A stretch of 64,000 nt of DNA from Filimonas sp. Its GTDB lineage: Bacteria > Bacteroidota > Bacteroidia > Chitinophagales > Chitinophagaceae. The stretch is taken from the NCBI GenBank assembly GCA_017306865.1, contig JAFKHH010000011.1:992001-1056000 (forward strand). The letters run 5' to 3'. The notes under the pieces are model-generated. The model was not told the origin of the DNA, ran no database searches, and saw only the letters and a list, made by a program, of their open reading frames with translations. The stretch's first letter is position 1, and each line of letters opens with the position of its first letter. This document shows, one piece after another, positions 1-64,000 of this stretch. A program made the translations under genes and the position numbers.

Positions 1-248
1 AAATGTTTGTGCCGCGTATGGAGTGGAATGAGTGGGGCGCATGGTATGGCTATGGATGGATGATAGACAGGTTACAATTTGCCGCATCAGGTAAGCATGT
101 GGTACAATACCATCCCGGTACAGAACTCGCGTTTTATACAATGCTTGCAAGACAGCCGGACAAGAATATCGTAATTATCTTATTAAACAACTCAGAAGAC
201 TTTCCGCGGTTTGATATGACGGACCTGATTTTGTCAACATTGAATTAG
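1..248 (+). CDS. Serine hydrolase (class C beta-lactamase family), C-terminal fragment
   Basis: The reading frame is open to the left edge, so only about the last 81 residues are present. The segment YGYGWMID followed by a His-containing stretch (VVQYHPGTELAFYTML) and a hydrophobic strand (IVIILLNN) is what is seen at the C-terminus of penicillin-binding-protein-like serine hydrolases, where the YGxGW element precedes the conserved H-x-G region. Here the usual glycine after the His is replaced (HPG). Catalytic SxxK and YxN motifs would lie upstream, outside the window. Substrate cannot be inferred. The in-frame ATG at position 3 is internal and is not a start. Confidence 0.7.
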   Translation, partial: MFVPRMEWNEWGAWYGYGWMIDRLQFAASGKHVVQYHPGTELAFYTMLARQPDKNIVIILLNNSEDFPRFDMTDLILSTLN

Positions 249-271
249 GGTGCTTATTGTTGTTGTTGTTG

Positions 272-389
272 TTCGACATGTTAGCGAAGCGCATGTCGAA
301 CGCAGATAAAGCGGATTTATAATCCGTACATAGAAGGATAAACATCCTTTTTATCAATAATTCGACATGCGCTTCGCTAACATGTCGAA
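272..389. repeat. Perfect 29-nt inverted repeat pair
   Basis: Positions 272-300 and 361-389 are exact reverse complements over 29 nt. Each arm itself has 9-nt inverted ends (ttcgacatg / catgtcgaa), so each arm can fold alone or the two can pair across a 60-nt loop. A further partial copy (acatgtcgaa) lies at about 461-470. Confidence 0.9.
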
Positions 390-428
390 TAGCATGTTTT
401 TCCCCTTATTAATCTATAATTCTTTGCC

Positions 429-452
429 CTGGTTCGTGTCCTCACGAACCAG
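429..452. repeat. Hairpin with 10-bp stem (ctggttcgtg)
   Basis: Left arm 429-438 and right arm 443-452 are exact reverse complements with a 4-nt loop. A diverged, inverted relative is at 28934-28959, where it again sits with the aaggat hairpin and a gacagg-type palindrome. Confidence 0.8.
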
Positions 453-483
453 TTTTGCTGACATGTCGAAGGGCATACGTCAA

Positions 484-547
484 GAGTGGGCCACTTTCAA
501 AAGATATCTTTTCACCATAACGAATGCATTTAAAAAGTGGCCCACTC
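484..547. repeat. 14-bp inverted pair gagtgggccacttt
   Basis: Positions 484-497 and 534-547 are perfect reverse complements separated by 36 nt. A partial single copy (gagtgggccattttt) is seen in the gap before the receiver-domain gene, at about 7582. Confidence 0.75.
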
Positions 548-565
548 TGGCGAACCTGGGCGCAA

Positions 566-598
566 AATCCTGACAGGTCTTTAAGACCTGTCAGGATT
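566..598. repeat. Palindrome family A, copy 1
   Basis: Arms 566-581 (aatcctgacaggtctt) and 583-598 are perfect reverse complements around one central base. Nearly identical copies lie at 19915-19947 and 22390-22422. All three are intergenic. Confidence 0.9.
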
Positions 599-648
599 AT
601 ATAAAGCTTTTGCTTTCTACAATAAGTCTAAATATAGTTATTTCAAAT

Positions 649-686
649 AAAAAGGTGCCAGGCATTAAAACACCTGGCACCTTTTT
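649..686. terminator. Bidirectional factor-independent terminator
   Basis: A perfect 14-bp stem (649-662 with 673-686; aaaaaggtgccagg) has a 10-nt loop and is flanked by A and T runs. It can stop transcription from either side and lies about 50 bases past the end of the minus-strand M1 peptidase gene. Confidence 0.8.
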
Positions 687-735
687 TAAGTCCAACAATC
701 CAACCATTAAACAATAAAACAATTCAACCATTCAC

Positions 736-2403
736 CTATTTCCCATTCTCAGCAACTACATAATACAAGCGTTCTATCAACTCCTTCGTCAGTAAGTCGC
801 TTTGAGCCTTTGTTATTTTGGCTGTTTGTAAACTAGTAGTCGGTTTTATAGAAAGTACATTGCCATCTTTGCGCAAAACGATCGGCAGGTTAAAACCGGC
901 TACGCAGTTTGTCCAGCGATACGATACTGTAGATTTATCTTTTGATAAAGTATATTCCAGCTTTGGTATCTGCGTCGTACGCAGGTATTGGTCAAATACT
1001 TTAGACAGGTTGATGCCAGATTGTTTAGAAATGTAATTTTCTACTTGTTCCGTTGTCACCGTCTGGTGATAAAATGTCTTATTCAAACCACGTAATATCT
1101 GGCGGAATTTTTCATCGTTGTCTATTGCATGGCGAATGCTGTGCAGCATATTTGCACCCTTATAATACATGTCGCCACTGCCTTCCTCGTTTACACCATA
1201 CGGGCCAATGATCGTTCTGTCGTTACGGATGTTTTTACGAATACCGTAGCAATAGTCATTGCCTGCTTCCTTGCCGTAATAGTATTCCGTAAATAAAGTT
1301 TCACTATAGTTGGTAAAGCCTTCATGCACCCACATATCTGCTATATCCTTTGTGGTAATATTATTCGCAAACCATTCATGACCGCTTTCGTGAATAATGA
1401 TGAAATCCCATTTAGTGCCCCAGCCACTTCCGGATAAGTCACGTCCGCGATAACCATTTTTATACTGGTTACCATACGCTACAGCACTCTGGTGTTCCAT
1501 GCCAAGGTGTGGTGCATCAACCAGCTTATAACTATCCTCATAAAAAGGATAAGGGCCAAACCAGTATTCAAACGCACGCATCATCAGCTTAGCCTGTTTA
1601 AATTGCTCTTTGGCTTTTGGTAAATTATAATCCAGTACCCAATAGCTCATATCCAGCGTACCCTTTTCACCATGCAGCGTATCTGTAAAGTTTACATACT
1701 TGCCTATATACGGGATAATGTTATAACTATTGATCGGGTTTACCACCTGCCAGGTGTAAGTAGTCAGGCCATTAGCAGAAGTTTTATTAACCAGTCGTCC
1801 ATTACCTACTGCGGTAAGTGAATCCGCAACGGTAATATTCAGCTTTGCCCCATTATCCGGCTCATCGCTCTGGTGGTCCTTACATGGGTACCATACGCTG
1901 GCGCCAAGTCCCTGGCAAGCTACAGACATCCACGGACGTCCCTGTTCATCCTTCGTCCAGATCCAACCGCCATCCCATGGCGGGCGAATAGCTGCGCGTG
2001 GCGTACCGTGGAAGAATACGGTAACCTTGCCAGTGCTGCCCTTTACCTGCTTGGGTGCTTGCACATGCCATGCATTTCCCTCGCGTGTAAATTGCATTGG
2101 CCTGTTGCTGTTTCCAAACAGCACACTATCTATCAGCATCGGTTCCTGTAAGTCTATCTGCATAAAAGCAGGATAGCTGTCAGTCGTAACCTTATACGTA
2201 ATGGTATTTTTCCCGGAGATGGATTTTGTTGCATAGTCAGGTGTTACCTGTATGTCGTAGTGTTGTACATCCCACCACGTGCGCTCCGGGTTCAATGTAC
2301 CACGTAGTGTATCTGCGTGGGTGAATTGTTTTGTTTTCTCTTGTGCGAAAATAGAGCCGGATATAAGTAATCCGCCGATGAATAAAAAATAGATTTTCTT
2401 CAT
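736..2403 (-). CDS. M1 family zinc metallopeptidase, secreted
   Basis: A 555-residue protein with a cleavable signal peptide (MKKIYFLFIGGLLISGSIFA). The zinc site HESGHEW is at about residues 335-341, and the downstream glutamate ligand is in WVHEGFTNYSE about 20 residues later. GMEHQS replaces the GAMEN exopeptidase motif just before it. This gives an M1 aminopeptidase-type enzyme that removes residues from peptides in the periplasm or at the surface. It lacks the long C-terminal helical domain of large M1 enzymes. The start lies 26 bases from the divergent peptide-binding lipoprotein gene, and the shared theme of peptides suggests joint use, which is inference. The match TACTTTTA (2410-2417, minus strand) is a poor -7 box. 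Confidence 0.93.
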   Translation of the reverse strand: MKKIYFLFIGGLLISGSIFAQEKTKQFTHADTLRGTLNPERTWWDVQHYDIQVTPDYATKSISGKNTITYKVTTDSYPAFMQIDLQEPMLIDSVLFGNSNRPMQFTREGNAWHVQAPKQVKGSTGKVTVFFHGTPRAAIRPPWDGGWIWTKDEQGRPWMSVACQGLGASVWYPCKDHQSDEPDNGAKLNITVADSLTAVGNGRLVNKTSANGLTTYTWQVVNPINSYNIIPYIGKYVNFTDTLHGEKGTLDMSYWVLDYNLPKAKEQFKQAKLMMRAFEYWFGPYPFYEDSYKLVDAPHLGMEHQSAVAYGNQYKNGYRGRDLSGSGWGTKWDFIIIHESGHEWFANNITTKDIADMWVHEGFTNYSETLFTEYYYGKEAGNDYCYGIRKNIRNDRTIIGPYGVNEEGSGDMYYKGANMLHSIRHAIDNDEKFRQILRGLNKTFYHQTVTTEQVENYISKQSGINLSKVFDQYLRTTQIPKLEYTLSKDKSTVSYRWTNCVAGFNLPIVLRKDGNVLSIKPTTSLQTAKITKAQSDLLTKELIERLYYVVAENGK

Positions 2404-2429
2404 GCGCTAAAAGTAGGATATTCGGGGCA

Positions 2430-4106
2430 ATGAAAGGATTTAAAATGATGAATGCCTGCCGCCAAAACAACCAACTTCTGCGCCGTAATCTATTATTCGG
2501 CCTGGGGCTGTTTTTCAGCGGCTGTTTACTGCTTACAGCATGTCATTCCGGGAAAAAAGATAACCGACAGGTATTTTATTATAATGAAACAACAGGCATA
2601 GCTACCCTTGATCCTGCCTTTGCCAAGAACCAGTCTATTATGTGGGCCATACACCAGTTGTACAATACACTGGTAGAGGTGGATAGCAACCTGAATATCG
2701 TACCCTCACTGGCTAAAAGCTGGGATGTAAATGCGGATAGGACCTTGTACACTTTTCATTTAAGGAACGATGTATTCTTCCATGACGATGCAGCTTTTGC
2801 AGGCGGTAAAGGAAGAAAGATGGTAGCAGCAGATGTAGTGTATAGTTTCAACCGTATTATAGATCCGGCAACTGCCAGCAGTGGCGCATGGGTATTTAAC
2901 GGCCGTATTGCCGATAAAGGTTTTGTAGCCATAGATGACACAACCATGCAGATAAAACTGCAACGCCCGTTCCACCCGATCATGGGTATTTTGAGTATGC
3001 AGTATTGCAGCATAGTGCCACATGAAGTAGTGGAAAAATACGGCAAAGACTTCCGTCGCCATCCATGCGGTACAGGGCCATTCCAGTTCAAAGTATGGCA
3101 GGAAGGAGAGGCGCTTGTAATGACAAAGAATCCGCGTTATTGGGAACGGGATGAAGCAGGAAAACAAATTCCTTACCTGGATGCAATACAGGTAAGTTTC
3201 TTTGATAACAAAGCGACAGAGTTCCTGCAGTTCAGGCAAAACCAATTGCACTTTGTAAATGATATTGACCCCTCTTTCAAAGATGAAATATTAACCAAAG
3301 CCGGAGAGCTGCGGGAACAATGGAAAGGAAAAATCATACTACAAAAGCATTCCTATCTGGCTACGGAATACTTTGGCATTTTGGTAGATGAAAATAACCC
3401 ATTGGTGAAAAATTCTCCATTACGTATTAAAGCAGTGCGTCAGGCAATTAACTATGCCATCAATCGCAAACAACTGATGATGTACCTGCGTAACTCCATA
3501 GGCACACCTGCCGAAGCAGGATTTGTACCGGAAGGACTTCCATCCCGCAATACAGAATTGGTAAAAGGCTATCCATACAATCCTGCAAAAGCTTTGGAGT
3601 TATTACGTACAGCCGGCTTTGCCGATACAAAGAAGATGCCGGTGATAAAACTGCTTACCATACCTATCTATGCAGACATAGCCAGCTTTGCCGCAAAGCA
3701 ACTGGAAGAAGTGGGTATAAATGTACAGGTAGAAGTAGTACAGAAAAGCCTGCTGCTAGAGCAGACAGCTAAATCAGAAGCGCTTTTTTTCCGTGGTAGC
3801 TGGATTGCTGATTATCCTGACGCGGAGAATTATATGGCCATGTTCTATAGCAAAAATCCTGCGCCGCCTAACTACACCCGTTATAAAAATCCGGCGTTTG
3901 ATGTATTGTACGAAAAAGCGTTGGAGGAAACGAATGATTCGTTACGTTATATATTGTATCGCCAAATGGATCAGATGGTCATAAATGATGCCCCTGTAGT
4001 ACCTGTGTGGTATGATATGGCTATTCACCTGGTAAGCCCGAACGTGGAGAACATGCACACGAATGCGTTGAATTTATTAGAGCTGAGAAAGGTGAGTATA
4101 AAATAA
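2430..4106 (+). CDS. ABC transporter substrate-binding lipoprotein, family 5 (peptide/nickel type)
   Basis: 558 residues. The N-terminus has a signal with lipobox LLTAC at about residues 33-37, so the protein should be lipid-anchored. The body has the family 5 features: YNTLVEVDSNLNIVPSLAKSW near the start, then the FHLRNDVFFHDD segment, and a late RGSWIADYPDAENY motif. Such proteins bind di- and oligopeptides for an ABC importer, but no permease or ATPase genes are next to it. In-frame ATGs also occur at 2445 and 2448. The first is used here, but the gap to the divergent M1 gene (26 bases) is so short that a later start is possible. Confidence 0.9.
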   Translation: MKGFKMMNACRQNNQLLRRNLLFGLGLFFSGCLLLTACHSGKKDNRQVFYYNETTGIATLDPAFAKNQSIMWAIHQLYNTLVEVDSNLNIVPSLAKSWDVNADRTLYTFHLRNDVFFHDDAAFAGGKGRKMVAADVVYSFNRIIDPATASSGAWVFNGRIADKGFVAIDDTTMQIKLQRPFHPIMGILSMQYCSIVPHEVVEKYGKDFRRHPCGTGPFQFKVWQEGEALVMTKNPRYWERDEAGKQIPYLDAIQVSFFDNKATEFLQFRQNQLHFVNDIDPSFKDEILTKAGELREQWKGKIILQKHSYLATEYFGILVDENNPLVKNSPLRIKAVRQAINYAINRKQLMMYLRNSIGTPAEAGFVPEGLPSRNTELVKGYPYNPAKALELLRTAGFADTKKMPVIKLLTIPIYADIASFAAKQLEEVGINVQVEVVQKSLLLEQTAKSEALFFRGSWIADYPDAENYMAMFYSKNPAPPNYTRYKNPAFDVLYEKALEETNDSLRYILYRQMDQMVINDAPVVPVWYDMAIHLVSPNVENMHTNALNLLELRKVSIK

Positions 4107-4322
4107 TTGTTGAATGGCTGGATTGTTTAATTGTAGCTGCTGCGCAGCTTTATGATTAACCGCAGAGCCGGGGAGAACGGGGAGGTTATTGTTGCCACAG
4201 AGACAGCAAGACCTATAAGGTTTTAAAAACCTTATAGGTCTCAGTTAATATTCGTATTTCTTGGTGAATCTTTCTGTCTTAGTGCCTTTGTGGTAAGAAC
4301 CATCTGGCAATACAGCAGTAAA
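4107..4322. repeat. Intergenic repeats between convergent genes
   Basis: The gap starts with a TTGTTGAATGG-type word repeat (about 4108-4135). It then holds a long imperfect inverted repeat with outer words of the ccacagagacag / ctgtcttagtgcctttgtgg kind (about 4194-4300). A short palindrome (4210-4240) sits near its centre. Confidence 0.65.
4210..4240. repeat. Palindrome family B, copy 1
   Basis: Arms 4210-4224 (gacctataaggtttt) and 4226-4240 are perfect reverse complements around one base. Other copies are at 11844-11874 and 22337-22369. Confidence 0.9.
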
Positions 4323-4988
4323 TTATTTCTTCATCTTATCCTTAAACACCGTCTCAAATTTTTCCAGTTTAGGACGGATCACGTAGCGGCAATACATTTG
4401 GTTTGGATTGCTGTTGTAATAGTTCTGATGATAATCTTCTGCTGAGTAAAAGTTTTTGTATGGTTCTATGGCTGTCACAATAGGCGCATTGAATGCACCG
4501 CTTTTGTTCAGCTCTACTTTATAATGTTCCGCTTTTTCTTTCTGTTGGTTGGTATGATAGAAAACTACGCTGCGGTATTGCGGTCCTACATCATTTCCCT
4601 GCCTGTTAAGCGTAGTAGGGTCGTGTGTTTTCCAGAACACAGACAATAGTTCATCGAAAGTGATCTTATTGGGATCGTATATGATCTGGCAAACTTCTGC
4701 GTGCCCGGTATTACCCTCGCAGACTGCTTCGTAAGACGGATTTTTTACGGTGCCGCCGCTATAACCGCTCACCACCTTTAGTACACCATCCACACGTTGA
4801 AAAATGGCTTCGGTACACCAGAAGCAACCCGTTCCGAAAGTGGCTGTGTCTGTTTTAATGCCCGATAAAACCCTGTCTTCCCCCATGCTTCTGTTTTGAC
4901 TCTTATGCTCTGCACACGAAACCAGGGCAACGAGGCCCATCACCACACTGCAAATCCAATAATTGAAACTAAATGTATTTGCTTTCAT
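4323..4988 (-). CDS. msrA: Peptide methionine sulfoxide reductase MsrA, lipoprotein form
   Basis: 221 residues. The catalytic motif GCFWCTE follows a short linker. GYSGG, GHAEVCQIIYDP and the FWKTHDPTTLNRQGNDVGPQYRS region complete the MsrA fold. It reduces methionine-S-sulfoxide in damaged proteins. An N-terminal hydrophobic segment ending in LVSCAEH looks like a lipobox (Cys about residue 25), so the enzyme should act outside the cytoplasm on envelope proteins. No MsrB domain is fused. The C-terminus (about 195-221) is basic and has no resolving Cys that I could identify with confidence. Confidence 0.95.
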   Translation of the reverse strand: MKANTFSFNYWICSVVMGLVALVSCAEHKSQNRSMGEDRVLSGIKTDTATFGTGCFWCTEAIFQRVDGVLKVVSGYSGGTVKNPSYEAVCEGNTGHAEVCQIIYDPNKITFDELLSVFWKTHDPTTLNRQGNDVGPQYRSVVFYHTNQQKEKAEHYKVELNKSGAFNAPIVTAIEPYKNFYSAEDYHQNYYNSNPNQMYCRYVIRPKLEKFETVFKDKMKK

Positions 4989-5323
4989 AATTAACCTGCA
5001 AGTACTTAACTATTTGCGAATAAGATACGTTAATTAACATTTCGGCAGCAAGGGGCGTGAAGATAACAAGAAAATAGATTGCATATAAAAGCTGCAACGG
5101 TTGCAGAGTTTTAAGCTGCATTTAATCTGCCGTTCCGGGTTTAGAGTAAATATACCCGGCGCAAAATTCCGCTTTATCCGCATATTCTCCGGCCTTTCTT
5201 TTGTAAATCTATCTTAATTGCTAGCCCTGCATTTGTTTTTACCGGCGTCAATGTTACAAAAATTGCCTGACAACAGGCCGAAAGATGGTAGCTTTGCATT
5301 TCTTTTTAAAAGAGTTTTGATAA
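4989..5323. other. Divergent promoter region of msrA and mutS2
   Basis: 335 bases without a gene. Near the mutS2 side is a -7 box (5289-5296). A small imperfect inverted repeat (aagctgcaacgg / ttgcag...aagctgc) is at about 5088-5130. No recognisable riboswitch or larger repeat is seen. Confidence 0.5.
5289..5296 (+). promoter_or_regulatory. Bacteroidota -7 box of mutS2 (TAGCTTTG)
   Basis: Matches TAnnTTTG and lies 27 bases before the ATG. A TTG at 5263-5265 could serve as the -33 element, although the spacing is a little long. Confidence 0.6.
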
Positions 5324-7426
5324 ATGAAGTTATACCCGGAATCGGCTGGTGTGCAATTAGAGTTTGATAAAGTAAAGGCTTTATTGAAAGAACATTGCAA
5401 GAGTGAGTATGCAAAAAACAAGGCAGAGCAACTGCGCATCCATACCAGGAAAGAATATATTGAAATAGCCTTACAGCAAAGCAATGAATATAAATTGCTG
5501 ACGCAGTATGCGCTTTATTTCCCCAACGACTATGTGCTTAATAATACTAAAGATATTAAGCTGCTTGGCATTCCCGGCAGTACACTGGTTGGGGAGCAGT
5601 GGATACAGATCAGGAAGCTGGCAGAAAGCCTGGAAAAAATATTCAGGTGGTTTGACAATGAAAAAAGACTGGCCTACCCTGCGCTGACACATGTAATAGA
5701 AGATACCTATTACGAAAAGGTGATCATTGAAATGATCGACGAGGTACTGGATGAATTTGGTAACGTAAAAGACACTGCATCGCCGGACCTGGGGCGCATA
5801 CGCATGAGCCTTTACCGTAAACGTAATGAGCTGAGGCGTGTGTTTGAAAAAGTTGTCGCCAAACTGGCAAAGGCAGGCTATTCGGCAGATATAGATGAAA
5901 GCTTTAGTAATGGAAGAAGGGTGGTGGCTGTATTCTCAGAGCATAAACGCCAGGTAAAAGGCATTCTGCATGGGGAAAGTGATAGCCGTAAAACTGCTTT
6001 CATAGAACCGGAAGAGACCATAGAGCTAAACAATGAAGTGTTTGGCCTGGAGAATGATGAGCGAAAAGAAGTGCAGCGCATCCTGCGTGAACTTACCAGT
6101 AAATTAGCCCCTTACAGTCCATTGTTACAAACCTACCTGGAAATAGTGGGTGAGTTTGATTTTATCCGTGCAAAAGCGAAACTCGCAATAGACGTAAACG
6201 GTAACTACCCGAACGTGTCTGACAAAGCGCAGGTGGAATTGCAAAACGCTTACCATCCATTGCTATACCTGTACAACCAGAAATCAGGAAAGCCAACCAT
6301 ACCTGTAACCATTTCCCTGAATGAGAAAAACAGGATACTGGTGATCAGCGGACCGAATGCGGGCGGCAAGACCGTTACAATGAAGACAATCGGCCTAAAC
6401 CAGATGATGCTGCAAAGTGGATTGTTAGTGCCGGTAAGCCCCAACTCACAAATGGGGATATTCAAACAGTTATTCATTCATATAGGAGATACACAAAGCC
6501 TGGAGTTTGAGTTGAGTACCTACTCCTCTCATCTCATGCACATGAAATTTTTCATAGAGAATGCAAGTGGCAAAACACTCTTCTTCATAGATGAACTGGG
6601 TAGTGGTAGTGACCCTAATCTCGGCGGTTCTTTTGCCGAGGTAATTATGGAAGAGCTGGCGAAGAAGCATGCTATGGGTATTGTAACTACGCACTACCTG
6701 AACCTGAAGGTAATGGCCAACCATACACCTGGCATCATCAATGGTGCTATGGCATTTGATGAAGTGCATTTGCAGCCTTTGTATAAATTGACCATTGGCA
6801 AGCCGGGCAGCTCTTATACATTTTCCATTGCGGAGCGAATAGGGTTACCAAACGACCTTATAGCCCGTGCGAGGAAGTTGGTAGATGAGGATCATTTTCG
6901 CTTGGATAAGTTGCTTAATCGCACAGAACAGGATCTTCAAACGTTGGATAAAGAGAAAAGAGAATTGCATCGCCTGCTACGTGAAAATGAAAAGCTGAAA
7001 AAAGAAATGGAACAGGTGATAGATAAAGAGCGTCACCGCCAGCAGGTAGAGCTGCTTAAACACCAGAATAAAATAACGGAAGACCGCATTGCCTACCTGA
7101 AAGATACAGAGCGTAAGCTAAAACAGATCGTACTGGAATGGCGTAAGTCTGATAATAAGGAAGAAGTGATGAGACAGGTACAGAACCTGTTGTTTAAAAA
7201 GAAAGAGCAACTGGTAAACAATAAGGTTGTAAAAAAGCTGGAATCGAAATATCTTGAAGTCAATAAAGAAGTTGCTGTTGGAACAAAGGTCAAACTGAAA
7301 AAAAACTACCAGGTAGGCGAGGTAAAAGAGATACGTGGAAGGCGGGCAATTGTACAGATAGGGCAACTACCGATGAGTGTAGAACTTTCTGACCTTGTTG
7401 TTGTAGAAGACAAAGCAATTTCTTAA
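5324..7426 (+). CDS. mutS2: MutS2-type ATPase lacking an Smr domain
   Basis: 700 residues. The Walker A motif GPNAGGKT is at about 341-348, Walker B with DELGSGSDP at about 420-428, and the trans-acting TTHY at about 448. A long coiled coil (about 510-640, rich in E, K, L and R) follows, then a short KOW-like beta region (about 655-690). MutS2 proteins act on recombination intermediates or stalled ribosomes. Typical members are close to 780 residues and end with an Smr nuclease or RNA-binding domain, which is absent here: the stop comes straight after the beta region. The N-terminal MutS mismatch-binding domains are also absent, as is normal for MutS2. Confidence 0.92.
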   Translation: MKLYPESAGVQLEFDKVKALLKEHCKSEYAKNKAEQLRIHTRKEYIEIALQQSNEYKLLTQYALYFPNDYVLNNTKDIKLLGIPGSTLVGEQWIQIRKLAESLEKIFRWFDNEKRLAYPALTHVIEDTYYEKVIIEMIDEVLDEFGNVKDTASPDLGRIRMSLYRKRNELRRVFEKVVAKLAKAGYSADIDESFSNGRRVVAVFSEHKRQVKGILHGESDSRKTAFIEPEETIELNNEVFGLENDERKEVQRILRELTSKLAPYSPLLQTYLEIVGEFDFIRAKAKLAIDVNGNYPNVSDKAQVELQNAYHPLLYLYNQKSGKPTIPVTISLNEKNRILVISGPNAGGKTVTMKTIGLNQMMLQSGLLVPVSPNSQMGIFKQLFIHIGDTQSLEFELSTYSSHLMHMKFFIENASGKTLFFIDELGSGSDPNLGGSFAEVIMEELAKKHAMGIVTTHYLNLKVMANHTPGIINGAMAFDEVHLQPLYKLTIGKPGSSYTFSIAERIGLPNDLIARARKLVDEDHFRLDKLLNRTEQDLQTLDKEKRELHRLLRENEKLKKEMEQVIDKERHRQQVELLKHQNKITEDRIAYLKDTERKLKQIVLEWRKSDNKEEVMRQVQNLLFKKKEQLVNNKVVKKLESKYLEVNKEVAVGTKVKLKKNYQVGEVKEIRGRRAIVQIGQLPMSVELSDLVVVEDKAIS

Positions 7427-7701
7427 CATATTCAATTATATTTGAGCCGAAGGGGAGAGTTGTTCCGGAGCCATTTACTGTAAATCCTTTGATGCACAAG
7501 TAGAAGAGCGGAGCATATTATACCCTGCTTAAAAAAAGTAACCCATTCGTAAATAAGCAGCACCATGTATTATTTAATACAGAGTGGGCCATTTTTCCAA
7601 AGCACTAATTTCACTATTGCAATAGGTTCGTAAAAAGTGAATCTCTCTTATTGTCAAAAGGGGAAGTCAGAAAGGTAAATACAGTACATAAAAAACGCAG
7701 A
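7427..7701. other. Intergenic region before the receiver-domain gene
   Basis: 275 bases with no gene that I can support. It contains a partial copy of the gagtgggcca repeat (about 7582) and AT-rich stretches. A TTG at 7651 extends the next frame but has no family support. Confidence 0.4.
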
Positions 7702-8094
7702 ATGGCCAGACATAAATCAGTTTTGTTGGTAGAAGATGATCCCATTACTATTATGGTATGCGAGCGAATATTGCAGCTTACCGGCTTTGCCGAAGAGGTA
7801 AAGTCTGCAACGAACGGTGTGGAGGCTATTGAATACCTGAATCATCTCACACAAACGGATAAAAGTGCGCTTCCCTAAGTTATATTTCTCGATATAAACA
7901 TGCCAGTTATGAATGGCTGGGAGTTCCTGGAAAACTTTAGCACCATACGGCATTATTTTGCAGAAATGCCATTGATCTATGTATTGTCATCAACCGTAGA
8001 TCCCGAAGACTCGCAGCGTGCTGAATCTTTTGGCATAGTAGAGCGTTTTATATCTAAACCATTGACAAAAGATATACTAGATTCAATTCAATAG
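7702..8094 (+). pseudogene. Single-domain response regulator (CheY-like) broken by an in-frame TAA
   Basis: From ATG 7702 the frame reads MARHKSVLLVEDDP, the acidic pair of a receiver domain, and continues to LPTDKSALP-like text until TAA at 7876-7878. The same frame resumes at once as VIFLDINMPVMNGWEFL, which carries the phospho-acceptor Asp (LDINMP). It goes on through the conserved Ser/Thr (VLSST) and the Lys (ISKPL) to a stop at 8092-8094. Without the TAA this is an intact receiver of about 130 residues. One G-to-T change (GAA to TAA) would account for it, since Pro-Glu-Val is plausible at that place. It may be a real null allele, a read error, or two translated halves from the internal ATG at 7900. 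A receiver split before its phosphorylation strand should not work. Confidence 0.85.
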
Positions 8095-8922
8095 GATTGT
8101 AAGATGGCTAAAATTTTTATACTGGCCCGTGTACACACGGGCCAGTTTTGTTTTTAAGGTACATGTCAGTGTTGTTGTTACCCAATGGTCACTAATATGC
8201 GCAAGGGGCAATATCATTATCCTTGTGTACCCACATCTTTTTAATAAAATAGGGCGGAGGCTCGTCAGATCGGTAGCATATAGTTAATTAATTCAAACAG
8301 AGCTCCGGAGGAGCGACAGGCATAAGTTGCATACCTACGGCATGCCGAAGCCTGTGTATTTGGGAAGCTGCCAATATCTGACCCTTACAGGATCATAGCC
8401 CGGGTTTATAAAATCGTTGTATAGCAGACGCAGATCCCAGAGGGATCAGACATCGGTAGTATAATTTTATCGGGTTCTTTTGCCTGCCGTAGGTTAATGT
8501 CATTAAGTTAAGAAGCTAACCACAAAGAGCGCAAAGCTATTTCACAAGGAACACAAAGGGAAGTCCTTGTGCTCTTTGTGTTACCCTTGTGGGCCTCGTA
8601 GTTAACTTAAGACATTGGCCGTAGGTATGCAACCTATTGCCCAAAGATGTAAGTACATTGTAGGGTTCATGCAAAGAATAGTTTTTCAAAAAAGATTTGT
8701 GTAATTATTACACATTATTTACTTTTAACTTAATAGAAATTTCGTCGTTTGCTGTATGAATCTGTCTGTCCATTATTTTTACATAACAGAGAAATCCATT
8801 TTGTTGCGGTTCGCAACTGATTCCCTTCGTATTGGCATGCTGACGATTGTAAAGGTGGAGCATTGAAATAACATGCTTGCCCGGTTTTTGTGTTTATATC
8901 ATACTGGTAATTAAAAAAAGAA
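8095..8922. repeat. 828-base intergenic region of nested hairpins
   Basis: No gene is supported. After the terminator (8121-8156) come a hairpin gctcc/ggagc (8302-8314), another gatccc/gggatc (8433-8447), and the 16-bp inverted pair gttgcatacctacggc (8326-8341 with 8618-8633). Inside is a long imperfect inverted repeat with cacaaagagcgcaaag / tgctctttgtgttacccttgtggg words (about 8520-8600). The phrase agatcggtagcata or agacatcggtagtata occurs twice (about 8269 and 8447). The last 200 bases before the glucanotransferase are AT-rich with no clear element. Confidence 0.75.
8121..8156 (+). terminator. Factor-independent terminator
   Basis: A perfect 12-bp stem (8121-8132 with 8135-8146; actggcccgtgt) is followed by a T-rich run (ttttgttttt). 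It lies 27 bases after the receiver-domain gene. Confidence 0.8.
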
Positions 8923-11742
8923 ATGCTGAGAAAAAAGAAAGTGTTGACATATAACAGCGATGAACCTGGAATAGCGGGGGCTACAGATACTGCCGGCATG
9001 GAAGAAAAAGGTATTGTAAAGGAGAAACCGGCAACAATGCATGTAACCTTGCAGCTACGCTTTCATACCGTCTTTGGCCAGTCTGTTTTTATTACCGGCA
9101 AACATGAATTGTTTGGGCACGGAGATATAAGCAAGGCTTTACCTATGCAATATTTTGATGACGAACACTGGACCGTGACGCTTACATTCCGGGAAGGTGA
9201 GTACCCGGATGAAGAAGTGAACTATAACTATGTAGTGCGCAATACAGATGGTTCACTTGACTATGACTGGAGTGTAGGCAAGATTGTAAACTTTACCAAA
9301 TTGCCTGCAAAAGATACATTGATCATCGATTCATGGAACCATGCAGGGTATTATGAAAATGCGTTTTATACAGAACCATTTCAGCGTGTGTTGCTTAAAG
9401 ATAACCTGACGGCTGTGCCGGTAAAAGATCCGGCATTGATAACGCATACACTGCGGGTAAAAGCGCCTTTGTTACAAAAAGGAGAGGCATTGTGTGTACT
9501 GGGCGGTACCAAAACGCTGAACAACTGGGATGTAAACAACCCCGTGTTAATGCATAGAACACCGGAAGAAGACTACTGGCAGGTGAAGCTGGACTTGTCC
9601 AAAGACAGTTTTCCGCTCGCATATAAATACGGCATCTACAATTACGCAAACAAAACATTTATTACATACGAGCATGGGAGTAACCGCATATTATACGATG
9701 CGGCATTTGTAGAAAGACAGACTATAGTGAATGATGGCTTTGTGGTATTGCCGGACGACTCGTGGAAAGGGGCTGGTATAGCTATACCCGTATTTAGCCT
9801 GCGTAGTGCAGCCAGCTTTGGTGTTGGGGAGTTTACAGATATAAGGCTGCTGGTAGACTGGGCAAAACAAACAGGGCTGAAACTGATACAGCTCTTGCCT
9901 GTAAATGATACAACTGCTACGCATACATGGACAGATTCATATCCATACGCCGCTATATCTGCGTTTGCGTTACACCCGGTCTATCTGAATGTAAGCAAAG
10001 TAGCAGGTGATGTAAATACAAAAGCGATATCCAATGCAGAAACAGAACGCAAGCGATTAAACCTGCTGGATAAGGTAGATTATGAAACTGTAATGAACCT
10101 GAAATGGCAATTGTTGAAAGAGATCTACCCATTACAGCGCGACACTACTTTTGCCAGCTCAGCTTACACATCGTTCTTTGATCAAAATAGTCATTGGCTT
10201 ATACCATACGCAGTTTTTTGTTATCTGCGCGACAAGTACAAAACGAGCGACTTTAATCAATGGCCTGAACATAGCCAATACAAGACAGCAGAGATAACTG
10301 CATTAGCAGCAAACACCTCCGCAGTATATGATGAAATAGCGTTTCATTATTTTATTCAATATCATTTGCACCAGCAATTGCAGGAAGCAACTGCGTATGC
10401 GCATGAAAAAGGCATTGTATTAAAAGGAGATATTCCCATTGGCATCTATCGCTATGGTGTGGATGCATGGCAGAAACCCGGGCTGTACCACATGGATGTA
10501 CAGGCAGGCGCACCGCCGGATGACTTTGCTGTAAAAGGACAGAACTGGGGCTTTCCTACCTATAACTGGGAACGCATGCATAAAGATGACTTTGCGTGGT
10601 GGAAGCAACGCTTCGAACAGATGAGTTATTACTTCGACGCCTTCAGGATAGACCACATACTTGGCTTCTTTAGAATATGGAGTATTCCCCTGCACGCGGT
10701 AGAAGGTATTATGGGGCATTTTGCACCGGCTATACCTGTACACATCAGCGAGTTTTATAAACAAGGGGTGCAGTTCAACCACGCAAGATTTGTAGATCCA
10801 TTTATCAATGACCAGGTGTTGTGGGAAGAATTTGGCGCAAATGCAGATTATGTAAAAGAAAACTACCTGGATCAAAATGCGAGTGGATTGTATGAGCTAA
10901 AAGAAGCATTCAATACGCAACGTGCAGTAGAAAAATATTTCGGAGACAACCCGGGCGAAGACAGGGTTGCCATTCGTGATGGGCTCTATAATCTTATTTC
11001 TAATGTTGTATTGTTTGCGGATGACCGTGCGCCGGAAGAGGAATTTCATTTCCGGTTTGCCATGGACAAAACAAGTTCCTTCAGATACCTGGATGGGCAT
11101 GAACAATATCATTTGAAAGAATTGTATCAAAACTATTTTTTCCAGCGGCAAGACGACTATTGGAAGCATGAGGCGCTGCAAAAATTGCCAGCATTGAAAC
11201 GTGTCACCAATATGCTGATCTGTGGCGAAGACCTGGGACTGGTACCTGCTTGTGTGCCGGATGTAATGAAGCAGTTGGGCATACTGAGCCTGGAAATACA
11301 ACGCATGCCAAAACTATTCGGGCACGAATTTTTCCACCCGGCAAATGCACCTTACCTGAGCGTGATCACGCCTTCTACACATGATATGAGTACCGTACGC
11401 GGATGGTGGGAAGAAGACAAGGAAAAAACACAGAGATTCTTCAATATAGAATTGCAGCAGCCAGGTGAAGCGCCTGCCTATTGCGAACCGTGGATCAATA
11501 AAGCGATCATATTGCAACACCTGTATTCACCTGCTATGTGGAGCATCTTCCAGTTGCAGGATCTGTTGGGCATGGATGGCAGCTTGCGCAGGGAAAACCC
11601 GCAGGAAGAACGCATCAATGTACCTGCTAATCCTAAGCACTACTGGCGCTACCGCATGCATCTTACACTGGAAGCATTGCTACAGGCAGATGAATTCAAC
11701 AATAACCTGTTGAACTTCGTACACGCAAGCGGAAGAGGGTGA
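8923..11742 (+). CDS. malQ: 4-alpha-glucanotransferase, DPE2-like with two N-terminal CBM20 domains
   Basis: 939 residues, GH77. Two starch-binding (CBM20) modules come first (about 38-135 and 168-270). The catalytic barrel begins with AGIAIPVFSLRS and GVGEFTDI. The nucleophile Asp is in FRIDHILGFFRIW (about 576), the acid/base Glu in CGEDLGLVP (about 768), and the third acidic residue in THDMSTVRGWW (about 820). Plant DPE2 and its bacterial relatives use maltose and a glucan as partners, moving glucose onto a polysaccharide. It is likely cytosolic, as there is no signal peptide. It stands alone between two repeat-filled gaps, so co-regulation with glycogen genes cannot be judged. Confidence 0.95.
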   Translation: MLRKKKVLTYNSDEPGIAGATDTAGMEEKGIVKEKPATMHVTLQLRFHTVFGQSVFITGKHELFGHGDISKALPMQYFDDEHWTVTLTFREGEYPDEEVNYNYVVRNTDGSLDYDWSVGKIVNFTKLPAKDTLIIDSWNHAGYYENAFYTEPFQRVLLKDNLTAVPVKDPALITHTLRVKAPLLQKGEALCVLGGTKTLNNWDVNNPVLMHRTPEEDYWQVKLDLSKDSFPLAYKYGIYNYANKTFITYEHGSNRILYDAAFVERQTIVNDGFVVLPDDSWKGAGIAIPVFSLRSAASFGVGEFTDIRLLVDWAKQTGLKLIQLLPVNDTTATHTWTDSYPYAAISAFALHPVYLNVSKVAGDVNTKAISNAETERKRLNLLDKVDYETVMNLKWQLLKEIYPLQRDTTFASSAYTSFFDQNSHWLIPYAVFCYLRDKYKTSDFNQWPEHSQYKTAEITALAANTSAVYDEIAFHYFIQYHLHQQLQEATAYAHEKGIVLKGDIPIGIYRYGVDAWQKPGLYHMDVQAGAPPDDFAVKGQNWGFPTYNWERMHKDDFAWWKQRFEQMSYYFDAFRIDHILGFFRIWSIPLHAVEGIMGHFAPAIPVHISEFYKQGVQFNHARFVDPFINDQVLWEEFGANADYVKENYLDQNASGLYELKEAFNTQRAVEKYFGDNPGEDRVAIRDGLYNLISNVVLFADDRAPEEEFHFRFAMDKTSSFRYLDGHEQYHLKELYQNYFFQRQDDYWKHEALQKLPALKRVTNMLICGEDLGLVPACVPDVMKQLGILSLEIQRMPKLFGHEFFHPANAPYLSVITPSTHDMSTVRGWWEEDKEKTQRFFNIELQQPGEAPAYCEPWINKAIILQHLYSPAMWSIFQLQDLLGMDGSLRRENPQEERINVPANPKHYWRYRMHLTLEALLQADEFNNNLLNFVHASGRG

Positions 11743-12143
11743 AGTGGGATAAGGAGAACATGAAAGATCAAAGCGGATTTTTTCACTACATAGGCACAAT
11801 AGGAACATAGATACATAGGAGTTGCTAAGCGATTATTAGCTCAGACCTATAAGGTTTTTAAAACCTTATAGGTCTTACCAGACTCTTTTGTATTTCTTCT
11901 GTGTTTCTGTGCCTCTGTGGCAAATGAGACTTGTGGGTAAGCTTATTCACGATTGCCGACTCACGTCTCCCGATCCCTCCTCCCTGTATTTTATGCTTAT
12001 ATTATCTTTTGTTAACAAAGCGCCCTCGTACCTCGCACCCTATACCTTTAATCAAAATATCATATCTTAGCCTCATCCAGAAAACACCCCTTCAATTAGA
12101 GACGTTCAATTTAACCTGATTGTAAACAGTAAAATGTAACAAT
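11743..12143. repeat. Intergenic nested inverted repeat, no gene
   Basis: About 400 bases. Outer imperfect arms (ctacataggcacaataggaacatag, about 11786-11818, and cttctgtgtttctgtgcctctgtgg, about 11896-11920) surround palindrome B copy 2 (11844-11874). Short frames of about 60 codons across 11888-12119 run through repeat words and are not supported. Confidence 0.7.
11844..11874. repeat. Palindrome family B, copy 2
   Basis: Arms 11844-11858 (gacctataaggtttt) and 11860-11874 are perfect reverse complements around one base. They match the copy at 4210-4240 except at the centre. Confidence 0.9.
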
Positions 12144-13100
12144 ATGGCATTGCCGTTCATTGAGATTATTGAAGCGACCACACCGGACCCTAACCTGCTG
12201 ATGTGGAAATACGCTGACGAAGACAAAGAAATTAAAAATGGCGCACAGCTTATTGTGCGCGAAAGCCAGCAAGCCATGCTCTTAAATGAAGGGCAGTTGG
12301 CAGATGTATTTACAGCCGGCAGGCATAAACTGAGTACAGAAAATATTCCCATCTTAAGCAGGTTAAAAGGCTGGAAGTATGGCTTTGAAAGCCCATACAA
12401 AGCAGATGTGTATTTTTTCAACACACACCAGTTTATCAACAACAAATGGGGCACACCTGCGCCCATATTAATGAAAGACCCGGAATTTGGACAAGTGCGC
12501 ATCAGGGCATTTGGCAGTTTTGACGTACGCATAGCAGACGTAGGTACCTTCTTCAGGCAATACGCGGGTACGTATAAGCAGTTAACCATATTTGAATTAC
12601 AATACCAGCTACGCGACTTCATAGCGCCGAAATTTGGCGAAGTGCTGGCAAACGAACATATACCTGTTACAGCAGTAGCGGGCAATGTAACAGAGCTGAG
12701 CAAAAAAATAGAGCCATTTCTAAAACCTTACTTTTTACAACTAGGCATAGAACTAACGCAGTTTGTAATTACGAGTGTGACCTTACCGGAAGAAGTATTG
12801 GCGCATTACGACAAAATCACAAACATGAATATGGTAAGTGATATGAACCGTTTTCAACAGTTCAATATGGCCAACGCAATAGGTACAAGCGGTACTGCGT
12901 TAAACGAAGGTGCTGCACAAGGTGCAATGATGGCAACGATGATGGGAGCGATGCAGCATACGCAACAGGGCAATAAAGAAACTGCCGGTGCAGATGACCT
13001 GACAGCAAAATTGCAGAAATTGAAAACGCTGTTTGAAAACGGGCTGATAGATGAAGCCGAATATAAAGCCAAGAAAGCTGACCTGATAGATAAAATATAA
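12144..13100 (+). CDS. SPFH-domain protein with C-terminal SHOCT motif (YdjI / virion-core-like)
   Basis: 318 residues. The N-terminal half resembles the SPFH proteins annotated as virion core protein-like (Bacillus YdjI type): LMWKY near the start, LIVRESQQAMLLNEGQ, and a DPEFGQVRIRAFGSFDVRI core. A Gly/Ala/Met-rich linker follows (about 245-285), then a SHOCT-type helix (GLIDEAEYKAKK) at the end. SPFH proteins scaffold membranes, and SHOCT motifs are thought to mediate oligomer or peptide contacts. No transmembrane helix is seen. It is the first of four close genes (gaps of 6, 14 and 36 bases). In Bacillus the related gene lies with a PspA homologue and a zinc-ribbon protein. No PspA is present here. 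Confidence 0.85.
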   Translation: MALPFIEIIEATTPDPNLLMWKYADEDKEIKNGAQLIVRESQQAMLLNEGQLADVFTAGRHKLSTENIPILSRLKGWKYGFESPYKADVYFFNTHQFINNKWGTPAPILMKDPEFGQVRIRAFGSFDVRIADVGTFFRQYAGTYKQLTIFELQYQLRDFIAPKFGEVLANEHIPVTAVAGNVTELSKKIEPFLKPYFLQLGIELTQFVITSVTLPEEVLAHYDKITNMNMVSDMNRFQQFNMANAIGTSGTALNEGAAQGAMMATMMGAMQHTQQGNKETAGADDLTAKLQKLKTLFENGLIDEAEYKAKKADLIDKI

Positions 13101-13106
13101 GCTACT

Positions 13107-13364
13107 ATGGAAAACGAAGAAACACCTAAGCTAAGCTTTGCCGAACGGATGAAGCAAAAAGCAATGCAGCAAAAAAATTATGGACATGAGCTGGAGAAGC
13201 CAGAGCAGGCTGCCGGCGTTGCTGCGCGGGATTGTCCCAACTGCGGTGCGCCGCGTGCCCAGCAGGATGGCTTGACAAAATGCGCTTATTGCGGATTTGA
13301 ATTTATTCAGACAACCCTGTCTGATGGCATGTATATCAGGAAAGAAGATAATAGCAGACAATAA
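13107..13364 (+). CDS. Small zinc-ribbon protein
   Basis: 85 residues. A charged helical N-terminus (FAERMKQKAMQQKNYGHELE) precedes one zinc ribbon, with CPNCG at about 43-47 and CAYCG at about 59-63. It starts 6 bases after the SPFH gene, so translation is probably coupled. No enzyme motif is present. A metal-binding adaptor for the SPFH protein is a fair guess, but it is inference. Confidence 0.85.
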   Translation: MENEETPKLSFAERMKQKAMQQKNYGHELEKPEQAAGVAARDCPNCGAPRAQQDGLTKCAYCGFEFIQTTLSDGMYIRKEDNSRQ

Positions 13365-13378
13365 AAACACCACAACCT

Positions 13379-14236
13379 ATGTTCAATTTGTTTTCCGGTA
13401 ACAAGAACAAACAACAGTCGGAAGAACTGTCTTCCATGCAGCAGGAGCTGGCTGCAATAGAGCAGCGATGGTACACCTTTCTCAGTAAATTGGAAGAGAA
13501 ATATGATGAAGTGCTGACCGCGTTCGAAGCTGAAGCTCCATCTATATATGAGCAGGATGAAGACTATGCAAAGCGTACCTATCATCGATTTAAAAGTGGT
13601 ATGGACGGACAGTTGACTGCTATCCGTAAAAAGATGCAGGACACAGCCGAAGTGCAGATAAGAAACACTTATCGTAAATATGATACTGCCTCGTATAATT
13701 CACCTTATGAATGGAGAAACCGTTGCCTGGATGCAGAACATCAGTGGGAAGAAAGAACAAACGCAAAACGGGATGCTGCATTCGCAAAAGTAGAGCAGGC
13801 GGTTAGTGAAGACCTCGAAGTGCAATATGCCAATATATTGGCGACTTATGAGCAGATTAAAAATAAATTCACCTGTACACAGTGTGGATGTAAATTGACG
13901 ATAGACAGGCTTTATTTTATTTCTACCTACATCACTTGCCCTGCATGTAACACGCAAAACACATTTGAACCGGGCACACAGATCCGTACGCTGGAATGGC
14001 TGGCCCGCCCGCTTGCGGAACATCGTACCAAACACCTGTACGAGCAGTATCAGCAGCATGTGTACAATGGCAGGCATGATGACAGGGTTGCCTATAGGCA
14101 GGGAAAAGAAGCGGAGTCCATGTATTATGAAAAATACCTGCGCGCTATGTTTGACGAAATGAACAACATTATACCAGATAAGCGGGAACAGAACGAGCTG
14201 TTCTATCAGCGCATGTTAGCCGATCATAAACGATAG
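13379..14236 (+). CDS. Coiled-coil protein with a zinc ribbon, function unknown
   Basis: 285 residues, no signal peptide or membrane helix. The first 150 residues are rich in E, Q, K and A and should be helical and coiled. At about 163-193 two cysteine pairs (CTQCGC and CPACNTQ) form a zinc ribbon. A helical C-terminus (about 200-285) has KHLYEQYQQHVYNGRHDDR. I do not recognise a named family. The position, 14 bases after the small zinc-ribbon gene, puts it in the SPFH unit. Confidence 0.85.
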   Translation: MFNLFSGNKNKQQSEELSSMQQELAAIEQRWYTFLSKLEEKYDEVLTAFEAEAPSIYEQDEDYAKRTYHRFKSGMDGQLTAIRKKMQDTAEVQIRNTYRKYDTASYNSPYEWRNRCLDAEHQWEERTNAKRDAAFAKVEQAVSEDLEVQYANILATYEQIKNKFTCTQCGCKLTIDRLYFISTYITCPACNTQNTFEPGTQIRTLEWLARPLAEHRTKHLYEQYQQHVYNGRHDDRVAYRQGKEAESMYYEKYLRAMFDEMNNIIPDKREQNELFYQRMLADHKR

Positions 14237-14272
14237 CATCAATTAATCTTTTATAACCGAAAAAAACAAAAC

Positions 14273-15280
14273 ATGTTTAAGAAACTACTTAAAGACCTGT
14301 TGGGTAACGACGAAGAAAAAAAAGAGCCGCAGCCATCTGCTAATGCGGCAAATAATGCAACTGCACATAATCAGCATGAAGCGGAGGAAGAGGAGGAAGA
14401 GGAGGAGGAGGAATATGAAGATAATGGATACGGAGATGACGATGGTAATGCGTATGATCCGCAAACACACCATGGGTTGCATTACACCCAGGCACAGTTT
14501 GATGCAGAGGTAGACCGTAGAGTAAATGAGTGGAAGGCTGATGAAGAAGACCCGGATGATGCAGATATCAGGAATGCAAAGATCAACTTTGGCAACAGCC
14601 TGTACAGGGAGTGGAACCGGAATGTATCTGAAAGCCAGTATATGAAATTTAACCAGCAGTATGGCAGCACTGCGCTTGGCTATGCTGTATTTGGCAGTAC
14701 AAAGCATGATGCCGCTAATCCGTTGCTGGAACCCATACATGGCATTACCTTACAGGACTATGCTGCAGCATCTTCCAAAATGGCATCAGGTGTAGGTGCA
14801 AACCAGATTGCAAAAGCATTGGGTGTGGAGCAGCCTGTCTGGGAAGAAGCTAGTACTTTGTGGATATCCCGCATGCAACAGGACAATACATTTACTGTTA
14901 CTAACCTGTTCGGTACTTATTTTGGTGAATCAGCACAACACCCAAAACTGGGAGGGCTTGCAGCAGCGCAATCTGAAAGTGGAAAAGCCAACCTGGAAAA
15001 GCTGGCAACAGACCGCTATTTCTACGAAGAACTTTGTGGAGCAAGACAGGCCGCATACGAATATGGGCTTGATGGTGCACAGTGGATTATGGAAAACTAT
15101 GGCATAGCTTTAGGTGATTTTCAGAATGTTGCGGTGAAATACATGACAGAGAGAAACGCTGAGTGGAACAGTAACGAGATCATGCACTTTCAGAACTACC
15201 AGGAGCAAAAGCAAAAAGAATATGCTGCGAAATTTGCTGCCGAGCAAGGAGGCAATGTAGCAGACGATGTAGAGTTTTAA
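14273..15280 (+). CDS. Acidic-tract protein of unknown function
   Basis: 335 residues. After a basic start (MFKKLLKDLLGN) there is a low-complexity region with a run of about ten Glu (about 37-50) and Asp/Gly/Asn-rich text. A folded, mostly helical domain follows from about 65 (HGLHYTQAQFDAEVDRRVNEW). I do not recognise the family. It is the last gene before a strong terminator (15305-15336) and 36 bases after its upstream neighbour, so it belongs with the SPFH and zinc-ribbon genes. The acidic tract could contact basic surfaces or metals, which is speculative. Confidence 0.85.
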   Translation: MFKKLLKDLLGNDEEKKEPQPSANAANNATAHNQHEAEEEEEEEEEEYEDNGYGDDDGNAYDPQTHHGLHYTQAQFDAEVDRRVNEWKADEEDPDDADIRNAKINFGNSLYREWNRNVSESQYMKFNQQYGSTALGYAVFGSTKHDAANPLLEPIHGITLQDYAAASSKMASGVGANQIAKALGVEQPVWEEASTLWISRMQQDNTFTVTNLFGTYFGESAQHPKLGGLAAAQSESGKANLEKLATDRYFYEELCGARQAAYEYGLDGAQWIMENYGIALGDFQNVAVKYMTERNAEWNSNEIMHFQNYQEQKQKEYAAKFAAEQGGNVADDVEF

Positions 15281-15304
15281 TTGCAATAAAAAGGCATAAA
15301 ATGT

Positions 15305-15336
15305 AAGGCATAAGGTGTACCTTATGCCTTATTTTT
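15305..15336 (+). terminator. Terminator at the end of the SPFH unit
   Basis: A perfect 12-bp stem (15305-15316 with 15319-15330; aaggcataaggt) with a 2-nt loop is followed by ATTTTT. It lies 24 bases after the acidic-tract gene. Shorter related words (aaaaggcataaaatg) precede it. Confidence 0.75.
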
Positions 15337-15534
15337 GAGGCACCGCAATTTCCTGGCTATAATGGTTTCCAACAAGGGGATTTATTTACGAATGCGCACA
15401 TGCTCTGTGCTAATAGCCAGCCTGGCTGGTAAAATACAGGAATATTTTTTTCTATTTTTATAGCGTATCCCACCTTTTGAAAGCTGCCGTTTTTATCTAA
15501 CGATGTTGTTATCCCTATTATAAAAACAGGAGCC

Positions 15535-15738
15535 ATGAATTTCTTTAAAGCAAAAACGAGCTGGTCCAATGCTGAATTTATTCCACTTAAGCTCTGTATA
15601 GCTACCGCCTATATACTCGTAGGTGCTTATTTCCACGCTTTTTTTAGTAACTATTATGTGCCTGTATTGCTACTTTTTGTGGTAACGCTTATATGGAGTT
15701 TGTACCTATGGATAAGTAAGATGAAGAAGAAAGCATAA
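15535..15738 (+). CDS. Small two-helix membrane protein
   Basis: 67 residues with two hydrophobic helices (about 18-36, LKLCIATAYILVGAYFHAFF, and 41-60, YVPVLLLFVVTLIWSLYLWI) and a basic tail (SKMKKKA). An aggag ribosome-site-like sequence sits 2 bases before the ATG, unusual for this sequence. The family is not recognised. It starts a second transcription unit after the SPFH terminator. Confidence 0.75.
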   Translation: MNFFKAKTSWSNAEFIPLKLCIATAYILVGAYFHAFFSNYYVPVLLLFVVTLIWSLYLWISKMKKKA

Positions 15739-15768
15739 CAAAACACTTAAACAACAAAAAACAAACAA

Positions 15769-16182
15769 ATGTCAAAACCAAATTTTGAAGCCATTGATGA
15801 CCTGGCAGAGCTAGGCAATGGTTTGATGGATGAGGCGGATTACGCGGGAGCCATTACAAAATTTTCTGAAGCGCTGCTACTGGTACCAGATCCTCGGCGT
15901 GATTGGGAAGCAGCAACATGGCTGTATGCATCTATAGGCGACGCATTTTACCAGTCTGGCGAGCATGCAAAAGCATTGGATAATTTTGTAGAAGCGTACA
16001 ATTGCCCCGGTGGACTGGAAAACCCTTTTGTACTACTGCGCTTAGGTCAATGCTACCATCATTTCAATGAAGAAAAAAATACACTGGAATACCTGTTAAG
16101 AGCGTACATGCTGGAAGGGGAAAATATATTTGAAGAAGCCCCTTCGTATCTTAGATACCTGTCTTCAAAAGTCAGTTTGTAA
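15769..16182 (+). CDS. TPR-repeat protein
   Basis: 137 residues forming about three tetratricopeptide-like helix pairs: GLMDEADYAGAITKFSEAL, WLYASIGDAFYQSGEHAKAL and VLLRLGQCYHHFNEEKNTLE. No signal peptide is present. Small TPR proteins of this kind with D/E-rich starts are frequent as immunity or chaperone-like genes beside polymorphic toxins, but no toxin gene is recognisable here. It lies 30 bases after the small membrane protein. Confidence 0.8.
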   Translation: MSKPNFEAIDDLAELGNGLMDEADYAGAITKFSEALLLVPDPRRDWEAATWLYASIGDAFYQSGEHAKALDNFVEAYNCPGGLENPFVLLRLGQCYHHFNEEKNTLEYLLRAYMLEGENIFEEAPSYLRYLSSKVSL

Positions 16183-16215
16183 TATTCGGATGTATGAGAC
16201 AGAGTAGAGCGTTGT

Positions 16216-16368
16216 ATGCACAAGAATATAAAAGAACTGAGCCGGTATGTAAAACAATTGCACACAATGTATAGTAATGAAAAACGCTGGGCTATATTTG
16301 AACATAATTTAGCAGAGATATTGGCTAAGCATAACAGGCGGGAAACAATTGCTACATTAGTGAATTAA
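16216..16368 (+). CDS. Possible 50-residue small protein
   Basis: A short frame from ATG 16216 to TAA 16366 encodes 50 residues (MHKNIKELSRYVKQLHTMYS... ending in TIATLVN), helical and basic. It fits exactly between the TPR gene (33 bases upstream) and the DUF2185 gene (27 bases downstream), on the same strand. No family is recognised. It could be a real small gene or the remnant of a longer helical-repeat protein. Confidence 0.4.
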   Translation: MHKNIKELSRYVKQLHTMYSNEKRWAIFEHNLAEILAKHNRRETIATLVN

Positions 16369-16395
16369 AGCCAAACATTTTTTTAAACCTATTCT

Positions 16396-17175
16396 ATGGA
16401 TACTTCTACTAATAATGACGATCAGCGTTTTGATAACTTTCCACCAATAGGAGGGTTGATGGTATCGAAAATGGTAGCCGAAGATCAGTTACAGCCAGGA
16501 TTTATGTATCGCGAAAAAAGAACCGGGCCTGAAGACAGCGGTTGGCGCATCTTTAGCGGGCTGGAATCGGAGGAGTACACAGATGATCCGAATAATGCCG
16601 GCATTTATGCCCCTGCCACTATATTGAAAATAGACCCTTCTATTGGGGATATATTATTAAAAGGCGTAGGTTCTGTGTATGAAAAATCTGAAGATGGCAC
16701 CACCTGGAATAAGGTTACAGATTTTGATATGGAAGATGACTATATGGTCACGCATCGCCTCACGGATGAATGGACGATTGAGATCAATAACCTGTTTGAA
16801 CGTGCAGTGGAAGAGTCTGGCAGTCTGCTTTATACAACGGGAGATAAATCTGTACGGTTGAATATATGGAACGATGAAGGCAAAAGTAAAGAAGACCTGT
16901 ACAATGATTACAAGCGTCATGCAGAAACCCGCGACCAGTCAGAAGACAAAACGCTACAGCTATTTGACTTTTCCGACGAAGAAATAGCACGCGTTGGTTA
17001 TTTAATAAGAGAAGGAGATGGCATCAAAGGTTACGGTGTTATTTACGGTTTTTCTCTTATAGATAATGAAATATTGATGGCGACTTTATATTTCGATGAA
17101 GATGAAGATATAGACTGGGCAATAGAAACATGGAAGAATATTAAAATTAATCCGCTTCAGCAATTAAAGGTATAA
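16396..17175 (+). CDS. DUF2185 (Imm33-like) domain protein
   Basis: 259 residues, cytoplasmic. The first 100 residues match the DUF2185 pattern: VSKMVAEDQLQPGFMYRE, then GWRIFSGLESEEYTDDPNN, GIY and the ILKIDPSI segment. This domain is described as an immunity protein (Imm33) and also occurs alone. The C-terminal half (about 120-259) is acidic, ends in a beta-rich piece (LMATLYFDEDEDIDWA), and is not recognised. It is the last gene of the plus-strand run and may be immunity-like. Confidence 0.75.
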   Translation: MDTSTNNDDQRFDNFPPIGGLMVSKMVAEDQLQPGFMYREKRTGPEDSGWRIFSGLESEEYTDDPNNAGIYAPATILKIDPSIGDILLKGVGSVYEKSEDGTTWNKVTDFDMEDDYMVTHRLTDEWTIEINNLFERAVEESGSLLYTTGDKSVRLNIWNDEGKSKEDLYNDYKRHAETRDQSEDKTLQLFDFSDEEIARVGYLIREGDGIKGYGVIYGFSLIDNEILMATLYFDEDEDIDWAIETWKNIKINPLQQLKV

Positions 17176-17247
17176 GGCCCAGGGCATGAGGTACAAAGTA
17201 TGATAAAACATCATTTTTGTAATTCGTACTTAGTACCTCGTACTTTT
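17176..17247. repeat. Imperfect inverted repeat (gtacgaggtactaagtac words)
   Basis: The gap between convergent genes contains gaggtacaaagtatg and cgtacttagtacctcgtac, forming an imperfect hairpin that could end transcription from both sides. Related words occur at about 22497-22557 and, in another form, at 43730-43943. Confidence 0.55.
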
Positions 17248-17934
17248 TTAAATTGCCTCTCCATTTGCATCAGTCGTTAATATTTCGCTCATAAAGTCCA
17301 GGAATGGCCGCATTTTTTTGAAGACATCATTTGCTTTTAATACAAAATCTTTACTGCATACTTCTGCATCTGTAAAAGTGTGCTTTAGTAAAAACTGTTT
17401 ATAACGCAGTAGCTCAATAGCTGGGTGGTTCTTATCATATCCGCGAGGGGCAGTAGCTAATTGCTCGCCCTGCATTTCTCCAAATGTCTTTTTAAACGGT
17501 TTGTCGGCAAACAATTCTTCCCATGCCTCATGGTTGTAAGCAATGTCGTCCCGTATGCGTTTCATATCAGCAGGTACAGGCCCCCAGAAACCGCCTGCAA
17601 GAAAACTGTTGCCCGGTTCTATACTATAGTAATAGCCGCCGCGTAAGAATTTGGTAGCTCTTCTGAAACTGCCACCCCAGTAAGTGTTATAAGGTGTCTT
17701 CTCCTTAGAAAAACGTACATCACGATAAATTCTGAATAGGCTTTTTCTGCCGGAGAGCGTCTCTATGTTATCGTGCTTATTCATTTCCAGTAGCAACGCA
17801 TCCGCAAATGCGATCATATTTTCATGCGCAGCAGTGTATAATGTTTTATGATCGTTGAACCATTCGCGGTCATTGTGTTTGGAGAGCTTATGTAAAAAGT
17901 CTAGTGACGATGGTTGTATAATAGATGGTTTCAT
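17248..17934 (-). CDS. DUF2461 family protein
   Basis: 228 residues. It matches the TIGR02453/DUF2461 family: HNDREWFNDHK near the start, then LFRIYRDVRFSKEKTPYNTY and GGYYYSIEPGNSFLAGGFWGP. These proteins are cytoplasmic, widespread in Bacteroidota and of unknown biochemical role. No partner gene is evident. Confidence 0.93.
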   Translation of the reverse strand: MKPSIIQPSSLDFLHKLSKHNDREWFNDHKTLYTAAHENMIAFADALLLEMNKHDNIETLSGRKSLFRIYRDVRFSKEKTPYNTYWGGSFRRATKFLRGGYYYSIEPGNSFLAGGFWGPVPADMKRIRDDIAYNHEAWEELFADKPFKKTFGEMQGEQLATAPRGYDKNHPAIELLRYKQFLLKHTFTDAEVCSKDFVLKANDVFKKMRPFLDFMSEILTTDANGEAI

Positions 17935-18003
17935 GCTTAATTAAAACGATGTATCGCAAAGGTCGCAAAGAATTGCAGAGAACGCAAAGGGTTTTTCTGT
18001 CGA

Positions 18004-18588
18004 TCATAGCTTATCCAGCTTATTCCAGAAATCAAGTGTCCGCAGTTTAACGCTCTCTGGTAATGATTCGAAATTGGGACTATAAGTATCTATAGTGAAT
18101 TTTTTTGTATTAGGGTCTTTTACAGAAACGATAGTATAGCATTCATTTTTAGAATGCAAAACTAAATGGATAAACTGATCATTCCCCTTTGGCTGATCCT
18201 GAACAGAATAGATGAAAAGCGTTTCCATATTACCATCCTTATCCGCATCGAAAAATGCCATACGGTTGCCCCAGAATGCAATTGTTTTAGATGTGGCAGA
18301 TACCTCCCTGGTTGTCCATAAAGGCGCATAAGAGCCATCTTTTTTTACAAAGGACTGGATATACAAAGTATCTCCTGGAGCATCTATAGCAGATCTGCTT
18401 ACTATTATTGCCTGGGTACTTAGCGAATCTGTAGCCTTGCATGCCCATGTGGCACGACTGCCATTATATGGGATCAGTTGTTTATCTACATTTTCAGGCC
18501 GTGCAGGTGTAATAGATATTTGAGCCGTAAGCGTGGTGCTGCATAAAATGCCAAGGACGATGAGTGATAGTGGAATAATTTTCTTCAT
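18004..18588 (-). CDS. Secreted protein of unknown function
   Basis: 194 residues with a signal peptide (cleavage after TTLTAQ at about 22). A calcium-loop-like stretch FFDADKDGNMETLFIYS (about 115-131) is followed by a beta-rich tail, as in VCBS/EF-hand-like exported proteins. No family is certain. The gap upstream of DUF2461 holds a short caaagg/caaagaa word repeat. Confidence 0.8.
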   Translation of the reverse strand: MKKIIPLSLIVLGILCSTTLTAQISITPARPENVDKQLIPYNGSRATWACKATDSLSTQAIIVSRSAIDAPGDTLYIQSFVKKDGSYAPLWTTREVSATSKTIAFWGNRMAFFDADKDGNMETLFIYSVQDQPKGNDQFIHLVLHSKNECYTIVSVKDPNTKKFTIDTYSPNFESLPESVKLRTLDFWNKLDKL

Positions 18589-18700
18589 TGGTATAGCGCT
18601 ATAATTTTAAAAGGAAGAATGATAGCTAAGTTATTAAATAATACGATGAATGAGCTAACGTAAAAAGAACGGAAAGGGGTAAACCAAATTGATAATACGT

Positions 18701-19171
18701 TTACATTGTATAATATGCTGTTACATCATCCTGCTCAAACCTGCCTGTTTTTTGATCGATATGGATGCTGTAATAAACACTGTCATTCGCTGGCCTGATG
18801 GAGCCAAATGGCCATGCATCATTTAATTTAACAGTGGAGCTAACAATTAAAGGTAGTGGCCTTTGTGCAAGAAATTCTTTTATTTTGATCCGCTCAGCCT
18901 CTTCTGTAAATTCTATAAAGCGTCCCCAGCATATTACACTTTTCCAGTTAGCCATATTGTCCATTTCATCTACTTCAAAACAAACGTCAGGATGGTCACG
19001 CATAATTTTCAGTTTCATACCTTCTTTGCTATGGGCAATAATGCGTACGCCATCAAACGTATAGCTGACAGGTACAACGTATGTTTTGTTGCCATCGTGG
19101 CATCCTATGCGGCCTATATAACCACGATACAATACTTCATCCATTTGCTTTTCATTTAATACGCCAATCAT
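18701..19171 (-). CDS. Pyridoxamine 5'-phosphate oxidase family flavin-binding protein
   Basis: 156 residues. The split-barrel PPOX fold is indicated by an N-terminal GYIGRIGCHDGNKTYVVPVSY, then IIAHSKEGMKLKIMRDHPDVCFEVDE and WKSVICWGRF. Members bind FMN or related cofactors and are often annotated only as flavin-nucleotide-binding. The substrate is unknown. Confidence 0.88.
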   Translation of the reverse strand: MIGVLNEKQMDEVLYRGYIGRIGCHDGNKTYVVPVSYTFDGVRIIAHSKEGMKLKIMRDHPDVCFEVDEMDNMANWKSVICWGRFIEFTEEAERIKIKEFLAQRPLPLIVSSTVKLNDAWPFGSIRPANDSVYYSIHIDQKTGRFEQDDVTAYYTM

Positions 19172-19357
19172 TTCTTTGATATTTAAAAGTGAAAAAGAAA
19201 TTGCTGTTTTATAGGTCGTAAAGCTTTTTCAAAAGAAAACAGATAACAGGAGAATTACTATGACGAATGTCAGGAAAGAGATGGTGTTCAAAAGGCACAA
19301 TATTTGACGATTAAGTATCGTTTTCGGGAAATGGGTATATAAAATATTGATAGATAA

Positions 19358-19834
19358 ATGGTTTTTATGGAAGAAATCTTACAAAGAGAAATGATACAGA
19401 TTGTACAATCTTTCTGCACTAAATGGAATGCTTTCGAAAGCGATATCTGCAAACAACACGAAGCTGAAGAGGAGCGATTGGAGAAAGAAAACCCGGATAC
19501 CTATCACTACGCACCGCGTACCAACTGGTTTGAAAAGTTTGCGGCATTTGTCGTGCCACTTATTGAGGACTATTGTACAGATAAGAAAAGAGTGTATGGC
19601 GGTAAAAACATCTATAGCTTTGGTTATCCCTCTAAATATGCAGGCGTTGAAGACCCGGTAGCAATAAGTGCGGAAATTAAAAATAAGAACCGGGCAGAAG
19701 TATATATAAAGACCAATACACATTTCACAGACGAATACCTTTTTGTACTTCTGCGTAAAGCCAATGCCTGGAAAATAGATAGTTATAAAAACAGGAGATA
19801 TGGTGGGAGCAAATGGAACAACGCTATTTTGTAG
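19358..19834 (+). CDS. Putative NTF2-fold immunity protein
   Basis: 158 residues. Helical first half (about 1-75), then a beta-rich second half (AEVYIKTNTHFTDEYLFVLLRKANAWKIDSYK) like the NTF2-fold immunity proteins of polymorphic toxin systems. The match is by pattern only. A second in-frame ATG at 19367 may be the true start. It stands alone between a minus-strand gene and the large DKNYW-like gene, without a toxin nearby. Confidence 0.6.
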   Translation: MVFMEEILQREMIQIVQSFCTKWNAFESDICKQHEAEEERLEKENPDTYHYAPRTNWFEKFAAFVVPLIEDYCTDKKRVYGGKNIYSFGYPSKYAGVEDPVAISAEIKNKNRAEVYIKTNTHFTDEYLFVLLRKANAWKIDSYKNRRYGGSKWNNAIL

Positions 19835-19914
19835 GATGTTTTTACTTTTCGAAAACCTTAGAGATCGCGCAGATGGCTGTTGCTGTAATACTCTTTTATC
19901 TTGCCAGTTGATAA

Positions 19915-19947
19915 AATCCTGACAGGTCTTCAAGACCTGTCAGGGTT
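19915..19947. repeat. Palindrome family A, copy 2
   Basis: Arms 19915-19930 (aatcctgacaggtctt) and 19932-19947 pair around one base, with one mismatch near the outer end. It lies between the NTF2-like gene and the DKNYW-like gene. Confidence 0.9.
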
Positions 19948-20135
19948 AGTGTAGGGTATAGGCGATTATGTAAATAATGAAATAATATTAGAGCTGAGAA
20001 CGAGATAGGTACTAATTTAATCAGAAACAGCGTTTCTGAAAAAGGAAAATATATAAACCGGATTTCAGATGCGGCTATAAAGTAAATGGCGCTACCGTAA
20101 AAAACGGAGAACTAAAATTCAAATTGAATAAGAAC

Positions 20136-22319
20136 ATGTCACAGCCAGTAGGCATTATCGCCAAAATAAATATTTCAGAGGATAGCTATAAAAAATATGT
20201 GCGCCAGGTTGCTGCTGATGTACTGGCCGGAAATGTATTTGATTGTATCAGGGGAAAGAACAGGGATCTATATGTATTCCATTATCTAAAAAAAGAAAAT
20301 GCGCTGTACGCTTTCTGCTTTTTTAACTATGGTAATAGCACTTTTCTATTGGAACACCCAATTCTTGACATGTTTAAGAAAATAACGCCTTACCTGGATG
20401 ACGATAGCAAGGGATATCTCATTGCAACCTGTGATAGCCTGAACAATACGCCAGAAGATTTTGTGTATGTTGCCTGCATAGAAAATAGAAAATGGAAGGA
20501 GCAGCCCCTTTCAGTAGCACAACAAGAAGCCTATTGGAAAGATGCTGATAAGTATTTCTTTAAAAAGGCTGAAGCGGGTATGGAAATAGTGATGCCCCGC
20601 GTATTAGACAAAGGAGTTATAAAAAAAGTAAAAGCCTTAGGTGAAAAGTATCGCGTACAACACCTGAAAGATAACCTGCATACGGCTACTATAGAAAAAC
20701 CATTGGAGTTATTCGGAGGGTATTTTTACAACGGCAGGCAGTTTTATTGTTGTATGCCAGGACAAGACGTGGTGATTTTTGATCATATTAACCTGCAAGA
20801 GCTTCGCCAGGAGCCTTATGGAGTGCGTGATAACAATGGTGTAATCGTTGGCCAAACTTACCTTGCAACGGACCCGGCAAAGTTTAAAGTATGGCATAAA
20901 AACGATACTACTTTTTATTCATCTGCGGAAGCGGTATATGATTATAAGTTAAACCCTTACCCCAGCTCAGACGGGCTTAGTTATAAAATGATCAGTGACT
21001 ATATTGGGGAAGACAAAGCGTATATCTATTTTACTGGTGAACAATTGCTAAAGTCAGAAATAGGCGCGTATGCCATAAATAGCAGTGGCTATTTTTTTCA
21101 GAATGTATTGCTGTATAATAAATCACAAGTACGTGCAGGGGCAATAGTGCTGCAAAATATAGATGCAGCAAGTTTTGAAATACTGTCGCCCGACGCATTG
21201 GTGTTTTGTAAAGAACACGGTCTGGAGAACCCAAGCGGGTCGTATGCCGGATGTTTTATTCTGCACTGCCGGGATAAGGATGGCGAATTGATCATACACA
21301 ATTACGATATTCATAAGACCTCTATAACAGTTGAACGCATTACATCATTGAGTGATTATGTTGCTGATACAAAAGTATTGCTTCAAGATATTGGAGCACA
21401 ACGTCTGAAAAATTATTATCCGCAGTATAAAGAAGGTAAGGAAAGCATTTATTATGAAGCAATGAATAGTTGGCTTGCTGACGGTTTTGAAGATAAATGG
21501 CAGACAGGGCAGTATAATGGGTCTTTTCTTATCGCAATGAATAATTATTTTTATTGCTGCTTCCAACTCTATTTGCAGGATAAAGACACAACTTATTTGC
21601 AAGCAGGCGTTTCCCTGTTTGAAAAAATATCAGCAACCTGCTTTATCAATCCTGCTGTTTTTCATAATACAGCGTGCATTTACGCTGCGCTGGGCAATGC
21701 AGAAAAGGCTTTACAAAGTATCTCGGCTGCACTCCACTACGGGTATGAAAAAATATCTATGGTGTGGGAAGATCAAGACCTGTCGCTATTGTTTAAAAAC
21801 CAAGATTTCTTGTCGCTCAAGGCATATTATGAGGCAAACCGTAATTATTACCCGTTTATCAATTTGCCTGTATTAAATAAGATAACAACAATAACGGATA
21901 CGTATTATAAAAACAGCGTGGCTGCATCTATGCTAAACAGGTTTTCCATTCCCGATCTCCCGTCTTTTGCAGCAGAACTGGTGCCGGAAGCACAGCGAGA
22001 TTATTATGCAGAGATGAAGGAAAAGATCGCGTATTTCTTAAACGCCGCATTGCAACAACAGAGCCTGTACTATAAAGACAATTATGCACGGTATAAAGAC
22101 TATGCGTTTCTGAACGTCCGCACGCATTTCTTTGCACTACAGGGCTTCTTCAATGAAGCACATAGAAAATACCGCTCAAATGATATACATTTTTGTATGC
22201 CTATAGCGAAGAAAGTAAAAACGTTGATTGCACAGCATAGGGGAGAAACGGATACGGAAATGCTGGTGCAGGAAATAAGAGGAATGGGAATAAACAAAAT
22301 ACTAGGGCTGGTGGAGTAA
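20136..22319 (+). CDS. Large protein with DKNYW-like middle and TPR-like C-terminus, function unknown
   Basis: From ATG 20136 the product has 727 residues; a TTG at 20124 would add four. The middle (about 255-345) has repeated D-K-x-Y-x-Y text such as GEDKAYIYFTGEQ and LATDPAKFKVW, resembling the DKNYW repeat family. The C-terminal third has a TPR end-of-group-like segment (FHNTACIYAALGNAEKALQS, about 510-530). No signal or membrane helix is seen. DKNYW proteins are known as large, often toxin-associated or immunity-like proteins. The role is unknown. Confidence 0.75.
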   Translation: MSQPVGIIAKINISEDSYKKYVRQVAADVLAGNVFDCIRGKNRDLYVFHYLKKENALYAFCFFNYGNSTFLLEHPILDMFKKITPYLDDDSKGYLIATCDSLNNTPEDFVYVACIENRKWKEQPLSVAQQEAYWKDADKYFFKKAEAGMEIVMPRVLDKGVIKKVKALGEKYRVQHLKDNLHTATIEKPLELFGGYFYNGRQFYCCMPGQDVVIFDHINLQELRQEPYGVRDNNGVIVGQTYLATDPAKFKVWHKNDTTFYSSAEAVYDYKLNPYPSSDGLSYKMISDYIGEDKAYIYFTGEQLLKSEIGAYAINSSGYFFQNVLLYNKSQVRAGAIVLQNIDAASFEILSPDALVFCKEHGLENPSGSYAGCFILHCRDKDGELIIHNYDIHKTSITVERITSLSDYVADTKVLLQDIGAQRLKNYYPQYKEGKESIYYEAMNSWLADGFEDKWQTGQYNGSFLIAMNNYFYCCFQLYLQDKDTTYLQAGVSLFEKISATCFINPAVFHNTACIYAALGNAEKALQSISAALHYGYEKISMVWEDQDLSLLFKNQDFLSLKAYYEANRNYYPFINLPVLNKITTITDTYYKNSVAASMLNRFSIPDLPSFAAELVPEAQRDYYAEMKEKIAYFLNAALQQQSLYYKDNYARYKDYAFLNVRTHFFALQGFFNEAHRKYRSNDIHFCMPIAKKVKTLIAQHRGETDTEMLVQEIRGMGINKILGLVE

Positions 22320-22336
22320 GATTGGGTTTGTAAGAA

Positions 22337-22369
22337 AGCCCTATAAGGTTTCGAAAACCTTATAGGGCT
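22337..22369. repeat. Palindrome family B, copy 3
   Basis: Arms 22337-22351 (agccctataaggttt) and 22355-22369 are perfect reverse complements. The outer end differs from the other two copies by compensating changes (gccct/agggc for gacct/aggtc), so pairing is kept. Confidence 0.9.
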
Positions 22370-22389
22370 GGCTCCCGTGGTTGGTTAAT

Positions 22390-22422
22390 AATCCTGACAG
22401 GTCTTCAAGACCTGTCAGGATT
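22390..22422. repeat. Palindrome family A, copy 3
   Basis: Arms 22390-22405 and 22407-22422 pair perfectly around one base. It lies 20 bases from a family B palindrome. Confidence 0.9.
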
Positions 22423-22445
22423 AGCGTATTATATTTTTATCGATA

Positions 22446-22483
22446 AAAAACAAAACCCGCTATAAAACTATAGCGGGTTTTTA
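22446..22483. terminator. Bidirectional terminator between converging genes
   Basis: A perfect 13-bp stem (22452-22464 with 22469-22481; aaaacccgctata) has A and T runs on both sides. It separates the DKNYW-like gene from groEL. Confidence 0.8.
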
Positions 22484-22557
22484 TATTGTCAATGTTATCA
22501 TACTTTGTACTTAGTACCTCGTACTTATTCCATCGTACATCTAACATCATACATATC

Positions 22558-24333
<1,776 letters not shown>

Positions 24334-24615
24334 TTATACTATTGCAAGGATATCGCTTTCTCTCATGATCAGGTATTCAGCACCTTCGATCTGGATTTCA
24401 GTGCCAGCGTATTTACCGTATAAAACAGTATCACCTGCTTTTACAGTTACAGGCTCATCTTTTTTACCAGGACCAGCAGCTACAACAGTACCACGTTGAG
24501 GTTTTTCTTTTGCGGTGTCAGGAATAATGATACCACCTGCAGTCTTTTCTTCGGCAGGAGCAGGTTTTACGATAACCCTGTCATGAAGAGGGGTAACATT
24601 AATTTTTTTAGCCAT
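24334..24615 (-). CDS. groS: Co-chaperonin GroES
   Basis: 93 residues, standard length: [27 protein letters not shown], the mobile loop, then [30 protein letters not shown]. It caps the GroEL barrel. Upstream (24616-24894) is a shared divergent region with no matching -7 box that I could identify on this strand. Confidence 0.98.
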
Positions 24616-24894
24616 AATTGTATCAATTTTTAGTTTGATTAGAACTTAAGTAGCAGTTGGTTAACTATTTCTGTGCCATTGGGTCGGAAAAGGTCAAAAT
24701 TTCCTTAAAGGCGCAGCAATTGCTCCCAACTGACAGTTTTTTGCTCCGCAAATAAAGTTATTTTTTTGAACCTATGACAAAATTTCATTTATCAGCCGGA
24801 AACAAGCCGGTTAGGTTTCCGAAGTTTTTTCTATTTTTTTTGAAAAAGTAAATCCGGCAGGCGTAAGGTGACGTAAGTATGACAAAGCTGTTTT

Positions 24895-25314
24895 ATGAAA
24901 ATACTGCTCACCATAGCCAAAAGCCTGCTTATCTTCTGCGGCCTCCTCTTTATTGCCTTATTTATATATGCGAACATGACCCCGCCTACGCCAGGGGAGA
25001 AAATATATATGTCACACCCCACTAAAATTGCCGTGCTGACATTGCCTGCGGAGTTCTCTGCTATGGATTCGGCAAAATTGTCAACCTACCTGGGAGATAA
25101 TAAAGCCGTTTACAGCAACACAATTACTATGGCCAGTAACACCTTGTGCATAACATTTGACCCACGCAAGACTGACAGAAGTGCTGTTATGGCCTATGCG
25201 TCAGGGTTTGACAAAAGGTTGCAGGAGCGGGTATTTGCTGACCACATGCCAGAATGCCCGGTAAACCTGCTCTTTCTGCAAAAGGTAAAATATGCACTCT
25301 GTATTCGTAAATAA
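24895..25314 (+). CDS. Membrane-anchored small protein of unknown function
   Basis: 139 residues with one N-terminal transmembrane helix (about 5-26) and a small extracytoplasmic domain. The beta-alpha pattern around VLTLPAEFSAMDSAKL and LCITFDPRKTDRSAVMAYASGFD looks like a heavy-metal-associated (HMA) ferredoxin-like fold without the CxxC metal site. It lies 27 bases before the truncated hemoglobin gene. Confidence 0.7.
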   Translation: MKILLTIAKSLLIFCGLLFIALFIYANMTPPTPGEKIYMSHPTKIAVLTLPAEFSAMDSAKLSTYLGDNKAVYSNTITMASNTLCITFDPRKTDRSAVMAYASGFDKRLQERVFADHMPECPVNLLFLQKVKYALCIRK

Positions 25315-25341
25315 TATCATCAAAAATCAAAAAAACACTGT

Positions 25342-25809
25342 ATGAAAAAACTATTCTTAGCTACTATGATCACCTGTGGCGCTATTGCCTTATTGGTTGC
25401 CTGTAGCAAAAAAGATGACAATGCCATGCCGGCCGGTAGTGCATTGTACCAGCGCCTGGGCAGCAATGCCGGTATAGCAAAAGTGATAGATGGCTTTATT
25501 GGTAATGTAGTGGGGGATACCGTTATCAACAAGTTCTTTGCACGTACGGCACAGTCACAGGAGCGTGTAGACAGGTTAAAAATGAACCTGGTAAATCAGG
25601 TGGCGCAAGCTGTTGGCGGGCCAGAAAAATACACCGGGTTGTCAATGAAAGCAGCACACGTAGGTATGGGTATTAACAACAAGCAATTTGATGCGCTGGT
25701 AGGCGACATGGTTGCCTCACTTAAGTCTAATGGCGTAAGCGACGCTGATATTGCTACAATAGGAGGGGCATTAACGCCCATGAGAGCGGATATAGTAGAG
25801 AAGCCATAA
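25342..25809 (+). CDS. Group 1 truncated hemoglobin with lipoprotein signal
   Basis: 155 residues. Signal with lipobox LLVACS (Cys about 21). The globin part starts LYQRLGSNAGIAKVIDGF and continues to KFFA. The proximal His is in AAHVGMGINNKQFDALV, about residue 107. Truncated hemoglobins bind O2 or NO. The lipid anchor places this one in the envelope. Preceded by the HMA-like gene, it could help handle O2, NO or heme outside the cytoplasm, but that is inference. Confidence 0.9.
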   Translation: MKKLFLATMITCGAIALLVACSKKDDNAMPAGSALYQRLGSNAGIAKVIDGFIGNVVGDTVINKFFARTAQSQERVDRLKMNLVNQVAQAVGGPEKYTGLSMKAAHVGMGINNKQFDALVGDMVASLKSNGVSDADIATIGGALTPMRADIVEKP

Positions 25810-26046
25810 TCCGATTTGAAGATGAACTAATTTGAAAATTTGAAAATGTGGACCGGCAGGAATTGTTTAATTGTTTAATAGTTAAATGGTTGTAAGCCCT
25901 GGTAATAGCCCATTTTCAAATTTTCAAATTCTTTAATTTTTAAATTATGACAATTGAAACCAGTAGCAATCCTACAATTAACCTCCCTCTTCATTTCCCT
26001 TTTCTCCCATTAAGTCCTATCTTTGCCGGCTCAAAGTTCTTTTTTC
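25810..26046. repeat. Intergenic inverted repeat and nusB promoter
   Basis: Contains aatttgaaaatttgaaaatgtgg (about 25830) and its complement ccattttcaaattttcaaattc (about 25910), plus a TTGTTTAATAGTTAAATGG word between them. The nusB -7 box follows. Confidence 0.65.
26018..26025 (+). promoter_or_regulatory. -7 box TATCTTTG before nusB
   Basis: Exact match to TAnnTTTG, 21 bases before the ATG at 26047. No good -33 TTG is visible. Confidence 0.6.
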
Positions 26047-26976
26047 ATGATTAGCAGAAGAAATATACGGGTTAAAGTAATGCAGTTGATTTATGCATTA
26101 GAGTCAATGAATGAAACCAAAGGAAAAGAAGACCCGGTAAAGCTTTTAGCCAGGCAGTTAGATCAATCCAGAGAATTATTTATCTATCTACTCCATTTTA
26201 CTACACAAGTAGCTCGTTACTCGGAGCTGGATGCCAAGCATCGTGCATCTAAAAATATTACTACAGAAGAAGATCGCAATGTAAACACAAAGATTGCAGG
26301 TAATGAATTGCTGTGGAAAATATTGGAAAACGATTCTTACCGCAAAGTAATAGAACTGGATAAACCTCACTCTATAGACAGTACGGAATGGGTGAAGAAA
26401 ATTTATCAAAACCTTGTTGCGTCTGACATATACCAGGAGTACATTAAAGTGCAGGCTCGTGACAAGCAAAGTGAGAAAGAAATACTGAAATTCATTTTCA
26501 CCGATCTGATGTTGCCAAACGAAGATTTCGTGAGCTTTATAGAAGAGCATTTTACTAACTGGGACGATGATGCAGAAATGATGAACCAGTTGATGCTCAA
26601 TTACCTGCAGAAACCAGCCTCTTACGATCTTACACAAATGGTGGGTACGGAAAAATGGCAATTTGCCCGTAACCTGTTAAAAACCACGCTGGAGAAAAAA
26701 GAGCATTTGATCGAGATCATTAAGCCTAAGTTGAAAAACTGGGATGCAGAGCGTATTGCTGTACTGGATATGATCCTGATGCAGATGGGAGTGGCAGAGT
26801 TTCTTTATTTTGAAACTATTCCGCCAAAAGTGACGATCAATGAATACATCGATATAGCAAAAGACTATAGTACGCCACAAAGCGGGCAGTTCCTGAATGG
26901 TATCCTGGATAGCATTCACAAAGAGCTGGTAGCAGAAAATAAAATTAATAAAACAGATTTTAGACAAAAGGCATAG
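26047..26976 (+). CDS. nusB: Transcription antitermination factor NusB (long form)
   Basis: 309 residues. Start placed at ATG 26047 because the upstream TTG at 26023 overlaps the -7 box. MISRRNIRVKVMQLIYALES and ERIAVLDMILMQMGV...TINEYIDIAKDYSTPQSGQFLNGILD are NusB signatures. The long middle (about 40-190) is the usual Bacteroidota insertion. NusB acts with NusE in rRNA antitermination. Confidence 0.93.
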   Translation: MISRRNIRVKVMQLIYALESMNETKGKEDPVKLLARQLDQSRELFIYLLHFTTQVARYSELDAKHRASKNITTEEDRNVNTKIAGNELLWKILENDSYRKVIELDKPHSIDSTEWVKKIYQNLVASDIYQEYIKVQARDKQSEKEILKFIFTDLMLPNEDFVSFIEEHFTNWDDDAEMMNQLMLNYLQKPASYDLTQMVGTEKWQFARNLLKTTLEKKEHLIEIIKPKLKNWDAERIAVLDMILMQMGVAEFLYFETIPPKVTINEYIDIAKDYSTPQSGQFLNGILDSIHKELVAENKINKTDFRQKA

Positions 26977-26997
26977 TTCCTTTCTGCTCTTTTCTAC

Positions 26998-27005
26998 TAC
27001 ATTTG
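26998..27005 (+). promoter_or_regulatory. -7 box TACATTTG before the DUF1573 gene
   Basis: Match to TAnnTTTG, 18 bases before the ATG at 27023, giving a very short leader. The gene may thus be transcribed apart from nusB. Confidence 0.55.
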
Positions 27006-27022
27006 CAAACGCTTATTTGAGT

Positions 27023-27469
27023 ATGAAACGCATTTTCCTGATCTTATCAGTTATAGTAGCACTTTCGGCTTGTAAGAATAAAGTAGCAATGAAGGACCCT
27101 TCTGCTATTGAAAGGGCTCAATATGATACGGCACACTACACTACTATACAGTGGATGGACTCTGTTGTAAATTTTGGGACGATCAACTTTGGCGAAAAGG
27201 TGCAAGTGAAATTCAGGTTTAAAAATGTTGGTGAAACACCATTAATCCTGTCAAATGTAATTGCGGGATGTGGCTGTACAGTACCTGAGTACTCAAAAGC
27301 ACCTGTTGCGCCGGGCGCAGAAGGTGTGGTAACGGGAGCGTTTGACAGTAATAAATCTCATCCAGGTGCAGTTCGCAAAACGATTCGTGTTACAGCAAAT
27401 ACGAAAAACAAACAGGATTACGAACTGGTATTTACTGGTGAGGTAAGAGATTGTAAAAATTGCAATTAA
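27023..27469 (+). CDS. DUF1573 lipoprotein
   Basis: 148 residues from ATG 27023. Lipobox ALSAC (Cys about 17). An Ig-like domain (VNFGTINFGEKVQVKFRFKN, AGCGCTVPEYSKAPVAPG) is typical for DUF1573. These are envelope proteins of unknown function, common in Bacteroidota. A TTG two codons upstream is less likely. Confidence 0.9.
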   Translation: MKRIFLILSVIVALSACKNKVAMKDPSAIERAQYDTAHYTTIQWMDSVVNFGTINFGEKVQVKFRFKNVGETPLILSNVIAGCGCTVPEYSKAPVAPGAEGVVTGAFDSNKSHPGAVRKTIRVTANTKNKQDYELVFTGEVRDCKNCN

Positions 27470-27472
27470 TAA

Positions 27473-27545
27473 ATGTTTCAGTAGTTTACAAGTTTCAACG
27501 TTCCAGGTTGAAACCATGAAACACTGAAATTTTTGAAACTAGTTT
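27473..27545. repeat. Inverted repeat (tttcagtagtttacaagtttc words)
   Basis: Words gtttcagtagtttacaagtttcaac and gttgaaaccatgaaacactgaaat pair imperfectly across a short loop. Relatives are at about 39645-39785 and three times at 52520-52790. Confidence 0.65.
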
Positions 27546-27565
27546 TTAATATAGAATCAAATACT

Positions 27566-27910
27566 ATGATACATTCAGTTTTATTAGCTGCCCCACAAGG
27601 TCAGGGCGGCGGTGGTACAATGCAGTTAATCATGATGGGTGCCATCATTCTTGTGTTCTGGTTGTTTATGATCCGTCCGCAGGCTAAAAAAGCAAAAGAA
27701 CAGAAGAAATTCATTGACAATATGCAAAAAGGTGAGCGCATTGTTACCATTGCTGGTATCCATGGCACTATCAATAAAGTGAACGAAGATGGTACGATCA
27801 ATCTTGAAGTTAGCCCAGGTAGCTACATCAAGATCGAAAGATCTGCTATCAGCATGGAGTGGACAAATGCTTTGAACAAAGCTGCTGCCGCTACCGCTGA
27901 CAAAAAATAA
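27566..27910 (+). CDS. yajC: Preprotein translocase subunit YajC
   Basis: 114 residues from ATG 27566. One membrane helix (LIMMGAIILVFWLFMI, about 20-36) is followed at once by RPQAKKAKEQKKF, the YajC signature, and a small beta domain with GERIVTIAGIHGTI. It works with SecDF at the Sec channel. A TTG at 27533 extends the frame through repeat sequence and is not used. Confidence 0.95.
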   Translation: MIHSVLLAAPQGQGGGGTMQLIMMGAIILVFWLFMIRPQAKKAKEQKKFIDNMQKGERIVTIAGIHGTINKVNEDGTINLEVSPGSYIKIERSAISMEWTNALNKAAAATADKK

Positions 27911-27931
27911 TTGTCGCAGTACGAAAGATAT

Positions 27932-27960
27932 AAAAGCCTGGCTGAGAAGCCGGGCTTTTT
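27932..27960 (+). terminator. Terminator after yajC
   Basis: Stem 27932-27943 (aaaagcctggct) with 27948-27959, one G-U pair, loop gaga, then T-run. The gap that follows (to 28100) holds TTGTTATATGG/caattcaaccattc words. Confidence 0.75.
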
Positions 27961-28100
27961 AATTTGAAGGGGAGGAAATTGTTATATGGTTGTATGGCTA
28001 AATTGTTATATTGCTAGTATGCTTCATGTTTGTGTCAGTAAATGATCGTACAACAATTGAATAATGTAGCAATTCAACCATTCATGCTCAAATCTAAAAG

Positions 28101-28694
28101 ATGCTCAAAATAGGACTTACAGGTGGGATAGGGAGTGGTAAAAGTACCGTAGCTGATATCTTTAAAGTATTGGGCATTGCGATCTTTGATGCAGATGCTG
28201 CTGCAAAGAATATTATGAATGTGGATGAAAACCTGAAACAACGTATTATAGAAACCTTTGGTGCAGAGACCTATACGGATGGTGTACTTAACCGGCAGGT
28301 ACTGGGGGGAATCGTATTCAAAGACCCGTTGAAACTGGAACAGTTAAACGCACTGGTGCATCCTGCAACTATTGCTGCTGCTGAAAGATGGATGACGGAA
28401 CAAAAAGGCCCTTATGCAGTAAAAGAAGCTGCTTTGTTCTTTGAGGCCGGATCGGCTACTGGCTTGGATTATATGATTGGTGTAACTGCACCCAAAGCAC
28501 TTCGCATTAAACGGGTAATGGACAGAGATAAGGCTACACGTGATGAAGTGCTGACGCGTATGGCAAGACAAATTGACGATGACATCAAAATGCGCTTATG
28601 TGATTTTGTCATTATAAACGACGACCAGCAATTATTGATACCACAGGTATTGAAAGTACATCAGCAACTTGTAGACTTCACACAAAGGGGCTAA
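28101..28694 (+). CDS. coaE: Dephospho-CoA kinase CoaE
   Basis: 197 residues. P-loop GLTGGIGSGKST at residues 5-16, then IAIFDADAAAK, and EAALFFEAGSATGLDYMIGVTAP. It phosphorylates dephospho-CoA, the last step of CoA synthesis. The order nusB, DUF1573, yajC, coaE is common in this phylum. A YbbR-like gene, often found between yajC and coaE, is missing here. Confidence 0.95.
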   Translation: MLKIGLTGGIGSGKSTVADIFKVLGIAIFDADAAAKNIMNVDENLKQRIIETFGAETYTDGVLNRQVLGGIVFKDPLKLEQLNALVHPATIAAAERWMTEQKGPYAVKEAALFFEAGSATGLDYMIGVTAPKALRIKRVMDRDKATRDEVLTRMARQIDDDIKMRLCDFVIINDDQQLLIPQVLKVHQQLVDFTQRG

Positions 28695-29072
28695 AGCAAA
28701 GCGTGAGTCGTGAATCGGTAATCGTGAATGGGCTTCTCACAACTGACAATCCTATGCTTTCTTGAAGCTTTTTTGTTTTTACTAGCGCAGGCCTCTGGCC
28801 TGTGCTGTTTTGTTACTAAATTTTGTAAGGGAAATGTTTTTTACAAGTAATATACCTTCTTAATTAAAAGAAGTAACAGATGGTAAAAAGGATGTTTATC
28901 CTTATAACAAGCCCCGAAGAGATAAGCAGGCAACTTGGTTCGAGAGGACACGAGTCAAGGCTTAGAAGAGAACCGCTGACAGGGTTTCAAACCATGTCAG
29001 CGTTAGCATAAACCTGTTAAGCAGTAAATGAAAGCAATGCTCATTGACTATTGACTTAATGGCTTTATTCCC
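28695..29072. repeat. Intergenic palindrome cluster, no gene
   Basis: 378 bases. Contains a gtgagtcgtgaatcgg / gggcttctcacaactgac word repeat (about 28703-28750), a hairpin agcgcaggcc/ggcctgtgct (28784-28806), the aaggat/atcctt hairpin (28888-28903), a hairpin at 28934-28959 and a palindrome (28974-29002). Three of these recur in the first 600 bases of the window. Confidence 0.75.
28974..29002. repeat. Palindrome family C (cgctgacagggttt)
   Basis: Arms of 14 nt around one base with one mismatch. The central gacagg core resembles family A. Confidence 0.75.
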
Positions 29073-29633
29073 TTATAATTTGCTCAGTTTAAAATAGCCC
29101 ATGTGTATCGGGTCTTCCAATACTTGTACTGCTTCAGTGATGCGCAGCGTATATTTATCTTTTACAGCTTCCGGTAAAATGTCTGCTATTTCATACATAT
29201 CATCCACATCTATACCATACTTATCATCAATGTGAGATGTGGCAGCGCCAAAACTGGTATGTTTATAAAAGGCTGTTTTCTTCGCCTGCTGTATGGCAAT
29301 GCCTTTATCCGTAGCCACCGTGATCATCTTATAATGAAATTCTTCAAATTCATGCTCCTTATAGCCACCCAGGTTAATGAAGAATAGTTTAGGCGTACTC
29401 ACCTGTACGTTACCTGTCTTCTCTACTACTTCAATGTTGTAACCATCAACAGAGGTAACTGTGCGCCATGCGTCTATATGCACCTTCTCGCCAGCTTCAG
29501 GCCAGAACTGTTTTATGTCTGGTACAAAATCTTTTAACTCATGCCCGATGCAGAAAAAAATATCATGTTGCTCCGTATGCCGTCCAGGCAGGTTGGCGCC
29601 CAGCAATAACATAAACAGTTTTAATTGACTCAT
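29073..29633 (-). CDS. DUF1543 domain protein
   Basis: 186 residues. LFMLLLGANLPGRHTEQHDIFF matches DUF1543, which occurs here twice in tandem (second copy from about 98: KLFFINLGGYKEHEFEEFHYKM). No signal peptide. Function unknown. It stands alone on the minus strand. Confidence 0.9.
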   Translation of the reverse strand: MSQLKLFMLLLGANLPGRHTEQHDIFFCIGHELKDFVPDIKQFWPEAGEKVHIDAWRTVTSVDGYNIEVVEKTGNVQVSTPKLFFINLGGYKEHEFEEFHYKMITVATDKGIAIQQAKKTAFYKHTSFGAATSHIDDKYGIDVDDMYEIADILPEAVKDKYTLRITEAVQVLEDPIHMGYFKLSKL

Positions 29634-29730
29634 ATAAAAAATTGAAGCAGGTTATAAAATAAGACTGTAAACTAAAAACATTATTACTTACTATTGTACC
29701 TCTTTTTCAAGATTTTAATCACATCTCATT

Positions 29731-30063
29731 ATGATAGCTCAAACACCAAAGCCTCCCTATTATGCTGTCATCTTTTCTTCTTTGCGGACAGAAACGCTGG
29801 AAGGTTATGGATCAACCGCAGACAGAATGGTAGAATTAGCTATGCTGCAACCTGGCTACCTGGGGCATGAATCTGCACGTGAAGGATTAGGCATTACCAT
29901 TTCTTATTGGGCAAGCCTGGAAGATATCAGGAACTGGAAACAACAAAGCGAACACCTGATTGCGCAAGAGGCGGGGCGCATGCAATGGTACCAACATTAT
30001 AAAACACGCATCTGTAAAGTAGAAAGGGATTATGAATTTGAAGACGGCCAATACAAAAAATAG
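29731..30063 (+). CDS. Antibiotic biosynthesis monooxygenase (ABM) family protein
   Basis: 110 residues, one ABM-type ferredoxin-like fold: YAVIFSSLRTE, MVELAMLQPGYLGHESARE, ITISYWASLEDIRNWKQQSEH. Such small proteins act as cofactor-free monooxygenases or heme-degrading enzymes, but the exact reaction cannot be told. It overlaps the next gene by 32 bases in a different frame. Confidence 0.88.
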   Translation: MIAQTPKPPYYAVIFSSLRTETLEGYGSTADRMVELAMLQPGYLGHESAREGLGITISYWASLEDIRNWKQQSEHLIAQEAGRMQWYQHYKTRICKVERDYEFEDGQYKK

Positions 30064-30397
30064 AAAACCGGTTATTATTGGTTTGCTGATAGCTGTTGTA
30101 TGTATCGTTTCATTTGCCATGTTTATCGCTGTGCCTAAAGCGGCAAAGCTAACGATGCCATATCGTTGGGGGAATGTACCATTGGGACAGAAGCGTTTTT
30201 TGTTTCACAACTATTATGGCAAGCCGCTGAATGGCGATAGTGCATCGCTTACGGATAAGTGGCGTGCGAACAGGGAGAATGGTTTTTATACACTTGAGGT
30301 TAATTACGGGCAGGATTCTTCCGCGCAACATTATAAAATACTGTTTACGTATAAGGTTGGGTTTATAAAAAAGGAATACAATCTTATGGAACAATAA
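30032..30397 (+). CDS. Single-pass membrane protein of unknown function
   Basis: 121 residues with one transmembrane helix (about 12-34, PVIIGLLIAVVCIVSFAMFI) and a short extracytoplasmic beta-like domain (WGNVPLGQKRFLFHNYYGKP). Its ATG lies inside the ABM gene, so translation is probably coupled. No family recognised. Confidence 0.7.
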   Translation: MNLKTANTKNRKPVIIGLLIAVVCIVSFAMFIAVPKAAKLTMPYRWGNVPLGQKRFLFHNYYGKPLNGDSASLTDKWRANRENGFYTLEVNYGQDSSAQHYKILFTYKVGFIKKEYNLMEQ

Positions 30398-30574
30398 TGC
30401 TTTGCTATTTCAGTGTAACCTTTGTGTTACTTGTATCGCAAAGTGCACAGAGGTTACGCAAAGAACGCAGAGGGAATATGTTTAATTGTTGAATGGCTAA
30501 ATTGTTATGTGCGTTTAAATAATGAAGTGCTTCAGCAATTTATCCATTCAACAATGCAACCATTCAATATTTTC
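30398..30574. repeat. Inverted repeats between converging genes
   Basis: Contains a gtgcacagaggttacgcaaagaacgcagagg word (about 30443-30473), then a strong imperfect inverted repeat: gttgaatggctaaattg (about 30489) with caatttatccattcaac (about 30536). A frame of 63 codons here has no support. Confidence 0.7.
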
Positions 30575-31594
30575 TTATTGCAATCTCGCAATTTTGCCAC
30601 CATTGCCCGCTAAAAATACAGCATCACCTTTCTTCGCTTTTTGCACTACGTGAAAACTTTTCTTTGAAATCAACGTCCAGTTTTTCCCTGCATCGGTGGA
30701 AATATCCACACCGCTTGTGCCGCATGTGATAAGATGTCTTTTGCTTAAATAGACTACACAACTGCGATAACCATGAGGGTTGGTAATTGGTTGGGAGAGG
30801 TGGTTGTCATCACTAAAATTTACCAGGACGCAATTGTTTGCACTGATCGTATCTTTTGTAAAATCTCCGCCCACAACTACCGCGTTCTTATTGTCTGGTG
30901 AAATGGCAATAGAGTTTGCTCCTGTAGATTCAAGTCCTTGTACAATAGGGAGGTCCCACCTTATCCAGTTACCTCCAAACAAGCGTGATTTCTTACCACC
31001 TGTAATGGCTATATATTCAATGTCTTTAATTGGCCCCATTTTTTTTAATGGTTGAATGTTAGTGCCACTTGACGCAAAAAATGCTTCACCATCATTTAAG
31101 GCTATTACATTACGTTGCGGCGCCCATGTCTGGCCGCCATCCTTAGTAGTGGCCAGGTATGCCTGTTGATTAATGGGATCACCGATTACGAAGCCTTCTT
31201 TTTTATTGGCAAACGCCATCGCATCTAAAAACATGCCTTTTGTAGAGTCTGTAAATACAACGTTCCAGTTTTTGCCTCCGTCTGTAGTACGCAATATTTG
31301 TGCTGGTTCTGCAATGGCTATGATCACTGCGGTATTGGCGTCAAACGCTTCTATGTCCCGGAAATCCCTCTTTTCAAAGCCCGGCACCTGCATCCAGGTA
31401 AATGTTTTACCCCCGTCGGTTGATCTTACCACGGTGCCACGGCTGCCACTTGCCCATATTGTGTTGTCATCCACAACGCTTAACCCTCTCAGGCTCACTT
31501 TCGCGTTTGAGTCTAATACATTGATCGTATATGATTGAGCAAAAAGCACAGTTGACAGGAGCAGTGCAAAGCAGAGCAGTATAGGATGTTTCAT
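30575..31594 (-). CDS. Secreted YCF48/BNR-repeat beta-propeller protein
   Basis: 339 residues, signal peptide (MKHPILLCFALLLSTVLFAQ). Asp-box-like repeats STDGGKTF, TTDGGKNW, TKDGGQTW and STDAGKNW give a beta-propeller of the sialidase/YCF48 type. Such proteins are often mislabelled oxidoreductase in Bacteroidota. Function unknown, probably periplasmic. Confidence 0.9.
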   Translation of the reverse strand: MKHPILLCFALLLSTVLFAQSYTINVLDSNAKVSLRGLSVVDDNTIWASGSRGTVVRSTDGGKTFTWMQVPGFEKRDFRDIEAFDANTAVIIAIAEPAQILRTTDGGKNWNVVFTDSTKGMFLDAMAFANKKEGFVIGDPINQQAYLATTKDGGQTWAPQRNVIALNDGEAFFASSGTNIQPLKKMGPIKDIEYIAITGGKKSRLFGGNWIRWDLPIVQGLESTGANSIAISPDNKNAVVVGGDFTKDTISANNCVLVNFSDDNHLSQPITNPHGYRSCVVYLSKRHLITCGTSGVDISTDAGKNWTLISKKSFHVVQKAKKGDAVFLAGNGGKIARLQ

Positions 31595-32046
31595 GTATCT
31601 AAGTTAAGGAGGATGTGTATAAAGTATGTAAAGTATATAAAGAACGTCTCTGTTCTCTTTATATATTCTGTCATAGGTGTCCGAGTGAATTTTATTTGCT
31701 TATTCAATAGTAGGCTTTCATTTGTCTACCGACGGTGTTACTTTTTGTCTTGATACAAAAAGTAACCAAAAAAATCAAGGCTGCAGAAAAGCAGGCTAAA
31801 AATTGTCCTGCCCGCCGAAATCCATTGAACTCGCCGCCAACAACGTTTGTATGTAAGTTGCACCTGGCTCGAACAGCAATGGATTTTTCCGGCGTTCATG
31901 TCAATTTTCTTAACGCAGCTTTTCTGAGGCCGGGCGCTTTTAAAATTATCAAGAGCTCATCTGTTATCCTTTAGCTACCCTATAAACTTTATAAACCCTT
32001 ATGTAATCATGCTCACCCTTGCATCAGGCATACAAACAAGTAGACT
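31595..32046. repeat. Conserved Bacteroidota-type non-coding repeat element
   Basis: 452 bases. At about 31737-31775 gttactttttg / caaaaagtaac forms a hairpin, followed by aaaaaaatcaaggctgcag, then gcccgccgaaatcc and, after a loop, ggatttttccggcg in inverse orientation (about 31809 and 31880), and cttttctgaggccgggcgc. Elements of this layout recur in many Bacteroidota genomes as I remember them. A 79-codon frame from 31735 follows the repeat and is not a gene. Confidence 0.65.
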
Positions 32047-33882
32047 ATGAAAAGATATATCCTAACTCTTTGGCTGCTGCTGGCGGGCAGTACAATTGTT
32101 TTGGCAGATGATAATAAAAGCACGACCAGGGTATCTGCTGCATTAAAAAGCGCCACCGTTTACAGGAATGGGGCAGAGATGCAACACAAGGCCAGTGCAG
32201 AGTTAAAGCAAGGCAACAATGAGCTGATCATAGAGAATATTAGTAACAAGATAGATATAAACAGCATCCAGATAAAAGCGCCTTCCGCAGTTGCTATTCT
32301 GAGTGTAGAGTTTTCAAACAATTATCTCGTAAATACCGAATGGAGCCCGCGTATGACGATGCTGACAGATTCCCTGGCGTCAGCAAAAAAGAATAGTGAT
32401 AAGATACAGCTTGCACTTACAAATGCGACGGACCTGCTGGATGTATTAAAGGCCAACAGGGATATTAAGGGTACGCAAACTGGGTTGAGCGTAGCGGAGT
32501 TGATGAAACTGATGGACTATTACAAATTGAAATCAGCCGAATTGCAGAACGAAATAGCATTGCTCAAAGACAGAAAAACAAAGAATGAAGAAAAGATCAG
32601 TGTGATCAATGCACAGATAGACGAAGAAGAAAATAAGAATACCAGTACAACCGGCCGTTTGGTTTTACAGGTGTCCTCCGTGCTTGCTGGCAAATATGAG
32701 TTTGACCTATCCTACATTGCACAGAACGCGTACTGGACACCTTACTATGATGTGCGTGTGGAGAATATTAAAAATCCGATCAAGATCATTTACAAAGCAA
32801 AGGTGGTGCAGACTACGGGCATAGACTGGAAGCAGGTAAAATTATCGTTGTCTACTGCAACGCCAAGCCAATGGGGCAATGCACCTACACTGCAGCAGTG
32901 GTACCTGGGCTATATTAATCCTATCAGGGCAATGGATAAAAGCCTTGCAGCAAACACACTCAGTGCTGCGCTCGCAGGTAAAATTGCAGGTACACAGCAA
33001 TTGGATGAAGTAGTGGTGACGGCTTATGCAGCGAAAGCAAAGAAAAGTATGGTTGGAGCGGCAAGTACTATAACGGATATTAAACCTTTATACGTGGTAA
33101 ACGGAAAGATTATGGCGGAATCAGAGTATGCAAAGATCAATCCGTCATCTATCAAAGACATAAAGCAACTGAAAGATGCTTCTGCAACAGCAATCTATGG
33201 CTCGCGTGCGGCAAATGGGGTGACAATTGTTACGCTGAAAGATGGCCTGGATGATTATGTTTCTGTAGCGGATAACTCCATGAATGTAACGTTTGACATA
33301 GATATGCCGTATGACGTACCTACAAATGGGAAAGAACAGACTGCCGTTTTGAAAACGATAGATGTCCCATCTTATTTTGAACATTACGCAATACCTAAAC
33401 TGGATAAAGACGCGTACATTTTGAGTAAAGTAACGGGCTGGGAAAAACTGAATCTTTTACCTGGGCAAGCGAACATCATTTTCGAAGGTACGTATGTCGG
33501 CAAATCGTTCATAGACCCATCTTCTACGCAGGATACTTTAAACCTGACATTGGGACTGGATAAACGTGTAGCGGTAAAGCGTGAGAAAATGATCGATTAT
33601 AGCAGTGTGAAATTTCTCGGTAGTAACAAACTGCAAAAGTTAACCTATGAAATAACTGTCCGCAACAATAAAAATGAGGCGGTAAATATGTTGCTGAAAG
33701 ACCAGTTTCCGCTAACGACCAATAAAGATATAGAGGTAGAACTGATAGATGCGGGAGATGCAAAGGTCAATACAGAAATAGGCGTGCTGAACTGGCAACT
33801 GACACTTGCGCCTGGTGAATCGAAAAAGGTGCGCTATACCTACAGTGTGAAATACCCGAAAGATAAGACAGTGAATTTGTGA
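32047..33882 (+). CDS. MuiA family protein (DUF4140/DUF4139) with inserted TonB-plug-like segment
   Basis: 611 residues, signal peptide. DUF4140 at about 30-115 (ATVYRNGAEMQHKASAEL), a coiled coil (about 125-205), then DUF4139 (AYWTPYYDVRVENI at about 231). At about 318-400 the domain is interrupted by LDEVVVTAYAAKAKKSMVGA, PLYVVNGK, and LKDASATAIYGSRAANGVTI, which are the hallmarks of the SusC-type plug. DUF4139 then resumes to the end. The plug without a barrel cannot be a receptor by itself. It may dock to a SusC protein or TonB-related machinery, which is inference. MuiA family function is poorly known. Confidence 0.9.
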   Translation: MKRYILTLWLLLAGSTIVLADDNKSTTRVSAALKSATVYRNGAEMQHKASAELKQGNNELIIENISNKIDINSIQIKAPSAVAILSVEFSNNYLVNTEWSPRMTMLTDSLASAKKNSDKIQLALTNATDLLDVLKANRDIKGTQTGLSVAELMKLMDYYKLKSAELQNEIALLKDRKTKNEEKISVINAQIDEEENKNTSTTGRLVLQVSSVLAGKYEFDLSYIAQNAYWTPYYDVRVENIKNPIKIIYKAKVVQTTGIDWKQVKLSLSTATPSQWGNAPTLQQWYLGYINPIRAMDKSLAANTLSAALAGKIAGTQQLDEVVVTAYAAKAKKSMVGAASTITDIKPLYVVNGKIMAESEYAKINPSSIKDIKQLKDASATAIYGSRAANGVTIVTLKDGLDDYVSVADNSMNVTFDIDMPYDVPTNGKEQTAVLKTIDVPSYFEHYAIPKLDKDAYILSKVTGWEKLNLLPGQANIIFEGTYVGKSFIDPSSTQDTLNLTLGLDKRVAVKREKMIDYSSVKFLGSNKLQKLTYEITVRNNKNEAVNMLLKDQFPLTTNKDIEVELIDAGDAKVNTEIGVLNWQLTLAPGESKKVRYTYSVKYPKDKTVNL

Positions 33883-34049
33883 GTAGTAAGTGGTCAGTTG
33901 TGAGTTGGGAGCAACATTGCAAACGATAATGTTTCTTGCAGAAACGCAGCATAATTCATTCTATGTTTCCCGCAAGAGAATTTTATCGGTACTCACAACT
34001 GACCACTCACCACTCACACCCTTATCTTTGCCGCCTAAATCCATTACAC
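33883..34049. repeat. Inverted repeat (gtgagtagtaagtggtcagttgtgag words)
   Basis: Left arm at about 33880-33906 and right arm at about 33993-34018 (actcacaactgaccactcac) are nearly complementary with a loop of about 90 bases. The tcdA -7 box (34023-34030) follows directly. Confidence 0.7.
34023..34030 (+). promoter_or_regulatory. -7 box TATCTTTG before tcdA
   Basis: Exact TAnnTTTG match 20 bases before ATG 34050. It supports the later start for tcdA. Confidence 0.6.
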
Positions 34050-34781
34050 ATGATCCCTTACTGGATGAGCAGAACGCAACTGCTGCTGGGCGACGAGCCG
34101 GTTGAAACACTGATGAATAAGCATGTATTGGTAGTCGGCCTGGGTGGCGTGGGCGGTATTTGCGCAGAGATGATCGCACGGTCAGGCGTGGGGGAGATGA
34201 CCATAGTAGATGGGGATGTGGTGGACCTGAGTAACTGCAACAGGCAGATCCCGGCGTTACATTCTACTGCCGGCCAGAAGAAAGCGGAGGTACTTGCTGC
34301 GCGTATCAGGGATATTAACCCGGACATAAAGCTGCATGTGATCGTTGCCTACAAAGAGAAAGAAGAGATGAACGAGCTGGTTACTACTGCGCGTTTTGAC
34401 TATGCTGTAGATTGTATAGATACACTTGGGCCAAAGGTTCATTTTCTAAAAGCATGCCTGGACAATAATGTGCCTGTCGTTAGTTCTATGGGCGCAGGCG
34501 GCAGGGTAGACCCGTTGCAGGTAGAAATTGTGGATATAGATGAAACCCGTGAATGCACATTGGCTAAATACGTACGTAAGCGCCTGCATGAGATGGGCAT
34601 ATACAAAGGTATTACTGTTGTCTACAGCAGGGAAAAAATAGATGAGTCAAAAGTGATTGTATCTGAAAAAGCATTTCCCAAAAAATCACTGATCGGAACG
34701 ATCAGTTACATGCCTGCCATATTTGGATGTACAGTGGCGAGCGTGGTGATAAGAGGATTGATAGGAGTGGAAGTGATATAA
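34050..34781 (+). CDS. tcdA: tRNA threonylcarbamoyladenosine dehydratase TcdA (ThiF/E1-like)
   Basis: 243 residues from ATG 34050. Nucleotide site VLVVGLGGVGGICAEMIARSGVG, then the acidic IVDGDVVDLSNCNRQ. The later MGAGGRVDPLQVEIVDI and ISYMPAIFGCTVASVVIRGL are TcdA features. It cyclises t6A37 in tRNAs to ct6A using ATP. The frame runs 38 codons further upstream through repeat sequence and the promoter box, so that longer start is rejected. Confidence 0.93.
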   Translation: MIPYWMSRTQLLLGDEPVETLMNKHVLVVGLGGVGGICAEMIARSGVGEMTIVDGDVVDLSNCNRQIPALHSTAGQKKAEVLAARIRDINPDIKLHVIVAYKEKEEMNELVTTARFDYAVDCIDTLGPKVHFLKACLDNNVPVVSSMGAGGRVDPLQVEIVDIDETRECTLAKYVRKRLHEMGIYKGITVVYSREKIDESKVIVSEKAFPKKSLIGTISYMPAIFGCTVASVVIRGLIGVEVI

Positions 34782-34851
34782 TTGCTTAATGGTTAAATTG
34801 TTTGATTGTTATAGAAAAATACAACCATAAAACAGTTTAACCATGTAACCA

Positions 34852-35358
34852 TTATTCTATAAACCCTATTCTTTCTTTCAACCCTTCTACTACGTTAAAT
34901 ATAATAGGGCACCTGTCATAGTGCATGAATGTGGTGAAGGAACGTTTGGCAAAATGAGGTAAATGCAAGGCAGGAAATTCTTTGCAGCCTGTAAAACGGT
35001 ATTCGTAAACGGTGCATTTGGTATCATCTAAAAAACGGCAAGGCACTGAGTTGATGATCATCATACCAAAGCCGCCGCCCTTCTCTACATATTCCTCGTC
35101 AAATGCTTCGCGCGTCATTTGTAAATGCGCTGCAAGACGGTCCGCCTCATCCGGCTCTACATTTACCATGAGCGATTTACAGCAGTTACCGCAGGAAACA
35201 CAATCTATTTGTGGGGAAACTTCATCGTTAAGCTGATGAACAATGGAGTCGGTTGCTTCGTTGTCGTTGGCGCGCAGAAAATCTTTGAATGCGTCATTCT
35301 CTGCTTCTTTTGCAAGGGCTGCTTGCTTTATTTCTTCTAGGTCGGTAATCAGTTTCAA
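34852..35358 (-). CDS. YkgJ family cysteine-cluster protein
   Basis: 168 residues. CVSCGNCCKSL (about 52-62), then CRFLDDTKCTVYEYRFTGCKEF and a final Cys form the zinc/iron cluster motif of the UPF0153/YkgJ family. Function unknown. No ATG is available near the front, so the start is TTG at 35358. This is supported by a -7-like box (TATCTTCG) a few bases upstream. Confidence 0.88.
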   Translation of the reverse strand: MKLITDLEEIKQAALAKEAENDAFKDFLRANDNEATDSIVHQLNDEVSPQIDCVSCGNCCKSLMVNVEPDEADRLAAHLQMTREAFDEEYVEKGGGFGMMIINSVPCRFLDDTKCTVYEYRFTGCKEFPALHLPHFAKRSFTTFMHYDRCPIIFNVVEGLKERIGFIE

Positions 35359-35658
35359 GCCGCGAAGATAGGATGGATTAATGGCTAAATTGTTCTATTG
35401 TTTAATTGTTATAAATAAACAGCTCAATAGTAATGCTGCAGATGAAAGAAGTGCGACGCAACGAAGATGAATAGAGGATAAATGTTGGGTTCAAAATGAT
35501 TAATTGCTAAATGGTTATAGGGTTTAATTGTTGAATTATTTTAGGGAGAATGATTAATTGTTAGATTGCTTAATTGTTATTGCTGATATGTATTGCAAAG
35601 GTTTTGTAATGGAAAACGAAAAATAATTAAGCAATGCAACCATACAACAATTAAACAC
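35359..35658. repeat. Intergenic word repeats, no gene
   Basis: 300 bases, mostly aattgttgaattattt / taattgttagattgcttaattgttat words on the left and gcaatgcaaccatacaacaattaaac (about 35632-35657) on the right: a long imperfect inverted repeat, possibly two copies. At the start lies the -7-like box 35363-35370 on the minus strand. Confidence 0.65.
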
Positions 35659-36579
35659 TTACAACTCTATCACCACCTTCACATTTTCATTCATATACGG
35701 TCCACCGGGATGATGCGCTGTATAATCCAGGTTTATCCAGTATTCGCCCGCATGTTCGTGGTAGTAAATTCGCTTAATTTGCTCTTTTTCAAATAATTGT
35801 ACGATTGCTTGCTGATAAAGGTCGAACTTACCTTTATCACCTATATACATTTCAGGATACATATGCCCTTCTACAATTACCAGCCTGCAACGGGCACCTA
35901 TAGCCATCATGCAACTTGCCATTAAAATGCTGTGATCGTCACAGTCGCCGCCAAGGCCATTTTCTATCGTTTCGCGGGGCGCAGCAAAGTATTCATCTCT
36001 TTGTGAATCAGGAACATACCGGAAATGGCTATTAATATATTTGAATAAAGAGAGGTAGCGCGTGGTCATGCCGAATTTCACTTGGTATTCATCAAAAGAT
36101 TCTAGTGAATGCATGACTGCAAAATTGCGTACCAATGAATCGTTTGGCGTAACCTTGGCTTTAATGAGTTTAACCGTCTTATTGGTGGAATTGCCGGAGT
36201 TGCCAAACAGGTAGGGGTTCAGGCTTAGTATATCGGTTTGTTTTTTATCCCGGATCATCCAATTTTGATACGCAATGGATTTATAATCATTGATTACGTG
36301 GTCAAAACCGTAATTATTATTGAACTGGTTGTATGTGAGAATGCCCATTAGTAAAATAAAGGCGGCTATGACGAGCGGGCGTACCAGCCAGAGGATAACG
36401 CGAACAACAATAATGGCGATGACAATGGCTATAATAAGGTCCACATTCCATGAGCCGACCATTACCGGTGGGATGAACCGGCAAATGAATGGCGCAAGTG
36501 GAATGATGGTCAAAATGGCCATCAATTGTATCAGTACTTCCTGCCAGGTATGATAATGTTTATTAAGCTCTTGTGCCAT
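35659..36579 (-). CDS. Membrane protein with transglutaminase-like domain
   Basis: 306 residues. Three hydrophobic segments (about 13-35, 44-62 and 65-83) precede a transglutaminase core with the catalytic Cys in GGDCDDHSILMASCM (about 212) and the His in EGHMYPEMYIG. The Asp is probably in YWINLDYTAHHPGGP. It could be a cysteine protease or amidase facing the periplasm; substrate unknown. Confidence 0.85.
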   Translation of the reverse strand: MAQELNKHYHTWQEVLIQLMAILTIIPLAPFICRFIPPVMVGSWNVDLIIAIVIAIIVVRVILWLVRPLVIAAFILLMGILTYNQFNNNYGFDHVINDYKSIAYQNWMIRDKKQTDILSLNPYLFGNSGNSTNKTVKLIKAKVTPNDSLVRNFAVMHSLESFDEYQVKFGMTTRYLSLFKYINSHFRYVPDSQRDEYFAAPRETIENGLGGDCDDHSILMASCMMAIGARCRLVIVEGHMYPEMYIGDKGKFDLYQQAIVQLFEKEQIKRIYYHEHAGEYWINLDYTAHHPGGPYMNENVKVVIEL

Positions 36580-36692
36580 ACTTTGCTAACGTTCTAAGAC
36601 CGGGTTATTGTTCTTGTTGAAAAAAAAGCCAGGCTCTATTTTTATTCACAATCGTGCAAAAGTCCTGCCGTCTTGCGCTATTTGCATTTTAC

Positions 36693-36700
36693 TATATTTG
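36693..36700 (+). promoter_or_regulatory. -7 box TATATTTG before parE
   Basis: Match to TAnnTTTG with a TTG at 36673-36675 as possible -33 element. The leader to ATG 36793 is about 85 bases. Confidence 0.6.
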
Positions 36701-36792
36701 CGACACAAATATTGCTAAAAAGTTTAGTGATTTATCCCTTTCAGTTTATCCAAAACCGTATTTTAGCACGATTTTTAAAATTACAGAGACCT

Positions 36793-38697
36793 ATGGCTGA
36801 AGAAAAAGGCAAGCAACAGTTTGATTATACGGAAGATAGTATTAAAAGCCTTGACTGGCGAGAGCACATCCGTCTGCGTCCCGGTATGTATATCGGTAAG
36901 CTCGGTGATGGCGCTGCGCCGGACGATGGTATTTATGTACTGGTAAAGGAGGTGTTGGACAACTGTATAGATGAACACACAATGGGATTTGGTAAGAATG
37001 TGAATATTTCCATAGAAGAGAAAACCGTTACGATCCGTGACTTTGGTCGTGGTATTCCTTTGGGGAAAGTAGTAGATGTGGTGAGTAAGATTAATACAGG
37101 CGCTAAATATGACAGCAAGGCTTTCCAGAAAAGTGTGGGGCTGAATGGTGTGGGTACTAAGGCCGTGAACGCACTGAGCGCTTACTTTAAAGTGCAGAGT
37201 GTGCGTGATGGTAAAATGAAAATAGCGGAGTTTGAAAAAGGTGTATTGATCAAGGAACATAAAGAAGTAAAAACGGATGAACCGAACGGTACAGAAGTAA
37301 GTTTCATCCCGGATAATACCATCTTTAGAAATTTCAATTTCCGCCCGGAATATCTTGATGATCAATTGTGGAACTATTGTTACCTGAACGCCGGACTGGT
37401 TATCAATTTCAATGGTAAAAAATATGTAAGTAAGAATGGTTTGCTTGATTTGTTGCAACGCAAAACAAATGAAGATGAGCTGCGTTACCCGATCATTCAC
37501 CTGAAAGGCGAGGATATAGAAGTAGCGCTTACGCATAACAGTGATTACGGTGAGGACATCTTCTCCTTTGTAAACGGCCAGTACACTACACAAGGTGGTA
37601 CGCACCAGCAGGCATTCCGCGAAGCATTTGTAAAAACGATCCGCGATTTTTATAAGAAAGATTATGAGGCGGCTGATATTCGCCAGAGTATAGTGGTGGC
37701 TATCTCCGTTCGTGTACAGGAACCTGTATTTGAGAGCCAGACAAAAACAAAGCTGGGTAGCCAGTACGTGTATGAAGGTGGCCCAAGCATGAAGAACTTT
37801 GTAGCAGACTTTTTTGCGAAAGACCTGGATAATTTCCTGCACCGTAACCCGTCTACAGCAGAGGCGCTAAAAAAACGTATTGAGCAAAGTGAGAAAGAGC
37901 GTAAGGAGCTAAGCGGTATCCGTAAGCTGGCAAACGAGCGGGCAAAGAAAGCCAACCTGCATAATAAGAAATTGAGAGATTGCCGTTACCATTATAATGA
38001 TGAGCCAACAGGCAAAGACAAAGCGGCTGTACAGGAAAAGCAAAAAGATTCATCCATCTTCATTACGGAAGGGGATAGTGCCAGTGGTTCTATTACCAAG
38101 GCGCGCAATGTGGAAACACAAGCTGTATTCAGCTTGCGCGGTAAGCCGCTGAACAGCTTTGGTCTTACTAAAAAGATCGTGTATGAGAATGAGGAGTTCA
38201 ACTTGTTGCAACACGCGCTGAATATTGAAGATGGCCTGGAAGGGTTGCGTTATAATAATATTATCATTGCGACCGATGCAGACGTAGATGGCATGCACAT
38301 CCGTTTATTACTAATGACTTTCTTCCTGCAGTTCTTTCCTGACCTGGTGAAGAAAGGGCACGTATATATATTGGAGACGCCATTGTTCCGTGTGCGTAAC
38401 AAACAGGAGACGATATATTGCTATGATGAAACGGAAAAACAGGCTGCTATTAAAAAATTGGGTGGTAAACCAGAGATCACACGCTTTAAAGGGTTGGGAG
38501 AAATCTCTCCTGAAGAGTTTGAACGTTTCATCGCCGCAGACATGCGCTTGCAACCGGTGATCCTTGAACATGGCGACCATATCCAGACATTGCTTGAATA
38601 CTTCATGGGCAAGAATACTATGGAAAGGCAAGAGTTCATTATAGATAACCTGAGAGTAGAATTGGATTTGGTGGAGGAAGAAGTGGCTGCTAAATAA
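36793..38697 (+). CDS. parE: DNA topoisomerase IV subunit B
   Basis: 634 residues from ATG 36793; a longer frame from TTG 36673 runs over the promoter and is rejected. GHKL ATPase: [65 protein letters not shown] and [19 protein letters not shown]. Length and lack of an insertion fit ParE rather than GyrB. It forms topoisomerase IV with ParC (encoded 1.6 kb downstream). Confidence 0.95.
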
Positions 38698-38787
38698 TGC
38701 GAAATGAAATAAATTGTTTTATTGTTACAGGGCTAAATAGGTTGGCTTATAACAATTAAACAATCCAACAATTTAACAATTAGAATA
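38698..38787. repeat. Inverted word repeat after parE
   Basis: aattgttttattgttacagg on the left and caatccaacaatttaacaatt on the right pair imperfectly. Confidence 0.6.
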
Positions 38788-39645
38788 ATGATTCATATAG
38801 TTTTCAACGAAGCGGATATTGCAGTATTGCAGGCAGCCATAGAAATGGATGCTTCGCTGCAGGGTGACGTTGTGCAGATAAAAGATGATTATGCTATTGG
38901 TCCGGTCATCAATATATATGAAACAGAAGGCTACCAGGCAAGAAAAGAGTTTTGGAAAGAGGTGCTGGAGTTTTCTCCATATACAGAGCAACTGGACCTT
39001 GTAGATGACAAGCTAACTGTTCACAACCTTGTGAAACAACTGAAGGAAGACAGTTCGCTGCATGTTTGGATATGGATGGGGCAGAACCAGCATGATGTGT
39101 GCGGTTACTACTGGCTCATGAGCCAGTTGAAAGACTTGCAAGGGCAAGTACAGGTGTTATACCTGAATAACCTGCCATTCATAAATGAAAAAGGTGGCAT
39201 CTTTTATCCGTCTTTTTTGCACCAGATACAGCCGAAAGAATTTCTAAAGGCTAAGAAACTGGCGCGCCCGATCACGCTGAGCGAGTTTGAAGTAGACCCC
39301 GATGAGTGGAAGAAATTGTGTAGCGACAATGCAATAGTGCGCATGCTGGAGGGCGGTAAGAAAATAGCGAATAAAGAAGCAGACTATTATGATAAGCCAT
39401 TGCTGAGTGTACTGAGCGGTGATTTTCAAAAATTAGGAAAGGTGCTACAGAACGCATTTTCTAAAGCAAAGATCGTAACAGGCGATGCGTTCCTTGTTTG
39501 GCGCTTACGCCAGTTGGCTGCACAGGGCATTATAGAAATACAGGGTGACCTGGCAAAGGGATGGAAAGACCTGGCAGTAAAATTACCCGGAGCAGCGAGT
39601 TCAAATGCAAATGCAGAGGAAGCAGAGAATACCAGTGTTTCATAG
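38788..39645 (+). CDS. DUF1835/DUF3658 domain protein
   Basis: 285 residues. DUF1835 at the N-terminus (IHIVFNEADIAVLQ, DDYAIGPVINIY) and DUF3658 at about 145-285 (FLVWRLRQLAAQGIIEIQGD). Function unknown. It lies between parE and parC with repeat-filled gaps of 90 and 147 bases. Confidence 0.9.
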   Translation: MIHIVFNEADIAVLQAAIEMDASLQGDVVQIKDDYAIGPVINIYETEGYQARKEFWKEVLEFSPYTEQLDLVDDKLTVHNLVKQLKEDSSLHVWIWMGQNQHDVCGYYWLMSQLKDLQGQVQVLYLNNLPFINEKGGIFYPSFLHQIQPKEFLKAKKLARPITLSEFEVDPDEWKKLCSDNAIVRMLEGGKKIANKEADYYDKPLLSVLSGDFQKLGKVLQNAFSKAKIVTGDAFLVWRLRQLAAQGIIEIQGDLAKGWKDLAVKLPGAASSNANAEEAENTSVS

Positions 39646-39792
39646 CGTTTCAAGGTTTACAAGTTTCATTTTAAGTCTTATAATCAAAGCGTCAATGGAA
39701 TTTTGAAATCCTGAAACTATAGTAGAACGATTAGTGCGAAGAAGAGTAGTGAAACAATGGAACTAGTAAACTATGTGAAACAATAAATAACC
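39646..39792. repeat. Inverted repeat (gtttcaaggtttacaagtttc words)
   Basis: gtttcaaggtttacaagtttc (about 39648) and its partners gaaacaatggaactagt and actatgtgaaacaat (about 39748-39784) make an imperfect long hairpin. Confidence 0.6.
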
Positions 39793-40182
39793 ATGAAGAT
39801 CAATAGCATTCACCATATTGCCGTAATAGCAGGTAACTACGAAGAGAGCAAGCGCTTTTATACGGAGGTATTGGGTTTTGAAATATTGAATGAGGTATAT
39901 AGAGCGGAGCGGGATTCTTACAAACTGGATTTAGCGGTTAACGGGAAGTACCAGATAGAATTATTCAGCTTTCCGGAATACCGGGAAAGAGCTTCTTTTC
40001 CTGAAGCAAAAGGGTTAAGGCACCTTGCATTTGCTGTAGATAATGTAGCAGAATGGATCGAATTTTTGCGCAGCAAAAATGTAGATGTGCAGGATGTACG
40101 TATAGATGAACATACGGGAAAACGATTCACTTTTTTTTACGATCCGAACGGGCAACCGCTGGAATTGTATGAAGAGATTTGA
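39793..40182 (+). CDS. VOC-family glyoxalase-like metalloprotein (SMU1112c/YaeR type)
   Basis: 129 residues. IHHIAVIAGNYEESKRFYTEVLGFEI, then ELFSFPEYR, GLRHLAFAVDNV and FYDPNGQPLELYE give two beta-alpha repeats with metal ligands His, Glu, His and Glu. The YaeR/GloA2 subfamily is close, but a substrate is not known. Confidence 0.92.
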   Translation: MKINSIHHIAVIAGNYEESKRFYTEVLGFEILNEVYRAERDSYKLDLAVNGKYQIELFSFPEYRERASFPEAKGLRHLAFAVDNVAEWIEFLRSKNVDVQDVRIDEHTGKRFTFFYDPNGQPLELYEEI

Positions 40183-40281
40183 AATTTAAAATTTGAGATT
40201 TGAAATGTGCAAGTATAAGAGCCTGCATAATCTCGAATTAGTGAATATCAAATCTGAAATATCAAATATCAAATTGTAATA
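40183..40281. repeat. Inverted repeat (gagatttgaaatttg words) before parC
   Basis: Words tttgaaatttaaaatttgag and atatcaaatctgaaatatc pair imperfectly. Copies are at about 48970 and 55656-55742. Confidence 0.6.
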
Positions 40282-42798
40282 ATGGCTAAAGAGAAACAGT
40301 CGATTGATTTAACGAACGAGTCGGGGGTGCAGGGGCAGTATAAAACATGGTTTTTGGATTATGCGTCTTATGTAATACTGGAACGTGCTGTTCCCGCAAT
40401 TGAAGATGGGCTGAAGCCTGTGCAGCGTCGTATTCTGCACTCAATGAAAGAAATGGATGATGGCCGCTTTAACAAAGTGGCAAATATTATAGGCCAGAGT
40501 ATGCAATACCATCCGCATGGTGATGCTTCTATTGGCGATGCGCTTGTAAACATGGGGCAGAAAGACCTGCTGATAGAAACGCAGGGTAACTGGGGTGATG
40601 TAAGAACGGGGGATGACGCGGCAGCGCCTCGTTACATCGAAGCACGTTTGTCAAAATTTGCTTTGGAAGTAGCGTTTAATCCTAAAACAACAGAATGGCA
40701 GGCGAGTTATGATGGCCGTAAACAAGAGCCAGTAACATTGCCAATGAAGTTCCCTTTGCTACTGGCGCAGGGTGCTGATGGTATTGCTGTAGGCTTGTCT
40801 ACAAAAATATTACCACACAACTTTTGCGAGTTGTGTGATGCCTCTATTAAATACCTGAAAGGAAAGAAGTTTGAATTATATCCGGATTTCCAGACGGGCG
40901 GCATGATAGACACTGCTAATTATAACGATGGCAAACGCGGCGGTAAAGTGCGTGTGCGCGCCGTAATAGAAGAGCTGGATAAGAAAACACTGGTGATCAG
41001 GAGTGTGCCGTATGGCGTAACTACCAGTACGCTGATGGACTCCATCGTAAAAGCGAATGACCAGGGTAAGATCAAGATAAAAAAGGTAACAGATGCAACA
41101 GCGAAAAATGTAGAAGTACAGGTAGAATTAGCTGCGGGCATCTCTCCTGATATTACAATAGATGCATTGTATGCTTTTACAGACTGTGAAGTGAGCATTT
41201 CTCCGAACGCATGTGTGATCGTAGATCAGAAACCGCGTTTTATGGGTGCGCATGATCTTTTGACTGCATCAGCAGAAAATACCAAGAGACTACTGCAACG
41301 TGAGTTGGAGATCAAACTTAGTGAACTGGAGGATAAATGGCACTATACATCCCTTGAGAAGATCTTCTTTGAAGAAAAGATCTATAAAGAGCTGGAGCAG
41401 AAACATGCTACATGGGATAAAGTGATAGAGGCGATAGATAAAGGATTTGAACCATTCAAGAAGAAACTGAAACGCGCTATTCAACGTGAAGATATTCTGA
41501 AGCTGACGGAAAAACCGGTAAGAAGGATCTATCGTTTGGATATTAATGAACTGAATGAGCAGATCAAGGCAATAGAGGCGGATATAAAACAGGTAAAACA
41601 TGACCTGGAGCATCTGACTGAGTTCGCAGTTGCCTATTATGAGAACCTGTTGAAAAAATATGGTAAGGGCCGCGAACGTAAAACAGAGATCAAGCAGTTT
41701 GATGTAATACAGGCAAAAGCCGTTGCGATCGCTAATACCAAACTATACATCAACAGGGTAGAGGGCTTTGTCGGTACTGGCTTGAAAAAAGATGAATTCC
41801 TGGCGGATTGTTCTGACCTGGATGATGTAATCGTATTTACCAAGCGCGGTATTATGAAGATCGTGCGTGTGGCGGACAAAGTGTTTATAGGTAAAGACAT
41901 ATTGCACGCAGCCATTTTCCAGAAAAATGACGAGCGCACTACCTATAATATGGTGTATGCAGATGGCGCATCGGGTATTGCGTATGCAAAACGCTTTAAT
42001 GTAACGGGCATTACCCGCGATAAAGAATATGACCTTACAAAAGGAAGTGATAAATCTAAAGTATTATACTTTACTGCTAATCCTAATGGTGAGGCGGAAA
42101 CGGTAAGGATCGTATTAAGCCCGAACTGTTCTGCACGTACGAAGGAGTTTGATTTCTACTTTGAAGAAATTGAGATCAAAGGCAGAAGCAGTATGGGTAA
42201 CCAGGTTACCAAATATCCTGTTCGTACCGTGAAGTTTAAAGAAGCCGGTAAGTCTACACTGGCTGCGCGTAAACTTTGGTTCGATGATAAGTTTGGCCGT
42301 CTTAACTCAGAAGAGAAAGGGCTGTACCTGGGTAAGTTTGATGGCGACCAGAAGATCCTTGTGTTGTACACAGATGGTAACTATGAGATCACAGATACGG
42401 AGATGACACAACGTTTCGATCCTGAAAAAGTATTGTTAATAGAGCGTTTCGATCCGGAAAAAATAATCACAGCTATTTATCTTGACAATGATAAACTGCA
42501 ATACAATGTGAAGCGTTTCAAAATAGAAACAACTACACTGCGTAACAGGTTTATGTTTATAAAAGAAGGCAATGGCAACAGGCTGGAAGCAGCTACTACA
42601 GATCAGAAACCTATACTGTTATTAACAGTGGGGCGCGGCACGCAACAACGTACGCAGAAAATGAAGATCGCAGATTTTGTAGAGGTAACAGGATGGAAGA
42701 CCATTGGTAATAAACTGGCGGACTTTAATAAGAGTACTGAAATGGCCTGGGAGAAAAAGAAAGAGGATCTGGATAACGGGCAGCAGGAGTTATTTTAA
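40282..42798 (+). CDS. parC: DNA topoisomerase IV subunit A
   Basis: 838 residues. YASYVILERAVPAIEDGLKPVQRRIL, then YHPHGDASIGDALVNMGQ, and the catalytic Tyr in AAPRYIEARLSKFA at about 120. A coiled region (about 365-470) is followed by the beta-propeller-like C-terminal domain (about 490-838). Together with ParE it decatenates chromosomes. The gene lies 99 bases after the VOC gene. Confidence 0.96.
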   Translation: MAKEKQSIDLTNESGVQGQYKTWFLDYASYVILERAVPAIEDGLKPVQRRILHSMKEMDDGRFNKVANIIGQSMQYHPHGDASIGDALVNMGQKDLLIETQGNWGDVRTGDDAAAPRYIEARLSKFALEVAFNPKTTEWQASYDGRKQEPVTLPMKFPLLLAQGADGIAVGLSTKILPHNFCELCDASIKYLKGKKFELYPDFQTGGMIDTANYNDGKRGGKVRVRAVIEELDKKTLVIRSVPYGVTTSTLMDSIVKANDQGKIKIKKVTDATAKNVEVQVELAAGISPDITIDALYAFTDCEVSISPNACVIVDQKPRFMGAHDLLTASAENTKRLLQRELEIKLSELEDKWHYTSLEKIFFEEKIYKELEQKHATWDKVIEAIDKGFEPFKKKLKRAIQREDILKLTEKPVRRIYRLDINELNEQIKAIEADIKQVKHDLEHLTEFAVAYYENLLKKYGKGRERKTEIKQFDVIQAKAVAIANTKLYINRVEGFVGTGLKKDEFLADCSDLDDVIVFTKRGIMKIVRVADKVFIGKDILHAAIFQKNDERTTYNMVYADGASGIAYAKRFNVTGITRDKEYDLTKGSDKSKVLYFTANPNGEAETVRIVLSPNCSARTKEFDFYFEEIEIKGRSSMGNQVTKYPVRTVKFKEAGKSTLAARKLWFDDKFGRLNSEEKGLYLGKFDGDQKILVLYTDGNYEITDTEMTQRFDPEKVLLIERFDPEKIITAIYLDNDKLQYNVKRFKIETTTLRNRFMFIKEGNGNRLEAATTDQKPILLLTVGRGTQQRTQKMKIADFVEVTGWKTIGNKLADFNKSTEMAWEKKKEDLDNGQQELF

Positions 42799-42905
42799 AC
42801 GTCATTAGACAATAAGTCATAAAGTAAAATTGTTAAATGGTTACATTGCCTGATTGTTGTATGCAAAGCAACGTAACCATTTAGCCATGTAACAATCGAA
42901 CAATT
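42799..42905. repeat. Inverted repeat between parC and the OmpA gene
   Basis: aattgttaaatggttacattgcctgatt (about 42827) and the complementary-type aacgtaaccatttagccatgtaac (about 42870-42905) form a long imperfect hairpin around atgcaaagc. Confidence 0.7.
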
Positions 42906-43727
42906 ATGAACTATCTCGGAAAAATCTCATTGAGCCTGGCAGCGATTGTTGCTTTCGGCAGTTGTGTCTCCAAACAGAAATTTTTGGATTCGCAGATCGC
43001 AATGCGCACATTGAAAAGTGATAGTGCCATGATGGCTAACAGGATTGGCCAGTTAGAAAAAACATTGGCTGACCTGCAAGGACAATATGGTAATCTGAAA
43101 GATCAGAAAGGCAACCTGGAAGATAAGCTGAGTGCGGTATCATCTGATGCTGCTGATAAGCAAAGCCAGTTAGCAAAGAGCCGCCAGCAAATAGCAGATC
43201 AGCAAAAACGCTTGCAACAACTACAGGCATTGATTGACTTGCAGAAACAGAAAGCGGCAGAGCTGAGAAAGAAAATGACAGATGCATTGGTTGGATTTAC
43301 TGCGAATGAACTGACCGTATCGCAGAAAAATGGTAAGGTATATGTAAGCCTTTCGGAAAACCTGCTCTTCCCGTCCGGTAGTGCTGTTGTGAATGATAAG
43401 GGCAAAGCTGCGTTGAAGAAGTTGGCTGATGTATTAAATGTGAACCCGGACATTACGGTAGATATAGAAGGGCATACAGATTCTAACCCGATGAAGGGGC
43501 CTAAGTTTGAAGACAACTGGGCGCTAAGCGTAGGGCGTGCTACTTCTATTGTGCGTATACTGGTAAATGATTACAAAGTTGCACCAGAGCGTGTAATAGC
43601 TTCTGGGCACAGCCAATACGACCCGGTAGAAACGAATGCCACTCCTGAAGGCAGATCAAAAAACAGGAGAACGGAAATAATTCTATCTCCGAAGTTAGAT
43701 GAGTTGTATAAGTTATTGGAATCGTGA
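42906..43727 (+). CDS. OmpA-family lipoprotein with coiled coil
   Basis: 273 residues. Lipobox AFGSC (about 15-19), a coiled-coil region (about 35-125) and a peptidoglycan-binding OmpA domain: LLFPSGSAVVNDKGKAALKK, DIEGHTDSN, NWALSVGRATSIVRIL, GRSKNRRTEI. It should link the outer membrane to the cell wall. It ends 27 bases before a terminator. Confidence 0.95.
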   Translation: MNYLGKISLSLAAIVAFGSCVSKQKFLDSQIAMRTLKSDSAMMANRIGQLEKTLADLQGQYGNLKDQKGNLEDKLSAVSSDAADKQSQLAKSRQQIADQQKRLQQLQALIDLQKQKAAELRKKMTDALVGFTANELTVSQKNGKVYVSLSENLLFPSGSAVVNDKGKAALKKLADVLNVNPDITVDIEGHTDSNPMKGPKFEDNWALSVGRATSIVRILVNDYKVAPERVIASGHSQYDPVETNATPEGRSKNRRTEIILSPKLDELYKLLES

Positions 43728-43729
43728 TA

Positions 43730-43943
43730 ATGTACGATGTTAGATGTACGATGTAAAAAAGGACTGAGATCACAACTGATCTCAGTCCTTTTTTTGTATT
43801 TGAAATAAAAAAGAGCCAGATATTCCATATCTGTAAAAGCATGATTTCATTAGCCTTTTAATCGGTTAAGATGTTAATTTAACGACATTGATTGCCGTTT
43901 GACGATTTATAGTTATTTACATCGTACATCTAACATCGTACAT
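43730..43943. repeat. Perfect 25-nt inverted repeat pair
   Basis: Positions 43730-43754 and 43919-43943 are exact reverse complements (acatcgtacatctaac core), enclosing about 165 bases with the terminator. Each arm contains the direct word gtacgatgt twice. Confidence 0.9.
43755..43796. terminator. Factor-independent terminator after the OmpA gene
   Basis: A perfect 12-bp stem (43761-43772 with 43777-43788; ggactgagatca), flanked by A6 and T7 runs. It is enclosed by a larger inverted pair. Confidence 0.85.
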
Positions 43944-43947
43944 GGTA

Positions 43948-46269
43948 TTATCTGCTTTTCGTATATAAATTCAACAACGGTATATCTACACAAAAGGATA
44001 AACTAATGCGCCCGTAGCTTTTACTATAATCATTAATGGAAGGAGACACATTACGCAATAATGGCCCTGACTGGTAACCGAGGTTTACAGAGATCGGCGT
44101 ACCGCCGATACCATAAGAGAAAAATAAGCCAGGTGATACAATGTCTGCCAATGTTATAGTTGGTACACTTTCCGTTTTATCATCCTTAAAACGAAACGCA
44201 GTAACGGCACCGATGTCTATTAACGATAAGAAGATAGAAGTGGAGGAATGATTTTTTACCTTCTTGCAATTACCTCCCCAGCTTACCGCAAAACCGACCG
44301 GTGCAGTTACACCGTAGCTGTTAACTTTAAATTTGTCATCCACACCACTGATCTTTTCACTGCCGATAAAAAGACCCGTGTAGGCATTTAGAGATACATT
44401 GAACTTCGTATTGCGTTTCACGCGTGATGAGCCTGTTGGTAACGCAAATGATTCTATTACAGATTCCACCTCGTCACTGCTTTTTGCAGTAGCTACTGCC
44501 GCCATAAAGCTGCCATAGTAAACAAGTTTACTTTGCGCTGTTTCCATGTGTGGATTGCTTAGCGAAGGCATGCTTACCGTATCTTCAGTTGTAGCTACAA
44601 GCCTGTATATTTTCACCGTATTGTTGATAGCACCAGCGTAGTTACGGCTATTAATATCCGTAAGCAGGTTTGCTGCCGCATAGCTTACGGTAAAGTATTT
44701 TTTCAACGTCGCTTTCAGCGTATCTGTTTTTATCAGCTTGCTCGCATAAGGTAAGTCCAAAGCCTGGGTAGTATAATCCAGTATGCCCACCGTTGCGGTA
44801 AAGTATTTGGCATATAAAGCAATTTTTGCAGAGTCGCTCAATGCAGCAGTCTGCTGTTGCAGCAAACTTCTTATTGCATCCGTTTTATCACCGAACCCCA
44901 GCACAAAACGTTTATAAGCATTGTAGGTATTGATGTTGTTGTCATAGACCGCTGCTGCACTATTCAGTATAGTTAATAAGTCCGTGTGGGTGAATTGTAC
45001 ACTATCATAGCGGTATTTTGCCAACTGGTACACAAGCCCCAGGTAAATGCGCAATGCTTTCTGATTGTTTACCAATTCCCGTATCTTCCCGATACTTACC
45101 CAATAGTCTGCATTTGTAGCAGTAGCGGTATCGTGCAGCGACTCGCTGATTAGCTGAATAGCCTGCACACTACCCTTGATGTTTTTACTGACATTGTCAA
45201 GATAAGTAACAGGATAGTTTGCTATAATATCACCTGGGTGAGTCTGGTTGCCCAATTCTGAAGCAATATAACAAGCCGAGCGCAACGCTGCAGCCCATTC
45301 CTGGTGCGCATCAAAGAATGCCTTATGATTATCTATAATGCCCGGCAGGTTTGTATAGAGCGCCGCAATGTCTGCTTTAAAACCTTCACGCAGGTTTTGT
45401 ATATACCGCTGGTAATCGTAAATGTCCTGGTCTATAGAGTGCAGCAAGCTATACGTTTGTGGAAACAATGTTTTCAGGTCTGCATAGGCAGGATCGTCCA
45501 GCACCTGTTTAAATTTATCAAAGAACGCCAACCCTAGTTCCTCCTTAGTGCGCTTAACCAGGAACTTCGCAAGGCCATCAGCAATGCTGGTTACGTCCAA
45601 CCCGCCGATAGAAGACAATACAGAACCGGTAAAACCTCCGAGGAAGTCTGAAGAAAGATGCGGACTTAAAGAGGTTTCTCCTTGCAGGAACAGGTTACCA
45701 TCGAAGCCTTTGAATTTATAGTAGTTCAATATATAAGTAGTCGTATTCGGTGGTAATGTTGCCAATTGCAATGCATCATATACAGGGCTCTTGGTAGGTT
45801 GCGGATAAACCGTAACTACACCATTCAACCCGTTGTTATTCGCATTGTTGGTAACAGTTGCGTTTGATGGCGTAGTTACCAGGTTTACTGCAAGTGGCAC
45901 AGTTGTTAGTGGATTACCTGCTGCATTTTTTATAATGATAGCCAAAGGAAAACTGATCTGCTGTGTGGCATCCGGGTAAGTAGCTACTACGCCGGTAGAT
46001 GTAAAATGAAAAACGGTAGAATCCTGCGCAATGCTTGCTGCATCAAATATTAGCCTGAACAGATCTGGCGAGTTTTGGCCGGGCACAAGCGTTACACTAT
46101 TAGCCAGGTGTTGCTTGTTGTAGAAAACAAGGTCATTCTGGTCCGGGTTCCCGTTTACAAACGAAGCTGTTGCTTTCAGTGAATCTACATACACCACAAT
46201 TCGTTGCTTTTGCTGCCCGAATGCTGCATTCATTAGTATGAGGCTTATTGCTGCAAGGATATATCTCAT
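43948..46269 (-). CDS. Secreted or outer-membrane protein of unknown function, partner of the protease gene
   Basis: 773 residues, signal peptide (cleaved near AFGQ, residue 19). The first 150 residues are beta-rich; the middle (about 230-600) is mostly helical; the last 150 are beta strands ending in a hydrophobic aromatic/basic tail (VDIPLLNLYTKSR), suggesting an outer-membrane beta structure. No family recognised. It begins 10 bases downstream of the protease gene, on the same strand, so the two are surely co-transcribed. Confidence 0.8.
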   Translation of the reverse strand: MRYILAAISLILMNAAFGQQKQRIVVYVDSLKATASFVNGNPDQNDLVFYNKQHLANSVTLVPGQNSPDLFRLIFDAASIAQDSTVFHFTSTGVVATYPDATQQISFPLAIIIKNAAGNPLTTVPLAVNLVTTPSNATVTNNANNNGLNGVVTVYPQPTKSPVYDALQLATLPPNTTTYILNYYKFKGFDGNLFLQGETSLSPHLSSDFLGGFTGSVLSSIGGLDVTSIADGLAKFLVKRTKEELGLAFFDKFKQVLDDPAYADLKTLFPQTYSLLHSIDQDIYDYQRYIQNLREGFKADIAALYTNLPGIIDNHKAFFDAHQEWAAALRSACYIASELGNQTHPGDIIANYPVTYLDNVSKNIKGSVQAIQLISESLHDTATATNADYWVSIGKIRELVNNQKALRIYLGLVYQLAKYRYDSVQFTHTDLLTILNSAAAVYDNNINTYNAYKRFVLGFGDKTDAIRSLLQQQTAALSDSAKIALYAKYFTATVGILDYTTQALDLPYASKLIKTDTLKATLKKYFTVSYAAANLLTDINSRNYAGAINNTVKIYRLVATTEDTVSMPSLSNPHMETAQSKLVYYGSFMAAVATAKSSDEVESVIESFALPTGSSRVKRNTKFNVSLNAYTGLFIGSEKISGVDDKFKVNSYGVTAPVGFAVSWGGNCKKVKNHSSTSIFLSLIDIGAVTAFRFKDDKTESVPTITLADIVSPGLFFSYGIGGTPISVNLGYQSGPLLRNVSPSINDYSKSYGRISLSFCVDIPLLNLYTKSR

Positions 46270-46279
46270 AAAACAGTTA

Positions 46280-48826
46280 TTATGCTAATTTAAACCCGAA
46301 CTGGTTAAAAATGGAATTGATCTTAATTACATAGGTATGCAAGAGGTCACTGCCAACAACCAGCCCTATGGCAATATTGTTTTCATCCAGCACCACAGCA
46401 CCTGAGTCTCCAAACGTAGTGCCTACAAAATTTTGCGCAGGCGTATTGTTGTAATGACTTATTACAACCAGGTCTTGCAACTGATGTTCCTGCATAGCTG
46501 TTTTGCTTACAGGGTAGGGGAATGTCATTGGTTTGGAAAAATTAACCACGATACCTGTTGCCAGTGTAGTGGTCATGCCCTGTATTTTTACGATTGTTTT
46601 AAACAGGTCATTGGCCGTTACGTCCCGTGTGCCCTGTGGTTGTGTACATGACATGCCAGATTTATAATGCTGGTATATGACACTCGCAACAGGTGCATAG
46701 GCAGTATCAAAAAGATCGGTGAGGAATCCCTGGTACATATTCGCTACCGTACCGGAAAGATTGTTAATCGTTTTGCTGATGCCATTGTTTGTCCAGGTAT
46801 ATTCCCCATTCATTACATGATAACAGGACACAATAAAATACTGGCCGGGAAAATCTACGCTTTCCACTAAGCACCCATAGCTACCCCATCCCAGCAAGAG
46901 CGTATTATTGGAAAGTGCTTTCTCCGGATTGCCGGATACAGTTGCTGCTGTTGTTGTAGCTCCGCCAGATAAATTTACTTTGCCCGTGATCAACACATTT
47001 ACTGCAACTGTTTCGTTGTTCGATAAAGTGAATGACGGGTACTTGCTTCGTACATTCAATGCACTTTGCTGGTCCTCTACATCTATCTGCACACAGGCAA
47101 CCACATATCCTTCTTTAGTTTGCATATAGCCTTTATCCGCACGTATAACCCCATTTTCTTTTAAGACAGTTGTCTTGTATATGCGTAAGGCTTCATCCAC
47201 CGGGTCTTCCGGTGCGGTTACGCTTTGTACTGTATCTGTAGTATGTGCGGGTGCGGTGATCGTAGTATCTGTAGTCGCATCTTTTTTCTCACGTGGCTTT
47301 GCACCTGCAATGCGGATATTTACCAGTTTATTCAGTAAGTCAAACCAGAAAGGTGCGCCTATTGAAATAGCAAGCGCTGTCAGCAGGAAGCCGAGAAAAC
47401 GCATCCAGCTACGCGGATGTGCCCATAAAATAAACCAGATCTTTTCCCCGAAAGAGTAATTTCTTTTACCGCTTATTTCTAAAACATCGCCCGAAGCTGT
47501 GATCGTATCTACCTGTAAAATGTCAGACTCAACCATGTTCAGTATATGCTGCTCCTGCTGTGCAATGCGGTATTGCGTTGCGATCACCTCAGCAGAGTCA
47601 AGTGACTTTAGTTTTTTGTAGGCATTTACAGCCTTTAGCGTAAATAGCAGCGCCGCCTTACTTGAGTCGTTATCCCGGTTTAGAATAGTATTGTTGAGCG
47701 TGTCTCTTTGTAAATGATACAACACCTGCGTACTGCTATCCAGTTTTTGCAGGGTAGCTGCAAGCGCATTTTCCTGTACAGGATAAGCCTTATACAGTAT
47801 TTGCAGGCTATTGTAATACTGCAATGCCTCCTGGTAAATGCGGGCGTCAGTGCTTTTCTTTATTTTTTCTGTATCCTTTGTCCTTAACGAATCCAATTCC
47901 CAACCCAGGCCCAGTATCAGCCCTTCATCAGCAATATTTTTATTTACCTGTGCAATGCTGGAATCAAGGATTGTTTTAGCAAGGGTTGAATCTGCATGTA
48001 CACCAGTAACAGGGTTGTAATGAACCGTATCTTTTGTTGTAGCGATAGCTATGGAGGTTAGCTGCTTGCCCGCGTCCCGGTCTCTTGAAAGTATATGCGC
48101 AATCTTGATCGTATCAATATTGAAACACCATGCAATCAAGAACCCGAGGCATAGAAGGATAGCCTGCATTTTACTTTTATACCAGCCATGCGCACGGTCC
48201 ATCGTTTCATTGAACCAGCGTTGCAGGTTTAACCTGAACGCATTGATGTCTGGTGAATCCTTAATAAGATTAGCAATATGCCTGGCCGTTTCAGGTTGTA
48301 TTTGTAATGTGTTGTACTTAATGCAAAAAATGATCTTATCATACGGTGTTTTGCCACTGCCACCTTCTTCCAGTATATGGCAAAGGGTTTCAGAGAAATT
48401 TTCCGCAGACAAATAAGACGGTTTGCTAATGCCAAATAAGCCTTTCTGATCAGCCTCAAGTCGTGCCAGCGATTTGATTGACGGGCTGTCGTAGAATTTA
48501 CCGGCAAAGCTGGATGGAAAAGCTTTAGGCGTCCTTAATAAAACAATATAGCTGATGCGTTGCCAGAGTGAACTAAGGTACCGGGATGTTTTATTGGCTG
48601 CGGTATTTCTAACAGCCTTGCCGGATTTGGAGATGATGATTTTTGCCGGGAAATATTTTTTGTAATAGCCATCATTCAGCATACGTTCAATAGCCATGCG
48701 TAAAATGCGTGGGCGGATTCCAAACCAATACGAGATCATTTCGCCCACTATAGTAGCCAGCAGGCTATATAACAGGAAGATTAAAATAAGGCCAACAACA
48801 ACATTCAATACCGCTGAATTGAACAT
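46280..48826 (-). CDS. Membrane protein with a C-terminal trypsin-like protease domain
   Basis: 848 residues. N-terminal helix 6-29 (LNVVVGLILIFLLYSLLATI), further helices at about 224-240 and 483-505. The C-terminal domain (about 600-848) carries FIVSCYHVM (His about 668), FDTAYAPVASV (Asp about 709) and TTFGDSGAVVLDENN (Ser about 808): the order and spacing of a chymotrypsin-type triad. Whether the domain cuts or only binds is unknown. The middle (about 250-480) is helical and exposed. No named family recognised. It is immediately followed by a secreted partner. Confidence 0.8.
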   Translation of the reverse strand: MFNSAVLNVVVGLILIFLLYSLLATIVGEMISYWFGIRPRILRMAIERMLNDGYYKKYFPAKIIISKSGKAVRNTAANKTSRYLSSLWQRISYIVLLRTPKAFPSSFAGKFYDSPSIKSLARLEADQKGLFGISKPSYLSAENFSETLCHILEEGGSGKTPYDKIIFCIKYNTLQIQPETARHIANLIKDSPDINAFRLNLQRWFNETMDRAHGWYKSKMQAILLCLGFLIAWCFNIDTIKIAHILSRDRDAGKQLTSIAIATTKDTVHYNPVTGVHADSTLAKTILDSSIAQVNKNIADEGLILGLGWELDSLRTKDTEKIKKSTDARIYQEALQYYNSLQILYKAYPVQENALAATLQKLDSSTQVLYHLQRDTLNNTILNRDNDSSKAALLFTLKAVNAYKKLKSLDSAEVIATQYRIAQQEQHILNMVESDILQVDTITASGDVLEISGKRNYSFGEKIWFILWAHPRSWMRFLGFLLTALAISIGAPFWFDLLNKLVNIRIAGAKPREKKDATTDTTITAPAHTTDTVQSVTAPEDPVDEALRIYKTTVLKENGVIRADKGYMQTKEGYVVACVQIDVEDQQSALNVRSKYPSFTLSNNETVAVNVLITGKVNLSGGATTTAATVSGNPEKALSNNTLLLGWGSYGCLVESVDFPGQYFIVSCYHVMNGEYTWTNNGISKTINNLSGTVANMYQGFLTDLFDTAYAPVASVIYQHYKSGMSCTQPQGTRDVTANDLFKTIVKIQGMTTTLATGIVVNFSKPMTFPYPVSKTAMQEHQLQDLVVISHYNNTPAQNFVGTTFGDSGAVVLDENNIAIGLVVGSDLLHTYVIKINSIFNQFGFKLA

Positions 48827-49087
48827 AGGGTAAGGAGGTTAAAACAGTTAAAAAGGGTTATTCAATTTTCAAAGGGAGAGATATGCCTTACCGCGTAAGT
48901 ATATGTGACTCAATAAAATTTGCGAAAAAAAGCCATACTAACAAAAAAAGGGAGAGGAAAATTACAGGGATTTGAAATTTGATATTTTCTGCCCGTCCGG
49001 TCAGGCGGGGAAACTTGAGATGAGGCTCGTGGAAAACACAGGAACCGCGGAGGTTTAAACATGAATCGTGAGTGGGTATGACGGAAA
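48827..49087. repeat. Intergenic region with a repeat, no gene
   Basis: The gap between the RRM gene and the protease gene. The only repeat is a gggatttgaaatttgatattttc word (about 48968) with gcccgtccggtcaggcgggg (about 48991-49011), plus gaatcgtgagtggg. Nothing else recognised. Confidence 0.5.
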
Positions 49088-49123
49088 TAAAAAAATCCTC
49101 TCATCTGTTACAATGAGAGGATT
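49088..49123 (-). terminator. Terminator after the RRM gene
   Basis: Stem 49094-49104 with 49113-49123 (aatcctctcat), perfect over 11 bp, followed on the minus strand by a T-run. It lies 28 bases past the stop of the RRM gene. Confidence 0.8.
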
Positions 49124-49150
49124 GTGTTTTGTAAAGCGTCTGAAACTTTA

Positions 49151-49498
49151 TTAGTAACGGTTGCGGTCGTTGTTATAACCACCACCTCTGTTGAAACCAC
49201 CACCATTGTTCTCTCTACGGAAACCACCGCCACGGTTACCACCGCCGCCGTTGTTACCGCGATCTTCAGCTTCTTTAACAGCGATTGTTCTGTCATCGAT
49301 TGAAGAACCGTTCAAACCAGAGATTGCTTTTTCAGCCTCTGCGCTATCTTGCATTTCTACAAAACCAAAACCCCTGCTTCTGCGGGTTTCTTTGTCCAGG
49401 ATGATTCTTGCAGAACTTACTGTACCAAATTCTTCAAAAATTTCCTGTAATTCCTGGTTATCCATATCGTATGGAAGACCTGCTACGAAAAGATTCAT
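49151..49498 (-). CDS. RRM-domain RNA-binding protein with Gly-rich tail
   Basis: 115 residues from ATG at 49498. One RRM with RNP2 LFVAGL and RNP1 RGFGFVEM, then a tail of Gly, Asn and Arg (about 80-115) as in bacterial Rbp and plant-like glycine-rich RNA-binding proteins. These bind single-stranded RNA and often act in the cold. A -7 box (TACCTTTG, 49517-49524) lies 18 bases upstream. Confidence 0.95.
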   Translation of the reverse strand: MNLFVAGLPYDMDNQELQEIFEEFGTVSSARIILDKETRRSRGFGFVEMQDSAEAEKAISGLNGSSIDDRTIAVKEAEDRGNNGGGGNRGGGFRRENNGGGFNRGGGYNNDRNRY

Positions 49499-49516
49499 TA
49501 AATATAAAATTTGTCG

Positions 49517-49524
49517 CAAAGGTA
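49517..49524 (-). promoter_or_regulatory. -7 box TACCTTTG before the RRM gene
   Basis: Exact TAnnTTTG match on the minus strand, just before the ATG at 49498. Confidence 0.6.
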
Positions 49525-49745
49525 AGGTTATTGATGCAATATCCTCTCTCAAAGGTGATTCTTGACAAAAAAGTAGCAATTTCATTACAGATACACCCTA
49601 CCTAGCAGTTAAATAAATGTACTATGTATGTAATTTATTCATATGCCTTTATCTTTCTGCAAACAACAATCTTCTTTGCATTGGAAACCGGCATAAATGA
49701 ATGATTACAACCACGTTTCGCTATTTATGCAGGGCAAACAGTCCT

Positions 49746-50822
49746 CTAAATAATAATAGGTTTACAACCTGTAAATTGGCCAAATTGCTTAACTGCAGTT
49801 GTAAAAGGTGCTTTTTTAGATGCCGCTGGCGGCGTAAAATGTTTTTTTTCTATTTCAACAGTATCTTTTACAAATGTTCTCTTCCATGTACCACTTACGC
49901 GCCCATTGCTGATAATAGTGCCACTTAAAATACCATTGCCCGTGCCTGTAATTTCTTTGGCGTATTGTGCATCCAGTGCAAGTGACCGGTCTTTATAGGA
50001 GAGAAGGTATTCATCGAAGCCTGGCAACAAGTAAATGGCTGAAGATGGCTTGATTGCAGGAAGCTGATTGCTCATCCAATACGTGACCGCATTGTACGTC
50101 TCGCTTATGAGTGTACCTGATACAGAAGACAATCCTTGTTTTGCATCTGCAATTGTTAATCCTGCCCAGTTTGCAAAATCATTGACGGTAGCAGGCCCGC
50201 GACTTTCAAAATACCTTTTGGCTAAGACAGCTAATGCCTCTTCGCGCAGAAGTTTATTTTCTTTCCGGGGAACCCATTCATCCAGTAGCGTGTAAGTAAA
50301 TTCTTTATTTCTGCGGGGGCCTAAGCAGATGAGTTTAGTAAGACAGGCGTAATACAGTTGGTAGTTGATGCAATTACCAGTTACCGGCAATTTTTTCTTC
50401 TCCATCGCAGCTTTTATTTCCAGCCGGGTTAATTGTTTGCCATCCTTTAGCAGTTCTGCAATCAGTTTTCTTCCTTTTGTAAAAAGTGTTTTATCCAGGC
50501 CGTCACGTTTAAAATTTCCAGCAAAGGATTTCATTATGCGTTCACTGATCAGGTCCTGCATCCATCGTATATCGTCCGGTGATACATAATGTAGCGTACC
50601 GCGCAATGTGGTAATACGTATAATAGACCTGTCTGCAATTGCCTGCTCAATAGACGCATCAGTAGCCCCGGGCAAGCGTAAAGCAATAGACCATTTAGCA
50701 CCGGCAAAGTCCTGTGCCTGTAAGGCAATCATATGAGAAACGACCTCTGCGGGTGTTGTAAAATTGTGATGGGAAATTTGCTGATTGTATAAACGGTATT
50801 GAAGAAAAGGAATTGCAGGCAT
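49746..50822 (-). CDS. AlkZ-like winged-helix DNA-binding protein (HTH_42)
   Basis: 358 residues. The first third holds MIALQAQDFAGAKWSIALRL (about 31-50), including the Q-x-Q motif of the HTH_42 DNA glycosylases (AlkZ/AlkX). RGTLHYVSPDDIRWM and GPATVNDFANWAGLT follow. Q-phi-Q carrying family members unhook interstrand crosslinks or remove alkylated bases. The gene stands alone; activity is inferred. Confidence 0.85.
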   Translation of the reverse strand: MPAIPFLQYRLYNQQISHHNFTTPAEVVSHMIALQAQDFAGAKWSIALRLPGATDASIEQAIADRSIIRITTLRGTLHYVSPDDIRWMQDLISERIMKSFAGNFKRDGLDKTLFTKGRKLIAELLKDGKQLTRLEIKAAMEKKKLPVTGNCINYQLYYACLTKLICLGPRRNKEFTYTLLDEWVPRKENKLLREEALAVLAKRYFESRGPATVNDFANWAGLTIADAKQGLSSVSGTLISETYNAVTYWMSNQLPAIKPSSAIYLLPGFDEYLLSYKDRSLALDAQYAKEITGTGNGILSGTIISNGRVSGTWKRTFVKDTVEIEKKHFTPPAASKKAPFTTAVKQFGQFTGCKPIII

Positions 50823-51719
50823 GAGATTGTATTGTATCGCTAAAATAAAATATTTATTTCACGCAAAGCCGCCAGGTATCACAAAGAACGGGAAGTTGTT
50901 GCCAATACTCGAAGACAGGAAAGTAAATCGTGAGTCGTGAATCGGTAATCGTGAATGGGCTTACTCACAACCAGCAATTCGCTACTCACTACTTTCATTC
51001 TTACTTTATCTCTGCGCAACTCTCCGTTCTCTCCGTCTCTGCGGTGAATTCTTCATGAATCGCGAAGCGGCTTACCTATGTGTTCTCTGTTCTCTCGAAT
51101 GAACCAAGTATGGCTATTACAAAAAGGCTTAAACTAATTCTATGTGACTATGTACCTACTGTTTCTATGTGGTGAAAAATTCCATGTGATTAAAGCGTAA
51201 TTGCCACAGAAGCACGGAAGTAATACCAGATAGTCGATAATCGTGAATGGGCTTACTCACAACTGACTACTCACTACTTTCATTCCTACTTTATCTCTGC
51301 GCAACTCTCCGTCCTCACCGTCTCTGCGGTGAATTCTTCATGAATCGCGAAGCGGCTCAGCTATGTGTTGTATGCTCTCTTTAGTAAATCAAGTATAACT
51401 ATTATAAAAAGGCATAAACTAATTCTATGTGACTATGTACCTACTGTTTCTATGTGGTGAATAATTCCATGTGTTTAAAGCGTAATTGCCACAGAAGCAC
51501 GGAAGTAATACCAGATAAGTGATAATCGTGAATGGGCTTATGCACAATTGACAACGCATTACTTTCATTTTTACTTAATCTCTGCGCAACTCTCCGTCCT
51601 CACCGTCTCTGCGGTGAAGTCCTTCATGAATCGCGAAGCGATTTCTATATGTTTTAAAAAACACTTCCATAAAAAAAGCGCTGCTATTGCAACGCTTTAT
51701 ATAAAAAATGCTGACTGCT
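50823..51719. repeat. Region with three tandem repeats of about 290 bp, no gene
   Basis: About 900 bases without a gene. The word tcgtgaatgggctt recurs at 50949, 51241 and 51526, so units are 292 and 285 bp. Each unit has the same order: gtgaatgggc, ctcacaac, a tctctgcgcaactctccg segment, gcggtgaattcttcatgaatcgcgaagc, ctatgtgactatgtacctac and ttgccacagaagcacgg. The third unit is cut short after cgaagcg. A diverged unit is near 62995-63200. Confidence 0.85.
51675..51698 (-). terminator. Terminator after the DUF4397 gene
   Basis: aaagcgctgc and gcaacgcttt pair with one mismatch around a short loop, followed on the minus strand by a T-run. It lies 22 bases past the stop. Confidence 0.55.
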
Positions 51720-52511
51720 CTATTGTAGTTTGATCGGGTTATTGCCTTGCACCACTCTGTTATTATTTTGCTGTGTCGCATTCAGCGTACCGTTTTCAAT
51801 ATACTTGATCTGTACCACCTTAGCCGGATCTGTTGATCCCGGAATGCCTACAATCAATGCCGTGTACACTTTAGCTGCTGTTACAGGAAAGTCGCGGGTA
51901 ATTTGTATAGTACCCCCGTTTGTAGCAGCAATAGTTAATGTGCCTGTAGGTACAGGAATAAATGCGCTTAATGTACCAAAGTTTGTACTTGCAGTATTCA
52001 CCGGAGTACCATTTACCGTTAATGAAACGTTTGGATGAGAAGAATCAGGTATTGCGTTAATATAGCGTACGTATGCTTGTCCGTTGCTACCTGAAAGACT
52101 ATCAAAATTATCACGTGCGATCAGGTTGCTATAAGTGCCGTTTGCCCCGATCAAGAAGGATGAATAATACTTGTTCTGCTCGTACGTATAATCAACTGGT
52201 GTACTGATCACATTACCGCTGCCTGTTTCAGTTACCTGCGTAGTACGCGTGCCCGCATAGATGGATACATAACCTCCGGTATAGCCAATATAGCCCAACG
52301 CATTCGCCAATGTACTACCTCCCAGCGAAAGGTTTATTGCACTCTTGTCAGGAGCAAGATTAAAAGCCATGAATCCCGCCGTAGGCGTATTATTGTTATT
52401 GTCGTTACTAACTGACTTCAGGCAGGAAGAAAATGTAACCGCTGCAAATGCTGTCATTGCTGTAATCGTTATCCACTTGCTGCGGAAGAGTAGGTTGGTT
52501 CTTTTTTTCAT
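51720..52511 (-). CDS. DUF4397 lipoprotein
   Basis: 263 residues from ATG at 52511. Lipobox TFSSC (Cys about 30). Two DUF4397-like beta sandwiches: GFMAFNLAPDKSAINLSLGG and YVRYINAIPDSSHPNVSLTVNG. Such proteins are found on the surface of Bacteroidota; function unknown. A TTG two codons upstream is a less likely start. Confidence 0.92.
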   Translation of the reverse strand: MKKRTNLLFRSKWITITAMTAFAAVTFSSCLKSVSNDNNNNTPTAGFMAFNLAPDKSAINLSLGGSTLANALGYIGYTGGYVSIYAGTRTTQVTETGSGNVISTPVDYTYEQNKYYSSFLIGANGTYSNLIARDNFDSLSGSNGQAYVRYINAIPDSSHPNVSLTVNGTPVNTASTNFGTLSAFIPVPTGTLTIAATNGGTIQITRDFPVTAAKVYTALIVGIPGSTDPAKVVQIKYIENGTLNATQQNNNRVVQGNNPIKLQ

Positions 52512-52844
52512 AATCAATATTTAATAGTTTCAATAGTTAGATGAATGTTTCAATAGTTTACAGTTTCATTAGGTTCAGTTAAATGAAACTGTGAAACCCA
52601 AAACATTGAAATGACAATGTTTCAATAGTTTACAAGTCTCAGGCTAGCTTCAGTTTGGTTAGAAATTGAAACTATGAAACTCAAAAACTTTGAAACGTAT
52701 AATCCGCAGAAGAGTTGTGGTACTTCATTGTTTCATAACAGGTTAAGTAAAACTTGCAAACTGTGAAACCAATGAAACTAATTTCATAAAGGATCAGGTA
52801 AGAGAGCGTAATGCTCAAAAGATCATGCCAATAAGTGTGAAGGA
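52512..52844. repeat. Three consecutive inverted-repeat units
   Basis: The words tttcaatagtttac and tgaaactgtgaaac alternate three times between about 52530 and 52790, each able to fold into an imperfect hairpin. Nothing gene-like is present. Confidence 0.7.
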
Positions 52845-52875
52845 AAATAAAAAGACCCGTGTGGAAACACGGGCC
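52845..52875 (-). terminator. Terminator after the EamA transporter gene
   Basis: Stem cccgtgt/acacggg (52856-52862 with 52867-52873), T-run on the minus strand. It lies 27 bases past the stop. Confidence 0.7.
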
Positions 52876-52901
52876 GGATTCCTAAATGCACATGAGAGCG
52901 T

Positions 52902-53879
52902 TTAACACACTTCCTGCTTTGCAGAGCGCTTAATAACAGGAGCGGTAAATGAGTTTTTATATTTTGCAAGATTGATCAGTAATACGCTTGCAAGAATAAC
53001 TGCAAGGCCGATCAATTGTAAAGTGGTCATATGTTCGTTGGCAAATACAACACCCAGCAATACTGCTACTACAGGGTTTACATAAGCGTACGTACTTACC
53101 TGAGTAGCCGTTCTTACCTGCAACAACCATACATAAGCGCTGTATGCTACCAGTGAGCCCATAATGATCAGGTATGTAAGCGATAACCAACTGGTAGTTG
53201 TAATGCTAGCCCAATCTGTTTTTTGTGCTTCACCGGAAAATAAGCTGCATAATAAAAATGCAAGACCTGCAGACAGCATTTGCCATGCAGTATTTACGGC
53301 AGAATTACCTGAAGATTTGTATTTAGAATAAATAGATCCTCCGGCCCAGCTCATACAACCTATAATCAATATACCCAGGCTTACGATCTCAACTATATTT
53401 TTTGTTGCAAACAATGCTTCATTTGCTCTTTCGTAAAAAAGAAACAGTACACCAATAAACCCGATGAGTAAACCGGTGAGCGTGCTTTTGCTGCTAAAAT
53501 TTTCTTTCCACTTTGGTTTTTCAATCAGTACAAACCAGATAGGAGAAGACGATGCCAGCACAGCAGCGAGTGAGCTGGGCAAATATTGCTCTGTCCATAT
53601 TACGGCACCATTGCCAATGAAAAGCATCAGCAGGCCGCTTATAGCCGCGTGTTTCAGATTTATTTCAGAAAAGATCTTGTGACCCTTAATGCGTAACCAG
53701 GTAATGAGAATAAGACCGGCAGTGAGGAAACGGAGTGCGCCCATAAGCATGGGAGGAATATGTTGTACTGCCTTTTGAATAAAAAAATACGTAGATCCCC
53801 AAACGATGTAAACTGTTGCAAATGCTGCTATAACCATAGCAGTGGAGGCGTTTTTGTTGGCTGTCGGTGTGTTACTCAT
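52902..53879 (-). CDS. EamA-type (DMT) transporter
   Basis: 325 residues, about ten transmembrane helices in two EamA halves: YIVWGSTYFFIQKAVQHIPP in the first, SAYVWLLQVRTATQVSTYAY in the second. Members export amino acids or metabolites. The Lrp regulator just upstream overlaps its start by 8 bases, so an amino-acid-related substrate is a fair guess. Confidence 0.93.
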   Translation of the reverse strand: MSNTPTANKNASTAMVIAAFATVYIVWGSTYFFIQKAVQHIPPMLMGALRFLTAGLILITWLRIKGHKIFSEINLKHAAISGLLMLFIGNGAVIWTEQYLPSSLAAVLASSSPIWFVLIEKPKWKENFSSKSTLTGLLIGFIGVLFLFYERANEALFATKNIVEIVSLGILIIGCMSWAGGSIYSKYKSSGNSAVNTAWQMLSAGLAFLLCSLFSGEAQKTDWASITTTSWLSLTYLIIMGSLVAYSAYVWLLQVRTATQVSTYAYVNPVVAVLLGVVFANEHMTTLQLIGLAVILASVLLINLAKYKNSFTAPVIKRSAKQEVC

Positions 53880-54351
53880 CTTGTTCTGGTTTTGGAATGA
53901 TCAAATGTTGTTGCTCTTTTACTGTTTCTAGTACGATCGTTGTTTTCGTAGCGATAATGCTGGTGACTTCGCTAAAGGAGGTACGCATAAGCCTGATGAG
54001 AGAGGCCGAGTCTGTAGTCCTGACCTTTACGAGGAAGCAATCTTCCCCGGCGATGCTATGGACCTCCTGCACTTCAGGAATCTGCGCCAGCTTGGCGCCC
54101 GTCACATTGCATCCCAGCCCATCGGACGTTTTCAGGGAAATGAAAGCCAGTAGCTTTTGCCCCAGGGCGGCAGGATCTATATCGGTAACATATTGGCGGA
54201 TAACCTTTTTCTGTTCTAGCTTCTTGACCCTTTCCAGTACGGCAGAAGGCGCCATACCCAATTCCCGGGCCATGTCAGCATTTGAAATGCGTGCATTGTC
54301 CTGCATCAGGCCAAGTATTTCCAGGTCGATCTTATCTAGTGAAAAAGTCAT
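53872..54351 (-). CDS. Lrp/AsnC family regulator
   Basis: 159 residues. N-terminal winged HTH (LDKIDLEILGLMQDNARISN, ADMARELGMAPSAVLERVK), then the RAM ligand domain (VKVRTTDSASLIRLMRT). It overlaps the transporter gene by 8 bases (ATGAGTAA), so they form an operon. It probably controls transporter expression in response to an amino acid. Confidence 0.95.
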   Translation of the reverse strand: MTFSLDKIDLEILGLMQDNARISNADMARELGMAPSAVLERVKKLEQKKVIRQYVTDIDPAALGQKLLAFISLKTSDGLGCNVTGAKLAQIPEVQEVHSIAGEDCFLVKVRTTDSASLIRLMRTSFSEVTSIIATKTTIVLETVKEQQHLIIPKPEQDE

Positions 54352-54722
54352 TCCGAATAATTTTCTGTGAAAATAGATAAAACAGAATAAAATTCGAAAT
54401 TATTTTGATGAACGGAATAAAATTTGGAAAATGGGTGTTTGTGGAGCTGAAAGTTCGGCGGGGTTAATTGCTGGATTGTTTAATTGTTTTATGGTTAAAT
54501 GGTTGAATCGAAGCGGAGCGGGAGAGAATTGTTCAATTGTTTTATGGCTAAATGGTTGGATTGAAGCGGAGAAGAGGGTTCTCTGTGTTCTCTGCGTATC
54601 CTTTGCGTGCTTTGCGATACATGTCCGGCTACATCATACAGGCAGACTTAACGTCTTTGCACAAAACCACCAACAATAAAACAATTCAACCATGTAGCCA
54701 TGTAGCAACGCAGCCATTCAAT
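54352..54722. repeat. Intergenic word repeats, no gene
   Basis: About 370 bases. Left: attgctggattgtttaattg and tggttgaatcg, repeated at about 54467-54560; centre: tctctgtgttctctgcgtatcctttgcg (about 54580-54605); right: caataaaacaattcaaccatgtagcc (about 54674-54722). A long imperfect hairpin is possible. Confidence 0.65.
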
Positions 54723-55619
54723 CTATCCTACATAATATTTCATCCGCTTCACCTTGTATTCATTAGGAATAACTGGTGTTGGGATAAGGATATTTAATAA
54801 AGTGAGGCACGACGATTCCATTTCATCCCTGCTTTTGCAAAACTCACCCGGAGATTTTAAATAGAAAGCTTTGAAGTCGCGCGTAAAATGTGAAAGATCA
54901 TGATAACCCAGTTCCCACGCATTTTCCTCCAGGCTGGCCTTGTTGCGGTGGTCTGCCAGTTGCTTTACACTAGCGTTAAAATGGATCAGGCGGGAAAAAG
55001 TTTTTGGTGTTACACCCAGTACCTCCCTAAACCGCCTTTCCAGGTTGCGTTTAGAACAATACATCGTTTTAGCCAATACATCTACAGGCATTGTACCACC
55101 ATGATACAAAACCAGGTCCATCGCCTTTTTTACCATGTCTACAGCAGTGTTTTTCTTCTGCCCGTTGGTATAAAACAAAGACATAAAGAAACTATCCAGC
55201 AATTGGTAGCGCTCCTGGTGATTGCTTGCAGCAGACAGTTGCTCAGACAATAGCCTGTTCACCGTAGCATTAATGTCCTCATAGTTGATGATCTTATCAA
55301 AAAAGTAATGTGCCGGTATGCCCGTTAGCCTGAAGAGCCCGTCAGCAGTAAAGTGTACAGAGATTACATCTATTTCCTTTTGTGTGCCAATGATAAACGT
55401 ACTACTTGTAAGCCCCATCATAAAAATAGCAGGCGTGTCTGCATCCGCTTCATTGGGCATGGCAATAGACAACTGCGTAAAGTTGATGCCCATATAGGGC
55501 AGCATGGAGGGGATAATAGGCTGTCGCCAGTTTTCAACAGGTGCTTCGCCATACATAAACGCATAGCAGTGTAAAAAGGGCAGCAGCAGTGCGTTTGGCT
55601 GATAGTATGATACTTGCAT
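54723..55619 (-). CDS. AraC-family transcriptional regulator
   Basis: 298 residues. The N-terminal domain (about 1-150) is of the DUF6597 sensor kind. The C-terminal double HTH has VDVLAKTMYCSKRNLERRFREVLG (about 176-199) and WELGYHDLSHFTRDFKAFYLKSPGEF. It is divergent from the TonB receptor gene, with direct repeats in between, and is a likely regulator of that operon. Confidence 0.92.
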   Translation of the reverse strand: MQVSYYQPNALLLPFLHCYAFMYGEAPVENWRQPIIPSMLPYMGINFTQLSIAMPNEADADTPAIFMMGLTSSTFIIGTQKEIDVISVHFTADGLFRLTGIPAHYFFDKIINYEDINATVNRLLSEQLSAASNHQERYQLLDSFFMSLFYTNGQKKNTAVDMVKKAMDLVLYHGGTMPVDVLAKTMYCSKRNLERRFREVLGVTPKTFSRLIHFNASVKQLADHRNKASLEENAWELGYHDLSHFTRDFKAFYLKSPGEFCKSRDEMESSCLTLLNILIPTPVIPNEYKVKRMKYYVG

Positions 55620-55655
55620 GGAAGGGAAGGTTAACTCTTTCCAAGATACAGTATA

Positions 55656-55742
55656 TATGGGATTTGAGATTTGAAATTTAAGATTCGGAATGATGGCTTC
55701 GCTTTGCGGCTCATCTCAAATATCAAATCTCAAATTTCAAAT
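55656..55742. repeat. Inverted repeat upstream of the TonB receptor promoter
   Basis: gggatttgagatttgaaattt and aatatcaaatctcaaatttc pair around a loop, with an arm of about 18 bp. It lies between the AraC gene and the receptor promoter. Confidence 0.75.
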
Positions 55743-55774
55743 AGATTGGATTTTTTGGGGGAAAATGGAAAATG

Positions 55775-55817
55775 CAACATTGTTTCATATATATTTGCAA
55801 CGTTGTTTCAAATATAT
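55775..55817 (+). promoter_or_regulatory. Direct-repeat operator and -7 box of the TonB receptor operon
   Basis: Two 20-nt direct repeats with two mismatches lie at 55775-55794 (caacattgtttc...) and 55798-55817 (caacgttgtttc...), period 23. The TATATTTG -7 box (55790-55797) sits at their junction. AraC-type proteins often bind such head-to-tail half sites. Confidence 0.65.
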
Positions 55818-55825
55818 AACCCAAC

Positions 55826-58246
55826 ATGAAATTGATTAAACAAACCGTACTAGCTGTTTTTACACTGCTTTCCCTGTCAGCATTTGGCCAGTCGCCACTG
55901 AAAGGAAAAGTGTATCGCGATGAAAACCGCTCACTTCCAGTAGCAGGCGCTACAGTCTCCTGCGAAAACAAAACTGTCGTTACAGATTCCACCGGCAGTT
56001 TTTACTTCCCCGCAGTACAATTGCCCGCATCTGTTACCGTAACACATCTCTCTTTGGCGACTAATTCTGTTCGTATTAAAAAAGGAGAAGACTTAAGCAA
56101 CATCGCCATCATTATGAACGATGATTACCAGTCGCTCAACCAGGTGGTCGTAACAGCAGGCCGTTTTAACCAGCGCTTGCGCGATGTACCACAAAAGATA
56201 GAAGTACTATCTGCAAAAGATATTAATAGTACGCCTTCACTGGATATGACAGATGTGCTGAAGAAAAATACAACGGTCAATGTGATTCAATATCCCGGCT
56301 TACTTGCAGGGATAGGCATTCGTGGCTTTCGCCCGCAATTTTCCGGTCTTAACCAGCGAACATTGTTGCTGGTGAACGGCAGGCCTGCAGGTGCAACCAA
56401 TATGAGCTTTCTCGATCTGAACAATGTTGATCGCATAGAAGTATTCAAAGGCCCGGCGTCCGCACTATATGGCTCGCAGGCAATGGGCGGTGTGGTAAAC
56501 ATTATTACACCACAATCTTCCGGTAAAATACGCGGCACGGTCAATGCCTCTTACGGTAGCTTCAACACCTACGTGTTCAATGGGAAAGTAGGCGGCGATC
56601 TTGGAAAGAAGTTTGACTTTGATATAACCGGAGGTTATTTCAAAAGAGCAGATGATTTTAAAATTGGTAATGGTAATGTATTTCGCAAGATGCTAAATGC
56701 AGATGTGGCCAAACAAGTATATAGCGTACGCCGTGGCAGTGCTTTGGTGGACTCTTTGGGTTCCACAGCGGATGTAGCTGGCGATGGCAAAACAAGGCCC
56801 AATACAAAATACAGTTACTACACAGGCTTTGCGCGCGTAGGTTATAAGATTAGTAATAACTGGCGTGTAGATGTAAGTGGTAGTTCTTTCACTGCAAAGC
56901 ATGTAGAATCGCCCGGCGATATAGCTAAAGATGGGGCTGATGCCGGACTGAAAAATGTATATCGCTATAGCGGAGATGTAAGTCTTTCCGGTAATGTAAA
57001 AAATCATGAATTGCTTTTCAGGAGTTATTTGTCCTTTGAAAGATCAGACGCACTTGCCATACGCACATCAACAGGCGTAGTGATCGATACGCCTTATTTA
57101 TCCCGCCGTTCAGATTATAAATGGAATGGTTTCCAGGCAAGAGATGCCATTCGCCTGGGCGATCAGAAAATTATTGTAGGTTATGATTACAGTTATGCTT
57201 TCGGTAAGCTTACCGTGTATCCTGCACCCAAAGACAGGCAGCAAAGTGAATATACTACGGCACCTAACTCATCACTCGTAACACATGGGTTTTACACACA
57301 AGGTCAACTCTTGTTTTTGAATAACGCCTTGCATGTTAACCCAGGCATTCGTATAGATAATACCACCTTCAATATCTTAGAAACACCCGGCTTTACCAGC
57401 GGACTTAAAACAGGTAGCCAGTCAAATGTATTTGTAAGCCCAAGCATTAGTGCGCAGTATGATCTTACAAAAGAACTATCTGTACATGGCAGTCTAGGCC
57501 GTGCATTTGTTACGCCCGATGCATCTAATGTAGCAGGCACTACTATACAAGGCAAAGGCACAGGTAAGATCACGCTTACACAAGGAAACCCTGACCTGAA
57601 AAATGAAAATAGCTGGTCACAAGATATAGGCGCGCGCTTTGCGCACAACGGCTGGTTTGCAGATGTTACTTACTTTGCTACGCAGGTAAAAGATAGGATC
57701 ACTTCTAAAGCTGCACCACCTGCTGACCCAACAATGACGATAGATGGAGACAAAGTAACCTCTATTACTACCTACTACAATTCAGATAACAGCTATGTGA
57801 AAGGATTGGAAGTAATGGTCTCTTATGACTTTGGCGTGTTGGCGCATTACCGTTACAGCCTCCGTCCGTTCATTAATGCCACTTATTATTTCCGTTATGA
57901 GGACACAAAGGCGAATGATAATGGCGGTATAGATAAATCGTTAATGACCAACATTGCAAAAAACAATTACCTGGGAGGTGTAGAGTTCGGGTATAAAAAA
58001 CTAAACCTGAAACTAAGCACGCGTTATGTAGGTAAAAGATGGGACAGGAATTACAACGACGGACTAAGGCCATTGATCGAGTATCCCTCTTTTATGACAA
58101 TGGATTTCTTCGCCGCGTATAAAATCACCGCTATGCATCAGCTCGCGTTCTACCTGGATAATCTTACAGATGAAAACTACTACGAGAAACGTGGGTACAA
58201 TATGCCCGGCAGGAATTTCAGGATCAAGTACACATTAAGCTTTTAA
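55826..58246 (+). CDS. TonB-dependent outer-membrane receptor
   Basis: 806 residues with signal peptide. An N-terminal carboxypeptidase-regulatory-like domain (about 26-98; GKVYRDENRSLPVAGATVS) is followed by the plug (about 112-225; VDRIEVFKGPASALYGSQAMGGVVNI) and a 22-strand-like barrel ending in a final Phe. With the three downstream genes it resembles the Hmu heme uptake locus (receptor HmuR). The substrate, heme or another tetrapyrrole, is inferred. It overlaps nothing; the ExbB-like gene starts 2 bases after its stop. Confidence 0.95.
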   Translation: MKLIKQTVLAVFTLLSLSAFGQSPLKGKVYRDENRSLPVAGATVSCENKTVVTDSTGSFYFPAVQLPASVTVTHLSLATNSVRIKKGEDLSNIAIIMNDDYQSLNQVVVTAGRFNQRLRDVPQKIEVLSAKDINSTPSLDMTDVLKKNTTVNVIQYPGLLAGIGIRGFRPQFSGLNQRTLLLVNGRPAGATNMSFLDLNNVDRIEVFKGPASALYGSQAMGGVVNIITPQSSGKIRGTVNASYGSFNTYVFNGKVGGDLGKKFDFDITGGYFKRADDFKIGNGNVFRKMLNADVAKQVYSVRRGSALVDSLGSTADVAGDGKTRPNTKYSYYTGFARVGYKISNNWRVDVSGSSFTAKHVESPGDIAKDGADAGLKNVYRYSGDVSLSGNVKNHELLFRSYLSFERSDALAIRTSTGVVIDTPYLSRRSDYKWNGFQARDAIRLGDQKIIVGYDYSYAFGKLTVYPAPKDRQQSEYTTAPNSSLVTHGFYTQGQLLFLNNALHVNPGIRIDNTTFNILETPGFTSGLKTGSQSNVFVSPSISAQYDLTKELSVHGSLGRAFVTPDASNVAGTTIQGKGTGKITLTQGNPDLKNENSWSQDIGARFAHNGWFADVTYFATQVKDRITSKAAPPADPTMTIDGDKVTSITTYYNSDNSYVKGLEVMVSYDFGVLAHYRYSLRPFINATYYFRYEDTKANDNGGIDKSLMTNIAKNNYLGGVEFGYKKLNLKLSTRYVGKRWDRNYNDGLRPLIEYPSFMTMDFFAAYKITAMHQLAFYLDNLTDENYYEKRGYNMPGRNFRIKYTLSF

Positions 58247-58248
58247 TT

Positions 58249-58782
58249 ATGCAGACAATAGAAAACGTAACATACATCCTTTCTAAGTTTTTTTACATAC
58301 CTGTGGTCATCGCGTTGTTCCTGCTACTGGTCTTTACGCTGTATAACCTTGGCGTGTTTATAGCAGAAGCATTGAAGCGGTTAAAGAAGATGGATACGTA
58401 TGTATCAGGCTCACTGCAACAAATGCAGGCTGCAAAAAATGTAAGCAAAGCTGATGCGGAGATCCTGCTGGAAACAATTATTCATGCCCAGCAAAGAAAA
58501 AATATCAACAACATTCAGAAAGCCAAATATTGCGTAAAGATCGGCCCTACAGCAGGGCTCATAGGTACGCTTACACCTATGGCGAGTGCGCTGGCAGGTC
58601 TTGCAGAAGGAAACATGAACAGCCTGGCTGCACAAATGATCACCGCATTTTCTACAACAGTGTTGGGGCTGGTGATAGGTGGTATAGCATACTCTATTGC
58701 GCATATAAGGAACAGGTGGCTGAAAGCCGACCGGTATAAACTTGGATTGGAAGCGGAGACCATTTTTAAAGAACTGAAATAA
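58249..58782 (+). CDS. MotA/TolQ/ExbB proton-channel family protein
   Basis: 177 residues. Helices at about 15-40 (VVIALFLLLVFTLYNL) and, after a cytoplasmic part, at about 100-120 and 140-165 (AGLIGTLTPMASAL and TTVLGLVIGGIAYSIAHI). The conserved TP motif and GPTAGLIGTL are typical. It probably powers an envelope transport step; HmuU of Porphyromonas is a similar protein. It starts 2 bases after the receptor. Confidence 0.9.
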   Translation: MQTIENVTYILSKFFYIPVVIALFLLLVFTLYNLGVFIAEALKRLKKMDTYVSGSLQQMQAAKNVSKADAEILLETIIHAQQRKNINNIQKAKYCVKIGPTAGLIGTLTPMASALAGLAEGNMNSLAAQMITAFSTTVLGLVIGGIAYSIAHIRNRWLKADRYKLGLEAETIFKELK

Positions 58783-58787
58783 TCGCT

Positions 58788-59144
58788 ATGAAGTTTTTAG
58801 AAACATTCCATAACACGGAAGAAGAGCTTGGCGAAGAAGATCCGATGAATGGTGTAGCGCAATTGTTTGACGTAAGCATTGCATTCATCGTAGCAGTCAT
58901 TGCTGCGCTCTTTACGCTGCTCTCTTCCAAAGATTTGCTGAAAGCTGGCAGTGAGTGGGAGCTGGTGCAAAAAAGTCAAATGAAAGAACAGACTGTCAGT
59001 GATAAAGATAAACGTACCAATCCCGTAAGCAGGAAAGCAACCTCTACGCAAAAGTCAGGTAATGGAAAAAGGCTGGGAACAGCATACCAGTTGGATAATG
59101 GTGAAGTGATCTATGTACCGGATGATAAACAAACGAATCAATGA
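58788..59144 (+). CDS. DUF2149 family protein (ExbD-like position)
   Basis: 118 residues. One helix at about 22-42 (AQLFDVSIAFIVAVIAALFTLL), with an acidic N-terminus and a basic C-terminal part. DUF2149 is always found with MotA/ExbB-type proteins, in a place like ExbD. It overlaps the next gene by 4 bases (ATGA). Confidence 0.88.
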   Translation: MKFLETFHNTEEELGEEDPMNGVAQLFDVSIAFIVAVIAALFTLLSSKDLLKAGSEWELVQKSQMKEQTVSDKDKRTNPVSRKATSTQKSGNGKRLGTAYQLDNGEVIYVPDDKQTNQ

Positions 59145-62100
59145 GACCACTACAATTATTATATCTATGCTTCCTGCTACTCGCAGGCTGCATGCAGGGA
59201 AAGCAAAAGCCAAAACTGGCATTGCTTTCCACACACGTCTCTTTCTCCCCGGGGGAGTTTGAGCAGGCGGTAAAAAAGTATGCCAATAGTTTTACCGTAA
59301 CCGTATATGACCCGGCAAACTTTACTGCCGCAGAGGTGGCTAAGGCTGATTTGGTAATGTGTGAAAGCCTTGGCGCACGCATTTCTATTGTGCAACCACA
59401 ACTGGATAGCATTAAGCAGCGTACGAAGATTATTTACATTGGTACGCCTGGCGCAACAGGAAATGTTGATACATTTTATGCAACAATGCTCAAAACGTAT
59501 TGGGATAATGCGAATACGGAAAACTATGAAGGCATGCTTAGTTATGTAGGCAATAAGATCTTCGGTTTATCATTGCCCATACAAAAATGTATAACCTATC
59601 CGCAATATGGCTTCTACCACACCGGGCAGGATACGCTGTTCACAGACCTGGCAGCTTACCTGAACTGGTATGCACAATATAAAGCCCACACATACAATCC
59701 CGATTCATTAACCGTAGGGTTGGTTTATTATCAAAGTGCTTTCGTAAAGAAAGACCTTAAAGTAATAGACGCACTAATCAGGAACATTGAATCAAAAGGG
59801 CAAAATGTAATACCACTGTTGGCAAAAGGGAATTTCAGGATCGATAGCTTTTTTATGAAGAATAATATGCCTAAAGTAGATGTGATCATCTATGGAGGTA
59901 TGTTTCTTGACTTCGCTAATCCCGACAGGGGAAGAATGAGTGCTAAAAAACTGGATGTGCCTATACTGATCGGTGCTACAAGTAGCAACAGAACTGTGCA
60001 GGAATGGGAAGAAGGTATTGGTGGTTTTTCACCAGATATGACAGACCGTTTCTTTTTTACAGAACGGGATGGTGCTTTCGAGCCGCTTATGATTGGCGCA
60101 CAGGTTAAAGATGGCGAAGGCAGGAACTGGATAGAGCCAATCTCATATCAAATAAACTGGCGCGTAAACAGGGCATTAAGCTGGGCACGCCTGCGTAAAA
60201 AGAAAAACGCAGAAAAGAAAATAGTGATCACGTACTATAGTGAAGGCAGCGGCAAAGCAAATGTAGGTGGAGATATAGATGCGTATCTGAATGTACAGGG
60301 GAGTGCTGTGCAATTGCTGAAAGCCTTCAGGCAAAGCGGCTACAACACCGGGCAAAAAAACATTCCTACAGAAAAAGAATTATCGGAACTCATGTCCGCT
60401 CATGCTTCCAATGTAGGGTCATGGGCAGGCGCAGAGTTGGCGCGACGTAAAGCTGATACGTTGCATAAAGTAATACGGATACCGGTAGATCAGTACTTAC
60501 AATGGTTTCAGCATTACCCAAAAGCGTTGCAGGATGAAGTGATCGCTAAATGGGGCGCACCTCCCGGTAATATGATGACTGTAGAAGACAGCACAGGCAG
60601 GAAGGAATTTGTTATACCCATTATTCAATATGGTAATATCGTTTTAGCGCCGCATCCTAACTGGGGCTTGCAGGAAAGCAACGACATGATCTATGGTACG
60701 AAAGCGATACCGCCGCACCATGCCTATATTGCTTTTTACGAATGGATGAAACATGCATACAATGCAGACGCATTCCTGTCATTATTTACCCAGTTGTCAT
60801 TAATGCCTGGCAAGCAGGAAGGGCCTTCCGCAAATGATTTTGTCGGGTTACTGATAGGTGATCTGCCACATATAACGGTTACCCCATTAATGTCCGGCAG
60901 TGCAGTAAAAAATAAGCGAAGGGCCAGTGCATTAACGATCGGGTATATGAATGAGCTGACAGAGGCCGTGCTGAGCGATAGCCTGCAACGGATCAAACGC
61001 ATGATAGATGACAGGAGGAGCGCTACTAATCCACAAATAAAAAACAGTCTCACTGAAAAGATCATTAACCTGGCTGCACAACAATTAAAAGACAAGGTGG
61101 AGGTAAGTGCCGATCCTGAAATATATATCAGTAAAATAGAAAAACAGTTACAGGCAATCATCAGCACAAAAATACCCGATGGCACGCATACGCTGGGCGT
61201 AGCGCCTACAGGCGTTAAACTACAACGGCTGGTGAAGGCTATGTTGGGTACGCAAACGGCTGCAACCGATGCTGCAAAGCAACAGTTATTGCAGAAGGAG
61301 AAAATGTATGTTGCAAATCTTAACCGGGCAGGCGATGAAGTGAAGAATATTCTGCACGCAATGAATGGTGGATATGTAGAGGCTGGCCCTTCAGATGATG
61401 TAGTGCGCAACCCGGAATCATTACCTCCGGGGCGCAATCCTTATTCCATAAATGATAAAAATATTCCATCGAAAGAGGCATGGGAAATAGGCAAGCGCAT
61501 GGCAGATGGCTTGCTGGTAGATTATGAACAGAAACATGGCAAAGGAAGCTATCCGAAGAAAGTGGCTTTTGTACTGTGGTCTACCGAAATAACCAATTCC
61601 CAAGGCGTTACAGAAGCAGAGATTATGTACCTGATGGGCGTTAAGCCTGTGTGGAATACCAAAGGACAGGTAATGGGCGCAGAACTCATTCCCGCCAGCG
61701 TATTGCAAAGACCACGTATAGATGTGCTGATCACAACGTCGGGAACTTATCGGGATCATTTCGCGGATAAAGTTGCCTTGCTGGACACTGCAGTTAAGCT
61801 TGCAGGAGCGGTAGCAGATACGAATAACTGGGTGAGAAACCATGCACTGAAATATCAGCAGGCATTAAAGCTGAAACATGCAGAACAGGCATTGCCTAGA
61901 ATATATTCCACAGCAGCAGGTGCGTATTCTACCAACCTGGAGTTCGCTACTGAGAAGGGCGATAGCTGGAGTAACGATACTACTTTGTCTGATCTGTATA
62001 TGCGGCGCATGGCAAACACACTAGGGCATTCAGATACTGCTTATCAGTCAGCATTATTTGCATTAAACATCAAAGATGTGGACGCTGCCGCATTTGGACG

Positions 62101-62908
62101 CAGCTCCAATGTATTAGGTATTATGGATCACCCGATGGTGGCAGCTTATTATGGCGCCATTAACCTGGCGGTAAAGAACAGCACAGGCAGAACACCTGAT
62201 ATGTATATCAATGACCTGGCAGATAAAAATAACAGTGCAGTAACAACGCTGCAGGCATTTTATCATAAAGAAATGGATACGCGCTACCTGAACCCTGCAT
62301 GGATAAAAGGGATGCAGGCACAGGGATATGATGGTGCGCGTTTTATGGATGCTTTCGCGGAAAACCTGATGCTGTGGGACGTAACGAAGAGCGATATGGT
62401 GACGGATGAAGATTGGAATAAAGTGTATGAAACGTATGTAGAAGATAAAATGAAGCTTGGTTTGCATGAATTTTTTGAACAGAACAATCCTTATGCAAAA
62501 CAAAGCTTCGTGTCTCATCTCCTGGAAGCTGCAGAGAAAGGATATTGGCATGCTTCTGATCGGCAACTGCAAACATTGGCTACTACGTTGTCTAATTCTG
62601 TAGTGTCACATGGTGCAACTTGTAACACGGCTGTATGTAATTCTGTAAAGACAAAGAATTTTATAAAACAAGTGTTGGAGAAAGTGCCAGGCGGAAATGT
62701 ATTGGCGGCTAAATACGAAGCCACTATCAGCAATTTGAAAACATCTCCCACTACAGCCTCTGCAAAAACGGGAGAGAAGGTGCAGGTGCAAGGTTATGAA
62801 GTAAAAGAAACTACTGTGGCACAGAATAAAAACAGTGTTACTTATGTAGCGCTGATACTGCTCATTGTTGTCTTATTGTCCGGTTTTGTTGTTGAGATAA
62901 GAAGGTAA
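59141..62908 (+). CDS. CobN-like chelatase, lipid-anchored (HmuS-like)
   Basis: 1255 residues. Signal with lipobox LLAGC at about 13-17, and a hydrophobic C-terminal helix (YVALILLIVVLLSGFVVEI), so it should face the periplasm. CobN features include SLGARISIVQPQLD, a large central region with PHHAYIAFYEWMK, GDLPHITVTPL, ALSWARLRKKK, and GRSSNVLG near the end. Cytoplasmic CobN inserts cobalt into corrinoids. Exported homologues (HmuS) have been proposed to act on heme. No CobS or CobT genes are nearby. The ATG overlaps DUF2149 by 4 bases. Confidence 0.9.
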   Translation: MRPLQLLYLCFLLLAGCMQGKQKPKLALLSTHVSFSPGEFEQAVKKYANSFTVTVYDPANFTAAEVAKADLVMCESLGARISIVQPQLDSIKQRTKIIYIGTPGATGNVDTFYATMLKTYWDNANTENYEGMLSYVGNKIFGLSLPIQKCITYPQYGFYHTGQDTLFTDLAAYLNWYAQYKAHTYNPDSLTVGLVYYQSAFVKKDLKVIDALIRNIESKGQNVIPLLAKGNFRIDSFFMKNNMPKVDVIIYGGMFLDFANPDRGRMSAKKLDVPILIGATSSNRTVQEWEEGIGGFSPDMTDRFFFTERDGAFEPLMIGAQVKDGEGRNWIEPISYQINWRVNRALSWARLRKKKNAEKKIVITYYSEGSGKANVGGDIDAYLNVQGSAVQLLKAFRQSGYNTGQKNIPTEKELSELMSAHASNVGSWAGAELARRKADTLHKVIRIPVDQYLQWFQHYPKALQDEVIAKWGAPPGNMMTVEDSTGRKEFVIPIIQYGNIVLAPHPNWGLQESNDMIYGTKAIPPHHAYIAFYEWMKHAYNADAFLSLFTQLSLMPGKQEGPSANDFVGLLIGDLPHITVTPLMSGSAVKNKRRASALTIGYMNELTEAVLSDSLQRIKRMIDDRRSATNPQIKNSLTEKIINLAAQQLKDKVEVSADPEIYISKIEKQLQAIISTKIPDGTHTLGVAPTGVKLQRLVKAMLGTQTAATDAAKQQLLQKEKMYVANLNRAGDEVKNILHAMNGGYVEAGPSDDVVRNPESLPPGRNPYSINDKNIPSKEAWEIGKRMADGLLVDYEQKHGKGSYPKKVAFVLWSTEITNSQGVTEAEIMYLMGVKPVWNTKGQVMGAELIPASVLQRPRIDVLITTSGTYRDHFADKVALLDTAVKLAGAVADTNNWVRNHALKYQQALKLKHAEQALPRIYSTAAGAYSTNLEFATEKGDSWSNDTTLSDLYMRRMANTLGHSDTAYQSALFALNIKDVDAAAFGRSSNVLGIMDHPMVAAYYGAINLAVKNSTGRTPDMYINDLADKNNSAVTTLQAFYHKEMDTRYLNPAWIKGMQAQGYDGARFMDAFAENLMLWDVTKSDMVTDEDWNKVYETYVEDKMKLGLHEFFEQNNPYAKQSFVSHLLEAAEKGYWHASDRQLQTLATTLSNSVVSHGATCNTAVCNSVKTKNFIKQVLEKVPGGNVLAAKYEATISNLKTSPTTASAKTGEKVQVQGYEVKETTVAQNKNSVTYVALILLIVVLLSGFVVEIRR

Positions 62909-63275
62909 AGGGGGGGTCTTTGCGGACTTTGCGTTTCCTCTGTGTTCTTTGCGTTATTCTATCGCAGGGAACGCAGAGGGATTGAGTTGAGAAGAAAATT
63001 GCCACAGAGGCTCAGAAACATAGAGAGAACACCAGGAGTCGCGAAGCGGCTCTTCTATGTGTTCTATGTTTTCTTGAATAAATCAAGTAATGCTGTTGCT
63101 AAAAAGATATGAGTATATCTATGTGACTATGTATCTATGATGCTATGTGTTTAAAAAAGTAAAAGCGACACAGAAAAGTGTTTCCGTGTTTCTGTACCTC
63201 TGTGGGCAAAATATAAAAATGGTTAAACTGCTATTGTAGTAATAACAATTTAACCATTCAACAATCTAACAATCC
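62909..63275. repeat. Intergenic repeats, no gene
   Basis: 367 bases. Starts with tttgcggactttgcgtttcctctgtgttc (about 62917) and continues as cgcagggaacgcagagg, then a diverged copy of the about 290-bp unit seen at 50930-51640 (gtcgcgaagcggc, ctatgtgactatgtatctatg). It ends in ggttaaactgctattg / aacaatttaaccattcaac words (about 63220-63260). Confidence 0.7.
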
Positions 63276-64000
63276 TTAATCCTCTAAATACCCAAACACC
63301 CCTCTGTTAAAATCGCTGAAAGCCTGTTCTAATTCCTCGTGTGTATTCATCAGGAACGGGCCATAGGCTGCAATAGGTTCATCTATTGGTTCGCCACTTA
63401 GTACCAGTACTACGCTATCTTCTGTAGCGGTAATGGTAAAAGTATCGCCGTCGTTTTTGAACAATACAAAATTGTCCTGTGGCGCATCAGCGCTCTCGTT
63501 TACTTTTATACCACCTTCTATAACGACCATGCCGGTGTTGTAATTCTCAGGTAAATTGATCGTTAACGATGTGCCTTTATTGATACGAACGTTATATAAA
63601 TGTATTGGTGTAAATGTAAATGCGCTGCCTTTTACGCCATTGAATTCCCCGGCAATCACATCCACCCGTCCGCCATTACCCGGTATGTCGTAGTGGTTCA
63701 TTTCACCGGCTGTAATAGACTGGTATTTTGGGGTAGACATTTTATCCTTTGCAGGTAAGTTCACCCATAGCTGTACCATCTGGAACAGGCCACCTTGTTT
63801 GCTATACTCAGCCTCATGGTATTCTTTGTGCAATACGCCGGAAGCTGCTGTCATCCATTGTACATCACCTGCACGTATAACACCGCTATGTCCATAGCTG
63901 TCATGGTGCGCTACTGCGCCCTGGTAAGCAATAGTTACCGTTTCAAAGCCACGGTGCGGATGCACACCTACACCTCTTGGTGTTTCGCGTGGCGAGAAAT
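63276..64000 (-). CDS. Pirin family protein, N-terminus cut off by the window
   Basis: The frame is open to the right edge, where it reads FSPRETPRGVGVHPHRGFETVT, the pirin N-terminal cupin with metal-binding His residues. It continues through WMTAASGVLHKEYHE and a second cupin. About 240 residues are present. An in-frame GTG at 63965 is internal. Pirins are quercetinases or redox-sensing cupin proteins; the role is unknown here. Confidence 0.93.
   Translation of the reverse strand, partial: FSPRETPRGVGVHPHRGFETVTIAYQGAVAHHDSYGHSGVIRAGDVQWMTAASGVLHKEYHEAEYSKQGGLFQMVQLWVNLPAKDKMSTPKYQSITAGEMNHYDIPGNGGRVDVIAGEFNGVKGSAFTFTPIHLYNVRINKGTSLTINLPENYNTGMVVIEGGIKVNESADAPQDNFVLFKNDGDTFTITATEDSVVLVLSGEPIDEPIAAYGPFLMNTHEELEQAFSDFNRGVFGYLED

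Follow-up and report, generated by a model that had tools for sequence, protein, structure and literature searches.

Organization of the four-gene cassette

The locus raises the question of whether four closely packed genes in a Filimonas genome form one system and what such a system would do around an SPFH protein that resembles YdjI of Bacillus. The window, which is the whole stretch of 64,000 nucleotides that was analyzed, contains four codirectional plus-strand genes, P1 to P4, with intergenic gaps of 6, 14, and 36 bases, in agreement with the packing reported in the first-pass annotation. The strong terminator that it placed after the fourth gene is also borne out by folding, which gives a hairpin 3′ of P4 (−20 kcal/mol; z, −4.77) followed by five T residues on the plus strand. 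A mechanical scan places the terminator downstream of P4 on the minus strand only, and the terminator-like sites (8 versus 5.9 expected) and promoter-like sites (10 versus 12.1 expected) that it finds in the window are at chance level. A second hairpin folds 5′ of P1 (−20.3 kcal/mol; z, −5.91), with no T run on the plus strand. None of the four proteins in the window has a transmembrane-like stretch in a hydropathy scan, with the highest 19-residue hydropathy of P1 being 1.22. The features of the locus are as follows.

11843 to 11875, no strand assigned: 15-bp hairpin in the interval separating P1 from the glucanotransferase gene upstream of it (from folding)
12144 to 13100, plus strand: P1, 318 amino acids (aa), SPFH (Band_7_1) protein with a C-terminal SHOCT domain
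13008 to 13085, plus strand: SHOCT domain of P1 (PF09851)
13107 to 13364, plus strand: P2, 85 aa, zinc-ribbon protein
13379 to 14236, plus strand: P3, 285 aa, helical-bundle protein that carries a zinc ribbon of four Cys
13874 to 13948, plus strand: zinc ribbon of P3, CxQC-17-CxxC (from Cys conservation)
14273 to 15280, plus strand: P4, 335 aa, acidic, with a C-terminal DUF6620 domain
14702 to 15277, plus strand: DUF6620 domain of P4 (PF20325), the portion common to short homologs
15263 to 15277, plus strand: extreme C terminus of P4, D-D-V-E-F-COOH, conserved across P4 relatives
15303 to 15336, plus strand: intrinsic terminator with a 13-bp stem, a 4-base loop, and then TTTTT (from sequence and folding)

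Conservation and apparent transfer of the cassette

The homologs of the four genes stay together in other genomes. Among the 80 loci listed, P2, P3, and P4 follow in order after 36 of the 38 P1 relatives with at least 57% identity and beside none of the 42 more distant SPFH relatives. The two exceptions are a locus that ends inside P1 and one (L071) in which P1 stands alone. A scan of one genus found 27 P3-bearing genomes, of which 23 carry the four genes in the order of the window and 2 carry them with P1 last. Pairwise distances are correlated among the four families (r from 0.77 to 0.84 between the matrices; 666 pairs), which partly reflects mere shared ancestry. Co-occurrence across genera and families of Bacteroidota strongly supports the proposal in the first-pass annotation that these genes are one system, and P1 to P4 almost certainly constitute a conserved functional unit; since they are kept together in many related bacteria, their products probably form one complex. 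No description of this gene set was found in the titles and opening passages of the papers searched, mostly open ones, so it may have been published elsewhere.

Divergent forms of the cassette have P1 at the end or lack it. P1 has been lost from the cassette at one locus (L147), and none of the three type III loci, one of which sits at a contig end, shows P1; therefore, P2 to P4 may act without the SPFH scaffold. A YcxB-domain gene lies inside a type II cassette (L025), and a DUF3592 gene lies upstream of a type III cassette (L024).

Of 395 genomes of the phylum, the 10 that have P3 are also the 10 that have DUF6620, and presence is also patchy within the one genus (P3 in 27 of 338 genomes). 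A first genome scan with P3 alone as the query gave no match. The flanks of the cassette differ from genus to genus, and the P1 tree conflicts with taxonomy. Because of these varying flanks, the discordant tree, and the patchy presence, the cassette seems to be an accessory element that moves as a unit. DUF6620 was matched in none of 299 genomes from the phylum of a Ralstonia and none of 198 from the phylum of a Glycomyces, neither of which proves absence. The phylum of a planctomycete gave one match in 199 genomes, which was below the cutoff, and none of the four P1 to P4 profiles matched within the 3.2 kb covered at that locus. Matches in metagenome-assembled genomes labeled Spirochaetaceae, Clostridiales, and Zoogloeaceae may be binning errors.

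The SPFH/SHOCT protein and its zinc-ribbon partners

P1 is predicted to be soluble and, from its domains, is an SPFH/SHOCT protein akin to YdjI, a likeness that the first-pass annotation had recognized. Residues 20 to 229 match PF13421 (E value, 4.7e-76; 255.5 bits versus a curated cutoff of 24), and residues 289 to 314 match the SHOCT domain PF09851 (E value, 1.1e-7; 31.9 bits versus a cutoff of 27). No PDB sequence matched P1 at an E value of 0.01. PF13421 is the domain that most often accompanies SHOCT (PMC3581485), so the architecture of P1 is by itself ordinary. The available part of that study describes proteins with the same domain pair and does not mention P2, P3, or P4; it also reports that initial tests did not support SHOCT as an oligomerization domain.

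P2 and P3 each contain two CxxC-type pairs, consistent with the zinc ribbons ascribed to them earlier. In a 13-row alignment of P2, which includes one misframed row (L036), C43 and C46 are invariant and C59 and C62 are at least 90% conserved; Pfam zinc-ribbon matches of P2 are below the cutoffs. The four cysteines of P3 (C166, C169, C187, and C190) are invariant in 37 type I rows and in 13 rows spanning all three types. The coiled coils previously assigned to both proteins correspond in P3 to a helical bundle, which is modeled by AlphaFold2 with a pLDDT of 90.7, and find no evidence in the 85-residue P2. P3 of the window has no Pfam or NCBIfam family over the cutoff, and with its 37-row alignment as the query, only weak matches to zinc ribbons or coils were obtained (at best, HypA in Pfam, E value of 3.5e-4, and LapB in NCBIfam, 1.7e-4). 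The P3 model has no Foldseek match at an E value of 0.001, and its listed VIA matches are generic three-helix bundles, with the best Z score being 11.6, against the tool's helical-bundle mark of about 13. A relationship of P3 to PspA was rejected, with a profile probability of 0.8% against Escherichia coli PspA; the PspA_IM30 match in 1 of 37 P3 members (E value, 9.5e-4) is regarded as a chance hit on coiled-coil sequence. The PDB sequences that matched P3 and P4, with E values of at least 0.025, were likewise dismissed as chance (designed helices and unrelated viral and toxin chains).

P4 and its conserved C terminus

Of the last two families, both unrecognized in the first-pass annotation, P3 does lack a Pfam family, but P4 belongs to the uncharacterized DUF6620 family. 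The C-terminal 192 residues of P4 (144 to 335) match PF20325 (E value, 2.1e-20; 73.2 bits versus a cutoff of 27), aligning to profile positions 265 to 450 and leaving the first 264 positions unmatched, and all 37 P4 members match DUF6620 at an E value of 0.01 or better. The PF20325 model has no function recorded, and no paper naming DUF6620 was found in the literature searched, mostly open papers.

The extreme end of P4 is conserved. ADD[IV]xF is the C-terminal sequence of all 35 complete proteins, and D-[ILV]-x-F is terminal in 15 of 15 rows across the three types and in 27 of 27 in a separate count; the final Phe and the Asp three residues before it are invariant in the 15 rows. The D-[ILV]-x-F-COOH end is probably a docking motif. 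The acidic tract noted earlier is present in P4 of the window as a run of ten Glu, but it is a local feature, and its use as a family hallmark was rejected: counted over rows that have the residues, block 31 to 40 has the lowest conservation in P4 (1.94 bits), with 2.65 bits for block 41 to 50. The N-terminal peptide is strongly amphipathic (moment, 0.72) and would fit membrane contact; it is missing from the short forms, which make up 15 of 36 relatives, have called lengths of no more than 260 aa, and lack the N-terminal part. An internal repeat in P4 is suggestive only, with local profile probabilities of 51% for the three-type alignment and 2.7% for type I alone. The P4 model has no Foldseek match at an E value of 0.001.

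Comparison with YdjI and proposed function

The PspA partner is missing, as had been claimed. No pspA gene adjoins the cassette, and the whole host genome (99.97% complete) has no PF04012 match in a search that matched 9 of 14 control genomes. In Bacillus subtilis, YdjI is predicted to be soluble and is required together with YdjG and YdjH for the recruitment of PspA to the membrane (PMC8581546), and zinc ribbons accompany PspA and a Band-7 protein in the ydj operon (PMC11237479). The cassette resembles pspA-ydjGHI in its predicted soluble SPFH protein, its operon with small partners, and its zinc ribbons. However, it lacks PspA and a membrane protein; its zinc ribbons are in separate proteins, whereas in the Bacillus system the SPFH protein carries them; and the partners described in the part of PMC8581546 consulted do not include P3 or DUF6620. 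The PSP-associated neighborhoods in PMC11237479 also bring Band-7, SHOCT, and zinc-ribbon parts together, but those in the accessible portion are mostly PspA centered, and the P1 to P4 set is not mentioned there.

We tentatively propose, by analogy and at somewhat under even confidence, that P1 is an SPFH scaffold that associates with the membrane, has P2 to P4 as its dedicated partners, like YdjI without PspA, and serves in upkeep under envelope stress. The envelope-stress or membrane-scaffold role suggested in the first-pass annotation is thereby plausible. The genes would form a free-standing accessory operon, spread among Bacteroidota as a unit, whose products would make one cytoplasmic, membrane-associated complex. 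P1 would oligomerize through its SPFH domain on the cytoplasmic side of the inner membrane, as proposed for YdjI. P2 and P3 may be adaptors bound to P1 or to each other through the zinc ribbons and the helical bundle, and P4 may be a terminal adaptor whose D-[ILV]-x-F end docks a partner. P2 to P4 would thus stand in for PspA, YdjG, and YdjH, and the likeliest job would be to maintain the membrane or membrane complexes during envelope stress. Several observations count against this YdjI-like reading: no member with a tested function was found, and the cassette has no membrane protein, yet YdjI, from what is reported in PMC8581546, needs YdjG and YdjH to reach the membrane. The short P4 forms without the amphipathic peptide, the loci with P2 to P4 but no P1 or with P1 alone, the lack of a specific fold match for P3 or P4, and the initial SHOCT tests also weigh against it.

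Alternative functions

Antiphage defense, in which a compact mobile cassette would use P1 as the scaffold of a membrane response and P4 or P3 as the phage sensor, would suit the patchy presence, the discordant P1 tree, and the varying flanks described above. It is nevertheless unlikely, as PADLOC gave no match for P1 or P4 and chance-level coiled-coil or zinc-ribbon matches for P2 and P3 (best E value, 0.0022), and searches found no relatives of P1 or P4 in viral contigs, none of P4 in phage records, and none of P3 in plasmids. The surroundings of the cassette, judged from the neighbors alone, also show no clear defense-island setting: among 118 of 127 collected neighbor proteins at 22 loci, the best 25 of 41 PADLOC families listed include one AbiEi, one AbiEii, a few models, candidate or generic, with a single protein each, and two others represented by two proteins each. 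Immunity-type neighbors amount to three SUFU and two ankyrin proteins of 118, in raw counts, and an Imm33 domain is present in the window by Pfam. A scaffold for protein quality control or assembly, with P1 gathering clients at the membrane as some SPFH proteins do with FtsH and the zinc-ribbon partners as chaperone-like adaptors, finds precedent in the FtsH interaction known for some prokaryotic SPFH subfamilies (PMC2636767) and in the chaperone-like assembly roles proposed for Band-7 proteins (PMC11237479), as far as the sections available indicate. The cassette contains no recurrent protease, ATPase, or chaperone gene and P1 has no transmembrane-like stretch, which makes this role rather improbable.

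The invariant end of P4 (ADDVEF in the window) invites comparison with the tail of single-stranded DNA-binding protein (SSB), whose mimicry by P4 would link the scaffold at the membrane with proteins of replication or repair. The E. coli SSB end, DDDIPF, binds many partners according to the portion of PMC5531588 seen, the two SSB-family proteins detected in the host end in VDDLPF and SEGLPF, and acidic residues, an aliphatic residue, and a terminal Phe are common to the SSB and P4 tails. In favor of such a link, the P4 model also resembles many helix-turn-helix domains in its first DUF6620 region, with a listed VIA Z score of 5.1 at most. However, the Pro preceding Phe in these SSB tails is missing from every P4 tail seen, and Pfam detects no SSB domain in P4. 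A Z score of about 5 does not demonstrate kinship, and the net charges of the third helix of this region (−1) and of whole P4 (−34) would argue against DNA binding. SSB mimicry is very improbable. A broader reading takes P2, P3, and P4 as the core of an undescribed system, with an SPFH scaffold in types I and II and none in type III, in which the P4 tail docks SSB-binding proteins or a comparable hub, making the cassette a mobile, membrane-tethered surveillance or repair device; we regard it as quite improbable.

Implications

Through the cassette, two families, DUF6620 and an unnamed one that combines a zinc ribbon with a helical bundle, acquire fixed partners and are likely to be placed at the membrane. 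The cassette, found here in a host without a PspA match, also suggests that scaffolds of the YdjI type can have sets of partners besides PspA. It is carried by named strains of Flavobacterium, Chitinophaga, and Niabella, and its function is therefore directly testable.

Organization of the cassette and its products

The cassette consists of four genes:

12144-13100, plus strand, P1, SPFH/SHOCT protein
13107-13364, plus strand, P2, 85-aa zinc ribbon protein
13379-14236, plus strand, P3, 285-aa protein with a helical bundle and a zinc ribbon
14273-15280, plus strand, P4, 335-aa protein with C-terminal DUF6620 (PF20325)

Rereading of the sequence confirmed the positions and intergenic gaps of this layout in the first-pass annotation, together with its strong terminator, a strong hairpin located 3' of P4 and followed by five T. 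Overall, the mechanical scan gave terminator-like sites at chance level (8 versus 5.9 expected), and no outstanding promoter was found. A second hairpin, of 15 bp and without a T run, lies between the upstream glucanotransferase gene and P1. Pfam assigned SPFH and SHOCT domains to P1, in agreement with the earlier reading of the first gene, and DUF6620 to the C-terminal part of P4, and the zinc ribbons proposed for P2 and P3 are each of the four-Cys type. None of the four proteins had a credible match in NCBIfam or PADLOC, and PHROGs gave only weak matches for P1 to P3 (best E value, 2.3e-4) and none for P4. A TPR protein (15769-16182) is encoded between the cassette and the gene for an Imm33-domain protein (16396-17175, plus strand; E value, 2.6e-29), which is 1.1 kb downstream of the cassette.

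No transmembrane-like stretch was detected by hydropathy in the window's P1, P2, P3, or P4. The P3 model, predicted with high confidence (pLDDT, 90.7), has long helices, a zinc ribbon, and more helices. The P4 model (pLDDT, 75) scores below 50 over residues 1 to 59 and is helical from residue 73 onward, with residues 144 to 220 weakly resembling helix-turn-helix domains. The Glu run of P4 is not conserved among relatives, and its N-terminal extension is missing in 15 of 36.

Linkage and gene order

P3 was detected in 10 of 395 genomes from the phylum, and DUF6620 occurs in the identical 10; the genome that the window comes from is one of them in both counts. At the family level, 9 of 147 genomes have DUF6620. 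The first-pass annotation had made its proposal depend on the homologs staying together, and the neighborhood survey showed that linkage is kept across relatives. Besides the window, 17 neighborhoods were compared, and three layouts were found. Type I, P1-P2-P3-P4, is shared by 12 of them, among which the P3 of L037 and the P2 of L036 (the latter via L090) were recognized only on reexamination. Type II, a diverged set ordered P2-P3-P4-P1, is found in L025 and L041, with a YcxB-domain gene inserted between P4 and P1 in L025. Type III, P4-P2-P3, is found in L022, L023, and L024, where no P1 was detected, with L022 ending at a contig edge; L023 and L024, which belong to one genus, carry two DUF6620 genes in tandem. 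A DUF3592 protein is encoded upstream in L024 and has a relative in L023.

In the genus of the compared genome G021, inferred to be Flavobacterium, P3 occurs in 27 of 338 genomes; the genome sets overlap, several genomes representing the same organism, so that counts are not additive. All four genes follow the window's order in 23 of these 27 genomes, including L162, where a contig end truncates P1, and P1 comes last in 2. L147 has P2-P3-P4 intact with P1 missing from its usual position, and L158 is interrupted by a contig end.

When 84,980 genomes of named species were searched with P1, 559 relatives were obtained, and the best 80 split sharply by identity into 38 loci at 57% or more and 42 at 49% or less. 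Among these best 80, P2, P3, and P4 follow P1 in order at 36 of the 38 closer loci, one of which, in a Tannerella MAG (L053), has an extra 198-aa ORF (2359-2955), presumably ORF6N-like, between P1 and P2. L084 stops within P1, and in a Spirochaetaceae MAG (L071) P1 (67% identity) stands alone, with P2 to P4 absent from the 12.9 kb examined; a DUF6620 search found no match in the sequence available for either genome. At the 42 distant loci, some of which are short so that a partner may be off the contig, no P4 was found at an E value of 0.001, one P3 match reached 17 bits, and ten loci gave weak P2-profile matches (18 to 32 bits) in long zinc ribbon neighbors.

Apparent mobility of the cassette

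The P1 tree (39 rows) contains two groupings with starred support that conflict with taxonomy, one joining Daejeonella with Fluviicola and the other uniting Polaribacter, Terrimonas, Pedobacter, and Sphingobacterium. MAGs assigned to other phyla also form groups in this tree, but these may result from misbinning. The genes on either side of the cassette vary between genera and are partly common within Flavobacterium. Pairwise distances of the P1 to P4 families correlate (r, 0.77 to 0.84; 666 pairs), which is expected under coinheritance and is no proof of contact. From these sequence comparisons, the cassette seems to move as a unit.

In Flavobacterium, a DUF2314 protein that matches ankyrin models weakly is encoded 3' of the cassette (L017, 10509-11255), with a counterpart in L147 (2-190) assigned by sequence likeness. 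The remaining neighbors collected from the loci include SUFU and ankyrin proteins. An AbiEi/AbiEii pair is probably placed near the cassette at L080 (9139-10742), judging from adjacent ORFs.

Conserved C terminus of P4

P4 ends in ADD[IV]xF in all 35 complete proteins, the cut P4 of L053 being left out. Across all three types, 15 of 15 rows end in D-[ILV]-x-F, although the window's P4 is only 23 to 63% identical to the 14 other rows, and Asp332 and Phe335 are two of the ten invariant columns. The conserved tail recurs in 27 of 27 P4 proteins of the Flavobacterium set. Because this invariant free C terminus lies behind a variable stretch (residues 291 to 310; 2.1 to 2.3 bits in type I), it is a candidate docking motif, and its invariance is what such a motif would show.

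Proposed role

P1 shares a domain family (PF13421) with YdjI-type SPFH proteins, and this family is present in four control genomes, including that of Bacillus subtilis. A B. subtilis study describes YdjI as predicted to be soluble, kept at the membrane by YdjG/YdjH, and required for bringing PspA to the membrane (PMC8581546). The host genome has no PspA match, bearing out the missing partner noted in the first-pass annotation. It encodes a second Band_7_1 protein away from the cassette (L138, 1102-2205, minus strand). The C terminus of that protein resembles a GYF-type domain.

The family likeness to YdjI and the lack of a PspA match in the host lead us to propose that P1 would scaffold P2 to P4 at the membrane, in stress or upkeep; a scaffold function is likely by family, and a stress role may be suggested by analogy. 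The occurrence of cassettes without P1 suggests a core made up of P2 to P4, with the SPFH protein serving as its platform. Both the SPFH/SHOCT protein and DUF6620 belong to known families; no description of the four genes as a fixed unit, of the three layouts, or of the P4 tail was found in the literature searched. We class the cassette as a variant of the Band-7 scaffold operons.
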